DNA of 42,691 nt from a virus, in the IMG/VR virus record IMGVR_UViG_3300009183_000151, positions 1 through 42,691 of that record. The stretch is one strand, 5' to 3'. Shown one piece after another: positions 1 through 42,691 of this stretch. The stretch's first letter is position 1. Every line of letters starts with the position of its first letter. Below the pieces are notes generated by a model, which was given only the letters and a program-made list of their open reading frames with translations, did not search any database and was not told the origin of the DNA. The translations under genes were made by a program, and so were the position numbers.

Positions 1-398
1 AATCCTTGAAGACCTTGATTTCCTTGCTCTCCCTGTTCGCCCTGATATCCAGCAGGAGTGCCTTGAAAACCAAGAATTCCTTGAACGCCTTGAAGGCCAA
101 CTATTCCTTGGTATCCTTGTATACCTTGGTTTCCTTGATTTCCTTGTGGACCCGGCACAATACTTGGATCACCTTGGGCTCCTTGTGATCCTGCTCTTCC
201 CTGTTGGCCTTGTAGGCCTTGCGATCCGTGGGCACCTTGTGATCCTTGTGGACCTGTTATATCTTGTCCGACATTCGCAGAAACAACAAAATCACGCAAA
301 TCTTGCGCTGAAATACCGCCTTGGTTGTTATCAGCAAATATGCACAATAACTCCTCTTCGGTTCTTAAAGTTCCAGATTGATTACATTGATTTGCCAT
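1..398 (-). CDS. Collagen-like virion protein, N-terminal part (partial)
   Basis: The frame opens at ATG 398 and stays open to the left edge, so the C-terminus is missing. Residues 1-48 are a non-repetitive head containing [14 protein letters not shown], a type of segment often seen at the start of phage tail-associated proteins. From residue 49 on the protein is Gly-X-Y triplets rich in Gln (GPQGSQG, GNQGNQG), broken once by SIVP and once by a single Ala. Collagen-like triplets in phages form trimeric rods in tail fibres and head or neck fibres, so a virion fibre or adhesin is the likely role. No good ribosome site precedes the ATG; the gene sits 12 bp after a small Cys-containing gene and may be read by coupling. 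The exact virion location is not shown by the sequence. Confidence 0.75.
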
Positions 399-410
399 TT
401 TTGGGGCCTA

Positions 411-659
411 TTATTTGAATCCAGTTGAAAATGAAACACTAAATACCTTATTAGTACCACCAGCAGCACTTTGTTTTATAAACTGACAATCTTCGTATGC
501 TGTTTGATAGATTGCAGGATATGGCAAATAAGCTCCATCGCTTCTGTCTGGAACACATACCTCGATCTTTTTATATGGCGGACACAAGAAAAGAGACTGC
601 GGTTTAATACAGCAATCCCTTAACTCTGGAGGAATGTCACAAGCATTTGTAATATCCAT
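411..659 (-). CDS. Small Cys-containing protein beside the collagen-like gene
   Basis: 82 residues, function not recognised. It has five cysteines (including an adjacent CC pair and C-P-P after LFL), many Tyr and Pro, and no membrane segment. A clear ribosome site (AAGGAAGG, 4 nt before ATG 659) fixes the start. It directly precedes the collagen-like gene in the same orientation, so a small virion component is a reasonable inference. The Cys and Tyr/Pro-rich style resembles the large protein at 25642-27189, which may mean both are surface structural proteins, but no family match can be claimed. Confidence 0.6.
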   Translation of the reverse strand: MDITNACDIPPELRDCCIKPQSLFLCPPYKKIEVCVPDRSDGAYLPYPAIYQTAYEDCQFIKQSAAGGTNKVFSVSFSTGFK

Positions 660-673
660 AAAACCTTCCTTAA

Positions 674-688
674 CCGTTTCAAAAACGG
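674..688 (-). promoter_or_regulatory. Leader hairpin before the 82-residue gene
   Basis: CCGTT, 5-nt loop, AACGG form a short perfect hairpin 7 nt upstream of the AAGGAAGG ribosome site of the gene starting at 659. Read on the plus strand the hairpin is followed by a short T tract and could act as a weak terminator. Leader hairpins recur in this window (see 11085, 17813, 22429, 39177, 42577). Confidence 0.35.
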
Positions 689-766
689 ATCTTTTTGAAA
701 TAGCAATAATTGCATAAGCATCCTTGCCAGCACTTCCTTATCTATTTATTTATCAATGTAATATAT

Positions 767-1060
767 CTATTTTTTGGCTTCTTTTGATATTAATCTTATA
801 ATATCTTCCAGCGTACCATCTCTACTCATGATTTTGCCCTTAACAGAACTCTGGACATCATCACTTAAATTCTTGAATTCTCCTAAGGAATTCAAAGCAT
901 CAATCAAATTGTCTGGTGGTTTCCACATTTTCAAAGAACTTGAAATGTTATAATCTTCCTTTTTTTTACCAGAATTTAATTTTCCAAGAATCAAGTCCTT
1001 GTAAAACTCGTAATCCTTCTGCTCGTCTTCAAACCAATTTTTGAAAAATAAATATTTCAT
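767..1060 (-). CDS. Small protein with capsid-targeting-like N-terminus
   Basis: 97 residues from ATG 1060; a TTG at 1078 would add six residues but has no better ribosome site. The start MKYLFFKNWFEDEQ fits the hydrophobic-x-x-[FW]-[LMF]-x-[EN] pattern shared by several small proteins here and resembling the T4 internal-protein targeting peptide, although this is the weakest example (no L/I-x-E cleavage triplet). The rest is charged and mostly helical, ending in a Lys-rich tail. No known family. The neighbour on the other strand (1110) carries the same type of N-terminus. Function unknown. Confidence 0.55.
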   Translation of the reverse strand: MKYLFFKNWFEDEQKDYEFYKDLILGKLNSGKKKEDYNISSSLKMWKPPDNLIDALNSLGEFKNLSDDVQSSVKGKIMSRDGTLEDIIRLISKEAKK

Positions 1061-1109
1061 GATAAATCTTTTCTGCAATACAATTTACTGTTGCTGATAT
1101 ATAGATTAC

Positions 1110-1922
1110 ATGAACAGATTGTCTTTCAAAAAATGGCTTTTGAACGAAATGGCCAATTATGGCTTTGGTGATGCCAATAATCAAATTCTTGGTGGTACTG
1201 ATGTCATGAAAGGAGATGGAATATTCCAACACATAAAGCCAGACATCATAGTTAGCGAATTAATGCAAATGCCTCCTCTTGGACCTTTAGAAGCAACTAA
1301 CCCAATAGATGATGAAGTTCAATGGGGCAATGAAGTCGGCGCAATAAAGGTGATAATCACACCTCTTGGCTCAATGAGAGCATCCACAAAAAGAATGACA
1401 AAAGATCTTCAGGGAAACAAAACTTGGATTCTTGAGTCTGTTTATCCAATTAGCGACTACAAAGATGAAAATAAAGAAGTAGAAATTGCAAACAAAGTAT
1501 TCGATGAAATTGCCCGTATAACCAAAAGCCCCACAAATGGTCCTGATGGTGATTACGAAGACATTGAAAGATTGGCTCAAAAACTTTGGCACACAACTAA
1601 AAAGCAGCATCCATCCTACATCATGTTTCCAACTCAACTGAGGAAACAAAGAGATAACTACTACAAACTTGTTTACGAGTTTCGTGGACAAGGAGTAGGA
1701 TCGCCTTATGGAGGCAAAACTGGAAGGGCAGAACAATTCGACATTGACTTGGTTTATTACCCGGAAAAAGGAATGATCAGGTGTTTTGGATATGACATTG
1801 AAAGCAGTTCAAGAGAGCGTAATTTTTATGTTCAACCTTCTGAATGGGATGAATATTTCTCACCAAAACAAGATGACAAATTAATTGTTGAAAATATTGT
1901 AAAACTCTTCTTGCAATACTGA
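1110..1922 (+). CDS. Unknown protein with capsid-targeting-like N-terminus
   Basis: 270 residues. The first 13 residues, MNRLSFKKWLLNE, match the recurring N-terminal motif in this window and include L-N-E, which fits the (L/I)-x-E site used by T4-type prohead proteases. The body is soluble, mixed alpha/beta, with no motif I can assign; it contains a stretch GQGVGSPYGGKTGRAEQFD and many aromatic residues. No strong ribosome site is visible. It may be a protein packed into the capsid, cut during maturation and delivered into the cell; this is inference from the N-terminus only. Confidence 0.65.
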   Translation: MNRLSFKKWLLNEMANYGFGDANNQILGGTDVMKGDGIFQHIKPDIIVSELMQMPPLGPLEATNPIDDEVQWGNEVGAIKVIITPLGSMRASTKRMTKDLQGNKTWILESVYPISDYKDENKEVEIANKVFDEIARITKSPTNGPDGDYEDIERLAQKLWHTTKKQHPSYIMFPTQLRKQRDNYYKLVYEFRGQGVGSPYGGKTGRAEQFDIDLVYYPEKGMIRCFGYDIESSSRERNFYVQPSEWDEYFSPKQDDKLIVENIVKLFLQY

Positions 1923-1940
1923 AAATAAAAACCATATAAT
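1911..1940 (+). promoter_or_regulatory. Sigma-70-like promoter before pyrB
   Basis: TTGCAA (1911-1916), 18 nt, TATAAT (1935-1940), overlapping the end of the upstream gene and about 50 nt before the GTG start of pyrB. The -10 is perfect; the -35 matches 4 of 6. Confidence 0.45.
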
Positions 1941-1993
1941 TTAATTGAACTTTTTTATAAGTCCTTCTCCCGATTACACAAGAGGGATTTTTT

Positions 1994-2935
1994 GTGCGTC
2001 ATTTCCTCTCCATATCCGACTTGTCAAAAGATGAAATTGAATTAATTTTAGACATTGCAAACGAAATCGAAAGAAATTGGTCTTTTTGTCGCAACATGAA
2101 CAACAAGTGCATAAGTAGTTTTTTTGCCGAGCCATCAACAAGAACAAGATTCAGTTTTGAAAGAGCTATGCATTGGTTGGGTGGTCGTGTTATCACGGCT
2201 GCTGACGCTTCATCAAGCAGTAGCCTGACAAAAGGCGAAAGCTTGAAAGACACTTTCAGAACTCTTGGTCAATATTCCGATGCTATTGTAATGCGACACC
2301 CAGATCAAAAATGGCCTGAAATAGCAAGAAGTTATTCAAGAGTTCCTGTTATAAACGCTGGTAGTGGTTCTGGAGAACATCCAACACAAGCTCTTCTTGA
2401 CCTTCATACTATTAAACAAAAGTGGAATGACATTTCTGGTCTTAAAGTTCTTCTTTGTGGTGATCTTAGAAACGGAAGGACAATTCACAGCCTTATTGAA
2501 ATACTTCATCTTTATAAATGTAATATTTTCTATTGTGCTGCGACCGATTATAACAATTGCGACTTGTCTATACCAGAAAAATATTTAGAAAAAATTCCTT
2601 GCCGTAATGTTGAAATATCAGATGCCAATGATATTCTTCCTGAAATTGATGTCATTTATATGACAAGAATACAAAAAGAAAGGTTTAAGGGAGTTTGCGA
2701 CAATCTTGATTTTTTCAAAATAACCAAAGAAAATATTGGAAGAGTAAAGCAAAATGCGGCTATTCTTCATCCATTGCCTAGAAATGAGGAAATTAGCGAA
2801 GACATAGATGATGATCCTCGTGCTGATTATCATGAAAGACAAGTAAGAAATGGTCTTTATATTCGCACGGCTTTGCTTAATTATCTTCTTTATCCAACTC
2901 CTATGCATAGACCATCTTCTGATGGAATTAATTAA
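1994..2935 (+). CDS. pyrB: Aspartate carbamoyltransferase catalytic chain
   Basis: 313 residues, the usual length for the catalytic chain. The enzyme joins carbamoyl phosphate and L-aspartate to N-carbamoyl-aspartate, the committed step of pyrimidine synthesis. Diagnostic motifs are all present: carbamoyl-phosphate loop AEPSTRTRFSFERA, the mobile-loop Ser/Lys segment SSSLTKGESLKDT, GSGEHPTQALLD, YMTRIQKERF for aspartate, and ILHPLPR near the C-terminus. The start is GTG 1994 with AGAGGGA about 6 nt upstream. No pyrI regulatory chain or other pyrimidine biosynthesis gene follows, so an unregulated trimer is likely. It heads a tight plus-strand operon with a methyltransferase and an ADP-ribosyltransferase-like gene. 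An intact catalytic set argues against a relic; carriage by a phage is unusual. Confidence 0.93.
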   Translation: MRHFLSISDLSKDEIELILDIANEIERNWSFCRNMNNKCISSFFAEPSTRTRFSFERAMHWLGGRVITAADASSSSSLTKGESLKDTFRTLGQYSDAIVMRHPDQKWPEIARSYSRVPVINAGSGSGEHPTQALLDLHTIKQKWNDISGLKVLLCGDLRNGRTIHSLIEILHLYKCNIFYCAATDYNNCDLSIPEKYLEKIPCRNVEISDANDILPEIDVIYMTRIQKERFKGVCDNLDFFKITKENIGRVKQNAAILHPLPRNEEISEDIDDDPRADYHERQVRNGLYIRTALLNYLLYPTPMHRPSSDGIN

Positions 2936-2952
2936 AATAAGAGTAAAAAATT

Positions 2953-3591
2953 ATGTTGCCAGATATGACATGGATTCCTTCATTCCAATCAATTAAAAAA
3001 GAAACTGATGTTCATCCACATGTTCCAGAAGACAAAGCTAACTTGTATTCTGCTGCTGATGGTGGTTCAACAGAATATGAAATATTGAATTGGCTTCACG
3101 CTAATGTTCGTCTTCTAAAACCTGAATACATTCTTGAAACTGGTTCTTGGGAAGGACTTGGAACAGTTGCTTTGGCTCATGCCTGTAAAATGAATGGATT
3201 TGGCAAAGTAATTACAATTGAAAATAATCCCAAGCAATGCGTTAAAGTTGAATCAATGATCGAAGAAAATAATTTGAAAGACTATGCTGTTGTCGAGTGC
3301 TTTGATAGCTTGCATTATCTAAGTATTACAAATTATAAATTCGACCTTGGTTTTTTCGATAGTGCTACTGAAATAAGGCCGAAAGAGTGTGAAATTTGTT
3401 TCAACAGAAATATAATTAAAAATCTTGCTGTTTTTCACGACACATCTCCTTACAGGGTTGCATCTTTCACATTGCCTCATATTCAGCAAAAATATCGAAG
3501 TGAAATTTTTGAATTGTCAAAAAATCCTATCTGCTCTGGATTAACTGATTTTACTTACTCTAGAGGATTTATGGCTTTGTGGTTGAGGTGA
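2953..3591 (+). CDS. Class I SAM-dependent methyltransferase (Methyltransf_24-like)
   Basis: 212 residues. Motif I ILETGSWEGLGTVALAHA and motif II VITIENNPKQ form a SAM-binding Rossmann core; FDLGFFDSA fits motif IV and FHDTSPYR follows where this family carries its acceptor-side loop. Methyltransferases of this type often act on small molecules or glycans, which would suit the glycosyltransferases elsewhere in the window; the substrate cannot be read from the sequence. Only 17 nt separate it from pyrB and 4 nt from the next gene, so it is in the same operon. The ribosome site is weak. Confidence 0.75.
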   Translation: MLPDMTWIPSFQSIKKETDVHPHVPEDKANLYSAADGGSTEYEILNWLHANVRLLKPEYILETGSWEGLGTVALAHACKMNGFGKVITIENNPKQCVKVESMIEENNLKDYAVVECFDSLHYLSITNYKFDLGFFDSATEIRPKECEICFNRNIIKNLAVFHDTSPYRVASFTLPHIQQKYRSEIFELSKNPICSGLTDFTYSRGFMALWLR

Positions 3592-3595
3592 TATT

Positions 3596-4468
3596 ATGAT
3601 TGATATTCAAATTGACGAAGAAAATTTTTATCCACTTTTTTTATACCCCAATTCAAATTTTGGTATTTATTATGAAAATGAAAAATATAAAATAATAGAT
3701 AATAAGGTATTTTATCAAAAAGATACAAAATATGATCAATTTGCAAACAAAAAATTAATCTGTTCCGTTTCTCTAAACAATAGTTATTCTTTTGTCGCTA
3801 CATCAAGCGAAAGTTATAATCAAAGTGAATTTTATGATTGTATGAAATTCCTTGTTCAAAAAATTCCATTGTTTTCAAACTATGATCTCATTGTAGAAAA
3901 AAATAATTTTGGAACAATAGAAAATTATCTCGATAAAAAAATCTTTACTCTTGATGATTTGCAGTTTTTGTACCACGGAACATCTCAGTATTATACAAGT
4001 ATAATTTTCAATGAAGGTCTTAGACCTAGAAGTGAAACAAATGTAATTTCATCCTTTGCTAACACAAGTCAAGACTCAATGCCAGAATGCATTTATTTAT
4101 GCTCTCATCCTAGCTATTCAATGAAAGACGCAGCAAGCAGAGCAGCTAAAAAAACTGGTAGTCAACCAGCAATGCTTAGAATTGATGTGGCCGGAATTGA
4201 TAAAAGTAAATTACTTCCATGTCAAAAAATTTATCAGGAAAACATGTCAATAAATGATTCGTTGCTGATAAGTAAAAATTTAAGATATTATGGAAAAATT
4301 GATCCGAAATATATTTCATTAGAAAATTTATCAAATCATTACCTATATCCAAAAATTCTTTTTGAATATGAACCAATACACAGGAAAATTTTGAATGATA
4401 TTCACGCCTCAAAAGAAAACAATGATCCGAATCGTGCAAGCACAGATTCATCGATGCAAGGCAAGTAA
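3596..4468 (+). CDS. ADP-ribosyltransferase-like protein
   Basis: 290 residues with GAGGTGA before ATG 3596. Residues 1-120 have no recognised fold. Residues 125-240 carry the layout of the PARP/KptA side of the ADP-ribosyltransferase fold: LYHGTS with His127, a strand IYLC with Tyr167, LRIDVAGID strands, then SLLIS and LRYYGKIDPKYI, the conserved closing segment that positions the substrate side. Phages such as T4 use ADP-ribosyltransferases (Alt, ModA, ModB) to modify host RNA polymerase and other proteins; tRNA 2'-phosphotransfer is the alternative for HGT-type proteins. A classic R-S-E motif is not seen. It overlaps the convergent gene at 4402 by 67 bp. Target and true activity are unknown. 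Confidence 0.6.
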   Translation: MIDIQIDEENFYPLFLYPNSNFGIYYENEKYKIIDNKVFYQKDTKYDQFANKKLICSVSLNNSYSFVATSSESYNQSEFYDCMKFLVQKIPLFSNYDLIVEKNNFGTIENYLDKKIFTLDDLQFLYHGTSQYYTSIIFNEGLRPRSETNVISSFANTSQDSMPECIYLCSHPSYSMKDAASRAAKKTGSQPAMLRIDVAGIDKSKLLPCQKIYQENMSINDSLLISKNLRYYGKIDPKYISLENLSNHYLYPKILFEYEPIHRKILNDIHASKENNDPNRASTDSSMQGK

Positions 4469-5121
4469 ACATTCAGGTCAAAATTAATTTTTTTGTAGTC
4501 TTCTTCCGTGAATAGTTTTTTCACGAAAGGACTTATTGCAAGATAATATGGAGAAATCTTACCAAGATTGATCCATCTGAATATATTGTTGTTGATATAT
4601 GATTCCTTATACTTATCAAAATTCACATCAGGTCCAAATGTTTTAACAATAAATTCTTTGGTCTTCTCAATACCTTCCAAAGCTTTTTGTATACCAACTC
4701 CAGTAACCTCAACCGTGTCCTTAGGCTTATTTCTGACCTGATCGTATTTTTTCTTCCAAAGCTTCCACCTTTTCCAAGCCTTTTCTCCCACCAAACAATT
4801 TGGATCAATCAATGGATGATCATTATCACGGTTGATAGCTTTAAGAATATCAAGCTGCGCCCTGATATAAAGAGGATATTCTTCTTTGGTCAGAATGCCA
4901 TTTGTTTCACGAACTAACTTATAAGCAATTTTGAATATAAGTGATTTGCGTGGATCGCCTTTTTTCATAGTGGCGTGACGATAGTCTGGAAATTTTTTGC
5001 GACTCTGTTCGAGCCACATTGAAGCTATATGGCAAGCCTGAGTTTCAAGCTCATCCATCTCATACTTCTCAGCAGACTCGATGATCCACATGAAATTTTC
5101 CTCTTTTTTTTCGTGCTTCAT
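4402..5121 (-). CDS. Conserved-looking phage protein of unknown function
   Basis: 239 residues when started at the second of two tandem ATGs (5121), which lies 4 nt after AGGAG; ATG 5124 and an upstream TTG are alternatives. The protein is soluble and rich in Trp, Lys and Glu. The first half reads as helical (MWIIESAEKYEMDELETQA), with a Lys/Trp segment EKAWKRWKLWKKKYDQ in the middle. I do not recognise a family. It faces the ADP-ribosyltransferase-like gene with a 67 bp 3' overlap and is divergent from the glycosyltransferase at 5162, leaving only about 40 bp for two promoters. Confidence 0.6.
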   Translation of the reverse strand: MKHEKKEENFMWIIESAEKYEMDELETQACHIASMWLEQSRKKFPDYRHATMKKGDPRKSLIFKIAYKLVRETNGILTKEEYPLYIRAQLDILKAINRDNDHPLIDPNCLVGEKAWKRWKLWKKKYDQVRNKPKDTVEVTGVGIQKALEGIEKTKEFIVKTFGPDVNFDKYKESYINNNIFRWINLGKISPYYLAISPFVKKLFTEEDYKKINFDLNVYLPCIDESVLARFGSLFSFEA

Positions 5122-5161
5122 CATACTCCTATACCTCAAGAGACTCAAGGTTATTTATCCC

Positions 5162-6049
5162 ATGAAAATTGCAATGTGCCCACTAGTAAGCAGAGATCTT
5201 CCAAAAGCTATCAGAGCAACCAATTCTTGTAGAAATCAATTTCCAACTGAACAATTTCAAGTTGAAACAGTTGCAATTGTTAACTCAAAGAATCAAGAAT
5301 TCATAGATGAGTTCTGCTCATGGTGCGAATCTGAACAAGTAAAATATGTCATTACTGAATCAAATGGAACACCAAGCAGAGGAAAAAATAGCGTTCTTCA
5401 GTTTCTTAGAGACTCGGACTATGACGGAGTAAGCATGACAGATGGAGACGATTTAGTCTATCCAACTGGATCTTTGCAAATTGAAAGACATCTTCTTCAC
5501 CATCCAACCACAGATGTTTTGATAGTTAAGCCTTCTGATCAAGTTACAAACCATGAATCATATGGAAGTGTTCAAATTAAAGAAGGAAACTATGCTGTTT
5601 GTTGGGGTATGAATATTGTTAAGTTGGGATATACTTATGGTCCCGGTAAAAGCGAAATATTTAATTCAGGACATTTTGCAGCAAGAAATTTAGGAGGACA
5701 TGTTTTTTATAGCAAAAAAGTTGCACAACTTGTTCAATATGATGAAGAACAGTTGTTAGGAGAAGACTTGCTTTTAGAATTTAATCTTCTCAAGCTTCAT
5801 CAAGAAAGAAAAATATGTTTTTGGTTAAGTTTTGCAAGTGATGTACAGATGCTAGACAGAACTGAGCAAGAAAGTATTCAATATACAAAGAATGGAACAG
5901 ATGGGGCTCAATCTTTTGAAAGGTTAATTCAAAAAGTGAGAGAGATATTGCCTGAAGACAGAAGTTCATTTGATGAATTGCCTGTAGAGTTCCCAGAATT
6001 GTTATTTTCACATGGCGAAAAGATTGAATGGTTGAAGCAAGTTTTTTGA
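5162..6049 (+). CDS. GT-A type glycosyltransferase
   Basis: 295 residues from ATG 5162. An earlier ATG at 5081 in frame would add a hydrophobic stretch that lies inside the opposite gene and is unlikely. The start MKIAMCPLVSRDLPKAI and the metal-site segment YDGVSMTDGDDLVYP (DxD-like DGDD near residue 100) fit the nucleotide-sugar binding fold of family 2-like transferases. It likely moves a sugar onto DNA, a virion glycan or a host surface glycan; the acceptor is unknown. It stands alone, but the window holds several other glycan genes (12680-15819, 29435, 32661). Confidence 0.65.
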   Translation: MKIAMCPLVSRDLPKAIRATNSCRNQFPTEQFQVETVAIVNSKNQEFIDEFCSWCESEQVKYVITESNGTPSRGKNSVLQFLRDSDYDGVSMTDGDDLVYPTGSLQIERHLLHHPTTDVLIVKPSDQVTNHESYGSVQIKEGNYAVCWGMNIVKLGYTYGPGKSEIFNSGHFAARNLGGHVFYSKKVAQLVQYDEEQLLGEDLLLEFNLLKLHQERKICFWLSFASDVQMLDRTEQESIQYTKNGTDGAQSFERLIQKVREILPEDRSSFDELPVEFPELLFSHGEKIEWLKQVF

Positions 6050-6222
6050 AAATTGATTGCAAAAAAGAATCTAAGTGATTACAATAAGAAATGGCTAAGG
6101 GTAATTCTCACTCATTCCGCTCACAAGGTGTTATGAGTTAAGCCCAAAGCAAAGACAGAAGAAGGTTTCGCACTTAAAGACTTTCATCGTGATTGTCGCC
6201 TTTAATGTCTTTGTTGTCAAAC

Positions 6223-6300
6223 CTGCGAGGCCCTTACCAAGGGTGGGTCTTTGTAGTTGTTCTACAACGAATGCTTTAACGGGAAGCATTGTACTCGCAG
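6223..6300 (+). ncRNA. Candidate structured RNA with cloverleaf-like fold
   Basis: A 78-nt unit closed by a perfect 7-bp stem (CTGCGAG 6223-6229 with CTCGCAG 6294-6300) encloses three perfect hairpins: CCCTT/AAGGG (6231-6243, 3-nt loop), TTGTAG/CTACAA (6251-6267, 5-nt loop) and AATGCTT/AAGCATT (6270-6290, 7-nt loop). Size and arm number mimic a tRNA, but the D-loop GG, T-loop TTCRA and the usual 1-nt spacer between arms 1 and 2 are absent, so it is not a normal tRNA. Strand is assumed from flanking genes; the inverted repeats alone fit either strand. Could be a phage regulatory RNA or a tRNA-like decoy. Confidence 0.35.
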
Positions 6301-6711
6301 CAGCAGAGGTCAAGCCGGATAGAAATGATGCTGACTCTCAAGAAAAACCCCTGTAGTTTGTTTTGCAAAAAGCAAATGAGAAATGGAAAATTCTTGAGCT
6401 ATTCGGTTTTAGGTTTGCTGCAAATAAAAGTGCGCCATCTGACTCAATCCCAAGAAGTTATTGCTGGAGTAAATAGGTTTAGTAAACAAGAATATGGCTT
6501 AAACGCCAAAAAATTGCTCTACTAAACAAGTTTACTCAATATCTCACTTTTAATGTGATATATACAGCAATAACCATTTGGGTCAGCATCCCGTTCTAGT
6601 TTTTGATTGTAAATAAAAAAAACAAATTACCTAAATTAACAAATTTTTGCATAATTTAACATGATTGACCTAACTGCTTTTTTCGGCTATAACCTGACGA
6701 AGAATTAGCCT

Positions 6712-6726
6712 TCACTCACAGAGTGA
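6712..6726 (+). promoter_or_regulatory. Hairpin just before the polymerase leader start
   Basis: TCACTC, 3-nt loop, GAGTGA form a tight 6-bp hairpin that ends 6 nt before ATG 6733, the start of a 10-codon frame that runs into the polymerase gene. Its position suggests that 6733 rather than 6755 is the point where ribosomes load. Confidence 0.3.
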
Positions 6727-6754
6727 CGGAAAATGGCCTACAAGCTGGTGATTC

Positions 6755-8092
6755 ATGTATTTTGACTCTTTGTCCAAGTTGCTCTGTCAAATCGAGCGTA
6801 AGCCACTTTTCTTGCGATTTAATCCTAATCCTTTTGATTTCACGGACAAGGATTCAGTCAATGAGATGCAATTCTTTCTTCCTGATGGTGTCACATTTCA
6901 AATTTTGCTCAAGGATGAATCTTTGCCTTTGGTTTTGAGTATGTTGCAGTTGTCTGTTTTTTCTGGCGACAACAAAGTCTTCGCATGGGATTGGAAATCA
7001 TTTATTTCACATGTGCTTGCAAAGACTGGCAAGTTATATTCTATTGAATCATCTGTTGTTGATCTTAAGATTTTAGAAAGTTACAACGGAATCAAGAAAT
7101 CATGTCCTGAGACATTTGTTGAGTGTTTTAACAGAATAAAGTATTTGGTATCATCTGGTCTATGGAAAGACTGTGAAAATATTTACAAGAAGATTCATTT
7201 GCCTTTGATGACAAATGTCATTCCTTATTTGGAAACAGTAGGCATTCTTGACTTGAATGCTGGCAAGAAGGTTCATGCTCATTATGAGATTGATGGTCAG
7301 GAGAATGGCAGATTAAGATGTCACAATGCTTTTAAGAATGGTTTTGTGCCACATGCAATGGGATCGGATATCAAGGAGAAGTTGAAGCCTGTCGGCTATG
7401 ATTCTCTTTTCATGGCTTTTGATTACAAGGGCATGGAAGCGTTTGTTCTTGCCTATTTGAGCAAAGACGAAAGGTTGATGAGTTTTTGTCAGGAAGAGGA
7501 CATTTATGCTTCTTTGGCAAAGTCATTATTTGGATCGAATTCTGAAAAAATTGATCGTGAATTGGTGAAAAAATGTTTTTTGCCGGTTATATATGGACAG
7601 TCGGCCCGTTCTCTTTCTTTGCGTTGCGGAATGGCTGCTGATGTCGCAGAAGGCGTTGTGGAACGAATTAGTTCTTTGTTCAATACTGCGCTTTCATTCG
7701 TTGCTGATTGTGAAGAAAAAGTAAAACAAAATGGATTTGCCAAAGATGTTTTTGGTAAAAGAAGAAACAACTTTGAGTTAGGCAAGGAATATTTAGCCAG
7801 AAACTTTGCTGTGCAATCACCCGCATCAACGATATGTCTTGAGAAACTTATCAATCTTCATATTTCCATACAAAACTTAAATCAAAGCTTGAAGGATAAG
7901 GCTCAAATTTCTTATACTGTTCATGACGGTTATGTTTTGTATGTTACGAAGGATAATTGGAAACAAGTTTACAAGAGAAGTATGGAAGCATTGTGCGGAG
8001 AATCCGAGCTTTGTCCCGGTCTGCGACTGAAGGTTTCATGTCGTGGAGGGAGAAACCTGAATGACCTGAAAATGATTAAAGATCGAAAGTGA
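6755..8092 (+). CDS. Family A DNA polymerase, short form
   Basis: 445 residues; copies DNA. The palm and fingers are intact: motif A FMAFDYKGMEAF (catalytic Asp and the Glu five residues on), motif B DRELVKKCFLPVIYG (Arg, Lys and Tyr at family spacing), motif C YTVHDGYVLYV, where the catalytic Asp is kept but the usual Glu after it is Gly. GRLRCHNAF precedes motif A as in other family members. Upstream, only about 190 residues remain where T7 or Pol I relatives carry a full 3'-5' exonuclease; no DxE exonuclease motif is seen, so proofreading is probably absent or encoded elsewhere. The ATG has a poor ribosome site. A 10-codon frame at 6733 overlaps the start and ends in TTT-TGA-C, so a +1 frameshift could fuse ten extra residues. 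Followed without a gap by the next gene. Confidence 0.88.
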   Translation: MYFDSLSKLLCQIERKPLFLRFNPNPFDFTDKDSVNEMQFFLPDGVTFQILLKDESLPLVLSMLQLSVFSGDNKVFAWDWKSFISHVLAKTGKLYSIESSVVDLKILESYNGIKKSCPETFVECFNRIKYLVSSGLWKDCENIYKKIHLPLMTNVIPYLETVGILDLNAGKKVHAHYEIDGQENGRLRCHNAFKNGFVPHAMGSDIKEKLKPVGYDSLFMAFDYKGMEAFVLAYLSKDERLMSFCQEEDIYASLAKSLFGSNSEKIDRELVKKCFLPVIYGQSARSLSLRCGMAADVAEGVVERISSLFNTALSFVADCEEKVKQNGFAKDVFGKRRNNFELGKEYLARNFAVQSPASTICLEKLINLHISIQNLNQSLKDKAQISYTVHDGYVLYVTKDNWKQVYKRSMEALCGESELCPGLRLKVSCRGGRNLNDLKMIKDRK

Positions 8093-8100
8093 AGGAAAAA

Positions 8101-8652
8101 ATGATTGAGATTGTTCACAATTTTCCGATAACAGAAGAAGAATTTTTGGACCTTGACAAGAAATTTTCAAAGCTTTGCTGGCATGCTGCTCACGAATTGA
8201 AGAAGAAAAACACAAACAATAATTTCATTGATGATCCTGAGGACATTAAACAAGAATTACAAATGAGCATGCTTCGTGCTGGAAGCTATTACAAGAGACA
8301 GGTTTATATTGAGAAGTGTCTTGATGTTGCTAAGAAGTTCGTCGAGGACAAATTAATTTTGAAGGTTTTATTGGAACTGGAGAATCTTTGGGAAAATAGG
8401 ACTAGGCATGGTGCCAATAGGCAAAAGTATGGTGCTTTCCAAGAGAATCTTCTTGAAAAGATTATTCGTAATTTTGTGCCGAAGGAAAATAGGCCAAACA
8501 AGAATGCGCCTTTGAAAATGGACAGCAAGTTTGTGACTTATTGCAAGGCCATCGTATGGAATGGCCAGAAATCGATGGGCAAGAAGATCACTAGGGAAAA
8601 ATCAATTCGTAGTGGTATGGTTTCTTTGAGCGAGTTTGAATTTTTGCATTGA
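8101..8652 (+). CDS. Unknown protein with faint sigma-70 region 2 resemblance
   Basis: 183 residues from ATG 8101 (AAGGA just upstream); a GTG at 8089 overlapping the polymerase stop is the alternative. It is highly charged and helical. The segment DDPEDIKQELQMSMLRAGS recalls the DxEDxxQExxLR helix of sigma region 2, and a basic C-terminal part (KKITREKSIRSGMVSLSEFE) follows, but a region 4 helix-turn-helix is not evident. A phage sigma-like or polymerase-accessory protein are both possible. It is translationally coupled to the polymerase. Confidence 0.5.
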   Translation: MIEIVHNFPITEEEFLDLDKKFSKLCWHAAHELKKKNTNNNFIDDPEDIKQELQMSMLRAGSYYKRQVYIEKCLDVAKKFVEDKLILKVLLELENLWENRTRHGANRQKYGAFQENLLEKIIRNFVPKENRPNKNAPLKMDSKFVTYCKAIVWNGQKSMGKKITREKSIRSGMVSLSEFEFLH

Positions 8653-8669
8653 TATCAATATAATATTTT

Positions 8670-8770
8670 GAGCGGTATAGTTTGCCATCTAATCGACAAT
8701 TTATATTTTGTAACTATAATCGATAATAATCCAAATCGGTTGAGAATTATGGTGTGCCGCTCATTTTTTT
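8670..8770 (+). terminator. Possible structured terminator or leader between polymerase and helicase operons
   Basis: GAGCGG 8670-8675 can pair with CCGCTC 8757-8762, which is followed by seven T residues. Between them TATAGTT 8676-8682 pairs with AACTATA 8712-8718. The long loop makes this a weak terminator candidate; the remaining sequence to 8872 is AT-rich and must hold the promoter of the helicase gene (a -10-like TAAAAT near 8838). Confidence 0.3.
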
Positions 8771-8872
8771 GAATTTTTTCCTCTCCCACAAAAAAATAAA
8801 TTGAAAAAAAGCCTATCTTGTTTGCCATTGTTTATGGTAAAATAGTGGCATCATTGCATATGAGGTCTTGGA

Positions 8873-10405
8873 ATGCGTGAACTTACACCAGAAGAACAAG
8901 CTCAACTTGAGTCGATGACCGATCCAGAGGTGATCAAGCCTAAGTTTGCGTGGGATGATACATTTCAGCGCAAATTGCTTGCGATGCTTTTAACTGACGA
9001 ATACATGCTTGTTCAAGCCATGGACAAAGTGAAGCCAGAGTATTTTAGCAATGAAGCTCATACTCTGATCTGCAAGATACTGATTCAACATTTTACCAAG
9101 GAAAAGGTCCGTCCTAGCGAGTGGATTATTCAGCAGGAGTTGAATAATTCTTTGAAGGATAGAGACAGAACAATTCAGCTTCATTATGCGGCTGAATTGA
9201 AAAGTATTTATGATTACTACACTTCCGGTTTAGACAGTCGTGAATACCTTATTGATAAGGTGACTTACTTTGCTAAGGTTCAAGCAGTAAAGCTGGCATT
9301 TCACGCTTCTTTGGAAAAGATGCAAGAGGCACCAGAAGACGAGAAGACTTGGGGTTTTGTATACGAAAAAATGCGCCAAGCCATGCTCATTGATAGAAGT
9401 TATGAGCCCGGTCTTGAATACTTCATGAACATCGAAGAGATGTTCAAAAGAATGGAAGATGTGTTCGTAGGCAAAGAGAGGTTTACATCAGGATTTCCAT
9501 CTATTGATAATGCTCTGACTGGAGGTGGTTTATTTATTGGTCAGATAGCAAGTTGGATTGGTTTGCCCGGTACTGGAAAGTCTCTTGCTCTTGTAAAGGC
9601 TGCTGTTGAAAATGTTCTTTTGGGACACAAGGTTCTTTACATCACATTGGAAATGGATGAACTTGGTATTGTTCAGCGTTTTACAAGTCAATTTGCGAAA
9701 AAGGACATCAATAACCTTAGGCAGATGAAAGAAGAAATCAAAGAGACGATAGAAGAATTCAAGAAAGACAAAGTTGATCCTAACCTTTTGCATGTCAAAC
9801 AATTTCCCGGTGGCCAACTTGATGTCAATGGCATCAGAGCATATATGGCACAATTAGAGCTTCGTGGATGGAAGCCAAATGTGCTTATTGTTGACTATGT
9901 TGGCGAAATGAAAGATGATCCTTCCGTCAAGAAATATGAATCTGCATATCGTATTCTTCGTGATCTAAGGGGATTTGGTGTTGAAAAAGGACATGTAACA
10001 TTTACATGTGTGCAGCCAAATCAGACTGCGGCAAAGTTGGAAATTGGGCAATATATTGACGAATCCAATATCGGCACAAGCTTTGACCAGTTCAAGCCAT
10101 TGGATGCTTTTTGGTCAATTAACCAGCAAGTTCTTGAAAAAGATGCTGAGGTTGGAAGAATTTTTGTCATTAAGCACAGAAATGGTCGATCAAGATTTAG
10201 CTTTAAGATTGGATTTGATTATAAGATTGGTACATTGGACATGTTTGAAATTAGCAAGGATACATATCGTGAGCGCATGAACTTAGTACAAGAGAAGAAA
10301 GCGGAAGAAGTTACTATGGACAATGTGGGCGATGCTTCATCCGGTGGAAAAAAGCAGCGCAGCAAGAAAGGTTTCAATCCAGAAAACGACACATACGAGG
10401 CTTAA
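8873..10405 (+). CDS. DnaB/gp41-like replicative helicase
   Basis: 510 residues. The N-terminal 170 residues are helical as in DnaB and T4 gp41; the RecA-fold motor follows with GFPSIDNALTGGGLFIGQ, Walker A GLPGTGKS at 230-237, LYITLEMDE, and Walker B VLIVDYVGEM around Asp341. KHRNGRSRFSF near 425 fits the late arginine motif, and a Lys/Ser-rich tail ends the protein. It unwinds DNA at the fork as a hexamer ring. GAGG upstream of ATG 8873 fits the start. It begins an operon with a 57-residue protein and a UvsY-like protein. No primase is visible in the window. Confidence 0.85.
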   Translation: MRELTPEEQAQLESMTDPEVIKPKFAWDDTFQRKLLAMLLTDEYMLVQAMDKVKPEYFSNEAHTLICKILIQHFTKEKVRPSEWIIQQELNNSLKDRDRTIQLHYAAELKSIYDYYTSGLDSREYLIDKVTYFAKVQAVKLAFHASLEKMQEAPEDEKTWGFVYEKMRQAMLIDRSYEPGLEYFMNIEEMFKRMEDVFVGKERFTSGFPSIDNALTGGGLFIGQIASWIGLPGTGKSLALVKAAVENVLLGHKVLYITLEMDELGIVQRFTSQFAKKDINNLRQMKEEIKETIEEFKKDKVDPNLLHVKQFPGGQLDVNGIRAYMAQLELRGWKPNVLIVDYVGEMKDDPSVKKYESAYRILRDLRGFGVEKGHVTFTCVQPNQTAAKLEIGQYIDESNIGTSFDQFKPLDAFWSINQQVLEKDAEVGRIFVIKHRNGRSRFSFKIGFDYKIGTLDMFEISKDTYRERMNLVQEKKAEEVTMDNVGDASSGGKKQRSKKGFNPENDTYEA

Positions 10406-10406
10406 A

Positions 10407-10580
10407 ATGGCAAAGTTCAAGGTTTTCGAGAATATTCTCAATGAGTATGTCAATCATCCTACTCAGGTTTTCGTAGAAGAAATTGAGGCTTCTTCTCCAG
10501 AAGAAGCAATTCAGTTTATAAGAATGATGCATCCAAACAAGGGAATGTTGACAGTTAACGGTCAGCAATATGAGGGGTAA
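10407..10580 (+). CDS. Small protein between helicase and UvsY-like gene
   Basis: 57 residues from ATG 10407 with GAGG 6 nt upstream, one base after the helicase stop. It has a beta-alpha layout (FVEEIEASSPEEAIQFIRMMHP followed by a short strand), typical of tiny phage accessory proteins with a 'values in strands, EEA helix' pattern. No family assigned. Its place inside the replication operon suggests a helper role in replication. Confidence 0.6.
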   Translation: MAKFKVFENILNEYVNHPTQVFVEEIEASSPEEAIQFIRMMHPNKGMLTVNGQQYEG

Positions 10581-10582
10581 AA

Positions 10583-11077
10583 ATGGCTAATGAAGCACCT
10601 ATTGAAAAGGTGTCGGTTGTTGTTCAGGGTCGAAGAATTGTTCTTGACCCTGAAAACATGAAGTACAATGAAAATAATTTGCCTGAATACATGAGCAAGG
10701 AATACGGGTGGATAGATTATTTAGGCAAACAGCTTGAGTATGCACAGAAAGAAGTGCTTTTGGCTGAGATTGATGCCGAGTCAGTTTATAGTTCCAAATT
10801 CATGGAATCTAAGGACACCGGCAATTCAGACAATTATGCCAAGGCTTATTCCAACAGTCATGTTGATGTTGTTGCTGCCAAAAAAAATGTTGTCGAGCGC
10901 AAAGAAGCTGTTGGTCATTTGAGGGCACATCTTGCTGCTTGGAGCAAGAATCATGAAAATGCCCAGAACAGAGGTCACACAATCAGAGCCGAAATGAAGG
11001 TTTTGAATCGTGACATTTATGAAACACCAGAAGAAAACAAAAGTGTTTCTTTTGAGGAATATCTTAAATCAAATTGA
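10583..11077 (+). CDS. UvsY-like recombination mediator (tentative)
   Basis: 164 residues, helical, similar in size and layout to T4 UvsY (137 residues), which loads UvsX on SSB-coated single strands. Comparable parts are a helix LEYAQKEVLLAEIDAES followed by Tyr/Lys, a central segment DNYAKAYSN, and a C-terminal helix ending QNRGHTIRAEMKVLNR that parallels SRGFAIKHIQDMR of T4. The match is by eye and partial. Its operon partner is the DnaB-like helicase, and UvsX plus the gp32-like SSB are encoded at 17860-20148, so the rest of the T4-type machinery is present. Alternative: an unrelated helical virion or replication protein. Confidence 0.5.
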   Translation: MANEAPIEKVSVVVQGRRIVLDPENMKYNENNLPEYMSKEYGWIDYLGKQLEYAQKEVLLAEIDAESVYSSKFMESKDTGNSDNYAKAYSNSHVDVVAAKKNVVERKEAVGHLRAHLAAWSKNHENAQNRGHTIRAEMKVLNRDIYETPEENKSVSFEEYLKSN

Positions 11078-11102
11078 CAATTATTTCCATTTTTGTCACA
11101 AT
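11074..11102 (+). promoter_or_regulatory. Possible promoter before the GNAT/dCMP deaminase pair
   Basis: Perfect -35 TTGACA (11074-11079), 17 nt, then CACAAT (4 of 6 match). It overlaps the stop codon of the upstream gene and leaves a leader that contains the hairpin at 11085-11130, although the start point would fall within that hairpin. Confidence 0.3.
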
Positions 11103-11130
11103 CTTTCATACGCAACTGACAACCATGGAA
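11085..11130 (+). promoter_or_regulatory. Leader stem overlapping the ribosome site of the GNAT gene
   Basis: TTCCAT-tt-TTGTCA (11085-11098) pairs with TGACAA-cc-ATGGAA (11117-11130): two 6-bp helices split by a 2x2 internal loop. The right arm runs into the GGAAGGGG ribosome site of the gene at 11141, so folding could limit its translation. Confidence 0.4.
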
Positions 11131-11140
11131 GGGGTTAAAA

Positions 11141-11662
11141 ATGTCTGAATCCACTATACGCTGGCTTCGTCAAAGCGACTTAGAACAAATAGTAGAGATT
11201 GAAGAACAGACATTTCCCCATCCTTGGGATATGCAAGATTTTGAAATTTGTCTTAGAAAGAAAAATGCATTTGGAGTTGTGCAGATTCTTGATGAAAAAG
11301 TCATAGGTTATATGATTTTTCAATGCACATCCAAGTCATACAACATACTCAGCATTGCCGTTGATCCAAAACATCAAAAATGTGGAAATGGCAGGAAAAT
11401 GATTGAATATGTTAAAAATAAAATAAGAGCATCAACTGAAGGTCCAAAAAATCAAATTATTTTGATTGTAAGTGATCAAAACCTTGTTTGTCATAAATTC
11501 TTGAAGTCTCTTGATTTTGTTGCCACTAAAATAAACAAAGACTATTTTGGACCAGATCATGATGCTTATCATTTTGTCATGGATATGAGAGATCAGAAGA
11601 AGATTAAAGTAAAAAAAAAGGGAAGGACTGGTAAGGTAAAAGATGTCGATAAAATGGAATAA
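11141..11662 (+). CDS. GNAT acetyltransferase (RimI-like)
   Basis: 173 residues. The opening IRWLRQSDLEQIVEIEEQTFPHPW closely follows RimI-type N-acetyltransferases, and the acetyl-CoA loop reads VDPKHQKCGNGRKMIEYV (Q-x-x-G-x-G). RimI modifies the N-terminal alanine of ribosomal protein S18, but phage relatives may have other protein or small-molecule targets. The C-terminal 25 residues are an added Lys-rich tail (KKIKVKKKGRTGK) not needed for the fold, possibly for nucleic acid binding. The end overlaps the next gene by 20 bp, giving coupled translation. Confidence 0.8.
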   Translation: MSESTIRWLRQSDLEQIVEIEEQTFPHPWDMQDFEICLRKKNAFGVVQILDEKVIGYMIFQCTSKSYNILSIAVDPKHQKCGNGRKMIEYVKNKIRASTEGPKNQIILIVSDQNLVCHKFLKSLDFVATKINKDYFGPDHDAYHFVMDMRDQKKIKVKKKGRTGKVKDVDKME

Positions 11663-12071
11663 GTGGTTTTTGGGTCTAGCCGAATACATTTCGACAGCAT
11701 CTAAAGACCCAAGCACCAAGGTTGGAGCGGTAATTGTCGATGATGATAGAAGAGTTGTTTCAACTGGTTACAATGGCTTTCCAAGAGGCATACAGGACAC
11801 CGAAGAAAGGCTCAACAACCGTGATTTGAAATATTCCATTATCGTTCATGCTGAGAGGAATGCTCTTCTTTTCGCAAGGGGATCAGTCAAGGGATGCACA
11901 ATATATACTTATCCAATGATGCCATGTTCAGTTTGTGCTTCGATGATAATTCAATCTGGAATCAAGAAGGTAGTTTCTCCAAATAGCGACAATCCAAGAT
12001 GGAAGGATCATATAGAGCTTTCTTTGGTTCTTTTTAGGGAATCAGGAGTCGAAGTGGAATTCGTTGACTAA
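11643..12071 (+). CDS. dCMP deaminase
   Basis: 142 residues. Converts dCMP to dUMP, the substrate of thymidylate synthase. Zinc and catalytic motifs are clear: IVHAERNAL (HAE) and MMPCSVCASMI (PCxxC). DPSTKVGAVIVDDDRRV and GYNGFPRG are typical of deoxycytidylate deaminases rather than cytidine deaminases. It pairs functionally with ThyX (31655), dNMP kinase (27500) and pyrB (1994). The 3' end meets the convergent gene at 12068 with a 4 bp overlap. Confidence 0.9.
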   Translation: MSIKWNKWFLGLAEYISTASKDPSTKVGAVIVDDDRRVVSTGYNGFPRGIQDTEERLNNRDLKYSIIVHAERNALLFARGSVKGCTIYTYPMMPCSVCASMIIQSGIKKVVSPNSDNPRWKDHIELSLVLFRESGVEVEFVD

Positions 12072-12667
12072 CAAGACCATATTTTCATTTGTTTTTCGTA
12101 TTTAACAATTTGTTTGCAGTAGAAATTAATTACTTGTTTTTTCAAGATGTTTTTCCATTCATTTCTTCCAATTTGTGTTGTTATGATTGGCTTGTTTTTA
12201 TTTGATATTTGAATTTGCCCATAACCTAAGGCACCGATGCTTAGGCAATTCCAGTCTAATTCCCAAATTGGAATAATTTTAATTTCTGCTATTTCTACTT
12301 TTCCTTCTTTTCTTTTGTAATCGATAAATATGTAATTTAATGTTAGTTCTTCATCCTTGAGTAATTTTATCAGTCTTTTGACTGAAATTAAATTAGGCAT
12401 AGAAAAGCCTGATTCGTTGATGTGATGCGACTTTATGTCGAATAAGTGTTTGATTTTATCAACAGAGATGGAAAAGTCGTCTACTGATTTTTTACTTTTT
12501 GATTTGGTGAATTGGGCCTGATATTGATTTGAGATTATTTTTGATGAAAGGTGTTCAATCATATCTCCGACAGCACGATGAGAAAGAGATTCATCTGCCA
12601 TAAAAGGAAGAATATGAGAATGCAATAAGCTTTGTATGTCTTGATTCAAATTCATCAAATAATCCAT
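12068..12667 (-). CDS. Restriction endonuclease-fold protein (tentative)
   Basis: 199 residues. The middle has the arrangement of PD-(D/E)xK nucleases: KIKHLFDIKSH, then MPNLISVKRLIKLL, YIFIDYKRKEG, AEIKII and the block ELDWNCLSIGALGYGQIQI, a style I associate with type II restriction enzyme-like proteins. The C-terminal part ends in an aromatic/Lys helix (QVINFYCKQIVKYEKQMK). No methyltransferase partner is adjacent, so a stand-alone phage nuclease that degrades host DNA, or a non-catalytic relative, is possible. The ribosome site is poor. It follows the GT9-type gene by 12 bp. Confidence 0.45.
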   Translation of the reverse strand: MDYLMNLNQDIQSLLHSHILPFMADESLSHRAVGDMIEHLSSKIISNQYQAQFTKSKSKKSVDDFSISVDKIKHLFDIKSHHINESGFSMPNLISVKRLIKLLKDEELTLNYIFIDYKRKEGKVEIAEIKIIPIWELDWNCLSIGALGYGQIQISNKNKPIITTQIGRNEWKNILKKQVINFYCKQIVKYEKQMKIWSC

Positions 12668-12679
12668 CTTTTTTTAATT

Positions 12680-13660
12680 TTAAGTTTTATGATTCGTGAA
12701 TTCCAGTTTTTTGGTTTTTTCAACAACTTTTTTGAATGATTGCATGATTTGTTGGCTTGTTAATTCAGTCATGCATGGTTTGACATTTTGCTTTGATTTT
12801 GGGCATTGTATAAACATGAAGCATGGTCCGCATTCCCAGTCGCCATTGTCTTTGTGTTTTTGGACAAGTTCAAAATCAAAGTATTTGCCGTAAACTTTTC
12901 CATTTGTGAAAGAGAAAATACCAACTAGAGGTTTTTTCAATGCTCCTGCTATGTGGAATGTTCCTGTGTCGATTGAAATTACATATTCTGCTGCTTCAAC
13001 AAGACCTACCCAAGACTCTAATTCGATGTTTATAAATTGTGGTATATTCATCATTTGGAATATTTCGATTGATGAATCATGAATTGTAAAAACAAAATAT
13101 CCTTCTTCTTGTAGAAGCTTACATGTTTCGTAAATTTGTTGATCTGTAAGGCTTTTTGCTTGTCCGAATTCACAAGTTGTTGATTTGGTGACGAATAATA
13201 CAGTTGGGAGTTTTTTATCGTTAATTGAATTGAGTGCTTCTTTATATATTTCAATATTTTTTGCTTGAAGGTGACATTTGTGATTGTTCAGTTTTACTCC
13301 ACAATGTCTTGCCCATATATCGCTTCTGTGTAGAGTATTTGATCCTAAGTGCATGCTTTCGTGTACTCTGCATGCAGTACTGATGTCATATATGATTCCA
13401 TATTCTCGTTCTTTTATTTTTTCAATTGGGATTGTTTTTGCAAAAGGTTGATCTGATGCCAGTTGTAAGTATTTTTGAGGACAGCAATAATGTAAATCAA
13501 TTTCTGAAAATGTTGTACTAAAATCTTCAAACATCATCCTTTGCATGACGATGTCACCATATCCTCCGTATTTTCTTTTAATTAGAACTTTATTGCGACG
13601 AATGAAGTGTTCCTTCAATGTAATTGGATTTATTTGTTTTTTCTTTACATAGCGGAACAT
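12680..13660 (-). CDS. GT9-type glycosyltransferase (heptosyltransferase-like)
   Basis: 326 residues. The GT-B fold of the ADP-heptose:LPS heptosyltransferase family is indicated by the N-terminal loop KRKYGGYGDIVMQ, LPTVLFVTKST, and the donor-site block AAEYVISIDTGTFHIAGALKKPLVGIF, the hallmark of GT9. A C-terminal Cys pair (CGPCFMFIQC) may bind metal or form a disulfide. With the HldE-like enzyme at 32661 it suggests transfer of a heptose-type sugar. Start ATG 13660 lacks a strong ribosome site. It is in a minus-strand group with the nuclease-like gene. Confidence 0.72.
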   Translation of the reverse strand: MFRYVKKKQINPITLKEHFIRRNKVLIKRKYGGYGDIVMQRMMFEDFSTTFSEIDLHYCCPQKYLQLASDQPFAKTIPIEKIKEREYGIIYDISTACRVHESMHLGSNTLHRSDIWARHCGVKLNNHKCHLQAKNIEIYKEALNSINDKKLPTVLFVTKSTTCEFGQAKSLTDQQIYETCKLLQEEGYFVFTIHDSSIEIFQMMNIPQFINIELESWVGLVEAAEYVISIDTGTFHIAGALKKPLVGIFSFTNGKVYGKYFDFELVQKHKDNGDWECGPCFMFIQCPKSKQNVKPCMTELTSQQIMQSFKKVVEKTKKLEFTNHKT

Positions 13661-13706
13661 AAATATGGTGTCTCTTCCGTACTACCTCAATTTATTTCAA
13701 TTATAA

Positions 13707-13832
13707 ATGTTCAGGATGTCTGTATGGATACCAGATCATTTTGAAGTAAAAGAAAGACCCAATACAGGAGCGGGATGCTTTATGGCAGCGTTCAAGGGAA
13801 ATTCCAAAGTTTATGCAACAAACTTAGGTTGA
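13707..13832 (+). CDS. Possible 41-residue protein
   Basis: A short frame from ATG 13707 (or ATG 13716) to TGA 13832 reads MSVWIPDHFEVKERPNTG then a Cys/Met/Ala segment and YATNLG. No good ribosome site. In its favour: protein-like composition, and a strong hairpin right after the stop. Function unknown; it may instead be chance. Confidence 0.3.
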   Translation: MFRMSVWIPDHFEVKERPNTGAGCFMAAFKGNSKVYATNLG

Positions 13833-13836
13833 GACA

Positions 13837-13866
13837 AGGGGGCCAATCGTGTTGATTAAGCCCCCT
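13837..13866. terminator. Strong hairpin between convergent gene ends
   Basis: AGGGGGC (13837-13843) pairs with GCCCCCT (13860-13866), with an inner AATC/GATT stem (13845-13848 with 13854-13857). It spans the stop codon of the mutase gene and follows the possible 41-residue frame. No T tract on either strand, so it may stabilise 3' ends rather than terminate. Confidence 0.4.
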
Positions 13867-14992
13867 GATTCATAAATGTCTTCCACTTTGACAATGCTGA
13901 ACCTATAGTCTGATCTATGTCCAAATACTTGTATTCTCCTAGTCTACCTCCAAATGTAACATCGTTGTGATTTATTTTCAGATTAGCATATTTGTTGTAA
14001 ATGAAACTGTTCTTTTCATCCCTTATTGGGTAGTAAGGTTCAGGATGGTCTTTGAATGATATTGGTATGTCAAAACTCACAACTGTTTCTTCTTTTTCTT
14101 GATTTTTTGTTTCATAATGTTTTGGCGTTTCATTGTGGAAATGCTTGTGTTCAATGCTTCTGATGTATGGTTTTGATCCATCTACATGGTTGAAAACTGC
14201 CGTTCCTTGGTAGTCGCCATAGAATGTCTTGTGTTCAAAAGTTAAAGTGTTGTATTCCAAGAATCCGTACTCATAATCGTAAAATTTATCTATTGGTCCT
14301 GTGTAAACAAGATGATTGGCGTAATCTCTCCATTTGTTTCTCATGGTGAAAAAGTCAACTCCAAGATTGATATCGATTCCATCAAGCATTTTTCTAATTG
14401 TTTGGGAATATCCTTCTTTTGGCATTCCTTGATATTTTGTTGTAAAATAATTTTCTTCGTAAGTTAGTCTTATTGGAAGTCTTTGAATGATGGAGGCAGG
14501 TAGTTCGGATGGTTCCTTTAGCCATTGCTTTTTTGTGTAGTGATAGAAAAATAAATCATAAATTTCACGACCAACCCTGTCCAAAGCCCATTCTTCAAAG
14601 TTTCTTGGATTATCGCAAGGAATTCTTACTTCTTGCAGTTTTCTTTGAGCATCTTCTGGTGTGACAACTCCCCACAATTGGTGAAGTGTCATCATGTTGA
14701 TTGGGAAAGAGAAAACTTTGCCTTGAGACAAAGCCTTGGGTTTGTTGATGTAAGGAATTATTTTTGTGAATTTATTGATGAATTCCCAAACTTCTTCACT
14801 TTGAGTGTGGAATATATGCGCTCCATATTCGCTAACCAATATTCCGTTCTGCCATCTTTTGTCATAAGTTGCTCCAGCAATGTGGTTATTTTTGTCTATG
14901 ACAAGGCATTTTTTTCCTGCATCTGTTGCCTTGCGGGCAAAGGTAGAACCGAAAAAACCAGATCCAACTATGAGAAAATCATACTTTGCCAT
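13856..14992 (-). CDS. glf: UDP-galactopyranose mutase
   Basis: 378 residues, normal for the family. Interconverts UDP-galactopyranose and UDP-galactofuranose using reduced FAD. The FAD-binding start YDFLIVGSGFFGSTFA and LVIDKNNHIAGATYD are followed by the family block SEYGAHIFHTQSEEVWEF, FPINMMTLHQLWG, FYHYTKKQW and late GRLGEYKYLDIDQTIGSAL. The start is ATG 14992 with AGAGGAAAAATA upstream; its first base is the last base of the preceding stop (TAATG), so it is coupled to the GT9-like gene. Points to Galf in a phage- or host-surface glycan. Confidence 0.92.
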   Translation of the reverse strand: MAKYDFLIVGSGFFGSTFARKATDAGKKCLVIDKNNHIAGATYDKRWQNGILVSEYGAHIFHTQSEEVWEFINKFTKIIPYINKPKALSQGKVFSFPINMMTLHQLWGVVTPEDAQRKLQEVRIPCDNPRNFEEWALDRVGREIYDLFFYHYTKKQWLKEPSELPASIIQRLPIRLTYEENYFTTKYQGMPKEGYSQTIRKMLDGIDINLGVDFFTMRNKWRDYANHLVYTGPIDKFYDYEYGFLEYNTLTFEHKTFYGDYQGTAVFNHVDGSKPYIRSIEHKHFHNETPKHYETKNQEKEETVVSFDIPISFKDHPEPYYPIRDEKNSFIYNKYANLKINHNDVTFGGRLGEYKYLDIDQTIGSALSKWKTFMNQGA

Positions 14993-15819
14993 TATTTTTC
15001 CTCTCTGAGATAATCGCTTATACGACCAGCAAGGTAGGCATCGCAATATTCTTTTTGTGAACTCCATCCAAATTCATAATGTTCTTTGTTGCCTAAGAAA
15101 CCTGTAACCCAAAAGTCGATATTATTTTCCATTCTGTATCCCCAAGAGGTGAATGTTTTTACTTTTGCGGCTGGTCCCCATATGGCGCTCCAACTATCAC
15201 AAGCCAAAACCAAATCTGCTTCGTAAATTGTAAAAGCCAACGATTCCAGAATCGACCATGAACCTATTTTGTTAATTGTCTTCTCTATTGTTTCTTTTTT
15301 CATGCATGATTGATATGGATCGTTTGGTCCTCCAACCATTAATATTTTGAAACCTTTTTCATGAAGAATGTTTACACATCTATCCCATGTAGGCACATAC
15401 CAGTCCAAAAACTGCTGAGGCTTCATCTCAAGGCTTACTGGTTGCAGAACTGCAACTTTTTCATTTTGCTTTTTTTCTGGTATGTACTTTCTTAAATCAA
15501 CCCATTCCTTGATGTCATGACTGTTACGAAAGTTCATTGGCTGGAATATTTTACAATTATATTTTTTACTGAAATAAAATGAACTGTCATTGTCGTAGTC
15601 GATGTCATATTCAATTTTTTTGATGAAATTACAAGAATCAAGAATTGTCTTAACATTTTGGCAACTTTTTTTCACTTTGCCGTGCGATTTGAATATTGGG
15701 GATGTGTGGACGATTGTTGATTGGAGATTTCTCTCTGTCATTGCGATATTGGCTCTGCACAGGTTAAGTCCTGTATCTCCAATCGCTCCTGTTTCAAAGT
15801 AAATATGTAGGTCTTCCAT
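14992..15819 (-). CDS. Glycosyltransferase family 9-like protein
   Basis: 275 residues from ATG 15819. The start LHIYFETGAIGDTGLNLCRA resembles the GDxxL loop of GT9 enzymes, and the C-terminal half has FKILMVGGPNDPYQS, SWSILESLAFTIYEADLVLACDSW and GPAAKV, matching the 'station in the queue and market-price' donor region of GT-B folds where GT9 has DTG. It is more diverged than the gene at 12680. Coupled to the mutase gene through TAATG, so it may use the UDP-Galf made there. Confidence 0.6.
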   Translation of the reverse strand: MEDLHIYFETGAIGDTGLNLCRANIAMTERNLQSTIVHTSPIFKSHGKVKKSCQNVKTILDSCNFIKKIEYDIDYDNDSSFYFSKKYNCKIFQPMNFRNSHDIKEWVDLRKYIPEKKQNEKVAVLQPVSLEMKPQQFLDWYVPTWDRCVNILHEKGFKILMVGGPNDPYQSCMKKETIEKTINKIGSWSILESLAFTIYEADLVLACDSWSAIWGPAAKVKTFTSWGYRMENNIDFWVTGFLGNKEHYEFGWSSQKEYCDAYLAGRISDYLREEK

Positions 15820-15855
15820 TACTCTGATAAAGTTTAGGAGTGCAAAAAGTGATAC

Positions 15856-16482
15856 ATGAAACAAATTGAACTCGAATATTTGAAAAAAAAAGTTGATGTC
15901 GATCTAAAAAAACAACTCATAAGCGGTCGTGTTTTGCTAGACAGATATTGCATGATTGATGAGTTATCTAGAAAATCGCCTTCTTATTGCGATCCTAATT
16001 ATGCTGGATTTTACTATCATTTGGGTAAGTATATTTCTCCAAACAGTTTGATGGAATTTGGTTTTGATTTGGGTCTTTTCTCTGCGTGTTTCATGATTTC
16101 TTGCAAGACCGTGAAGAATTATTTTGCATTTAGGGAGAGCGATGGTTCTTTCTTTTCAGAAAGAATTGGTGCTAGGAATATAAGAAGATCATACAAGGGT
16201 AATTCAAAATATCACTATGGTTCTATTCATGATGATGTTTTTGACAAAGTTTTTGAAAATAGATGGGATATGGTAATTTTTTCTGTTGAAGAAAAATACG
16301 ACAAACAACTTCAGTATTTTGAATTTGTTTGGCCTCACTTAAATGAAAATGCAATAATGGTTTGTGACAACATAAGAAGAAATCAGGCTACCAAAGATGC
16401 ATTTGAGGCATTTGCGTTTAGCAAAAATAGAGAGTCTTGTTTCTTCAACACAAGGCATGGAACAATGATTTTGCAAAAATAA
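15856..16482 (+). CDS. Methyltransferase-fold protein, possibly diverged
   Basis: 208 residues. A Rossmann-like core similar to the Methyltransf_24 group is suggested by PNSLMEFGFDLGLFSACFM where motif I is expected, NYFAFRES for motif II, WDMVIFSVEEKYDKQLQYF, and MVCDNIRR after a Pro-His turn. The Gly-x-Gly of motif I is degraded (GFDLG) and acidic motif II is not canonical, so activity is uncertain. It is divergent from the glycosyltransferase operon and may act in the same glycan pathway. Confidence 0.45.
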   Translation: MKQIELEYLKKKVDVDLKKQLISGRVLLDRYCMIDELSRKSPSYCDPNYAGFYYHLGKYISPNSLMEFGFDLGLFSACFMISCKTVKNYFAFRESDGSFFSERIGARNIRRSYKGNSKYHYGSIHDDVFDKVFENRWDMVIFSVEEKYDKQLQYFEFVWPHLNENAIMVCDNIRRNQATKDAFEAFAFSKNRESCFFNTRHGTMILQK

Positions 16483-16525
16483 ATGGCTATTAGACTAATT
16501 TATTATATTGGGCAGGAGGGTTATC

Positions 16526-17293
16526 GTGGGATTTGAATGCATATATCACTATCATGAAAAAGTTGATGGAGATTACGATAGGCAGGAAACGAAAACCTTC
16601 AAGAAAAAGGTTGGCGATCCATTTGATGATGTTAGTTTGGAAAGGTTGGCCGCTTCAATTATGGCTCAGATGGCAAGAAGAGACATTTGGATCACGGATG
16701 TCGAAATTTTTGAGTTGAGCAAAAAGGCCGTAAGCTTCAAAGAATCAAAAGGCGGAATCATCATAAAGAACAAAAAGTTTTTGTTTGATGGTGGTGGAGA
16801 AGAATCTTTTATAACTGTCGAAGAAATAATTCAAACAAGTCCTTCTCAAAATCCTCAATATACAGTTAGCGAATTTCAACAGGCATCAAATACTTCAATG
16901 CCTATTCAGCAATTATCAGCGGCTGCTGTTCATCCTCATAATCAGCAAAAACCTTCTCAACAGACAAGAAAAACAGTTGACCAGATGGTTTATTTGCCTG
17001 AACCCATGCATTTGCATACAGCCAAACAGAAAAACCTGCGTTTTACTGTCAACAAGAGGTATCCTATTTTTGAAAAGCGCCCATCACCAAATGGGGGAGA
17101 GATTTTTGTCACTCAAGATGACACAGGAAGAGAACAAATGGTTTCGGATGTTTACTTTGTTCCAGCAAACATCAACCTTATTGCGGACAGAGAGCTTGGT
17201 TTTAGTGAAACCAAAGAAGAAAAAGATGGGGGCAACCTCTATTGGGGAAACGCAGCAAGAGATCCCGGTATGCCTGATTTAAGAAGGAAATAA
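16526..17293 (+). CDS. Unknown phage protein upstream of SSB
   Basis: 255 residues from GTG 16526, chosen because a perfect AGGAGG lies 6 nt upstream; a TTG start at 16508 would contain that site. The N-terminal 90 residues look like a compact alpha/beta domain (FECIYHYHEKVDG, DVSLERLAASIMAQMARRD), the middle is Gln/Pro/Ser-rich and probably unstructured, and the C-terminal part contains FTVNKRYPIFEKRP and VPANINLIADRELG. No family recognised. It leads a plus-strand run ending with SSB and UvsX, so a role in replication or recombination is possible. Confidence 0.65.
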   Translation: MGFECIYHYHEKVDGDYDRQETKTFKKKVGDPFDDVSLERLAASIMAQMARRDIWITDVEIFELSKKAVSFKESKGGIIIKNKKFLFDGGGEESFITVEEIIQTSPSQNPQYTVSEFQQASNTSMPIQQLSAAAVHPHNQQKPSQQTRKTVDQMVYLPEPMHLHTAKQKNLRFTVNKRYPIFEKRPSPNGGEIFVTQDDTGREQMVSDVYFVPANINLIADRELGFSETKEEKDGGNLYWGNAARDPGMPDLRRK

Positions 17294-17297
17294 TGAC

Positions 17298-17762
17298 ATG
17301 TCACTATCAAGAAAAGATATTCAAAAGAGAAAAGAGCGTGAGAACGCCGTCAGGAAGAAGGTTCTTGATAGGCGTGAAGAAATACGCAAAGAAAGGAAAC
17401 TTGTAGAGGATGAAAGGAAAAAGGATAAAGAAATGTTTCTCCTAGAACATGGACATATTCCAGCCGCTCTTCCCGGCAACCCAGAATTGGCAGAAGCCAA
17501 AAAGGCAGAAAGGGAAAAAAAAGTGAGCGAAAAATTAAAACGAAATCTAGCCATCTTGAAAAATCTTGAGCAGGAATACGAACAGGAACAAGCTGCAAGA
17601 ACCAATTTGAACAGCCAACTTGAGGAAGAAGGATACCATTCCATGAAAGAAAAAATGGATGCCCTTCACGCCAAAGCCTTGAAAATGCAAAAGGTAGTGG
17701 AAGACCTCGATGAAGCAGCAAGCAAATCAGGCAAGACAGAAGACTCTTTACAACAAAAATAA
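17298..17762 (+). CDS. Coiled-coil protein
   Basis: 154 residues, almost wholly charged helix rich in Lys, Arg and Glu (residues 5-48 and 64-145), with a short break HGHIPAALPGNPEL near 50-63. No catalytic motif. It follows the preceding gene by 4 bp and precedes the SSB leader. It could be a scaffold, adaptor or DNA-associated protein; the sequence gives no more. Confidence 0.6.
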   Translation: MSLSRKDIQKRKERENAVRKKVLDRREEIRKERKLVEDERKKDKEMFLLEHGHIPAALPGNPELAEAKKAEREKKVSEKLKRNLAILKNLEQEYEQEQAARTNLNSQLEEEGYHSMKEKMDALHAKALKMQKVVEDLDEAASKSGKTEDSLQQK

Positions 17763-17812
17763 AATTTTCAGATTTATATCAATTTTTGGGCCTCATCTGG
17801 TGATAATAGGTT

Positions 17813-17836
17813 TGTGACGGCATCATCACCGTCACA
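17813..17836 (+). promoter_or_regulatory. Leader hairpin of the SSB gene
   Basis: TGTGACGG and CCGTCACA form a perfect 8-bp stem with the 8-nt loop CATCATCA, 23 nt before the SSB start. T4 gene 32 is autoregulated by SSB binding to a folded leader, so an equivalent operator is plausible. A GATAAT -10-like box lies just upstream near 17802. Confidence 0.45.
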
Positions 17837-17859
17837 TTACTTTTTACCATGAGGCTACT

Positions 17860-18852
17860 ATGTCACTCGACTTTGAACCACTTGATCTTTCTGAAATTAA
17901 CAAAGAGGCACAACGAGTTTCCGAGGAGGCCACTTCCAATGCCGGAGGAGGTGATTACCTTGAGAAATTCGTCAAGATGCCAGATAGGGATGGCTATGTC
18001 ATGCTCCGCATTCTGCCTCGCAAGAAAGGCGGAAGCGTATGGTGTGCCACCCGTGTTCACACCCTTTCCAATCCAGAAACAAGGCAGAAGAAAACCTATC
18101 ATTGTCCACGCAAGTTGACAGACAGCGACAGGGGTGGTCCACCACGCTGGCTTGGAGATTGCATTATCTGCAAGTATTACAGCGACTTGTGGCAAAGGTC
18201 TGAGAGTCTTTCAGGCAAGGCTCAGGAAGAATTGCAGAATCAAGCCCGTGCAATCAAGCCTGTCGAAAGATATTACTACAATGTCATCGTTCGTTCTGAA
18301 AAGGACAAGGATGGCAATATCAAGAAGAATGTTGGACCCAAGATTTTCTCTTGCGGCAAAACCACTCATTCCAAGATTATTCGGGCTATGAAAGGTGATG
18401 AAGCTGCTGGCGAAAAGCCATTGGGAGACATCACTCATCCCAAGGATGGTCGTGACTTCCGTGTCGTTAAGAAGGTTGTCAAAGGTGGTGGTGGTATGGA
18501 ATACCCCAACTACGACAACTCTAAGTTTGAAGACCAGTCTCCCGCTGGTAGCTTGGATGAGTTGAAGAGTTGGCTTGATAGCCTTCACGATTTGCAAGCC
18601 TTAAGGGCAATCAAGTCTGTGGATGAACTCAAGCATGCTCTCAAGGTTCACTTGGGAATGGTAAGGGAAAGCTCGAACTCAAATGACAGCGATCTGAGCG
18701 AGTTCAGAAATACAAATCCAGTTAAGGCCAAGCCTGCTGAAGCGATTCGTGAAGAACTTGTAGTAAGCACAACTCCTGTTTCCAAGGAAGAAACTAAGGA
18801 AAACGAGGATTTGGCTGATGATGACTTCCTAAAAGAACTCAATGGTATGTAA
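17860..18852 (+). CDS. gp32-like single-stranded DNA-binding protein
   Basis: 330 residues; T4 gp32 has 301. It coats single strands in replication and recombination. The core shows GYVMLRILPRKKGG, then a zinc-site arrangement YHCPRKL (His81, Cys82) with GDCIICKYY (Cys101, Cys104), comparable to the His-Cys-Cys-Cys zinc site of gp32, and GNIKKNVGPKIFSCGKT. The C-terminus is the expected acidic tail, ENEDLADDDFLKELNG, which recruits partners. UvsX follows immediately. GAGG upstream of ATG 17860 supports the start. Confidence 0.82.
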   Translation: MSLDFEPLDLSEINKEAQRVSEEATSNAGGGDYLEKFVKMPDRDGYVMLRILPRKKGGSVWCATRVHTLSNPETRQKKTYHCPRKLTDSDRGGPPRWLGDCIICKYYSDLWQRSESLSGKAQEELQNQARAIKPVERYYYNVIVRSEKDKDGNIKKNVGPKIFSCGKTTHSKIIRAMKGDEAAGEKPLGDITHPKDGRDFRVVKKVVKGGGGMEYPNYDNSKFEDQSPAGSLDELKSWLDSLHDLQALRAIKSVDELKHALKVHLGMVRESSNSNDSDLSEFRNTNPVKAKPAEAIREELVVSTTPVSKEETKENEDLADDDFLKELNGM

Positions 18853-18855
18853 CCC

Positions 18856-18900
18856 AAATAAGTACTGCCCAGATTTTTGTCTGGGCAGTACTTATTTTTT
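18856..18900. terminator. Strong terminator between SSB and UvsX
   Basis: An 18-bp perfect stem (18856-18873 with 18880-18897, core AGTACTGCCCAGA) with a 6-nt loop TTTTTG, followed by T residues. It begins 3 bp after the SSB stop and would stop most readthrough, letting SSB be made in excess over UvsX. Because of its A-rich left flank it could work in both directions. Confidence 0.85.
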
Positions 18901-18930
18901 CTTTCACTTGCGAATAAAGGAAGGCAGACC

Positions 18931-20148
18931 ATGGCTAAGAAAAAGGCATCTGAAGGCGTTGATGATAGTTTCTTTTGTGATTTGGCAGAGGAAACAGGAG
19001 GCGATGTCCTTGATCAAATTGATTCAGTTAAATATTTTGTGGACACTGGTAGCCTAGCTCTGAACTATATTTGTTCGGGCAAGTTCATTACTGGTGGAAT
19101 ACCCGGTGGCAAACTCACCGAAATTTATGGCCCAAACAGTTCATCAAAGTCTCTTTTGGGTGCCAATATTCTTTTCGGCACACAGAAGATGAAAGGAGTT
19201 CCAGTCCTCATGGACTGCGAAAACAGTGCAAACAAGGAATTCATTCAGTTGGCAAGCCATTGCAACTTGAAGAGAATTGTGCGACACACTCCAGAAACGC
19301 TCGAAGCAGTTTTTTCAACAATGTATCGTGTTATTGAGAAGGCTCGTGAAAAAACAAGCAATGAAGTGCCTATCGTCATTGTTTATGACTCGATTGGAGT
19401 AAGTCCTTCTGCCCGTGAATTGCGTGAAGTTGCTCTTCCAGAAAATTTCACGAAAGAGCAATTTAAGAAGATAGTTGGAGGTAATGAGCAACCCGGCGAA
19501 AGGGCCAAAATTTGCTCTAGAGAATTGCGAAAACTCAACACTGTCATGGAGAAACACAACGCAACAGTTGTGATTCTCAACCAAACTCGTGATAAGATTG
19601 GAACTTACATTCCAACCAAAACCACGGCTGGTGGAGGAAACGCTCTTCCTTTCTATGCTTCTTGCCGTCTTGAAACCAAGACAATGCAGAAAATAGAAAA
19701 GAAGTTAAGCGCCAAGAAAAAGAAAATCTTGGGCATTAATGTGAAGCTCAAGAATGTAAAAAACAAGACTCACAGACCTTTTGTCGAGTCTGAAAATGTC
19801 CAGTTGTTGTTCGATAAGGGAATCAATCCAATCAGCGGACTACTTTCTTGCCTTCTTGATTCAGACAGGATCGAGATATCAGGAACTGGATCATTTAAGG
19901 TAAAGCCTGCTTTTTCCAATGGCGAGGAAGTAAAGTTCCGGGCCAGTATGGATAGAAATGATGTCCCTATGGATATTCTTCTAAAATGCCCATCACTCAT
20001 TGATGCATCCTCAACTAAGGAAGTTGAAGATTATCTTGAGCCCTACAAGGAAGCAATCGCTGGAAGAGCAGAAGATGATTCTGATGTAGAATTGTCAGAA
20101 GTCGATTCTCTCAGCGATGATAGCATTGACGAGGAATTGGAAGGTTGA
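18931..20148 (+). CDS. uvsX: UvsX/RecA-type recombinase
   Basis: 405 residues from ATG 18931, placed 6 nt after AAGGAAGG; a longer frame would begin inside the terminator. Forms filaments on single strands and drives strand exchange. Walker A reads IYGPNSSSKS (67-74) with Ser in place of the usual Gly before Lys, a deviation also known in T4 UvsX (SFKS). Other motifs: LMDCENS with catalytic Glu97, VPIVIVYDSIG with Asp153, VVILNQTRDKIG, and the DNA-loop region TTAGGGNALPFYASCRLE. The C-terminus is acidic (DDSDVELSEVDSLSDDS). Preceded by a strong terminator, so its transcript must start inside or read through it. Confidence 0.88.
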   Translation: MAKKKASEGVDDSFFCDLAEETGGDVLDQIDSVKYFVDTGSLALNYICSGKFITGGIPGGKLTEIYGPNSSSKSLLGANILFGTQKMKGVPVLMDCENSANKEFIQLASHCNLKRIVRHTPETLEAVFSTMYRVIEKAREKTSNEVPIVIVYDSIGVSPSARELREVALPENFTKEQFKKIVGGNEQPGERAKICSRELRKLNTVMEKHNATVVILNQTRDKIGTYIPTKTTAGGGNALPFYASCRLETKTMQKIEKKLSAKKKKILGINVKLKNVKNKTHRPFVESENVQLLFDKGINPISGLLSCLLDSDRIEISGTGSFKVKPAFSNGEEVKFRASMDRNDVPMDILLKCPSLIDASSTKEVEDYLEPYKEAIAGRAEDDSDVELSEVDSLSDDSIDEELEG

Positions 20149-20169
20149 TCGTAACCTTATGATAAATTA

Positions 20170-20206
20170 AAAAACCTCTGACTATGAAAATTAGTCAGAG
20201 GTTTTT
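20170..20206. terminator. Bidirectional terminator after UvsX
   Basis: A stem of about 15 bp (20170-20184 with 20192-20206, core ACCTCTGACTA) with a 7-nt loop, flanked by A residues on the left and T residues on the right. It lies between UvsX and the convergent gene ending at 20214 and fits both. Confidence 0.85.
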
Positions 20207-20213
20207 TTGTTGT

Positions 20214-20681
20214 TTAAGAAATCTTGTAATTACCAGCAGAGATTTTAGTGAAATTATAGCCTTCTTTTTTTAATTCATTTTTGACTTGATTGAAACAACT
20301 GTTGATTGCGGCTGTTCCAAATCCTTTCTTATCGTATCTTCTTTTCAAATCTTGAATGCTAACAGTTTTTTTTGAAAGTAGTTTTCTTCTGATATAGTTT
20401 TTTATATTTTGATTTGTTGTATTTTTATTTGTTATATTTTGATTATCTTCTCTGGTAATCATTTTGTTTTCGATAAGAGTGTACTCATATTTTTGATTTT
20501 TTTGCTTTGGATTACAGAAGGCTGGAACTAACTCATCAAGATCGATGACATTGCCATTTTTCATGTTTACAAGAGACATGTTGGCTTTGAAACTATTGCA
20601 GAACTCTATGAGTTGGTTGAAATTTTTTTGATGGGTGAAGAATTTGCGTTTGTCCTTGAGTTCAATTAAAAGACACTTCAT
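20214..20681 (-). CDS. Two-domain protein with C-terminal winged-helix-like part
   Basis: 155 residues from ATG 20681 (GGAG 6 nt upstream). The N-terminal part (1-60) is compact: KDKRKFFTHQKNFNQLIEF, SLVNMKNGNVIDLDEL. A linker made mostly of Asn and Thr (about 80-95) leads to a C-terminal domain with VSIQDLKRRYDKKGFGTAAINSCF style helices and a GYNFTKISAGNYKIS strand pair, which looks like a winged helix. It could be a DNA-binding regulator; this is inference. Terminated by the shared hairpin at 20170. Confidence 0.55.
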   Translation of the reverse strand: MKCLLIELKDKRKFFTHQKNFNQLIEFCNSFKANMSLVNMKNGNVIDLDELVPAFCNPKQKNQKYEYTLIENKMITREDNQNITNKNTTNQNIKNYIRRKLLSKKTVSIQDLKRRYDKKGFGTAAINSCFNQVKNELKKEGYNFTKISAGNYKIS

Positions 20682-20799
20682 GATTTGCTCCGTGATTTCG
20701 CTGTTTGGTGTTTGCAGCAAGTTATTTGGGTTTTAATCTTCTGCACAACACAATTATAGGTATTTACAAACAAAATACTACTTGCCTTTTACTTTCTCT

Positions 20800-20820
20800 T
20801 ATAATAGATGGTGGGAGGTT
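20800..20820 (+). repeat. Leader element, copy 1 (TAGATGGYGGGAGGYTT)
   Basis: TAGATGGTGGGAGGTTT at 20805-20821 is nearly identical to 21884-21900 before the next gene, with only two C/T differences. It includes the ribosome site of the amidoligase gene and overlaps a TATAAT at 20800. Confidence 0.35.
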
Positions 20821-20824
20821 TTCG

Positions 20825-21847
20825 ATGGATTCATATAAAGAAAAAATCGATTTGAATTACCTCCGCAGATTTGGCGCAGAAATCGAAATCAATGCTTTTG
20901 ATTTTAGAAGTAGGCCAGTTGGACATGGTGAAGGCAAGTTGCCAGAAGGCACATACTATGTAGCCAACTTGGTTCAAAAATCATCAGAAAATACAGTAAA
21001 AATTCACAAATGGAGTTATGATCACAACAACACATCATGGATAATCAAGCCAGATAGTAGTTGCGGCATTGAAATCTGCACTCCAGTCCTTAAAGGCTGG
21101 ATTGGTCTAATGGAAACTTGTAGGGTTATTGAGGCTCTTGGTAACGACAAGAAGGTAAATGCCGATGACCGTTGCAGTTTCCATGTTCATGTTGATGTGA
21201 GCGATTTAACTGAACAAGAAGTGGCAACAATTATTACTTGGTGGGTAAAATGCGAGCCTGTTTTCATGGATTCTGTTCCAATACTCAGGAAAAGAAATCA
21301 ATATTGCCAACTTTTAGGTCAGTCGGATATATTTGAAAAAGTAGAAGATAGCTTTCATGCAAATGATTATCTAATCAGAAGACTAGGATCTTGCAAATAC
21401 TATACAATCAACACTTACCATTATCACAACAATAAAAGAAAGACAATTGAATTCCGCATTATGGATGGAGATTGCTGTCTTGACCCATGGATTGCTAAGA
21501 ATTATATTCGACTTTTGCTGCATTTCATTGAAAGGTCATTGAAATTTGGAATGCCAAATAATTATTTTGAGGGAGATAAGTGGTCAGGTTACTGCTGGCT
21601 GGACCCCAAAGATGTTTTTGATTTCCTTGGATTCAACAAAAAGACTGATTTAAGTCTGGGAGCCAAGCAAGTTTACGAATGGTTTCTTGATAGGCTTCAC
21701 TTAAATTGTAATTATTCATTGAATCATGGAATAATGGGCAATAACGCAAGGCGCTATGCCCAGAAGGAAATAGAAGAAATGTGTTTTGAATATGGAAATA
21801 TGTCGGTCGATTACGATGATATATTTAATTTCAAATATCGTATATAA
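20825..21847 (+). CDS. Amidoligase-family protein (glutamine synthetase-like fold)
   Basis: 340 residues from ATG 20825, 6 nt after GGGAGG. It matches the putative amidoligase family: opening strand RRFGAEIEIN, WIIKPDSSCGIEICTPVL, the His-rich strand CSFHVHVDVSDL, and YYTINTYHYHNNKRKTIEFRI followed by DPWIAKNYIRLLLHFIE. These enzymes are thought to use ATP to join a carboxylate to an amine, on peptides, proteins or cell-wall pieces. No GAT-II or other usual partner of bacterial amidoligase operons is next to it; neighbours are small unknowns. Substrate unknown. A TATAAT at 20800-20805 lies just upstream. Confidence 0.75.
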   Translation: MDSYKEKIDLNYLRRFGAEIEINAFDFRSRPVGHGEGKLPEGTYYVANLVQKSSENTVKIHKWSYDHNNTSWIIKPDSSCGIEICTPVLKGWIGLMETCRVIEALGNDKKVNADDRCSFHVHVDVSDLTEQEVATIITWWVKCEPVFMDSVPILRKRNQYCQLLGQSDIFEKVEDSFHANDYLIRRLGSCKYYTINTYHYHNNKRKTIEFRIMDGDCCLDPWIAKNYIRLLLHFIERSLKFGMPNNYFEGDKWSGYCWLDPKDVFDFLGFNKKTDLSLGAKQVYEWFLDRLHLNCNYSLNHGIMGNNARRYAQKEIEEMCFEYGNMSVDYDDIFNFKYRI

Positions 21848-21883
21848 TTAAGGCATGGCTATCATGTCTTGAAAATCCGTCAT

Positions 21884-21900
21884 TAGATGGCGGGAGGCTT
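21884..21900 (+). repeat. Leader element, copy 2
   Basis: TAGATGGCGGGAGGCTT ends directly at the ATG of the gene at 21901. Shared with 20805-20821. Could be a short duplication of a leader or common regulation of the two genes. Confidence 0.35.
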
Positions 21901-22368
21901 ATGTACCCTTATAAGCAACAGGTTTTGGATGAAATCGCAAAGGAAATGAAATCCTTGGGAGAGGTTCTTGTTCCTTTTAATTATCCCAAAATGCCTGTAG
22001 GCATCTGGGAGGATGATTTGGGAATATTCAAAGCAAGACAAGTCACAATCGACGGTTACTCTCTTTTTTTGCATTACCAAAAATCGGATTATGACAATTA
22101 TTTGATTGAAACTTTGCAAATACACAACCTCAAAAGCCCATTCCTTCCTTTTAATTTGATTTGTAAAATAGGAAGAAGATTCTTGGGAAGCAAAAATCTT
22201 TCCCTTATTGAAATTTACAAAGAACACAGGAAAATATACATTTGGTCATTATGTTCAGATAGGCAAGGAAAATCTATGCCTATTCCAGAACAAAACAACA
22301 CAGAATCATGTGAATTTGAGGGATTGCAATACACTTATATGCAACCTCAAAATATTGATTTTTTCTAA
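21901..22368 (+). CDS. Unknown protein downstream of amidoligase
   Basis: 155 residues. GGGAGG lies 3 nt before ATG 21901. Mixed alpha/beta with an internal stretch SPFLPFNLICKIGRRFLGSKN that looks like a basic amphipathic segment, and a Tyr/Asp/Asn-rich C-terminus. No membrane segment or family recognised. Shares a leader element with the amidoligase gene, so both may be expressed together. Confidence 0.6.
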   Translation: MYPYKQQVLDEIAKEMKSLGEVLVPFNYPKMPVGIWEDDLGIFKARQVTIDGYSLFLHYQKSDYDNYLIETLQIHNLKSPFLPFNLICKIGRRFLGSKNLSLIEIYKEHRKIYIWSLCSDRQGKSMPIPEQNNTESCEFEGLQYTYMQPQNIDFF

Positions 22369-22428
22369 ACATGTAGTTCGGTTAGAAGATTTTTTCAATC
22401 AGTATTTAATCACAATATATACCCTTGT

Positions 22429-22447
22429 AGCGTCAACTCAGGACGCT
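22429..22447 (+). promoter_or_regulatory. Leader hairpin
   Basis: AGCGTC and GACGCT form a 6-bp stem with a 7-nt loop, 22 nt before the start at 22470 and just before its GAGGG ribosome site. Confidence 0.35.
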
Positions 22448-22469
22448 TTCCTTTAACGAGGGTCTAAAC

Positions 22470-22769
22470 ATGAAAAAGAAAAAAATTCAGTCTCTTATCA
22501 TAGACCATTTAATGAAACATGGTCAGATTGAAATACTTTTACCAGATGGCGTTAAATTGGAAATTGGCACAACACAAGAAAATCAAAAAGGCGAACTTGT
22601 TAGAAAAGACGATTACTGCTGGGTTATCACATCAAGGGAAGGAAGATCGACAAGTTTGGATGCTTACAACATGGGTCTTAGGTTCAACGATGATGAAAAG
22701 GTTCTTGTTTTTGAAGACAAGTTCATTGACCAAGAAGGCGATCACATCAGAAGATTTGATGTTGTTTAA
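22470..22769 (+). CDS. Small unknown protein
   Basis: 99 residues. A Lys-rich start (MKKKKIQSLIIDHLMKHG) leads into beta-strands with acidic turns (IEILLPDGVKLEIG, DDYCWVITSREGRST). Compact soluble fold likely. GAGGG upstream fits the start. The 3' end overlaps the convergent gene by 4 bp. No family recognised. Confidence 0.6.
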   Translation: MKKKKIQSLIIDHLMKHGQIEILLPDGVKLEIGTTQENQKGELVRKDDYCWVITSREGRSTSLDAYNMGLRFNDDEKVLVFEDKFIDQEGDHIRRFDVV

Positions 22770-23095
22770 TTAATGTGACCATTAATGTTAATTAATTTAA
22801 GTTGACCATGATGATTCAATAAAACCTCCAATGTCCCCTCGGCATAATTATTCTTGGGGGCTATTGGAGCATTGAACTCAATCCATATAAGAAATCCATT
22901 CGGAGAATAGTAAAACCTAGATATGGTTATTCTCACTCCTTTGTTTTTGATTTGTTCGCCAGATATAATTTCAAGGTGACTGGCATTTTCTTGTACTTGT
23001 TTAAGTGCATATGCCATCAACTTTGAACTGTCAATAAAGTGTGTCCAGTTGGCAATGAGGATTTTTTCCAATTTGTCGGCATCAAAAATGTCCAC
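22766..23095 (-). CDS. Small unknown protein
   Basis: 109 residues. An N-terminal helical half (ADKLEKILIANW, SSKLMAYALKQVQE) is followed by a beta-rich half with GVRITISRFYYSPNGFLIWIEF. Soluble; no recognised family. It lies alone on the minus strand between plus-strand small genes. Confidence 0.5.
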   Translation of the reverse strand: MDIFDADKLEKILIANWTHFIDSSKLMAYALKQVQENASHLEIISGEQIKNKGVRITISRFYYSPNGFLIWIEFNAPIAPKNNYAEGTLEVLLNHHGQLKLININGHIN

Positions 23096-23119
23096 ACTAT
23101 CGCTCCATAGAGGTATGTC

Positions 23120-23374
23120 ATGAAAAAGCCTGAAGTATATCTAAAAGAGTTCTGCCTTAAACTTTCCGATGACAATCTTCGTTTCCTTCACGGCAGATTA
23201 AGCCAAAGACTAGGAGGAGATCTTGCCGAAGCTGTTGATTTTCTAGGTGGAATTCGTGAGATCGATAAGTGGTTTTCAACAGCTTCCACTTGCAATGACT
23301 TCTACGACATGGTAGATCATATCTTCTTCGCAGTGAATAAAGAACATGAGAAGAGATCAGGGGTTGCTGCTTGA
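23120..23374 (+). CDS. Small helical protein
   Basis: 84 residues with AGAGG before ATG 23120. Helical, with the motif DDNLRFLHGRLSQRLGGD followed by AEAVDFLGG. Overlaps the next gene by 4 bp (TTGA), so the two are coupled. Function unknown. Confidence 0.6.
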   Translation: MKKPEVYLKEFCLKLSDDNLRFLHGRLSQRLGGDLAEAVDFLGGIREIDKWFSTASTCNDFYDMVDHIFFAVNKEHEKRSGVAA

Positions 23375-23592
23375 TTAAGTACGCATTGCATCTAATTCCA
23401 ATGAGCCTTGCTGGCATTGCTGGCTTGGCTCTTGGTTTTTGCTGGGGAAGATTTCACGGCTATCGTGAAGGAGCCGCAGACACCATTATTATGTTCGACA
23501 GCTTTGACCGAGAAACAAATAAAAATGATGTTCGACGATTCAAAGAAAACAAAAAAATCCTCGATATGTTCGCAGACCAAATTCCATATTGA
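23371..23592 (+). CDS. Small single-span membrane protein
   Basis: 73 residues from TTG 23371, which overlaps the previous stop as TTGA; ATG 23401 would shorten it by ten residues. Residues 3-25 are hydrophobic (YALHLIPMSLAGIAGLALGF) and form a likely signal anchor, followed by a charged helical tail. Could sit in the inner membrane with its tail in the cytoplasm. Function unknown. Confidence 0.55.
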   Translation: MIKYALHLIPMSLAGIAGLALGFCWGRFHGYREGAADTIIMFDSFDRETNKNDVRRFKENKKILDMFADQIPY

Positions 23593-23616
23593 AAACCCTG
23601 ATTAATTTGCTATAAT
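23589..23616 (+). promoter_or_regulatory. Sigma-70-like promoter of the Hel308-like helicase
   Basis: TTGAAA (23589-23594), 16 nt, TATAAT (23611-23616). It overlaps the stop codon of the preceding gene and lies 22 nt before the helicase ATG, with AAGAGG as ribosome site. Confidence 0.6.
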
Positions 23617-23638
23617 CAAAAAAAATCAAGAGGTCTTC

Positions 23639-25654
23639 ATGCCACCAATCATCAAAGTTTCTGATCAAGATGTTTGCGTAGCCACATTAGAATATCCATT
23701 CGCTAAATGGAAATTTGAAAAATTCAACCCTGTCCAAAGCAGGGTTATGGAATTTTATAACCAAGATTGCAACGCCCTTGTCGCCGCAAGAACGAGTGCT
23801 GGTAAAACAGTAGTGGCAGAGCAGTTCCTCGCTCAAGAAATCCGTGAAAGAGGAGGAAAAGGAATGTTCCTTGCCCCTCTCAGAGCCTTAGCTCGTGAAA
23901 AGGTAACAGACTGGACAAACCCAGAATATCACTTCTCTGATCAAAAAATAAGCATATGTACAGGCGACTTCAGACTCACAAAAGAAAGAGCAAAAGAACT
24001 TAATGAAGCTAATATTATCATTATGACAAGCGAAATGCTTAGTCATAGAAGCCGATGTCATACATCAGAACAAAGTAATTTTCTTAAAGAAGTAGGCACA
24101 CTCATCATCGATGAAAGCCATTTGCTCACAGTTAAAGGTCGAGGAGATCATCTTGAGGTTGGATTGATGAAATTCACACAAATCAATCCCAATTCCAGAC
24201 TCGTTCTTCTCTCTGCAACAATGCCAAATGTTGAAGAAATATCAGAATGGGTTAGCTATAGTCTAAATCAAAAGAACACTTATGTTCTGCGATCTGATTA
24301 TAGACCAGTACCTTTAACAGTTCACTATGAATCTTATGATGATGATATCAGGGGATATGATGCGTTAGAAAGAGAAAAAGTAAATAAAGCTTTGGACATC
24401 ATTGATTGGTACAAAGATGATAAATTTCTTGTTTTTTCTCACACCAAGAGAACCGGCGAATTGATGAAGAAGGAATTAAAGTCAGCAGGAATTGATTGTC
24501 AATTTCATAATGCTGATCTAGAATCCTCTGAAAGAGCAAAGGTTGAAGATAGATTCAAGAACGATCCCAAGTTTAGAGTAATTGTTGCAACAAGCACATT
24601 GGCTTGGGGCCTAAATATGCCCGCTCGTCGTGTCATCATTCTTGGAGTCCATCGTGGTGTCGATGAGGTTGAATCTCACGACATCCTTCAAATGATCGGT
24701 CGATCAGGAAGATATGGTATTGATCCAATGGGAGATGCCTATATTCTTGTTCCAGAAAGCAAAGTCAATAATTACAAATCAAAATATAGCAAATCAAATA
24801 GAATCGAGTCTCAACTTTTAGAAAATGTAGGCGGAAAGTACAAAACCCTTGCTTTCCACTTAGTAAGTGAAATTTCCTTTGGCGGAATTGAAACTACAGA
24901 TGATGTCAACAAATGGTTCAAAAGGTCTCTTGCTTTTTTCCAAAACAAGGCATTGAGCGATAATGTCATTGATTCAACATTGGAACTATTGAAAAAATGT
25001 GGGGCAATTGTAGAGGAAGATGGCAAGTGGAAAGCCAAAACTATTGGTAAAGTGGCCAGTATGTTCTACATGAGTCCATTTGATGTGAGCCACTTGTATT
25101 TCAACTTTTCTAAATTATTTGATTTGAATAAGCAAGATGATGATCACGCTTTGTCTCTTGCTATTGGCAATATTGATAGCCAAATGTCAAATATTGTAAA
25201 TAAATTAGAAAAGGAAGAAATGAGCCTTTACGCTAATAAGGCAAAAATGCAAAATGGTTTTCTTTTGGACGGAGCAATCAAGGCTGGTTATGCATATTAT
25301 TGTCTTTTGAGTGGAACCAATTCGCAGGCTTTAGCAAGTTTTCAAAGAGGCATTCAGCAAGATTTCAATAGATTGAGTCAGGTTTTGATTGCATTGGATA
25401 GTATGAGTGGTTATTGGAATAAGGCTGGATGGTTCAAGACATTGGAAGGGAGAATTGCTTATGGTGTTCCTGTACATTTAATTGATCTTTGCAAAATTGA
25501 AAATATTGGCAAGGTTCGTGCGAACAAGTTGTATGATGCTGGAGTTAAAACTGCCAAGGATATCGCATCATGCGATCCTCAGAAGTTGTCTAAGATTATC
25601 AACATGAAAATCGATGCAGTCAACAAGATGATCAAACAGGCTCAAGGTTTGTAA
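23639..25654 (+). CDS. Ski2/Hel308-like DExH helicase
   Basis: 671 residues. Superfamily 2 motifs in order: FNPVQSRV (Q-motif-like), AARTSAGKT (49-57), LAPLRALAREK, TSEMLSHRS, IIDESH (DESH 158-161), LLSATMP, then FSHTKRTGE, VATSTLAWGLNMPAR and QMIGRSGR. After a helical ratchet-like region it ends in a helix-hairpin-helix (ENIGKVRANKLYDAGVKTA) as in Hel308, which unwinds lagging-strand forks. Hel308 is chiefly archaeal and eukaryotic (HELQ). A DNA repair or fork-processing role is likely; RNA unwinding is the alternative. It has its own promoter and overlaps the convergent gene by 13 bp. Confidence 0.85.
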   Translation: MPPIIKVSDQDVCVATLEYPFAKWKFEKFNPVQSRVMEFYNQDCNALVAARTSAGKTVVAEQFLAQEIRERGGKGMFLAPLRALAREKVTDWTNPEYHFSDQKISICTGDFRLTKERAKELNEANIIIMTSEMLSHRSRCHTSEQSNFLKEVGTLIIDESHLLTVKGRGDHLEVGLMKFTQINPNSRLVLLSATMPNVEEISEWVSYSLNQKNTYVLRSDYRPVPLTVHYESYDDDIRGYDALEREKVNKALDIIDWYKDDKFLVFSHTKRTGELMKKELKSAGIDCQFHNADLESSERAKVEDRFKNDPKFRVIVATSTLAWGLNMPARRVIILGVHRGVDEVESHDILQMIGRSGRYGIDPMGDAYILVPESKVNNYKSKYSKSNRIESQLLENVGGKYKTLAFHLVSEISFGGIETTDDVNKWFKRSLAFFQNKALSDNVIDSTLELLKKCGAIVEEDGKWKAKTIGKVASMFYMSPFDVSHLYFNFSKLFDLNKQDDDHALSLAIGNIDSQMSNIVNKLEKEEMSLYANKAKMQNGFLLDGAIKAGYAYYCLLSGTNSQALASFQRGIQQDFNRLSQVLIALDSMSGYWNKAGWFKTLEGRIAYGVPVHLIDLCKIENIGKVRANKLYDAGVKTAKDIASCDPQKLSKIINMKIDAVNKMIKQAQGL

Positions 25655-27189
25655 TGTACTTTCTTTATTCTCGAAAGGACTTGCTTTTCTAGCATTCTTC
25701 TGCGAAATGTAGGTGAAATTTTTTCATTGTTAGTGCATGCTGCTTGCATGATTTTTGAAAATAAATTTCTACCTTGACAATTCCCAGAATTACGCAATGT
25801 CATATACATGTTGATTTCATCTGTGTTATACCAATAATTTTCTAATACAAAAGGAATAGTTTTTGCTTCATAAACAATTCCTAAGTATGTAAATTCTGGT
25901 ATTACAAGTGGAAGTATTAAAACATAATCGTAAATAATGTCAGATTGTTGTATTCCTTCTACTTGATGGTGGCCAAAATGAGCTTGTATAGTTCCATTTT
26001 TTCTTACAACAACTATACAACTTACAAAAAAAAGTTCTTCTGTAGTAATAAATGAATTGGAATTTATGTATTTTCTGTCTCCAATATATCCAAGCCAAAC
26101 CTCAGGGTTAACCAAACCACCTTTAACAACGCTGCTATCAATAGAAAAAATCCAATAATCACTAAATGCTTCCAAAGTATTACAAGGTTGTCCATTCGCA
26201 AAAGAATAAAAATAATTGTTATAATATCCGCCTTTATCTATTTTACGAACACCTGTTTCTTCCATTGTTCCTTTTTCTGAGCCCGGAAGAGGTGGTCCAG
26301 TGTAAAAGTTTGGGTTGACTGCTAAATAACTTGTCATTTTAATTCTATATGTTCCACCTTTTGCGGCTGTAACACCTAAAATCATAATATATGAATAATA
26401 ATAATATCCACCATAATAATAATTATAATAATCAACATTAAGAACAAAACTTTGAAGAGCATAAGATGGCATATAACCAAAAAATTCACCTTGATACCAT
26501 ATATAGTATTCATTAGCAGCGCCACCATAATAAGGATATGCTTCATTTCCTGTGGCGCAACAAATATCTTCGTAGAATGATTGGTATATGTAAGAAAAAT
26601 TGCTAAAAGTCAAATAATAATAAGAAGAACTAAAAAGAATACCTCCAGATGTTTCTACATCTGTATAAGGATCTATTTCTCCATCTTTCCAACAAATTCC
26701 ATAATAACAAAAAGGATATTGACCATTTGGCCCTTCTCTTACCCAAGTCATTTGGTCTACCGCAATAGAACTAGTTGCACATTGCCATCTTTTATTGTCG
26801 CTTAGGGGTGGATATCTATTTGATTGCAGTAAACCCCCACTTATGCTACCATCTTCATATCGGACAACACTTCCTGCAATATAACCAGTTGTTTTGGCAG
26901 GATTTGCATCTTGAGCGCATGGCGAACAACATGTAGTTCTTGACCAAAGTGTTTGATTCTGATAAATTGGTGTTACAGTTTGGTCAATTCTTTCATCACA
27001 TGGACAAAAAGCTGGTTGAGGTCCATAATTTGTATTGATATCATTAGTACGCAAACCTTTTATACCAGCAGGATTTATGTCATAAAAAACACCCTGATTG
27101 CCTTGGCCATCAATATAAGTTTTTTGAAAATCTAAATTAAAATATTGAACAATCAGAAGTGATACACTATAAGGAGATTCACAGGCCAT
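25642..27189 (-). CDS. Large tyrosine-rich, probably virion surface protein
   Basis: 515 residues. Unusual composition: very rich in Tyr, Gly, Asn and Ser, with runs such as YYNYYYGGYYYYSYI, and beta-strand-like alternation throughout. Cys pairs cluster early (CPCDE, CCSPC, ICCATG), suggesting disulfides or metal. The last 40 residues are basic and helical (PTFRRRMLEKQVLSRIKK). No signal peptide. Composition suits a receptor-binding or head-decoration protein, but no family is recognised. It starts at the base after the stop of the Cys-containing gene (TAA-ATG), forming an operon with it. Confidence 0.7.
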   Translation of the reverse strand: MACESPYSVSLLIVQYFNLDFQKTYIDGQGNQGVFYDINPAGIKGLRTNDINTNYGPQPAFCPCDERIDQTVTPIYQNQTLWSRTTCCSPCAQDANPAKTTGYIAGSVVRYEDGSISGGLLQSNRYPPLSDNKRWQCATSSIAVDQMTWVREGPNGQYPFCYYGICWKDGEIDPYTDVETSGGILFSSSYYYLTFSNFSYIYQSFYEDICCATGNEAYPYYGGAANEYYIWYQGEFFGYMPSYALQSFVLNVDYYNYYYGGYYYYSYIMILGVTAAKGGTYRIKMTSYLAVNPNFYTGPPLPGSEKGTMEETGVRKIDKGGYYNNYFYSFANGQPCNTLEAFSDYWIFSIDSSVVKGGLVNPEVWLGYIGDRKYINSNSFITTEELFFVSCIVVVRKNGTIQAHFGHHQVEGIQQSDIIYDYVLILPLVIPEFTYLGIVYEAKTIPFVLENYWYNTDEINMYMTLRNSGNCQGRNLFSKIMQAACTNNEKISPTFRRRMLEKQVLSRIKKVHYKP

Positions 27190-27459
27190 TTATTTCCTTT
27201 CTTGTCCGAAAAATTCGGTTGGGTATTCGACTTTTACAATTCCATTTCCATCGATTTTATTTCCATTTTCATCTTCTACCCACCATCTAACTTGATTGAC
27301 GGGTATATTTAGTTCATCGAGATGGCATTTGTCACGGGTGAGGACAGGCATGTGATATTCTTGTCCTTCAATTAAGACTGCAACTTTACATTCTTTTTTT
27401 TCATTGTTGTAAAGGAGGCAGTTTCCGCAAATTTTCTCTATTTCTTTTTTCTTGGCCAT
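27190..27459 (-). CDS. Small protein with Cys cluster
   Basis: 89 residues. ICGNCLLYNNEKKEC has a C-x-x-C plus a third Cys, and DKCHL gives a fourth Cys with His, a likely zinc site; the rest is beta-rich (QVRWWVEDENGNKIDG). Directly coupled to the large Tyr-rich gene (stop TAA then ATG). Could be its chaperone or partner. Divergent from the dNMP kinase gene. Confidence 0.6.
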   Translation of the reverse strand: MAKKKEIEKICGNCLLYNNEKKECKVAVLIEGQEYHMPVLTRDKCHLDELNIPVNQVRWWVEDENGNKIDGNGIVKVEYPTEFFGQERK

Positions 27460-27480
27460 CGTGTAAACTCCATTTATAAT
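27452..27480 (+). promoter_or_regulatory. Sigma-70-like promoter of dNMP kinase
   Basis: TTGGCC (27452-27457), 17 nt, TATAAT (27475-27480), ending 20 nt before the ATG. The -35 lies inside the first codons of the divergent gene. Confidence 0.4.
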
Positions 27481-27499
27481 TTATTATAGGGAGAATGCT

Positions 27500-28147
27500 A
27501 TGAAAGTTATTGGATGTACATCGCAACTTGCCATGGGAAAAGACACTTTTTGTGACTATCTGGCAATAAAACTCAATCAATATGACATAAAGTGGACTAG
27601 GGGAGCATTTGCCAATGCTGTCAAAGAAACATTTTGCAATGCTTTTGGGGTTGACCGTGATTTTATAGAAAAATGGAAAAGAATTCCAGAAAATCCTCCC
27701 GGTTTCCTTATGCCAATTCGTCAATGTCTTCAATTTATTGGAGATGGATATCGTAAAATTCGTGATGAAATTTGGATTGAAATTGCTTTAAGGGATAATG
27801 GTCAAAACCTTATCATTAGTGATGGAAGATATTTCAATGAAGCCAAGAGAATCAAGGAAAAAGATGGAATTATGTTTTTGATTTATAGGCCGGGTTATTT
27901 GAATAATGATCCTAATCCTAGTGAATCGCAGATAAGACCTTTGTTGGATTGGGCGAAAAATAATTTGAATGAAGGTCCAATTGACCATCAACAAATCCTA
28001 ATGCATCATCATGTTTCGACACCTTCAGAATTGATGTATTTTGATTATTATTTAGTCAATGATGGTTCTATAGAGGATTTTTATGAAAAGATTCAAGAGA
28101 AAGTAGTTCCATATATTTTGCAGACTAAAATGTATCAAAAAAAATGA
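27500..28147 (+). CDS. Deoxynucleoside monophosphate kinase (T4 gp1-like)
   Basis: 215 residues. Phosphorylates dNMPs to dNDPs for DNA synthesis. The P-loop is GCTSQLAMGKDTF (Gly5-Thr16), close to the G-x7-GKDT form of this family; RQCLQFIGDGYRK and ISDGRYFNEAKRIKEKDG match the substrate and LID regions. GGGAG upstream fits ATG 27500. It overlaps the SET-domain gene by 4 bp (ATGA). Works with dCMP deaminase and ThyX encoded elsewhere in the window. Confidence 0.82.
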   Translation: MKVIGCTSQLAMGKDTFCDYLAIKLNQYDIKWTRGAFANAVKETFCNAFGVDRDFIEKWKRIPENPPGFLMPIRQCLQFIGDGYRKIRDEIWIEIALRDNGQNLIISDGRYFNEAKRIKEKDGIMFLIYRPGYLNNDPNPSESQIRPLLDWAKNNLNEGPIDHQQILMHHHVSTPSELMYFDYYLVNDGSIEDFYEKIQEKVVPYILQTKMYQKK

Positions 28148-28617
28148 TTGTATTTGAAGAAAAAGATGATCGTTTTTACATTTCGGCATCAAAAATAGTT
28201 GGTGCTGGAAGGGGTGTATTTGCTGCCAGAGATATTTTGGCAGGAGAATATATGCCTATTACTGGAGTTTTGGTTGAGAGAGGTTCTGAGTCTGACAGAA
28301 CAACATGTTTTTTGGATCGTTACAAGTTTGCTTCTGAAATCAAGGTTGAAAACAACAAGATTGAATTGGGTAATTATTTAATTTGTCCATTGGGATATGG
28401 AGCTTTGGTGAATCACACTAACAGCAGAAGGAAGCAAAATGTTGAGATAAGGTATGTTGATGAGAGTTTGTTTGGAAGCAAGGCTGTTTATTGGTTTATA
28501 AGGGATGTTTTCAGGTTTGAGGAGATATTGGGCAATTATGGTCCTTGTGGACATAGCCTTGAGAATACCAAAAACAATCCAGTTAAGTTGTTTAGGCCAT
28601 TTTTGAAAAAAAAATAG
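28144..28617 (+). CDS. SET-domain protein (putative lysine methyltransferase)
   Basis: 157 residues, nearly the whole protein being a SET domain: GAGRGVFAARDILAGEYM at the N-terminus, GYGALVNHTNSRRKQNVEI (the NH[ST] pseudoknot strand) and RDVFRFEEILGNYG (the E-E-[LI]-x-x-x-Y-G closing motif, with a catalytic-type Tyr). SET enzymes transfer methyl from SAM to protein lysines. In a phage, virion, host or histone-like proteins could be targets. No post-SET Cys cluster is present. Coupled to dNMP kinase (ATGA). Confidence 0.75.
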   Translation: MIVFEEKDDRFYISASKIVGAGRGVFAARDILAGEYMPITGVLVERGSESDRTTCFLDRYKFASEIKVENNKIELGNYLICPLGYGALVNHTNSRRKQNVEIRYVDESLFGSKAVYWFIRDVFRFEEILGNYGPCGHSLENTKNNPVKLFRPFLKKK

Positions 28618-28875
28618 TTAGGATTTATATCTTGAGAATTTTTGTACTGTTTCGTAACCATGTTGGCCTTGGATAATTGCTCCTAGTTGTGGATGAGCGC
28701 CTTGTAGCCATCTGATGCCAAATTCTCTTTCTTGGCATTGGTGAACGATATGTTCGTCTAGTATTTTTATTGAACTATATTTTTCAATCTTTGTTTGAGC
28801 TTTCCCATCCCGACTTCCGTCAATACCATAAATCCTAATCCTCTCTGCTGGCAATACTGGTTGCATGCTGTCCAT
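28618..28875 (-). CDS. Small protein overlapping the nuclease gene, or its -1 frame extension
   Basis: The frame runs from ATG 28875 (or ATG 28866) to 28618, giving 85 residues. The first third lies inside the nuclease gene in another frame and seems unlikely as free coding; the part after 28767 (HIVHQCQEREFGIRW, HPQLGAIIQGQHGYE) looks like real protein. Either a small gene with an internal start, or a -1 frameshift product of the nuclease. No slippery heptamer of the classical type is seen at the join. Confidence 0.4.
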   Translation of the reverse strand: MDSMQPVLPAERIRIYGIDGSRDGKAQTKIEKYSSIKILDEHIVHQCQEREFGIRWLQGAHPQLGAIIQGQHGYETVQKFSRYKS

Positions 28876-29438
28876 TTCGCATTATTCCTTGGCAATGTTG
28901 TTTGGTTTGCCGGTTTGATTTCCCAAATTTCGATTCTTCCGTCATCGAATGCAACCTTTAGATCAGGGTTGTATTCATGAATGTTTCCTTCAAATGTATA
29001 TTGGACCTTAAGTGGTTCTACTTCGTATCCAATAACTTCTGGCATTGCTTCCAAGCATTCGTAGACATCGCATTCCATTCCTGATCGATAGTGCATTTCC
29101 TTGCCTCCGTTTTTGTTGGATATCATGTATCCTTCACGGAACTTGGGCTTGCGTTTTTTCAGACCTCCGCCCTTGGCTGACTGGTCTTTCCATATAATAG
29201 CCTTCATCTGTCCGATTTTCGGCGTAATTTTTTCATGCGGATGCTTTGTTTTGTAGTGTGTTCGTACACAACGAACGGGAGCGCCACAACGAGCAAGAGG
29301 ACATAGAACATAATCTCTGCCTTCTTCGTGAGATTCGATAATATGATTTTTATAGTTTTCAAAATCATCATGTCCCACCCCGCACACAAAGCATGTGTAG
29401 ATTCTTTTCCCGTTATCTTTTGGAAATGGAAGTGTCAT
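28767..29438 (-). CDS. Zinc-finger plus TnsA-like endonuclease
   Basis: 223 residues from ATG 29438, which overlaps the preceding stop as ATGA. Two zinc-finger-like units open it: YTCFVCGVGHDDFENYKNHIIESH and CPLARCGAPVRCVRTHYKTKH. The second half is a PD-(D/E)xK nuclease of TnsA type: RSGMECDVYECLEAMPEVIGYEVEPL, YNPDLKVAFDDG with the catalytic Asp, IEIWEIKPAN with E-x-K, and RGLGFMVLTEVGM. TnsA cuts transposon ends, but phage relatives work alone in DNA processing. A homing-type, recombination or packaging-linked role is possible. Part of a minus-strand operon with the nucleotidyltransferase. Confidence 0.68.
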   Translation of the reverse strand: MTLPFPKDNGKRIYTCFVCGVGHDDFENYKNHIIESHEEGRDYVLCPLARCGAPVRCVRTHYKTKHPHEKITPKIGQMKAIIWKDQSAKGGGLKKRKPKFREGYMISNKNGGKEMHYRSGMECDVYECLEAMPEVIGYEVEPLKVQYTFEGNIHEYNPDLKVAFDDGRIEIWEIKPANQTTLPRNNAKWTACNQYCQQRGLGFMVLTEVGMGKLKQRLKNIVQ

Positions 29439-30100
29439 TTTTCTTTTCTTCTTTCTTTCCATCTTTCAAAGTCATGGGGATAATCGAAGTCTTCAGTCCA
29501 ATCGTCGATGTGTGCTATGTTCGGATAATTTTTTAATTCTTCTATATCAGTGCATCCTTCTATGTCATTGATCTCTTTATTTGCGAGTTTGGCCATGAGG
29601 CGATAATTTGACAGTCTCATGATTTGTTTTTCAATAATTTCATCAATATAATTTGATATTATTTTGTTCATATTTTTTTTGAAAGACAATGCGAATGTTT
29701 CCTTATATTCGCATCCTGTGAAGCTTGATGGTGACAATCTGGCAACCCATCTCCAATCTAATTCGTGATTGAAAGTGAGATCAATTGCTTTATCGGTGTA
29801 GTAGGCATCTCCTGCCATGAGAATAGTTTCGCTTTCATTTGACCAAAGAAATTCTGATGATTTGAAGATTGAACAATCTTTCCATTTTGGGTCTTGATGT
29901 GGTATTAGTAAATTGCATCCTTCAATTTTATATTTTTCATCAGATCCGACTATGTGGATGTCGTTGGTATATTTTTTAACTTGGCGAACAATTCTTTCGA
30001 TTAAAATTTCGCCTTCTATTTCGATGAAATGTTTTTTAACGCAGAGATAATTTTCCCATCTCTTTCCATCTCCTCCAGCTTGTATTATGATTCTTTTCAT
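29435..30100 (-). CDS. Sugar nucleotidyltransferase-like protein
   Basis: 221 residues. The start RIIIQAGGDGKRWENY is the nucleotide loop of the MobA/GlmU/RfbA-type fold, followed by KKHFIEIEGEILIERIV with its conserved Lys, and TILMAGDAYYTDKAI where the metal Asp of these enzymes sits. It would load a sugar phosphate onto a nucleotide or act as a related transferase. It overlaps genes on both sides by 4 bp. Together with HldE-like (32661) and Glf it points to phage-made activated sugars. Confidence 0.68.
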   Translation of the reverse strand: MKRIIIQAGGDGKRWENYLCVKKHFIEIEGEILIERIVRQVKKYTNDIHIVGSDEKYKIEGCNLLIPHQDPKWKDCSIFKSSEFLWSNESETILMAGDAYYTDKAIDLTFNHELDWRWVARLSPSSFTGCEYKETFALSFKKNMNKIISNYIDEIIEKQIMRLSNYRLMAKLANKEINDIEGCTDIEELKNYPNIAHIDDWTEDFDYPHDFERWKERRKEK

Positions 30101-30498
30101 TTTTTCTTTGATTTCTTTTTGGCAAATTTCATGATGTTATCGATTGCATCTTCCCTGCTGCAAACATTGATTTTTGGTAAATCTCTGATGCTGAATACTG
30201 ATTCTGTTGAGTTTTCAGGATCATCATTGATTATTTTGGCTAAATTAATTGCTGGGAATCTTGCTTCTTGTCTGAATCCGGGCATCATTGGATCATCTTC
30301 TGTGTCTGTTTTGAGTTTTGCAAAGATGACTCTGCTATCTTCGGGCGCACCAAAGTAGTCATCTCCTTTTTTGAAGAATAGAATTAGTTCATGTTTATCA
30401 AAGATATTGTTGATTGAGTCAATATTTTCCTTGATTTTAAGTTGGTTATCCCAACGATCAAGCAAATCACGAAAAGATGAAAAACAGGGAGATTGCAT
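30097..30498 (-). CDS. Unknown protein
   Basis: 133 residues. Charged, with a hydrophobic strand ELILFFKKGDDYFGAPEDS, a Pro-rich turn DPMMPGFRQEARFP, and a Lys-rich end (KFAKKKSKKK). First gene of a minus-strand operon with the nucleotidyltransferase and nuclease. No family recognised. Confidence 0.55.
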   Translation of the reverse strand: MQSPCFSSFRDLLDRWDNQLKIKENIDSINNIFDKHELILFFKKGDDYFGAPEDSRVIFAKLKTDTEDDPMMPGFRQEARFPAINLAKIINDDPENSTESVFSIRDLPKINVCSREDAIDNIMKFAKKKSKKK

Positions 30499-30539
30499 TT
30501 TTTATTCTCCATATATCATTACAAAACATATATAGGTTT

Positions 30540-30968
30540 ATGGAACACAGTTTAAGTGGATTTAGAAAATTCTTGGAGGAAACAGATTCCCCAGAGAAAG
30601 GCAAGAAGCAAGACTATTGGGATAGTCTTGAGGACGAAGAGGGTATTTCTTTTCCAATGTTGAAGAAATCTTTTACTGTTGAGCCATGGGTTTCTTCTCA
30701 TTTTGCTCTTGGCCCACAGGGGAAAGAAACATGGCATAAGTTACAGCCTTGGAAAATTGTTAAGGGATCAATGAGTCCTGCTGGCGCTGACATCAGGATG
30801 GTTAACACAGGTACTGAAAAAACATATCTTCAAGGAAATAGGCCTGATAAAGGTCCAAAAATTAGAAAAAGATATTTTATGAAAAGGCCAGACTTGCAGA
30901 ATTTTCAGACAGGTGGATGGCAACCTGCAATTCAAGGTGGAGGCGGTGGCGGTGGCCCACCTATGTGA
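30540..30968 (+). CDS. Small protein with capsid-targeting-like N-terminus and Gly-rich end
   Basis: 142 residues from ATG 30540; an upstream in-frame start would overlap the divergent gene. MEHSLSGFRKFLEE carries the recurring N-terminal motif with L-E-E as possible prohead-protease site. The middle is basic and aromatic (FTVEPWVSSHFALGPQG, KIRKRYFMKRPDL) and the C-terminus is a Gly run GGGGGGGPPM. Coupled to the next small gene (TGATG), which has the same motif. Candidate internal head protein with DNA-binding character. Confidence 0.6.
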   Translation: MEHSLSGFRKFLEETDSPEKGKKQDYWDSLEDEEGISFPMLKKSFTVEPWVSSHFALGPQGKETWHKLQPWKIVKGSMSPAGADIRMVNTGTEKTYLQGNRPDKGPKIRKRYFMKRPDLQNFQTGGWQPAIQGGGGGGGPPM

Positions 30969-31144
30969 TGATGAAAAATTTATCTTTCAGAGAATGGCTT
31001 AAACTTACAGAAGTTGGAACAAGTACAGCTAGTGTGGCAACATTTGCGATGCCTTTATTTGGAGGTCCATTCGCAAGACAATATCCAGAAATAATTGGCG
31101 GCAGAGAAGTTAAGCGCAAAAAGAAAAGCAAAAAACACTCATGA
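30968..31144 (+). CDS. Tiny basic protein with capsid-targeting-like N-terminus
   Basis: 58 residues from ATG 30968 (ATG 30971 is the alternative), overlapping the previous stop. KNLSFREWLKLTE has the shared motif with L-T-E as possible cleavage site. What would remain after cleavage is VGTSTASVATFAMPLFGG followed by a Lys/Arg-rich tail (VKRKKKSKKHS), typical of a small DNA-neutralising internal protein. Function inferred only from this. Confidence 0.6.
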   Translation: MMKNLSFREWLKLTEVGTSTASVATFAMPLFGGPFARQYPEIIGGREVKRKKKSKKHS

Positions 31145-31234
31145 CTTTTGGTGACAAAACAATTAATTAAGAAGCCTTTTAAGCATACATACTATGGCTG
31201 GATGGAATTCAGCTAGTTCCTATCAAGGAGGTAT

Positions 31235-31573
31235 ATGGAATGGTGGTTTTTGCTTTTAGCAGGCATGGTTTATTTTTCTTATGCATATATTGCTTTTAGT
31301 GAACATTTCAATAAAAATAGTTACACTTATTTTTCACTTTGCATGTTAATAGGTGTTTTCTATAATCTTCTTTGGTATTGGTCAACAAGAATAACAAAAG
31401 ATAAGGAAGACTTTTTTGTTTTGGTACTAATGTGGGATGTTGTCTATATGGCAGTATTCTACTTTGTACCTGTTTTTTTATTTGATGTTAAGGTGGATAA
31501 GTGGGGAATCATAGGAATGATTACTATGGTTATTGGCATTTTTATCATGAAAATTGGTCATCATTCTGGTTGA
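31235..31573 (+). CDS. Four-span membrane protein
   Basis: 112 residues with AAGGAGG before ATG 31235. Four hydrophobic segments, about residues 3-21, 30-50, 59-83 and 89-107, separated by short charged loops. Size and topology recall small multidrug-resistance or half-size EamA-type transporters, but the membrane Glu of that family is not in its usual place. Possibly alters the host inner membrane. Function unknown. Confidence 0.6.
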   Translation: MEWWFLLLAGMVYFSYAYIAFSEHFNKNSYTYFSLCMLIGVFYNLLWYWSTRITKDKEDFFVLVLMWDVVYMAVFYFVPVFLFDVKVDKWGIIGMITMVIGIFIMKIGHHSG

Positions 31574-31582
31574 TTTTTTGCA

Positions 31583-31612
31583 TTGAATTTTGATTGTTTG
31601 GTGTGTTATAAT
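31583..31612 (+). promoter_or_regulatory. Sigma-70-like promoter of thyX
   Basis: TTGAAT (31583-31588), 18 nt, TATAAT (31607-31612), 43 nt before the thyX ATG and just after the stop of the membrane protein gene. Confidence 0.5.
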
Positions 31613-31654
31613 CACTTGGATTGTGGAACAAAATAATCGCAAGGTGATGAGATC

Positions 31655-32584
31655 ATGCCCGATATTATGGATTCTATAAGCCAGAAATCAATTAATTGCC
31701 TTGACAAAGGGCATGTCACCTTAGTGGATGTCATGCCTAGAGTCGTTCCTGAAGGAAAGACGGCAGATTATGCCATTGTTCAGGCTGCTAGAGTGAGTTA
31801 TGGAGATGGCACTAAAACTGTCAACGAAGATCGTGGTCTGATTCGTTACCTTCTCAGGCATTCTCACACGACTCCTTTAGAGATGATTGAATTTAAGTTT
31901 CATGTAAAGATGCCTATTTTCGTTTGTCGTCAATGGGCAAGGCATCGCATGAGTTCAACGAATGAAATTTCAGCTAGGTATTCAATTCTGAAGGATGATT
32001 TTTATTTTCCTGCAAGTGGCGATTTGAGAAAACAATCTTCAATAAACAAGCAGGGAGGAGATGGCAGCATTGATGAATCAAGTGCTTCTTCTTCCTATTG
32101 TATTAAAAAGATAGTTGATGATGCAAACAATAATTATAATTTTTACGAATATATGATTAAATCTGGGGTTGCGAGAGAGCAAGCCAGAATGGTTTTGCCT
32201 CTTAATATTTACACAGAGTTTTATTGGAAGATTGATCTTCACAACTTGTTTCATTTTTTGGCATTGAGAGCAGACAGTCATGCTCAAAAAGAGATTAGGG
32301 TTTACGCTGATGCTATTCTTGTTTTATTGAGGCAGATTGTGCCTATTGCCGTTGAGGCTTGGGAAGATTACCACCACATGCGTGGTGCAATTAAGCTAAC
32401 TAGATTAGAAGTCGAGTCTTTGAGAGATTATATTCAGCAATTCCAATCTTTTGCTAACGCTGAATTCAAGCAGGTCAATAGTGAAAACAAGCGTGAGCAA
32501 GCTGAATGGCTTGATAAGGCTTCTATTTTAGGCATTAATTTACCTTTACCGACACAGCAGGGGCCTGAGGGTCAATCATCTTGA
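31655..32584 (+). CDS. thyX: Flavin-dependent thymidylate synthase
   Basis: 309 residues. Methylates dUMP to dTMP with methylene-tetrahydrofolate and FAD/NADPH. The signature RHRx7S is present as RHRMSSTNEIS (Arg96-Ser106), with RYLLRHSHTTPLEM before and the late block LRADSHAQKEIRVYADAI. It is longer than many ThyX (220-260) because of an insertion around 125-150 and a helical C-terminal extension. It has its own promoter. Takes dUMP made by the dCMP deaminase at 11643. Confidence 0.93.
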   Translation: MPDIMDSISQKSINCLDKGHVTLVDVMPRVVPEGKTADYAIVQAARVSYGDGTKTVNEDRGLIRYLLRHSHTTPLEMIEFKFHVKMPIFVCRQWARHRMSSTNEISARYSILKDDFYFPASGDLRKQSSINKQGGDGSIDESSASSSYCIKKIVDDANNNYNFYEYMIKSGVAREQARMVLPLNIYTEFYWKIDLHNLFHFLALRADSHAQKEIRVYADAILVLLRQIVPIAVEAWEDYHHMRGAIKLTRLEVESLRDYIQQFQSFANAEFKQVNSENKREQAEWLDKASILGINLPLPTQQGPEGQSS

Positions 32585-32660
32585 ATCCTAAGCCGTTTAT
32601 AATTTGAAAAGACAAAAGAATGAAAGTAATCATGTTTCCTCCTAAAGGTCACTATATCTC

Positions 32661-34055
32661 ATGGAAAATATTTTGCAATTCTTAGAAAGAGACAAAAATG
32701 GCCCAAGATTGAAAATTGCAGTCTTGGGCGATTCTATGATTGATGAATATTTTGATGTGCAAGTTAAGAGGATATCGCCGGAATATCCGATACCAATACT
32801 TCAATCAGAGTGCAATGATCCACAAGTTGTTCCCGGTGGAGCGGCTAATGTTGCATGTCAGTTTGGCAATTTTAACGCAGATGTCAGCCTTGTTTCCTTG
32901 ATTGATCAGGAAGCGGTTAAGATTTTTGCAAAATCAGGAATAGAAATTAACTCTGCTTCTCAGATCGTACAAAATAAAATTCCACGCAAGAAAAGGTTTT
33001 TCTCAGACAATTTTCAGGTATCCAGAATTGATTTTGAAAAACAGAATTATGGGTTGACTGATGATAATCTTCAAAATGCCGTAAAGAATTTGTTATCTTA
33101 TTTCGGGCAGCAGCACTATCAGGCTGTTATTTTTTCTGATTACGGTAAGGGTATTTTTAATTATTTTGACAATTCAATCTTGAAGAAATTTCCAATCACA
33201 ATTGTTGATCCTAAGAATGGCGATATTGCAAAGTGGCGTGGATGTACGGTATTCAAGCCAAATCGTGAAGAGGCTTTGCGTTTGAGTGGCAAAAAGACAG
33301 TTTTTGATGCTGGAATTTACTTGTCTGAATTTCTTGGTTCATCTGTTGTTATAACAGAAGCTTCTAAAGGTGTAAGTGTATTTGATAATGGTGTTTTTCG
33401 TGAAATAAGACCAGATATAAGTCCAGCAGTTGCTGAGTCGGTCATAGGAGCGGGAGACTGTTTTGTTGCATTCTTGACTATGTTCCTTCTAAGAGGTTTT
33501 AGTCTTATTGATTCTTCAGAAATGGCATTTAAGGCTGGAACATTGTATGTTTTGAACAAAAAGAACAAACCTATAACTAAGCATGATCTTTTATTTTCAA
33601 TTGATCATGTTGGTTCAAAAATAATTTCTTTTGATGATTGTGGCTTTTTGTGTGACAGAAAGTTCAAGCTTGTTTTCACGAATGGATGTTTTGACATTTT
33701 GCACAGGGGCCATATTGAATCATTTAAGTTTGCCAAAAGTCAGGGAGATAAACTTGTTGTTGGTGTTAATTCAGATGCAAGTGTTGGCAAGTTAAAGGAT
33801 GGAAGGCCCATCAATTCGATTAATGATCGAATTTCGCTCTTAGCTTCTTGTGAGTATGTCGATTATGTCATTGTTTTTGATGATGATACACCTTTGGAAC
33901 TTATCAAGAAAATAAGTCCCGATGTTTTGGTTAAGGGCGAGGATTACAGGGAAGAAGATATTATCGGACATGGAATAGTGCCGGAAATTAAAAGATGCCC
34001 TCTAGTTGAGGGCATCAGCACAACAAAAATCATCGAGAAAATCAAGAAAATTTAG
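32661..34055 (+). CDS. hldE: HldE-like bifunctional sugar kinase / cytidylyltransferase
   Basis: 464 residues, close to the 477 of E. coli HldE. The N-terminal PfkB-type kinase (1 to about 325) shows VLGDSMIDEYFDVQVKRISP, PGGAANVACQFG and the catalytic loop VIGAGDCFVAF. The C-terminal nucleotidyltransferase (about 335-464) shows FTNGCFDILHRGHIE, VVGVNSDASVGKLKDGRP and VKGEDYREEDIIG, ending with ISTTKIIEKI. HldE makes ADP-heptose precursors for LPS. The GT9-type gene at 12680 could use the product. Bacterial ADP-heptose is also an innate immune signal in animals, though relevance here is unknown. The 3' end overlaps the convergent Cys-rich gene by 4 bp. Confidence 0.85.
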   Translation: MENILQFLERDKNGPRLKIAVLGDSMIDEYFDVQVKRISPEYPIPILQSECNDPQVVPGGAANVACQFGNFNADVSLVSLIDQEAVKIFAKSGIEINSASQIVQNKIPRKKRFFSDNFQVSRIDFEKQNYGLTDDNLQNAVKNLLSYFGQQHYQAVIFSDYGKGIFNYFDNSILKKFPITIVDPKNGDIAKWRGCTVFKPNREEALRLSGKKTVFDAGIYLSEFLGSSVVITEASKGVSVFDNGVFREIRPDISPAVAESVIGAGDCFVAFLTMFLLRGFSLIDSSEMAFKAGTLYVLNKKNKPITKHDLLFSIDHVGSKIISFDDCGFLCDRKFKLVFTNGCFDILHRGHIESFKFAKSQGDKLVVGVNSDASVGKLKDGRPINSINDRISLLASCEYVDYVIVFDDDTPLELIKKISPDVLVKGEDYREEDIIGHGIVPEIKRCPLVEGISTTKIIEKIKKI

Positions 34056-34294
34056 CAAGAACACTTGGTCTTGCCGCATTCCTTGCAGCACTTGCAATCT
34101 TTGCAGCATTCGCCTTTAAGTGTGCAAGAATTGTTGTCGCAGCATTTGCACACGCATTTGCATGGCACATGACAATCGCAAGTTCCTTTGCAGCATTCGC
34201 AAGAACAGCATTTCTTACTCATGCCGCATCCGACAAAGAATCCAATGATGATAACAGCTATGATGCCCAGAATGTTTTCATAAAAGTTGTTCAT
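34052..34294 (-). CDS. Membrane-anchored cysteine-rich, metallothionein-like protein
   Basis: 80 residues from ATG 34294, 8 nt after AAGGAG. Residues 7-24 (ENILGIIAVIIIGFFVG) form one membrane span. The remaining 55 residues hold about 22 Cys in CC and C-x-C patterns (KKCCSCECCKGTCDC, CKCVCKCC, ECCKDCKCCKECG), spaced by Lys, with few hydrophobics. This looks like a metal-binding domain held at the inner face or surface of the membrane, or in the virion. Metallothioneins are soluble, so an anchored form is unusual. No family assigned. Confidence 0.7.
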   Translation of the reverse strand: MNNFYENILGIIAVIIIGFFVGCGMSKKCCSCECCKGTCDCHVPCKCVCKCCDNNSCTLKGECCKDCKCCKECGKTKCSC

Positions 34295-34337
34295 GTTTGT
34301 TTCTCCTTCTAAAATATATAGTTGAGAACAAACAAAC

Positions 34338-34628
34338 ATGCCAAGAAGAAAAAACAATATAGACAAAAAAGCAAAAAAGAAGGGAAAAGGCAAATGTAGA
34401 TTTTGTCCTTGTGACACTTATGAATTGTTGGATTTGCATAGGATAACTGAGGGAAATGAGGGAGGAATCTATTCTGACCAGAATACAGTTGTGGTTTGTG
34501 CGAACTGTCACAGGAAGATTCATGCCGGAATAATCAAAATAGACAGACAATATTCAACCATGTCAGGAAGATGGTGTTTGCATTATTGGATGGATGATGA
34601 GGAATATTGGTCAGTAGATGATAGATAA
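34338..34628 (+). CDS. HNH-type nuclease
   Basis: 96 residues. A Lys-rich start is followed by the HNH site: CRFCPCD (Cys20, Cys23), LLDLHRI (His34), SDQNTVVVCANCHRKIHAG (Asn49, Cys54, Cys57, His58, His62). The four Cys form the usual structural zinc of this group. Small phage HNH proteins cut DNA in packaging, homing or host-DNA breakdown; being stand-alone and far from a visible terminase, homing or exclusion is as likely as packaging. Ribosome site weak. Confidence 0.7.
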   Translation: MPRRKNNIDKKAKKKGKGKCRFCPCDTYELLDLHRITEGNEGGIYSDQNTVVVCANCHRKIHAGIIKIDRQYSTMSGRWCLHYWMDDEEYWSVDDR

Positions 34629-34631
34629 TTC

Positions 34632-34811
34632 ATGCTTACATTTCAAAGTTTTTTAGAGAATAAGCTGAGAAAAGGTACATTTGACTTTGGAACAGTCCGT
34701 AGTCCTGCGAGGTTGATTGCCAAGGGGACAGCAAAACCGGCAAAACCAGTAAGACCAAATTTTTCATTCAAGGGTAGAGATGAAATTCAGGCATTTTTTA
34801 GAAACAAATGA
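34632..34811 (+). CDS. Tiny protein with capsid-targeting-like N-terminus
   Basis: 59 residues from ATG 34632, 3 bp after the HNH stop. MLTFQSFLENKLRKG follows the recurring N-terminal pattern, though without a strict L/I-x-E triplet. The rest is basic and Pro/Ala/Lys-rich (KGTAKPAKPVRP), ending in SFKGRDEIQAFFRNK. It overlaps the next small gene by 32 bp. Confidence 0.5.
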   Translation: MLTFQSFLENKLRKGTFDFGTVRSPARLIAKGTAKPAKPVRPNFSFKGRDEIQAFFRNK

Positions 34812-35028
34812 AAAGATTCAAAATCTTACTGACAGGGGCGGAGTTGATATTAAAGGATTGAAAACCAATCAGCTTTCCGTTGGTTTGAGGGTAGAGAAAG
34901 AACACAAGGGAAAAATGGGAAGAGATACAGAAGTTGCCAAAAATGATGTTGATGTTCTTAAAATTGCTGTTGCTCATTTGAGGGAAGACCCATATTATTA
35001 TTCCAAGCTAATTAAAGCAGGTCTTTAA
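34780..35028 (+). CDS. DUF5661-like small protein with capsid-targeting-like N-terminus
   Basis: 82 residues. MKFRHFLETNE carries the shared N-terminal pattern. The body matches a domain often seen in phages: LSVGLRVEKEHKGKMG followed by VLKIAVAHLREDPYYYSKLIKAG, the GLxVExEH and AxxHLxEDPxYYxKL pair I associate with DUF5661. Its biochemical role is not known. Starts inside the previous gene, so coupled to it. Confidence 0.6.
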   Translation: MKFRHFLETNEKIQNLTDRGGVDIKGLKTNQLSVGLRVEKEHKGKMGRDTEVAKNDVDVLKIAVAHLREDPYYYSKLIKAGL

Positions 35029-35050
35029 TTTAACTCTAGGAGTTTGAAAT

Positions 35051-35455
35051 ATGCGTAGTTTTAATGAATTTATGGAATCCAAGATTTTCAATGAAAATGA
35101 CTTGGATCATTATGCTCAAGTAAGTGATGAGGCTTTGGACAATGCTTATCATTATGGCCGTTCAAAGCCCGGAACATTTGGATATGAGGCCAATAAGGGT
35201 AGCGCCAAGTTCGCTCTTAATTTGATGCAAAATGGCGAAACAGACATTGAGAAAATTTCTGATGCTATTCATAAAGGATGGGCCAGTGTGGCGACCACAT
35301 ATGATGATCCTATTTATGCGACCAAGCCTGAGAAGAAGGAAAACAGGATGAAGTTGGCAAATACTTCTTACTCTGAATTGTCAGAAGACGAGAAAGAAAA
35401 GGACAGAGTTGTTGCCAGATCTTTGCTACAAGCATACCAGCAAAATAATACTTAA
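35051..35455 (+). CDS. RyR-domain-like protein with capsid-targeting-like N-terminus
   Basis: 134 residues. MRSFNEFMESK fits the shared N-terminal pattern. Residues about 60-130 look like a RyR (ryanodine receptor) repeat: ISDAIHKGWASVATTYDD, then MKLANTSYSELSEDEKEKDR with VVARSLLQAYQ, matching the H-x-x-W and PYxELxxxEKxxDR pattern of that module. Bacterial and phage RyR domains are thought to bind nucleotides or related small molecules. AGGAG upstream fits the start. If packed in the head it could act early after injection. Confidence 0.5.
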   Translation: MRSFNEFMESKIFNENDLDHYAQVSDEALDNAYHYGRSKPGTFGYEANKGSAKFALNLMQNGETDIEKISDAIHKGWASVATTYDDPIYATKPEKKENRMKLANTSYSELSEDEKEKDRVVARSLLQAYQQNNT

Positions 35456-35477
35456 AAAAATCATACTACCTTAGTTT

Positions 35478-36068
35478 ATGATTTCTTCACTTGGCAATGG
35501 TTTGACGATTGCCATTAATTGTGATTATTTGCCACATCATGACTGGATGTCTTTTTTGACATATTGGTCAATAGCCAAGACTTTGCCGGATTGCAAGGTC
35601 TTGGCTACATGTGTTAGGCAAAAAATGAATATGGATATTTTTAATTGGCCAAGAAAATGCAATGTACAATTCGCATATCACAAGCCAATGGTTGATGAAG
35701 AGTTGTATAATTTTATAATGACAAGTCCGAAATTTGAAAAGACAAAGTCTTTATTGTTTGTCAAACCCGAAATTATTTTCATAAGGGATTTTGAGGAAGC
35801 AAATTTTCCAGTTGAAAAAATTCATGATTTTAAGGGTATTTCTGAGATCGATGGTTTGGTAAGTGATTCAAAATCTGAAAATTCTACCGTTTGCTGTGAT
35901 TATTCAAATGGTTGGGGTAAGTTTGTGACTTCCAAGTGGATAAATAAAACAAGCATACCTTTTTCAAGAATTGATTTTTCTTGCATGGGAATGACTGTGA
36001 ATGAAAACAGAATTGCAGGGATTTGGAAATCAGCATCAAAGATATACCCAAGTTTATCAAGGGGATAA
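35478..36068 (+). CDS. Unknown protein, possibly glycosyltransferase-like
   Basis: 196 residues. Strands such as LTIAINCDYLPHHDWMSFLTYW, DCKVLATCVRQ and LLFVKPEIIFIRDF suggest a nucleotide-sugar transferase-like alpha/beta fold, but no DxD motif is obvious. A double Cys (VCCDYSNGWG) lies in the C-terminal third. Separated by one base from the next gene. Confidence 0.5.
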   Translation: MISSLGNGLTIAINCDYLPHHDWMSFLTYWSIAKTLPDCKVLATCVRQKMNMDIFNWPRKCNVQFAYHKPMVDEELYNFIMTSPKFEKTKSLLFVKPEIIFIRDFEEANFPVEKIHDFKGISEIDGLVSDSKSENSTVCCDYSNGWGKFVTSKWINKTSIPFSRIDFSCMGMTVNENRIAGIWKSASKIYPSLSRG

Positions 36069-36069
36069 A

Positions 36070-36354
36070 ATGAGAAATTTTAACTACGACGAAAATGAAG
36101 ATTTTCGTGAAGATATCGACAAGTTTTTTGAGCAAGACGGAGAGTCTGGAGACAATTATGACGATTTCTTGAAAGAAGAATTTGCAATTCAAGAGGCAAA
36201 AATTGCTCTTCAGAGCAGGGATATTAATCTTCGTTTGATGAGGACGGCTGTAAGAGTTTGTGAAAAAACTTTTCTTTGGTCTTTTTATTCAATCGTTACT
36301 CGTATGAAAATGATTTCCGAAACATATAAAAAACTTAAGAAACTAGAGGATTGA
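36070..36354 (+). CDS. Small acidic/helical protein
   Basis: 94 residues from ATG 36070 with AAGGGG 6 nt upstream, 1 bp after the previous stop. The first 40 residues are very acidic (NYDENEDFREDIDKFFEQDG), the rest a basic-amphipathic helix pair (LQSRDINLRLMRTAVRVCEKTF). The charge split suggests an assembly or DNA-mimic type protein; not assignable. Confidence 0.55.
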   Translation: MRNFNYDENEDFREDIDKFFEQDGESGDNYDDFLKEEFAIQEAKIALQSRDINLRLMRTAVRVCEKTFLWSFYSIVTRMKMISETYKKLKKLED

Positions 36355-36355
36355 T

Positions 36356-36691
36356 ATGCCTTTTTATGAATTTTCCTGCAAGAAATGTAATCACCGTTAT
36401 GAGGAGCTTACTTCTCACGATCCTTCGGGCAAATACAAGGATGTAACATGCCCGAATTGCAAAAGCAAATCAAAGAAGAAGCTTATGTCTGCTTGCAAGT
36501 ACCAATTTGCAAATCCAGAAGGAACAGACCGCTGGAATAGCGAAAGCAGCGGACATGATTATAGATTCAACCATAATTTACCAAAAGTAATTACAGAAAG
36601 ACAAAGAGCAGAAGAAGCAGGAAAAAATCCCGATCCATATAATAAGATAAATGACTTAGAAAGTGACAATTCATGGGGCGAAGTTAAGTAA
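36356..36691 (+). CDS. FmdB-like zinc-ribbon protein
   Basis: 111 residues. The first 45 residues are a typical FmdB zinc ribbon: MPFYEFSCKKCNHRYEEL (Cys8, Cys11) and VTCPNCKSKSKKKLMS (Cys32, Cys35). The C-terminal part is charged and likely unstructured. In phages such ribbons often serve as small nucleic-acid or protein adaptors. It is followed by a strong terminator. Confidence 0.78.
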   Translation: MPFYEFSCKKCNHRYEELTSHDPSGKYKDVTCPNCKSKSKKKLMSACKYQFANPEGTDRWNSESSGHDYRFNHNLPKVITERQRAEEAGKNPDPYNKINDLESDNSWGEVK

Positions 36692-36715
36692 AAAATAATT
36701 AATTCAAAAAAAATT

Positions 36716-36743
36716 CCTCGGTTTTTACAACCGGGGTTTTTTT
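36716..36743 (+). terminator. Terminator after the FmdB-like gene
   Basis: CCTCGGTT (36716-36723), 5-nt loop, AACCGGGG (36729-36736) with one G-T pair, followed by seven T residues. It separates the small-gene run from the PrkA operon. Confidence 0.8.
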
Positions 36744-36819
36744 ATGTCAAATTCTGGCTTATAATGTAATCGGGTAAGTCTGTGTCATATGCAAACATCC
36801 GTAGGCCGGAGGCAATATA
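36744..36819 (+). promoter_or_regulatory. Promoter and leader of the PrkA operon
   Basis: TATAAT at about 36762 sits between the terminator and prkA; a good -35 at normal distance is not seen, so a phage-modified or extended -10 promoter is possible. The leader is about 50 nt and ends in CCGGAGG before ATG 36820. Confidence 0.4.
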
Positions 36820-38895
36820 ATGAACAAGCTGCAAAAAGTGATTTCAAATTTCAACCGTGAACAGTTCAAGGCAATCAATACTGAAATTTCTTTCTCAGAA
36901 TATATTGATCTTTGCTATCAAAATCCAAAACTCATCCGTAATTCATGGCAGACCATCTATGACATGATCATGGAAAAGGGAAGTTATCCTGTTGAGGAAT
37001 ACCGCAAGACATATGTCAATTACAAGTTTTTTGATGATCCAGATTGTCCAATCGTTGGCTTGACCCCGATGAAGGACTCTCTCGTCAAGTTTATCAAGGG
37101 AGCGGCAGGCGGATACGGGACAGAACGCAGAATTCTTCTTCTTCATGGACCTGTTGGCAGTTCAAAGTCAACTATTCTCAGACTTATCAAGAGAAGTCTT
37201 GAGAAATACAGCAAGACTGATGCTGGAGCTTGGTATAGCTTCAAATGGGTGAATCTTCCTACAGGCGCTGATGGGATCTACAACAACCCAGAATGCGAAT
37301 GCCCAATGCACGAACAACCTCTTAAGTTGCTCCCCAAGGAAGTTCGTGGACAAATCATTGCAGATATCAACAGGATTCATGAAGAAATCGCAACTCCACA
37401 AGAGAGGAGCGATATTTACACTCTCAAATGCAATGACGAACTTGATCCTCTTTGCAATTTCTTTATGAACGAACTTCTGAAGAGATACGAGGGTGACCTT
37501 CAAAAAGTTCTTGACAACCATATTAAGGTCGTCAGAAAGGTCCATTCTGAAGCCAATCGTTGTGGAATCGCAACATTCCAGCCCAAAGATGAAAAGAATC
37601 AAGACAGCACAGAGCTAACAGGTGATATTAACTTCCGTAATATCGGAAACTTTGGTTCAGACAGCGATCCAAGATCATTCTCTTTTGATGGAGAATTCTG
37701 TGCTGGCAACAGAGGAATAATCGAGTTTATTGAAGCACTTAAGCTCGATACTGCATTCCTTTATGACCTTCTTGGTGCATCCCAAGAACAAAGCATCAAG
37801 CCAAAGAAGTTTGCTCAAGTAAGCATTGACGAGGCAATTTTTTCGCACACAAACGATCCAGAATTTCAGAAGCTCAAGAGCAACCAATATATGGAAGCTT
37901 TCCGTGATCGTACAACCAAGATTGATGTTCCTTACACCCTTAGATGGAACGAAGAGCTAAGGATTCTTGAAAAGGACTATGGTCCCGGTAAAGTTCGCCA
38001 ACACATTGCTCCTCACACTCTTGAAATTGCCGCTTTGTGGAGTGTATTGACTCGTCTTGCTGATGATAAAGATGGCAAGATTAGCCTTGTCGAGAAGGCA
38101 GAACTTTATGATGGCAGGCTTCTTGCAGGATGGACTGAAGATTCTGTCAAGGAACTAAAAGACAAGTATCCCGAAGAGGGCATGAGTGGTGGGATTTCAG
38201 TTCGATATCTACAGGACAAGATTTCCAACTGCCTTGCCAACAATCATGACTATGTCAACATGTTCATGGTTCTCAATGAATTGCGTGACGGCCTTGACCA
38301 TTGCAGCTTGCTTACCAATAAGGAGCAAGTTGGCCGTTACATCACTTGTATCGATCTTGCAGTCAAGAAGTTGACTGAAATCTTGAAAGCGGAGGTTCAG
38401 AAGGCTTTGGTCGGCGATAAGGAAGCGATTAAGCGTCTTTGCTCAAACTACATCGATAACCTCATGGCATATATCAACAAGAGCAAGATTAAGGATCAGA
38501 TCACTGGTCAAGACCGCAAGCCAGACGAAAGGCTGATGCGTCAGATTGAGGAAAAGATTCAGATTCCAGATACTGGATGTGATGATTTCCGCCGTCAGAT
38601 TGCCGCCTTCATCGGTCATCTTGCTCATGAGGGCAAGAGTTTTCAATGGGATTCCAATCCTAAGCTTCGCAAGGCTCTTGAGGCGAAACTTTTCGAGGAT
38701 GTCAAGGACACCATCAAGTTAAGCGCACTCAATATGAGCGGAGCGAGTGTTGTTGACAAAGACTTGCAAGAAAAGATTGATGCAGTCAAGACAAGACTCG
38801 TTAAAGAGTTTGGATACAACGAGAGAAGTGCAACGGATGTTCTAGAATTTGTTGGCGGAATTTTCTCCCGTGGCGATCTAGCCGAAGACGAGTGA
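36820..38895 (+). CDS. prkA: PrkA-type serine protein kinase / AAA+ protein
   Basis: 691 residues (E. coli YeaG 644, B. subtilis PrkA 631). The AAA+ part (about 1-390) has LLLHGPVGSSKSTILRL (Gly110-Thr118) with Ser where many P-loops have Gly before Lys, the family-specific CECPMHEQPLKLLP, and GNRGIIEFIEALK plus QVSIDEAIFSHTNDPEF, DRTTKIDVPY around the second region and sensor elements. The C-terminal half corresponds to the PrkA kinase-like domain. In bacteria PrkA/YeaG works with YeaH and SpoVR in starvation, stress and sporulation. All motifs look intact. First gene of the triad operon, ribosome site CCGGAGG. Confidence 0.9.
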   Translation: MNKLQKVISNFNREQFKAINTEISFSEYIDLCYQNPKLIRNSWQTIYDMIMEKGSYPVEEYRKTYVNYKFFDDPDCPIVGLTPMKDSLVKFIKGAAGGYGTERRILLLHGPVGSSKSTILRLIKRSLEKYSKTDAGAWYSFKWVNLPTGADGIYNNPECECPMHEQPLKLLPKEVRGQIIADINRIHEEIATPQERSDIYTLKCNDELDPLCNFFMNELLKRYEGDLQKVLDNHIKVVRKVHSEANRCGIATFQPKDEKNQDSTELTGDINFRNIGNFGSDSDPRSFSFDGEFCAGNRGIIEFIEALKLDTAFLYDLLGASQEQSIKPKKFAQVSIDEAIFSHTNDPEFQKLKSNQYMEAFRDRTTKIDVPYTLRWNEELRILEKDYGPGKVRQHIAPHTLEIAALWSVLTRLADDKDGKISLVEKAELYDGRLLAGWTEDSVKELKDKYPEEGMSGGISVRYLQDKISNCLANNHDYVNMFMVLNELRDGLDHCSLLTNKEQVGRYITCIDLAVKKLTEILKAEVQKALVGDKEAIKRLCSNYIDNLMAYINKSKIKDQITGQDRKPDERLMRQIEEKIQIPDTGCDDFRRQIAAFIGHLAHEGKSFQWDSNPKLRKALEAKLFEDVKDTIKLSALNMSGASVVDKDLQEKIDAVKTRLVKEFGYNERSATDVLEFVGGIFSRGDLAEDE

Positions 38896-38942
38896 TGATT
38901 GAATTAACTTTATAAAAAGGTGACGATCAGTAAGGAGGATTC

Positions 38943-39164
38943 ATGACCATTCAGAACCATTGGTTACAGTCTGCTCAAGTCAAGCAACTCATGAAAGAAA
39001 TTGATGAGATTGCTATGGATATTTGGTCACAAGATGGAACTCTTGGCGATCTGTTTTCCGCCTTGAATGACGATCATACTGATCTTCTTTTCTCGATGAA
39101 GATCAAGGACTTTGCAAGCGATCCAAATGACATGTCATGCGGTATCGAGCTTGTTTCTCCTTAA
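38943..39164 (+). CDS. Small protein inside the PrkA operon
   Basis: 73 residues with AAGGAGG before ATG 38943. Acidic helical protein (VKQLMKEIDEIAMDIWSQDG, DLFSALNDDHTDLLFSMK). Bacterial yeaGH operons do not normally have a gene here, so this may be a phage-specific partner of PrkA or YeaH. Family unknown. Confidence 0.65.
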   Translation: MTIQNHWLQSAQVKQLMKEIDEIAMDIWSQDGTLGDLFSALNDDHTDLLFSMKIKDFASDPNDMSCGIELVSP

Positions 39165-39176
39165 CCAGAAAGGAAT

Positions 39177-39193
39177 CCGTCACAAGATGACGG
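39177..39193 (+). promoter_or_regulatory. Hairpin between ribosome site and start codon of yeaH
   Basis: CCGTCA and TGACGG form a 6-bp stem with a 5-nt loop. The ribosome site AAAGGA (39169-39174) lies upstream of the hairpin, 26 nt from ATG 39201 on the linear sequence, but about 9 nt once the stem is folded out. This is the layout known for T4 genes 25 and 38, where an intervening hairpin brings the ribosome site near the start. Confidence 0.55.
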
Positions 39194-39200
39194 TTAAGCT

Positions 39201-40418
39201 ATGCCTCGTCGCATTCATGAAGATTGGCAGCATTTCCGTGATGTAATTTCAGGGCGAATCAGAAAAGCCCTGAAAAAATTCATCAAGAGCGGACAGATCG
39301 TCAAAAATCGTGGAAAAAATGGCAAGATTTCCATTAACATCCCGAAAATTGACATTCCTCATATTGTTTATGGAAATAGTGGCGAGGGAGTTGGAAGAGG
39401 GGATGGTAAAGACGGAGATGTCATAGGCAAAGATCCGCAAAATGGCAAGGGAAAAGGCAATGGAGCAGGTCAAGGAGAGGCTGAAGGAATCACAATCAAT
39501 CTTGATTTGGAAGATGTCCTGAGGTTTATGCAGGACGAACTTCAACTCCCAAATCTAAAGAAAAAGCCAAATGAAATTTACGATGAAATTAAAATCAAGT
39601 ATAACAATATCAGTCTGATAGGACCAGAATCTCTTAGGCACAATAGAAGAACTCTCATGCAGACCTTGAAGCGTCAGGCTGCTGAGGGAACTCTTGAAAA
39701 ACTAAATCATGTTGCTGGAATTAAAGACCCAGTCAGAGTTCTACAGCCAATCAATGAAGATAAGAGATACAGACAATTTAACGAAATTAAAATACCAAGC
39801 AGTAATGCTTTGATTGTCTTTGCCCGTGACGGATCTGGTTCCATGGATCAGGCCAAGTGTGAAATCGTCAGTGATATGGCTTGGTGGATCGATGTTTGGA
39901 TTCGTCGTTTCTATGATCGTGTTGATCGCCTCTATGTTTGGCATGATAGTGAGGCCATGGAGGTTGATGAAAATAAATTTTATAAATATCGATTCGGAGG
40001 AGGAACAAATTGCTCCTCTGCTCTTAAATTTATTTCCAAGCAATTTGAGAACAGGTATCCTCCAGAAAAGTGGAACATTTATGTTTTCTACTTTACAGAT
40101 GGCGACAACTGGGGAGAAGACAATCAGATTTTCATTGATACTCTTGCCAATGATTTTAAGCCTAATGTAGTCAATTTTACGGGTATCACACAGATTCTCG
40201 CATCATCCTATTCTGATTCAATCAAGCATCATGTTGATGAAGCGATTAAACAAGGCAAGCTTGACAAGGATTGCGTCAGGACTGTTGCAATAGGTGGTAG
40301 TCCAGATGGAAGGTCTTTGTGGACAGCGCCAAGTTTGAGTGATGATAATAGGAATGAGCAAATCATGGAAGCAATTCAACAACTTCTAGGAAACCCAAGT
40401 AAACTATCAAGGGAATGA
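39201..40418 (+). CDS. yeaH: YeaH/YhbH family (DUF444) vWA protein
   Basis: 405 residues (E. coli YeaH 427). Typical DUF444 layout: basic N-terminus HFRDVISGRIRKALKKFI, a Gly/Lys-rich linker (about 58-95), ITINLDLEDVLRFMQDELQLP, then a von Willebrand A domain with MIDAS site FARDGSGSM (Asp210, Ser212, Ser214), FGGGTNCSSAL with the distal Thr, and YFTDGDNW with the third metal Asp. vWA proteins act as metal-dependent adaptors; this one is the usual partner of PrkA and SpoVR. It ends 1 bp before spoVR. No truncation is seen. Confidence 0.92.
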   Translation: MPRRIHEDWQHFRDVISGRIRKALKKFIKSGQIVKNRGKNGKISINIPKIDIPHIVYGNSGEGVGRGDGKDGDVIGKDPQNGKGKGNGAGQGEAEGITINLDLEDVLRFMQDELQLPNLKKKPNEIYDEIKIKYNNISLIGPESLRHNRRTLMQTLKRQAAEGTLEKLNHVAGIKDPVRVLQPINEDKRYRQFNEIKIPSSNALIVFARDGSGSMDQAKCEIVSDMAWWIDVWIRRFYDRVDRLYVWHDSEAMEVDENKFYKYRFGGGTNCSSALKFISKQFENRYPPEKWNIYVFYFTDGDNWGEDNQIFIDTLANDFKPNVVNFTGITQILASSYSDSIKHHVDEAIKQGKLDKDCVRTVAIGGSPDGRSLWTAPSLSDDNRNEQIMEAIQQLLGNPSKLSRE

Positions 40419-40419
40419 T

Positions 40420-42015
40420 ATGAGCAGTAAATTTTTTCATGGTTCTAGCCTGCTTATGGGTGACAATACCGTTCCCGGTGTTCAACTTTCAAAAGAACTT
40501 AAAGAATACATACCCAAAATTCTTCAAGCATGTCGTGATTGGGGCCTTGATTTCTATCCCACAGTTGTCCAGTTGTTGACATATGACGAAATTAGCGAAG
40601 TTGCCGCTTATGGTGGGTTCCCTGTCCGTTTTCCACATTGGTCATTTGGGATGGAGTACGAAGAGCTACAGCGTGGATATGAATTCGGTGGACACAAGAT
40701 ATATGAAATGGTTGTGAATTGTAATCCATGTTACATTTATAATCTTGCTTCAAACACTCTTGCTGACCATCTGACTGTTGTTGCACATGCGACAGGACAC
40801 AATGACTTTTTCAAGAACAATATTCATTTCAGTGCAACTGACACGAATATGATGAATAAAATGGCGAATCATTCTGCTAGGATTCGCAATTATATGAGCA
40901 GATGGGGCAAAGAAAGAGTAACTGAATTTCTTGATCATGTTATGCGTTTAGAAACACTTATTGATGGCTCAGATGCTTGGACAGATAGGGTTATAAAAGA
41001 CAGGAATATTCGTGATGAAAGAAAGTATAATAAGCCTCAATTATTGAATGTTGATAAGCAAAGGCTTTACATGGAGCCTTTCATCAATACTACTGCATTT
41101 CGTAAGAAGCAGAATGAAGATGTTCACGAGAGAGACATAGCAGACGAAATTGGCTTATTCAAGGAACCAACTAAGAACATTTTGGGATTTATTCGTGATA
41201 ATGCTCCATTAAAGCCTTGGCAAGCTGATATTGTCTCTATGCTTTATGAGGAGGCGATTTATTTCTTCCCTCAAAGACAAACTAAGGTTGGGAACGAAGG
41301 ATGGGCCTCCTTAACGGACTCTGTAATTATGGCAGAGCAGGGATTCATAAGCCTTGGTCAAAAGTCTGATGATTGCGGCATTGTTGAATACGCTGATCAC
41401 AAAATGGGTGTTCTTGGTGGGAAATACAGTATGAATCCTTACAAGTTGGGATTCTACTTATTTTCTGATATTCGTGAGCGTTGGGACAAGGGAAGATTTG
41501 GGCAAGAGTACGAAGAATGCACGGACATGCACAAGAAAGAGAATTGGGATACAGGTGCTATGCTCGGCAAGGAAAAAATCTTTGAAGTCAGGAAGTATTA
41601 TGATGACCTGACTATGATCCATGAATTCTTTACAGAAGAGTTTTGCCGAAAACAGGAATATTTCCATTGGAAACATTATCCAAACGGAGAATACAGGCTT
41701 GAATCCCGTGATTATCAAAAGATCAAGAAGGGTTTGATGCAGAGGCATGTTAATGGTGGACTTCCAGACATTAGACTCATGGAGCCAAATTACGGCGGTC
41801 GTGGAATCATGATGCTTCAACATTTTTCTGACGGAAGGCCTCTTCACGATCCTTACATTGGTGATGTTTTAAGTTCAATCCGTTTTATTTGGAATAATGA
41901 TGTTATTCTTTCAACAAACTCCGATGATGGCAAGGAAAGGGTTTATTGGCAAAGAGCCAATTACCTTGATATCACGGATAGGTCTAAATTCGACAAATCT
42001 TTGAATAATTTCTGA
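40420..42015 (+). CDS. spoVR: SpoVR family protein
   Basis: 531 residues, within the 470-560 range of the family. Motifs include FYPTVVQLLTYDEISEVAAY, GMEYEELQRGYEFGGHKIYE, NTLADHLTVVAHATGHNDFF (family form HVxGHxDFF, His123/His127), NILGFIRDNAPLKPWQ, and FPQRQTKVGNEGWAS. In most members the last block continues with a His (NEGWA..-H); here Thr-Asp follows. SpoVR is linked to spore cortex formation in Bacillus and to the yeaGH stress genes in enterobacteria; its biochemistry is not settled. Last gene of the triad; starts 2 bp after yeaH. Confidence 0.92.
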   Translation: MSSKFFHGSSLLMGDNTVPGVQLSKELKEYIPKILQACRDWGLDFYPTVVQLLTYDEISEVAAYGGFPVRFPHWSFGMEYEELQRGYEFGGHKIYEMVVNCNPCYIYNLASNTLADHLTVVAHATGHNDFFKNNIHFSATDTNMMNKMANHSARIRNYMSRWGKERVTEFLDHVMRLETLIDGSDAWTDRVIKDRNIRDERKYNKPQLLNVDKQRLYMEPFINTTAFRKKQNEDVHERDIADEIGLFKEPTKNILGFIRDNAPLKPWQADIVSMLYEEAIYFFPQRQTKVGNEGWASLTDSVIMAEQGFISLGQKSDDCGIVEYADHKMGVLGGKYSMNPYKLGFYLFSDIRERWDKGRFGQEYEECTDMHKKENWDTGAMLGKEKIFEVRKYYDDLTMIHEFFTEEFCRKQEYFHWKHYPNGEYRLESRDYQKIKKGLMQRHVNGGLPDIRLMEPNYGGRGIMMLQHFSDGRPLHDPYIGDVLSSIRFIWNNDVILSTNSDDGKERVYWQRANYLDITDRSKFDKSLNNF

Positions 42016-42029
42016 AAAAAAACTATAAT
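42001..42029 (+). promoter_or_regulatory. Sigma-70-like promoter after spoVR
   Basis: TTGAAT (42001-42006), 17 nt, TATAAT (42024-42029), overlapping the last codons of spoVR and 37 nt before the next ATG. Confidence 0.55.
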
Positions 42030-42065
42030 ATTTCATTGCCAGACACGACTTAATAAGGAGAAAAA

Positions 42066-42275
42066 ATGGACGATACAAGTTTTCTTTTGACAGACGAGTT
42101 CATAGTTTTTTCACTAAAGATCAAATCTCTTTTCGACCACAAGAAGGTCAAGAAGGCTGAACTTAAAGCCTTTTATGATAAGACACAAGCGGAAATTAAG
42201 GAAATTGATTTGCAAGCAAAGTCTCTGGAAGAAGAATTTGCTAAATGGAAGGCATCACAAAAGAATGTTGAATAA
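42066..42275 (+). CDS. Small coiled-coil protein
   Basis: 69 residues with AAGGAG before ATG 42066. Residues 20-65 form a charged coiled coil (KKVKKAELKAFYDKTQAEIK). The end overlaps the membrane protein gene by 11 bp. Function unknown; own promoter just upstream. Confidence 0.6.
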   Translation: MDDTSFLLTDEFIVFSLKIKSLFDHKKVKKAELKAFYDKTQAEIKEIDLQAKSLEEEFAKWKASQKNVE

Positions 42276-42552
42276 TGAAATTAAAGAAACAAACGAAATT
42301 GCAGGAATTGAATTCTTCGCCCTTTGGTTTTCTATTTCTTTAGGCATTGCTATATTTTTATTTCCCAATACAATTATTTTTAAGTCAATTATATGGACTG
42401 GGTGCATAATTGTTTGTTCTTTATATAGTTTTATATCACTTGTTAAGTGGTTGAATTATAAAAAGATAGATTATTCTTTGGTTGCTATGTTGTTGTGGAC
42501 ATTGAACTTAGTCTTGCAGAGTTTAAGTCTTTTTTTCTTTAGTCCTTTTTGA
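42265..42552 (+). CDS. Small membrane protein
   Basis: 95 residues from ATG 42265, inside the end of the previous gene. About three membrane spans (residues 14-32, 36-58, 69-94; FFALWFSISLGIAIFLF, SIIWTGCIIVCSLYSFISL, LVAMLLWTLNLVLQSLSLF... in order). N-terminus acidic and soluble. Could be a holin-like or membrane-modifying protein, but nothing specific is seen. Confidence 0.55.
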   Translation: MLNNEIKETNEIAGIEFFALWFSISLGIAIFLFPNTIIFKSIIWTGCIIVCSLYSFISLVKWLNYKKIDYSLVAMLLWTLNLVLQSLSLFFFSPF

Positions 42553-42576
42553 CTTTACAATCAAAATTTTTCGGTG

Positions 42577-42618
42577 TAGTTTCCTTTTGTCGATGATAGT
42601 ATCGGCATGAGGAAACTA
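42577..42618 (+). promoter_or_regulatory. Hairpin masking the ribosome site of the last gene
   Basis: TAGTTTCCT (42577-42585) pairs perfectly over 9 bp with AGGAAACTA (42610-42618), which holds the AGGA ribosome site and the first base of a start codon. An inner stem CGAT/ATCG (42591-42594 with 42601-42604) extends the fold. A translational switch is likely (protein-, RNA- or heat-controlled). Confidence 0.5.
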
Positions 42619-42620
42619 TG

Positions 42621-42691
42621 ATGTCTGATAATATTATTCTGCCTTACAACTCTAAACTTGCCCCCGATGAGCGTAAGCAAAGGCTTCTGAA
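42621..42691 (+). CDS. Start of a gene cut by the right edge
   Basis: ATG 42621 (or ATG 42618, one codon earlier) with AGGA 7 nt upstream opens a frame reading MSDNIILPYNSKLAPDERKQ that runs off the window. Only 23 codons are visible, so no function can be given. Its start is covered by the hairpin at 42577-42618. Confidence 0.55.
   Translation, partial: MSDNIILPYNSKLAPDERKQRLL

Follow-up and report, generated by a model that had tools for sequence, protein, structure and literature searches.

Why would phage DNA carry the complete bacterial PrkA-YeaH-SpoVR operon? The three proteins are widespread in bacteria and strongly stress-induced. The locus examined here lies in the IMG/VR virus record IMGVR_UViG_3300009183_000151, a linear 42.7-kb fragment whose whole length (42,691 nucleotides) is referred to below as the window. 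An earlier note, made from the letters of the window, had described an intact triad between a terminator and a fresh promoter, and had proposed either that it manages host starvation or dormancy or that it does some more basic job from which infection profits. Here we confirm the observation of an intact operon in phage DNA and find the accompanying interpretation, taken as a whole, to be partly supported.

The operon and its surroundings in the window

The three genes are adjacent and follow the order of the bacterial triad (Table 1). The PrkA gene encodes an AAA_PrkA domain with an intact Walker A motif (GPVGSSKS) together with the C-terminal domain of the family, and its product is a sequence homologue of the solved structure 9xip/9xiq/9xir (E 7e-206). 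YeaH combines the PF04285 match with the MIDAS residues DGSGS, GGT and TDG, and SpoVR scores above the PF04293 cut-off and bears the signature motifs HAxGHxxFF and NEGWA(S/T) in the form of HATGHNDFF and NEGWAS. The triad had thus been described correctly, with exact coordinates, confirmed Pfam families and all key motifs in place. The surrounding DNA is that of a phage, as had also been proposed; it encodes PolA, DnaB, SSB, UvsX and thymidylate synthase, and the operon sits amid replication, nucleotide and LPS-sugar genes.

Table 1. Features of the operon and its flanks in the window (all on the + strand)
Feature	Position	Description
Zinc-ribbon protein	36356..36691	111 aa; PF09723 E 1e-9; conserved neighbour, 5' of PrkA in most relatives
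Intrinsic-terminator-like hairpin followed by 7 T	36716..36736	Between the zinc-ribbon gene and PrkA
PrkA	36820..38895	691 aa; AAA+ domain and PrkA C-terminal domain; PF08298 E 2e-73, PF06798 E 9e-73
73-aa protein without family	38943..39164	Matches neither Pfam nor PHROG
YeaH / DUF444	39201..40418	405 aa; VWA-type domain; PF04285 E 4e-65
SpoVR	40420..42015	531 aa; PF04293 E 4e-105; no intein in the window copy
Intein insertion site 1, codon C101	40720..40722	Between VVN and CNPCY; filled in relatives, empty in the window
Intein insertion site 2, codon S297	41308..41310	Between NEGWA and S; filled in relatives, empty in the window
69-aa protein	42066..42275	Conserved neighbour 3' of the operon

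The hairpin upstream of PrkA looks like a genuine terminator, and the region contains 12 such sites where shuffled sequences lead one to expect 4.1. The fresh promoter could not be upheld, as promoter-like sites occur at chance level (16 versus 15.3 expected) and none is located on the + strand between 36737 and 36820. The small protein encoded between PrkA and YeaH had been listed as part of the operon; it is present in just 25 of 57 non-redundant relatives, all within a crown subclade, and in many deep members of the clade the gap between PrkA and YeaH is almost nil. For the greater part of the clade, the idea that it is a conserved fourth subunit is therefore rejected.

Inheritance within a clade of huge phages

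The gene families are bacterial and the record is a linear fragment, and both facts would suit an assembly artefact in which a piece of bacterial chromosome has been fused to phage DNA. Against this stands a 225-kb contig from a different metagenome, with which 43 of the 48 window ORFs are collinear, as well as the concordance of 82 further contigs and the occurrence of capsid and operon on the same contigs. Because these independent assemblies agree, synteny rules out misassembly; this explanation is already refuted and we accord it a negligible probability.

The operon was found in 82 IMG/VR contigs of up to 527 kb and in the 595-kb huge phage LR756511, and wherever the contig extends the order PrkA, YeaH, SpoVR is maintained without exception; most records of the clade are fragments, and one contig (L012) ends inside YeaH. 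A T4-type gp23 capsid gene is present on 8 of 15 operon contigs and a terminase gene on 6 of the 15, with operon and gp23 separated by about 70–340 kb in the long contigs. Among contigs of at least 300 kb that were recruited by their capsid gene, two of three carry the operon, none of the three being certified complete.

Each of the three gene trees groups the phage copies in a single clade apart from the nearest bacteria (support 99 for SpoVR, 99 for YeaH and 61 for PrkA), and the genes are not placed inside different recent hosts. The pairwise distances of the three genes correlate with r values of 0.92–0.95, compared to no more than 0.30 in permutations, which is indicative of co-inheritance; the expectation that the phage copies would form one clade and always come together is borne out by the trees and the gene-order survey alike. 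For pairs with unsaturated synonymous sites dN/dS amounts to 0.02–0.045, denoting strong purifying selection, and phage PrkA is only about 52–54% identical to its nearest bacterial counterpart. Across 58 non-redundant phage sets HAxGH and DxSxS are each retained in all 58 and Walker A in 56, the two sets without it (L017 and L176) being PrkA fragments truncated by contig ends. The operon probably belongs to the core genome of the clade. The closest bacterial genes do not point to one host, being spread over Planctomycetota, Bdellovibrionota, Myxococcota, Chloroflexota and Calditrichota.

SpoVR as an intein host and predicted metalloprotein

Amongst 67 distinct viral SpoVR ORFs of the clade, 14 carry inteins, which sit at two conserved motifs. 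The inserts are in-frame, begin with Cys, end in HN, are followed by Cys, Ser or Thr at the +1 position, and contain Pfam splicing (Hint) and LAGLIDADG homing-endonuclease domains, from which protein splicing is predicted. Group I introns are excluded, the inserts being in-frame, stop-free and without a match to an Rfam intron. Site 2 is also occupied in Chloroflexota SpoVR, and a site in another huge phage brings the total for SpoVR to three; no inteins were found in PrkA or YeaH in the sampled loci. The repeated invasion of SpoVR by inteins is new here: a literature search that covered few subscription journals found no paper linking the two. The other recognised intein hosts in the same phages are the portal protein, ribonucleotide reductase, DNA Pol III alpha, GyrB, thymidylate synthase and an AAA ATPase, and because of this company SpoVR resembles a core gene more than cargo. 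The survival of inteins speaks for constraint at the motif and not for any particular function. Together with the core-like conservation of the operon, the fact that SpoVR, like replication, nucleotide and packaging genes, hosts inteins lends support to the notion of a more basic job in infection.

Three candidate metal-site residues, H123, H127 and E293, do not vary across 82 phage and bacterial SpoVRs, nor across 23 phage SpoVRs that include distant lineages; the window SpoVR was modelled with a pLDDT of 86.7. The two best local profile matches between SpoVR and the M1 peptidases coincide exactly with the two M1 zinc motifs, and overall profile similarity between the two families reaches a probability of 7%. 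M1-type gluzincins are defined by HExxH, with its catalytic Glu, and NEG(F/W)A, and in 82 of 82 SpoVRs this Glu is replaced by Ala or Val. Because of this substitution, and because E. coli-type SpoVR has one extra residue between the two histidines, a strict zincin is doubtful, and the SpoVR-zincin relationship is one of motif resemblance without the catalytic Glu. SpoVR could not be assigned to a known fold, as its best PDB hit (E 0.27) is not significant. Among the mutations that gained in frequency in E. coli populations under iron(III) selection are ycgB H127Y and yeaG E555* (PMC10044975); H127 is one of the predicted metal-site residues, and these two mutations may be general stress-regulon effects.

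Candidate roles and relation to known systems

The explanation that we favour, with middling confidence, is that huge tailed phages related to T4 have inherited the operon vertically and in functional form, and that a PrkA-YeaH AAA+/VWA machine would serve the predicted metalloprotein SpoVR and keep the host cell productive. PrkA would form an AAA+ ring with YeaH as its VWA/MIDAS adaptor, and the two would remodel SpoVR or load metal into it in an ATP-driven fashion. SpoVR itself, with predicted ligands in HxxxH...NEGWAS, would be the working end of the set and would modify a host or phage target and so let an infected cell, growing slowly or under stress, remain productive for the duration of a long infection. 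A precedent for such a machine is the AAA+/VWA pair NorQ/NorD, through which an iron site is matured (PMC9976466), and PrkA purified from B. anthracis is an AAA+ ATPase with no detected kinase activity (PMC13001217); the action of PrkA and YeaH on SpoVR, metal binding and the benefit to infection are what we infer. More tentatively, SpoVR may be an essential or near-essential enzyme of the whole huge-phage clade, a novel type of metalloprotein that depends on PrkA-YeaH for its maturation and whose intein sites mark the active centre. If so, the bacterial trio would perform a function required by large phages each time they infect. The strong selection on the trio and the inteins in SpoVR argue for a basic function, not for an accessory of sporulation or stress.

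A role in host physiology would make the operon auxiliary cargo, mimicking the host stress programme to sustain or wake a cell that is starved or dormant, and useful in some conditions only. Such management of starvation or dormancy, the first proposal of the earlier note, would be an analogy drawn from bacterial phenotypes only (PMC4664914, PMC2375023), amongst them the sensitivity of ycgB and yeaH mutants to antimicrobial peptides (PMC2375023); in addition, SpoVR has been counted among the viral metabolic genes of an oxygen-minimum zone (PMC8940887). Auxiliary genes, however, are usually patchy and recently acquired, whereas all operon loci sampled here agree in the presence and order of the genes, phage PrkA is distant from the nearest bacterial PrkA, and SpoVR hosts inteins as essential genes do. 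We regard this role as unlikely, albeit less so than the alternatives below.

It is improbable that PrkA and YeaH are a chaperone pair working with SpoVR on head or tail proteins during virion assembly or maturation. Other jumbo phages encode a MoxR AAA+ protein and a VWA-metallopeptidase fusion proposed to act in assembly, with a precedent in archaeal viruses (PMC7824862), but the operon lies far from gp23, its window neighbours belong to other processes, and the triad functions in bacteria that make no virions. Counter-defence, whereby the set neutralises an anti-phage response by remodelling a defence complex, for example, or by blocking toxin-antitoxin dormancy, appears more improbable still. 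In E. coli, YeaG represses two toxin-antitoxin modules during starvation (PMC4664914), and one T7-resistant population underwent a sweep of a yeaG mutation (PMC10044975). The rapid turnover that is usual for counter-defence genes is at odds with the low dN/dS and constant company of the trio.

The NorQ/NorD-type MoxR pairs and the jumbo-phage MoxR-VWA-metallopeptidase systems likewise bring together an AAA+ ATPase, a MIDAS-bearing VWA partner and a metal-site client or peptidase (PMC9976466, PMC7824862). PrkA, in contrast, belongs to its own Pfam AAA family and has no MoxR match, and SpoVR is devoid of HExxH, so that the likeness would be one of working principle and not of membership in the MoxR type.

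The window triad is not the first in phages, as the genes of Thermus phages and of the Ralstonia jumbo phage RsoM2USA were annotated earlier. Compared by its published annotation only, RsoM2USA encodes SpoVR (ORF28) and PrkA (ORF30) with one YeaH-sized gap between them, and its authors do not discuss the two as a set (PMC8504454). The huge phages LR756502, LR745206 and LR756504 (634–642 kb) encode all three proteins, which share about 25% identity with those of the window. SpoVR of LR756502 is located about 240 kb from PrkA-YeaH, and that of LR756504 contains a 129-aa mini-intein in the NEG motif. In the tailed Thermus phages phiYS40/TMA, phiLo and MN1 the genes for PrkA, a YeaH-like protein and SpoVR also occur together, but in the order YeaH-SpoVR-PrkA, with about 22–31% identity, from another gene lineage and with no inteins seen. 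These cultured phages with a triad of their own, the predicted metal residues, the intein-marked sites and the natural phage variants all provide handles on the function of the trio. The bacterial prkA-yeaH-spoVR genes (yeaGH and ycgB in E. coli) encode the same three families with the same key motifs, and 52 of the 80 nearest bacterial loci have the phage-like gene order. The phage proteins nevertheless form their own clade, with E. coli homologues only 26–29% identical, and to the bacterial operon the phages add the 73-aa gene of the crown subclade and, often, inteins in SpoVR.

The operon and its phage setting

In the window, a 42,691-base IMG/VR virus record, the four reading frames of the operon lie where the earlier note had placed them (see table), and its family assignments are confirmed: the window's PrkA, YeaH and SpoVR give overwhelming family matches with undamaged motifs, and the solved 'Serine protein kinase' 9xip is a close sequence relative of the window PrkA (E 7e-206). 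Of the flanking signals claimed, a strong terminator and a fresh promoter, a terminator-like hairpin is indeed present upstream, but the promoter is no better than chance expectation.

Operon genes and other annotated features of the window
Feature	Position	Remark
PrkA	36820-38895	
73-aa frame	38943-39164	
YeaH/DUF444	39201-40418	
SpoVR	40420-42015	
GT9 heptosyltransferase-like, UDP-galactopyranose mutase and HldE-type heptose kinase/adenylyltransferase genes	12680-15067 and 32661-34055	
Aspartate/ornithine carbamoyltransferase family gene	1994-2935	copy on collinear 225-kb contig 83% identical
Protein with TnsA-like endonuclease domain	28767-29462	copy on collinear contig 89% identical
Putative amidoligase	20705-21847	
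RyR domain, weak match	35051-35455	near operon

The operon is embedded in genuine phage DNA, as had been proposed. An assembly artefact is ruled out by a 225-kb contig from another metagenome with collinear matches for 43 of the 48 window proteins, the collinearity running from 36 kb 5' of the operon through its downstream neighbour; PrkA and YeaH, 87-88% identical between the two, are among the window's more conserved genes. Furthermore, the 15 operon-bearing contigs on records of 175 to 595 kb include eight with a T4-type gp23 capsid gene and six with a terminase gene, and the window itself encodes PolA, a DnaB-like helicase, SSB, UvsX/RecA and thymidylate synthase. Its heptose and sugar genes hint that the envelope sugars of the host include heptose. 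One operon-bearing contig, L031, carries a complete tmRNA gene (15306-15658; Rfam RF00023, 129.7 bits).

Distribution and inheritance

An IMG/VR scan with the window SpoVR as query returned 29 contigs, and a profile scan found 439 stretches with relatives, the best 80 of which were used; pooled, these comprise 82 distinct contigs, to which the 595-kb huge phage LR756511 was added. PrkA, YeaH and SpoVR occur in the same order and on the same strand at every locus where the contig reaches far enough; L012 ends inside YeaH, and L158 and L185 carry frameshifts. The nearest bacterial PrkAs share about 52-54% identity and are spread over many phyla; 52 of the 80 nearest bacterial loci have the PrkA-YeaH-SpoVR order, the remainder PrkA alone or PrkA-YeaH, some truncated by contig ends.

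In trees including 80 (PrkA), 58 (YeaH) and 50 (SpoVR) bacterial rows, the phage proteins, from 58 non-redundant sets, fall into a single group each time (support 61, 99 and 99, respectively), although these are quick trees in which a few long branches are uncertain. The idea that the phage copies constitute one clade and always travel together is thus borne out by the trees and the uniform gene order. The distances of the three proteins correlate mutually at 0.92-0.95, and dN/dS is 0.02-0.045 for pairs with unsaturated synonymous sites. Together with the single phage group, these values indicate that the operon was probably gained once, long ago, and then inherited as a unit.

The 73-aa protein is a later addition: homologues occur in 25 of 57 relatives, confined to one part of the clade, and many deep members have nearly no gap between PrkA and YeaH, while others hold unrelated frames there. 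L005/L006, L015, L022, L025, L129 and L150 have extra 0.5-2.7-kb insertions with unrelated frames, possibly free-standing homing genes, upstream of PrkA, in the PrkA-YeaH gap or upstream of SpoVR.

Recruitment by capsid, with the operon not used as query, yielded 434 stretches. Three of the contigs recruited in this way reach 300 kb or more. Two of them carry the operon; the third, of 532 kb, lacks it, and a 134-kb contig from the same sample (L129) carries it. Since none of the three is certified complete, core status in this phage clade is likely but unproven.

Inteins and a predicted metal site in SpoVR

The SpoVR of several relatives is one open frame, about 935-980 aa long in some and about 1,374 aa in others. 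The inserts begin with Cys and end with HN, the next residue being Thr or Ser, and they have matches to Pfam Intein_splicing and LAGLIDADG_3. They lie between VVN and (T/C)NPC (site 1) or between NEGWA and S (site 2), and 14 of 67 distinct viral SpoVR frames hold one at either or both. Mapping on the PrkA+YeaH tree requires at least eight changes for site 1 and at least five for site 2; the inteins therefore come and go. A different lineage, the phage LR756504, has a 129-aa mini-intein two residues ahead of site 2. Four Chloroflexota SpoVRs of the retrieved set (L043, L046, L049, L060) bear inteins exactly at site 2, and a sample of 201 Chloroflexota genomes gave five further full-length matches in frames of ~900 aa. 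Because, of those four, the Oscillochloris intein is 43-45% identical to phage inteins over its whole length, cellular and phage SpoVRs share one intein family.

For calibration, 26 operon-bearing phage contigs, some picked for their SpoVR inteins, were searched for intein domains; the other hosts recognised, which were not preselected, are portal, ribonucleotide reductase, DNA polymerase III alpha, a gyrase B-like protein, thymidylate synthase and an AAA ATPase (non-SpoVR intein regions L209-L219, L229, L230, L236-L238). Inteins are numerous in these phages, and LR756511 has two within one ribonucleotide reductase gene. Inteins last in proteins where imprecise loss costs much, and hence those of SpoVR are the best evidence that it matters to the phage.

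SpoVR is a predicted metalloprotein. Its AlphaFold model is good (pLDDT 86.7, pTM 0.82) and has no significant fold match in the PDB; viral models give a single strong match, to a 617-aa protein with no listed name. H123 and H127 on one modelled helix and E293 on another are invariant in 82 phage and bacterial rows, and also in a set of 23 phage rows with distant lineages among them. The top two local alignments of the SpoVR profile with bacterial M1 peptidases (E 0.0047 and 0.021, at an overall probability of only 7%) fall exactly on the NEGWA(S/T) and HxxxH segments, but we do not claim an M1-type peptidase because the catalytic Glu is replaced by Ala or Val. E. coli YcgB (L337) has NEGWAT and a HACYGH one residue longer. 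In separate E. coli populations under iron(III) selection, ycgB H127Y rose to 64% and yeaG E555* to 65% (PMC10044975); H127 is the second invariant His, which links the predicted site to function without proving metal binding.

Role in infection and comparison with known systems

The PrkA of B. anthracis is an AAA+ ATPase for which no kinase activity could be detected (PMC13001217). YcgB, YeaH and YeaG are conserved together as a triplet, and ycgB mutants are peptide-sensitive (PMC2375023). PrkA would form an AAA+ ring with YeaH as its VWA adaptor, an architecture that fits the NorQ/NorD type of machine, which remodels its client for metal insertion (PMC9976466); PrkA-YeaH would work likewise, with SpoVR as client or effector. 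Alternatively, the triad could serve virion assembly, as proposed for a parallel MoxR-VWA-metallopeptidase set (PMC7824862), but the distance of ~70-340 kb between operon and capsid genes in long contigs speaks mildly against this. The earlier suggestion of a role in host dormancy or a more basic task in infection stands in part: the operon is no one-phage curiosity but a block that huge phages of one clade have long kept, for whose importance there is evidence and whose mechanism is unproven.

We found no prior description in the literature searched of this large clade, its uniformity or the SpoVR inteins, and the main text of the huge-phage paper mentions neither SpoVR nor inteins (PMC7162821). 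As an annotation the phage triad is already known, since its genes are carried by other phages. The annotation of RsoM2USA lists SpoVR as ORF28 and PrkA as ORF30, and the gap between them is the size of a YeaH gene (PMC8504454). The copies in three 634-642-kb phages are strongly diverged, and in one of these, LR756502, SpoVR lies ~240 kb away from PrkA and YeaH. In contrast to the PrkA-YeaH-SpoVR order of the window clade, the genes run YeaH-SpoVR-PrkA in the Thermus phages phiYS40, MN1 and phiLo, and phiYS40 has an additional gene ahead of PrkA.
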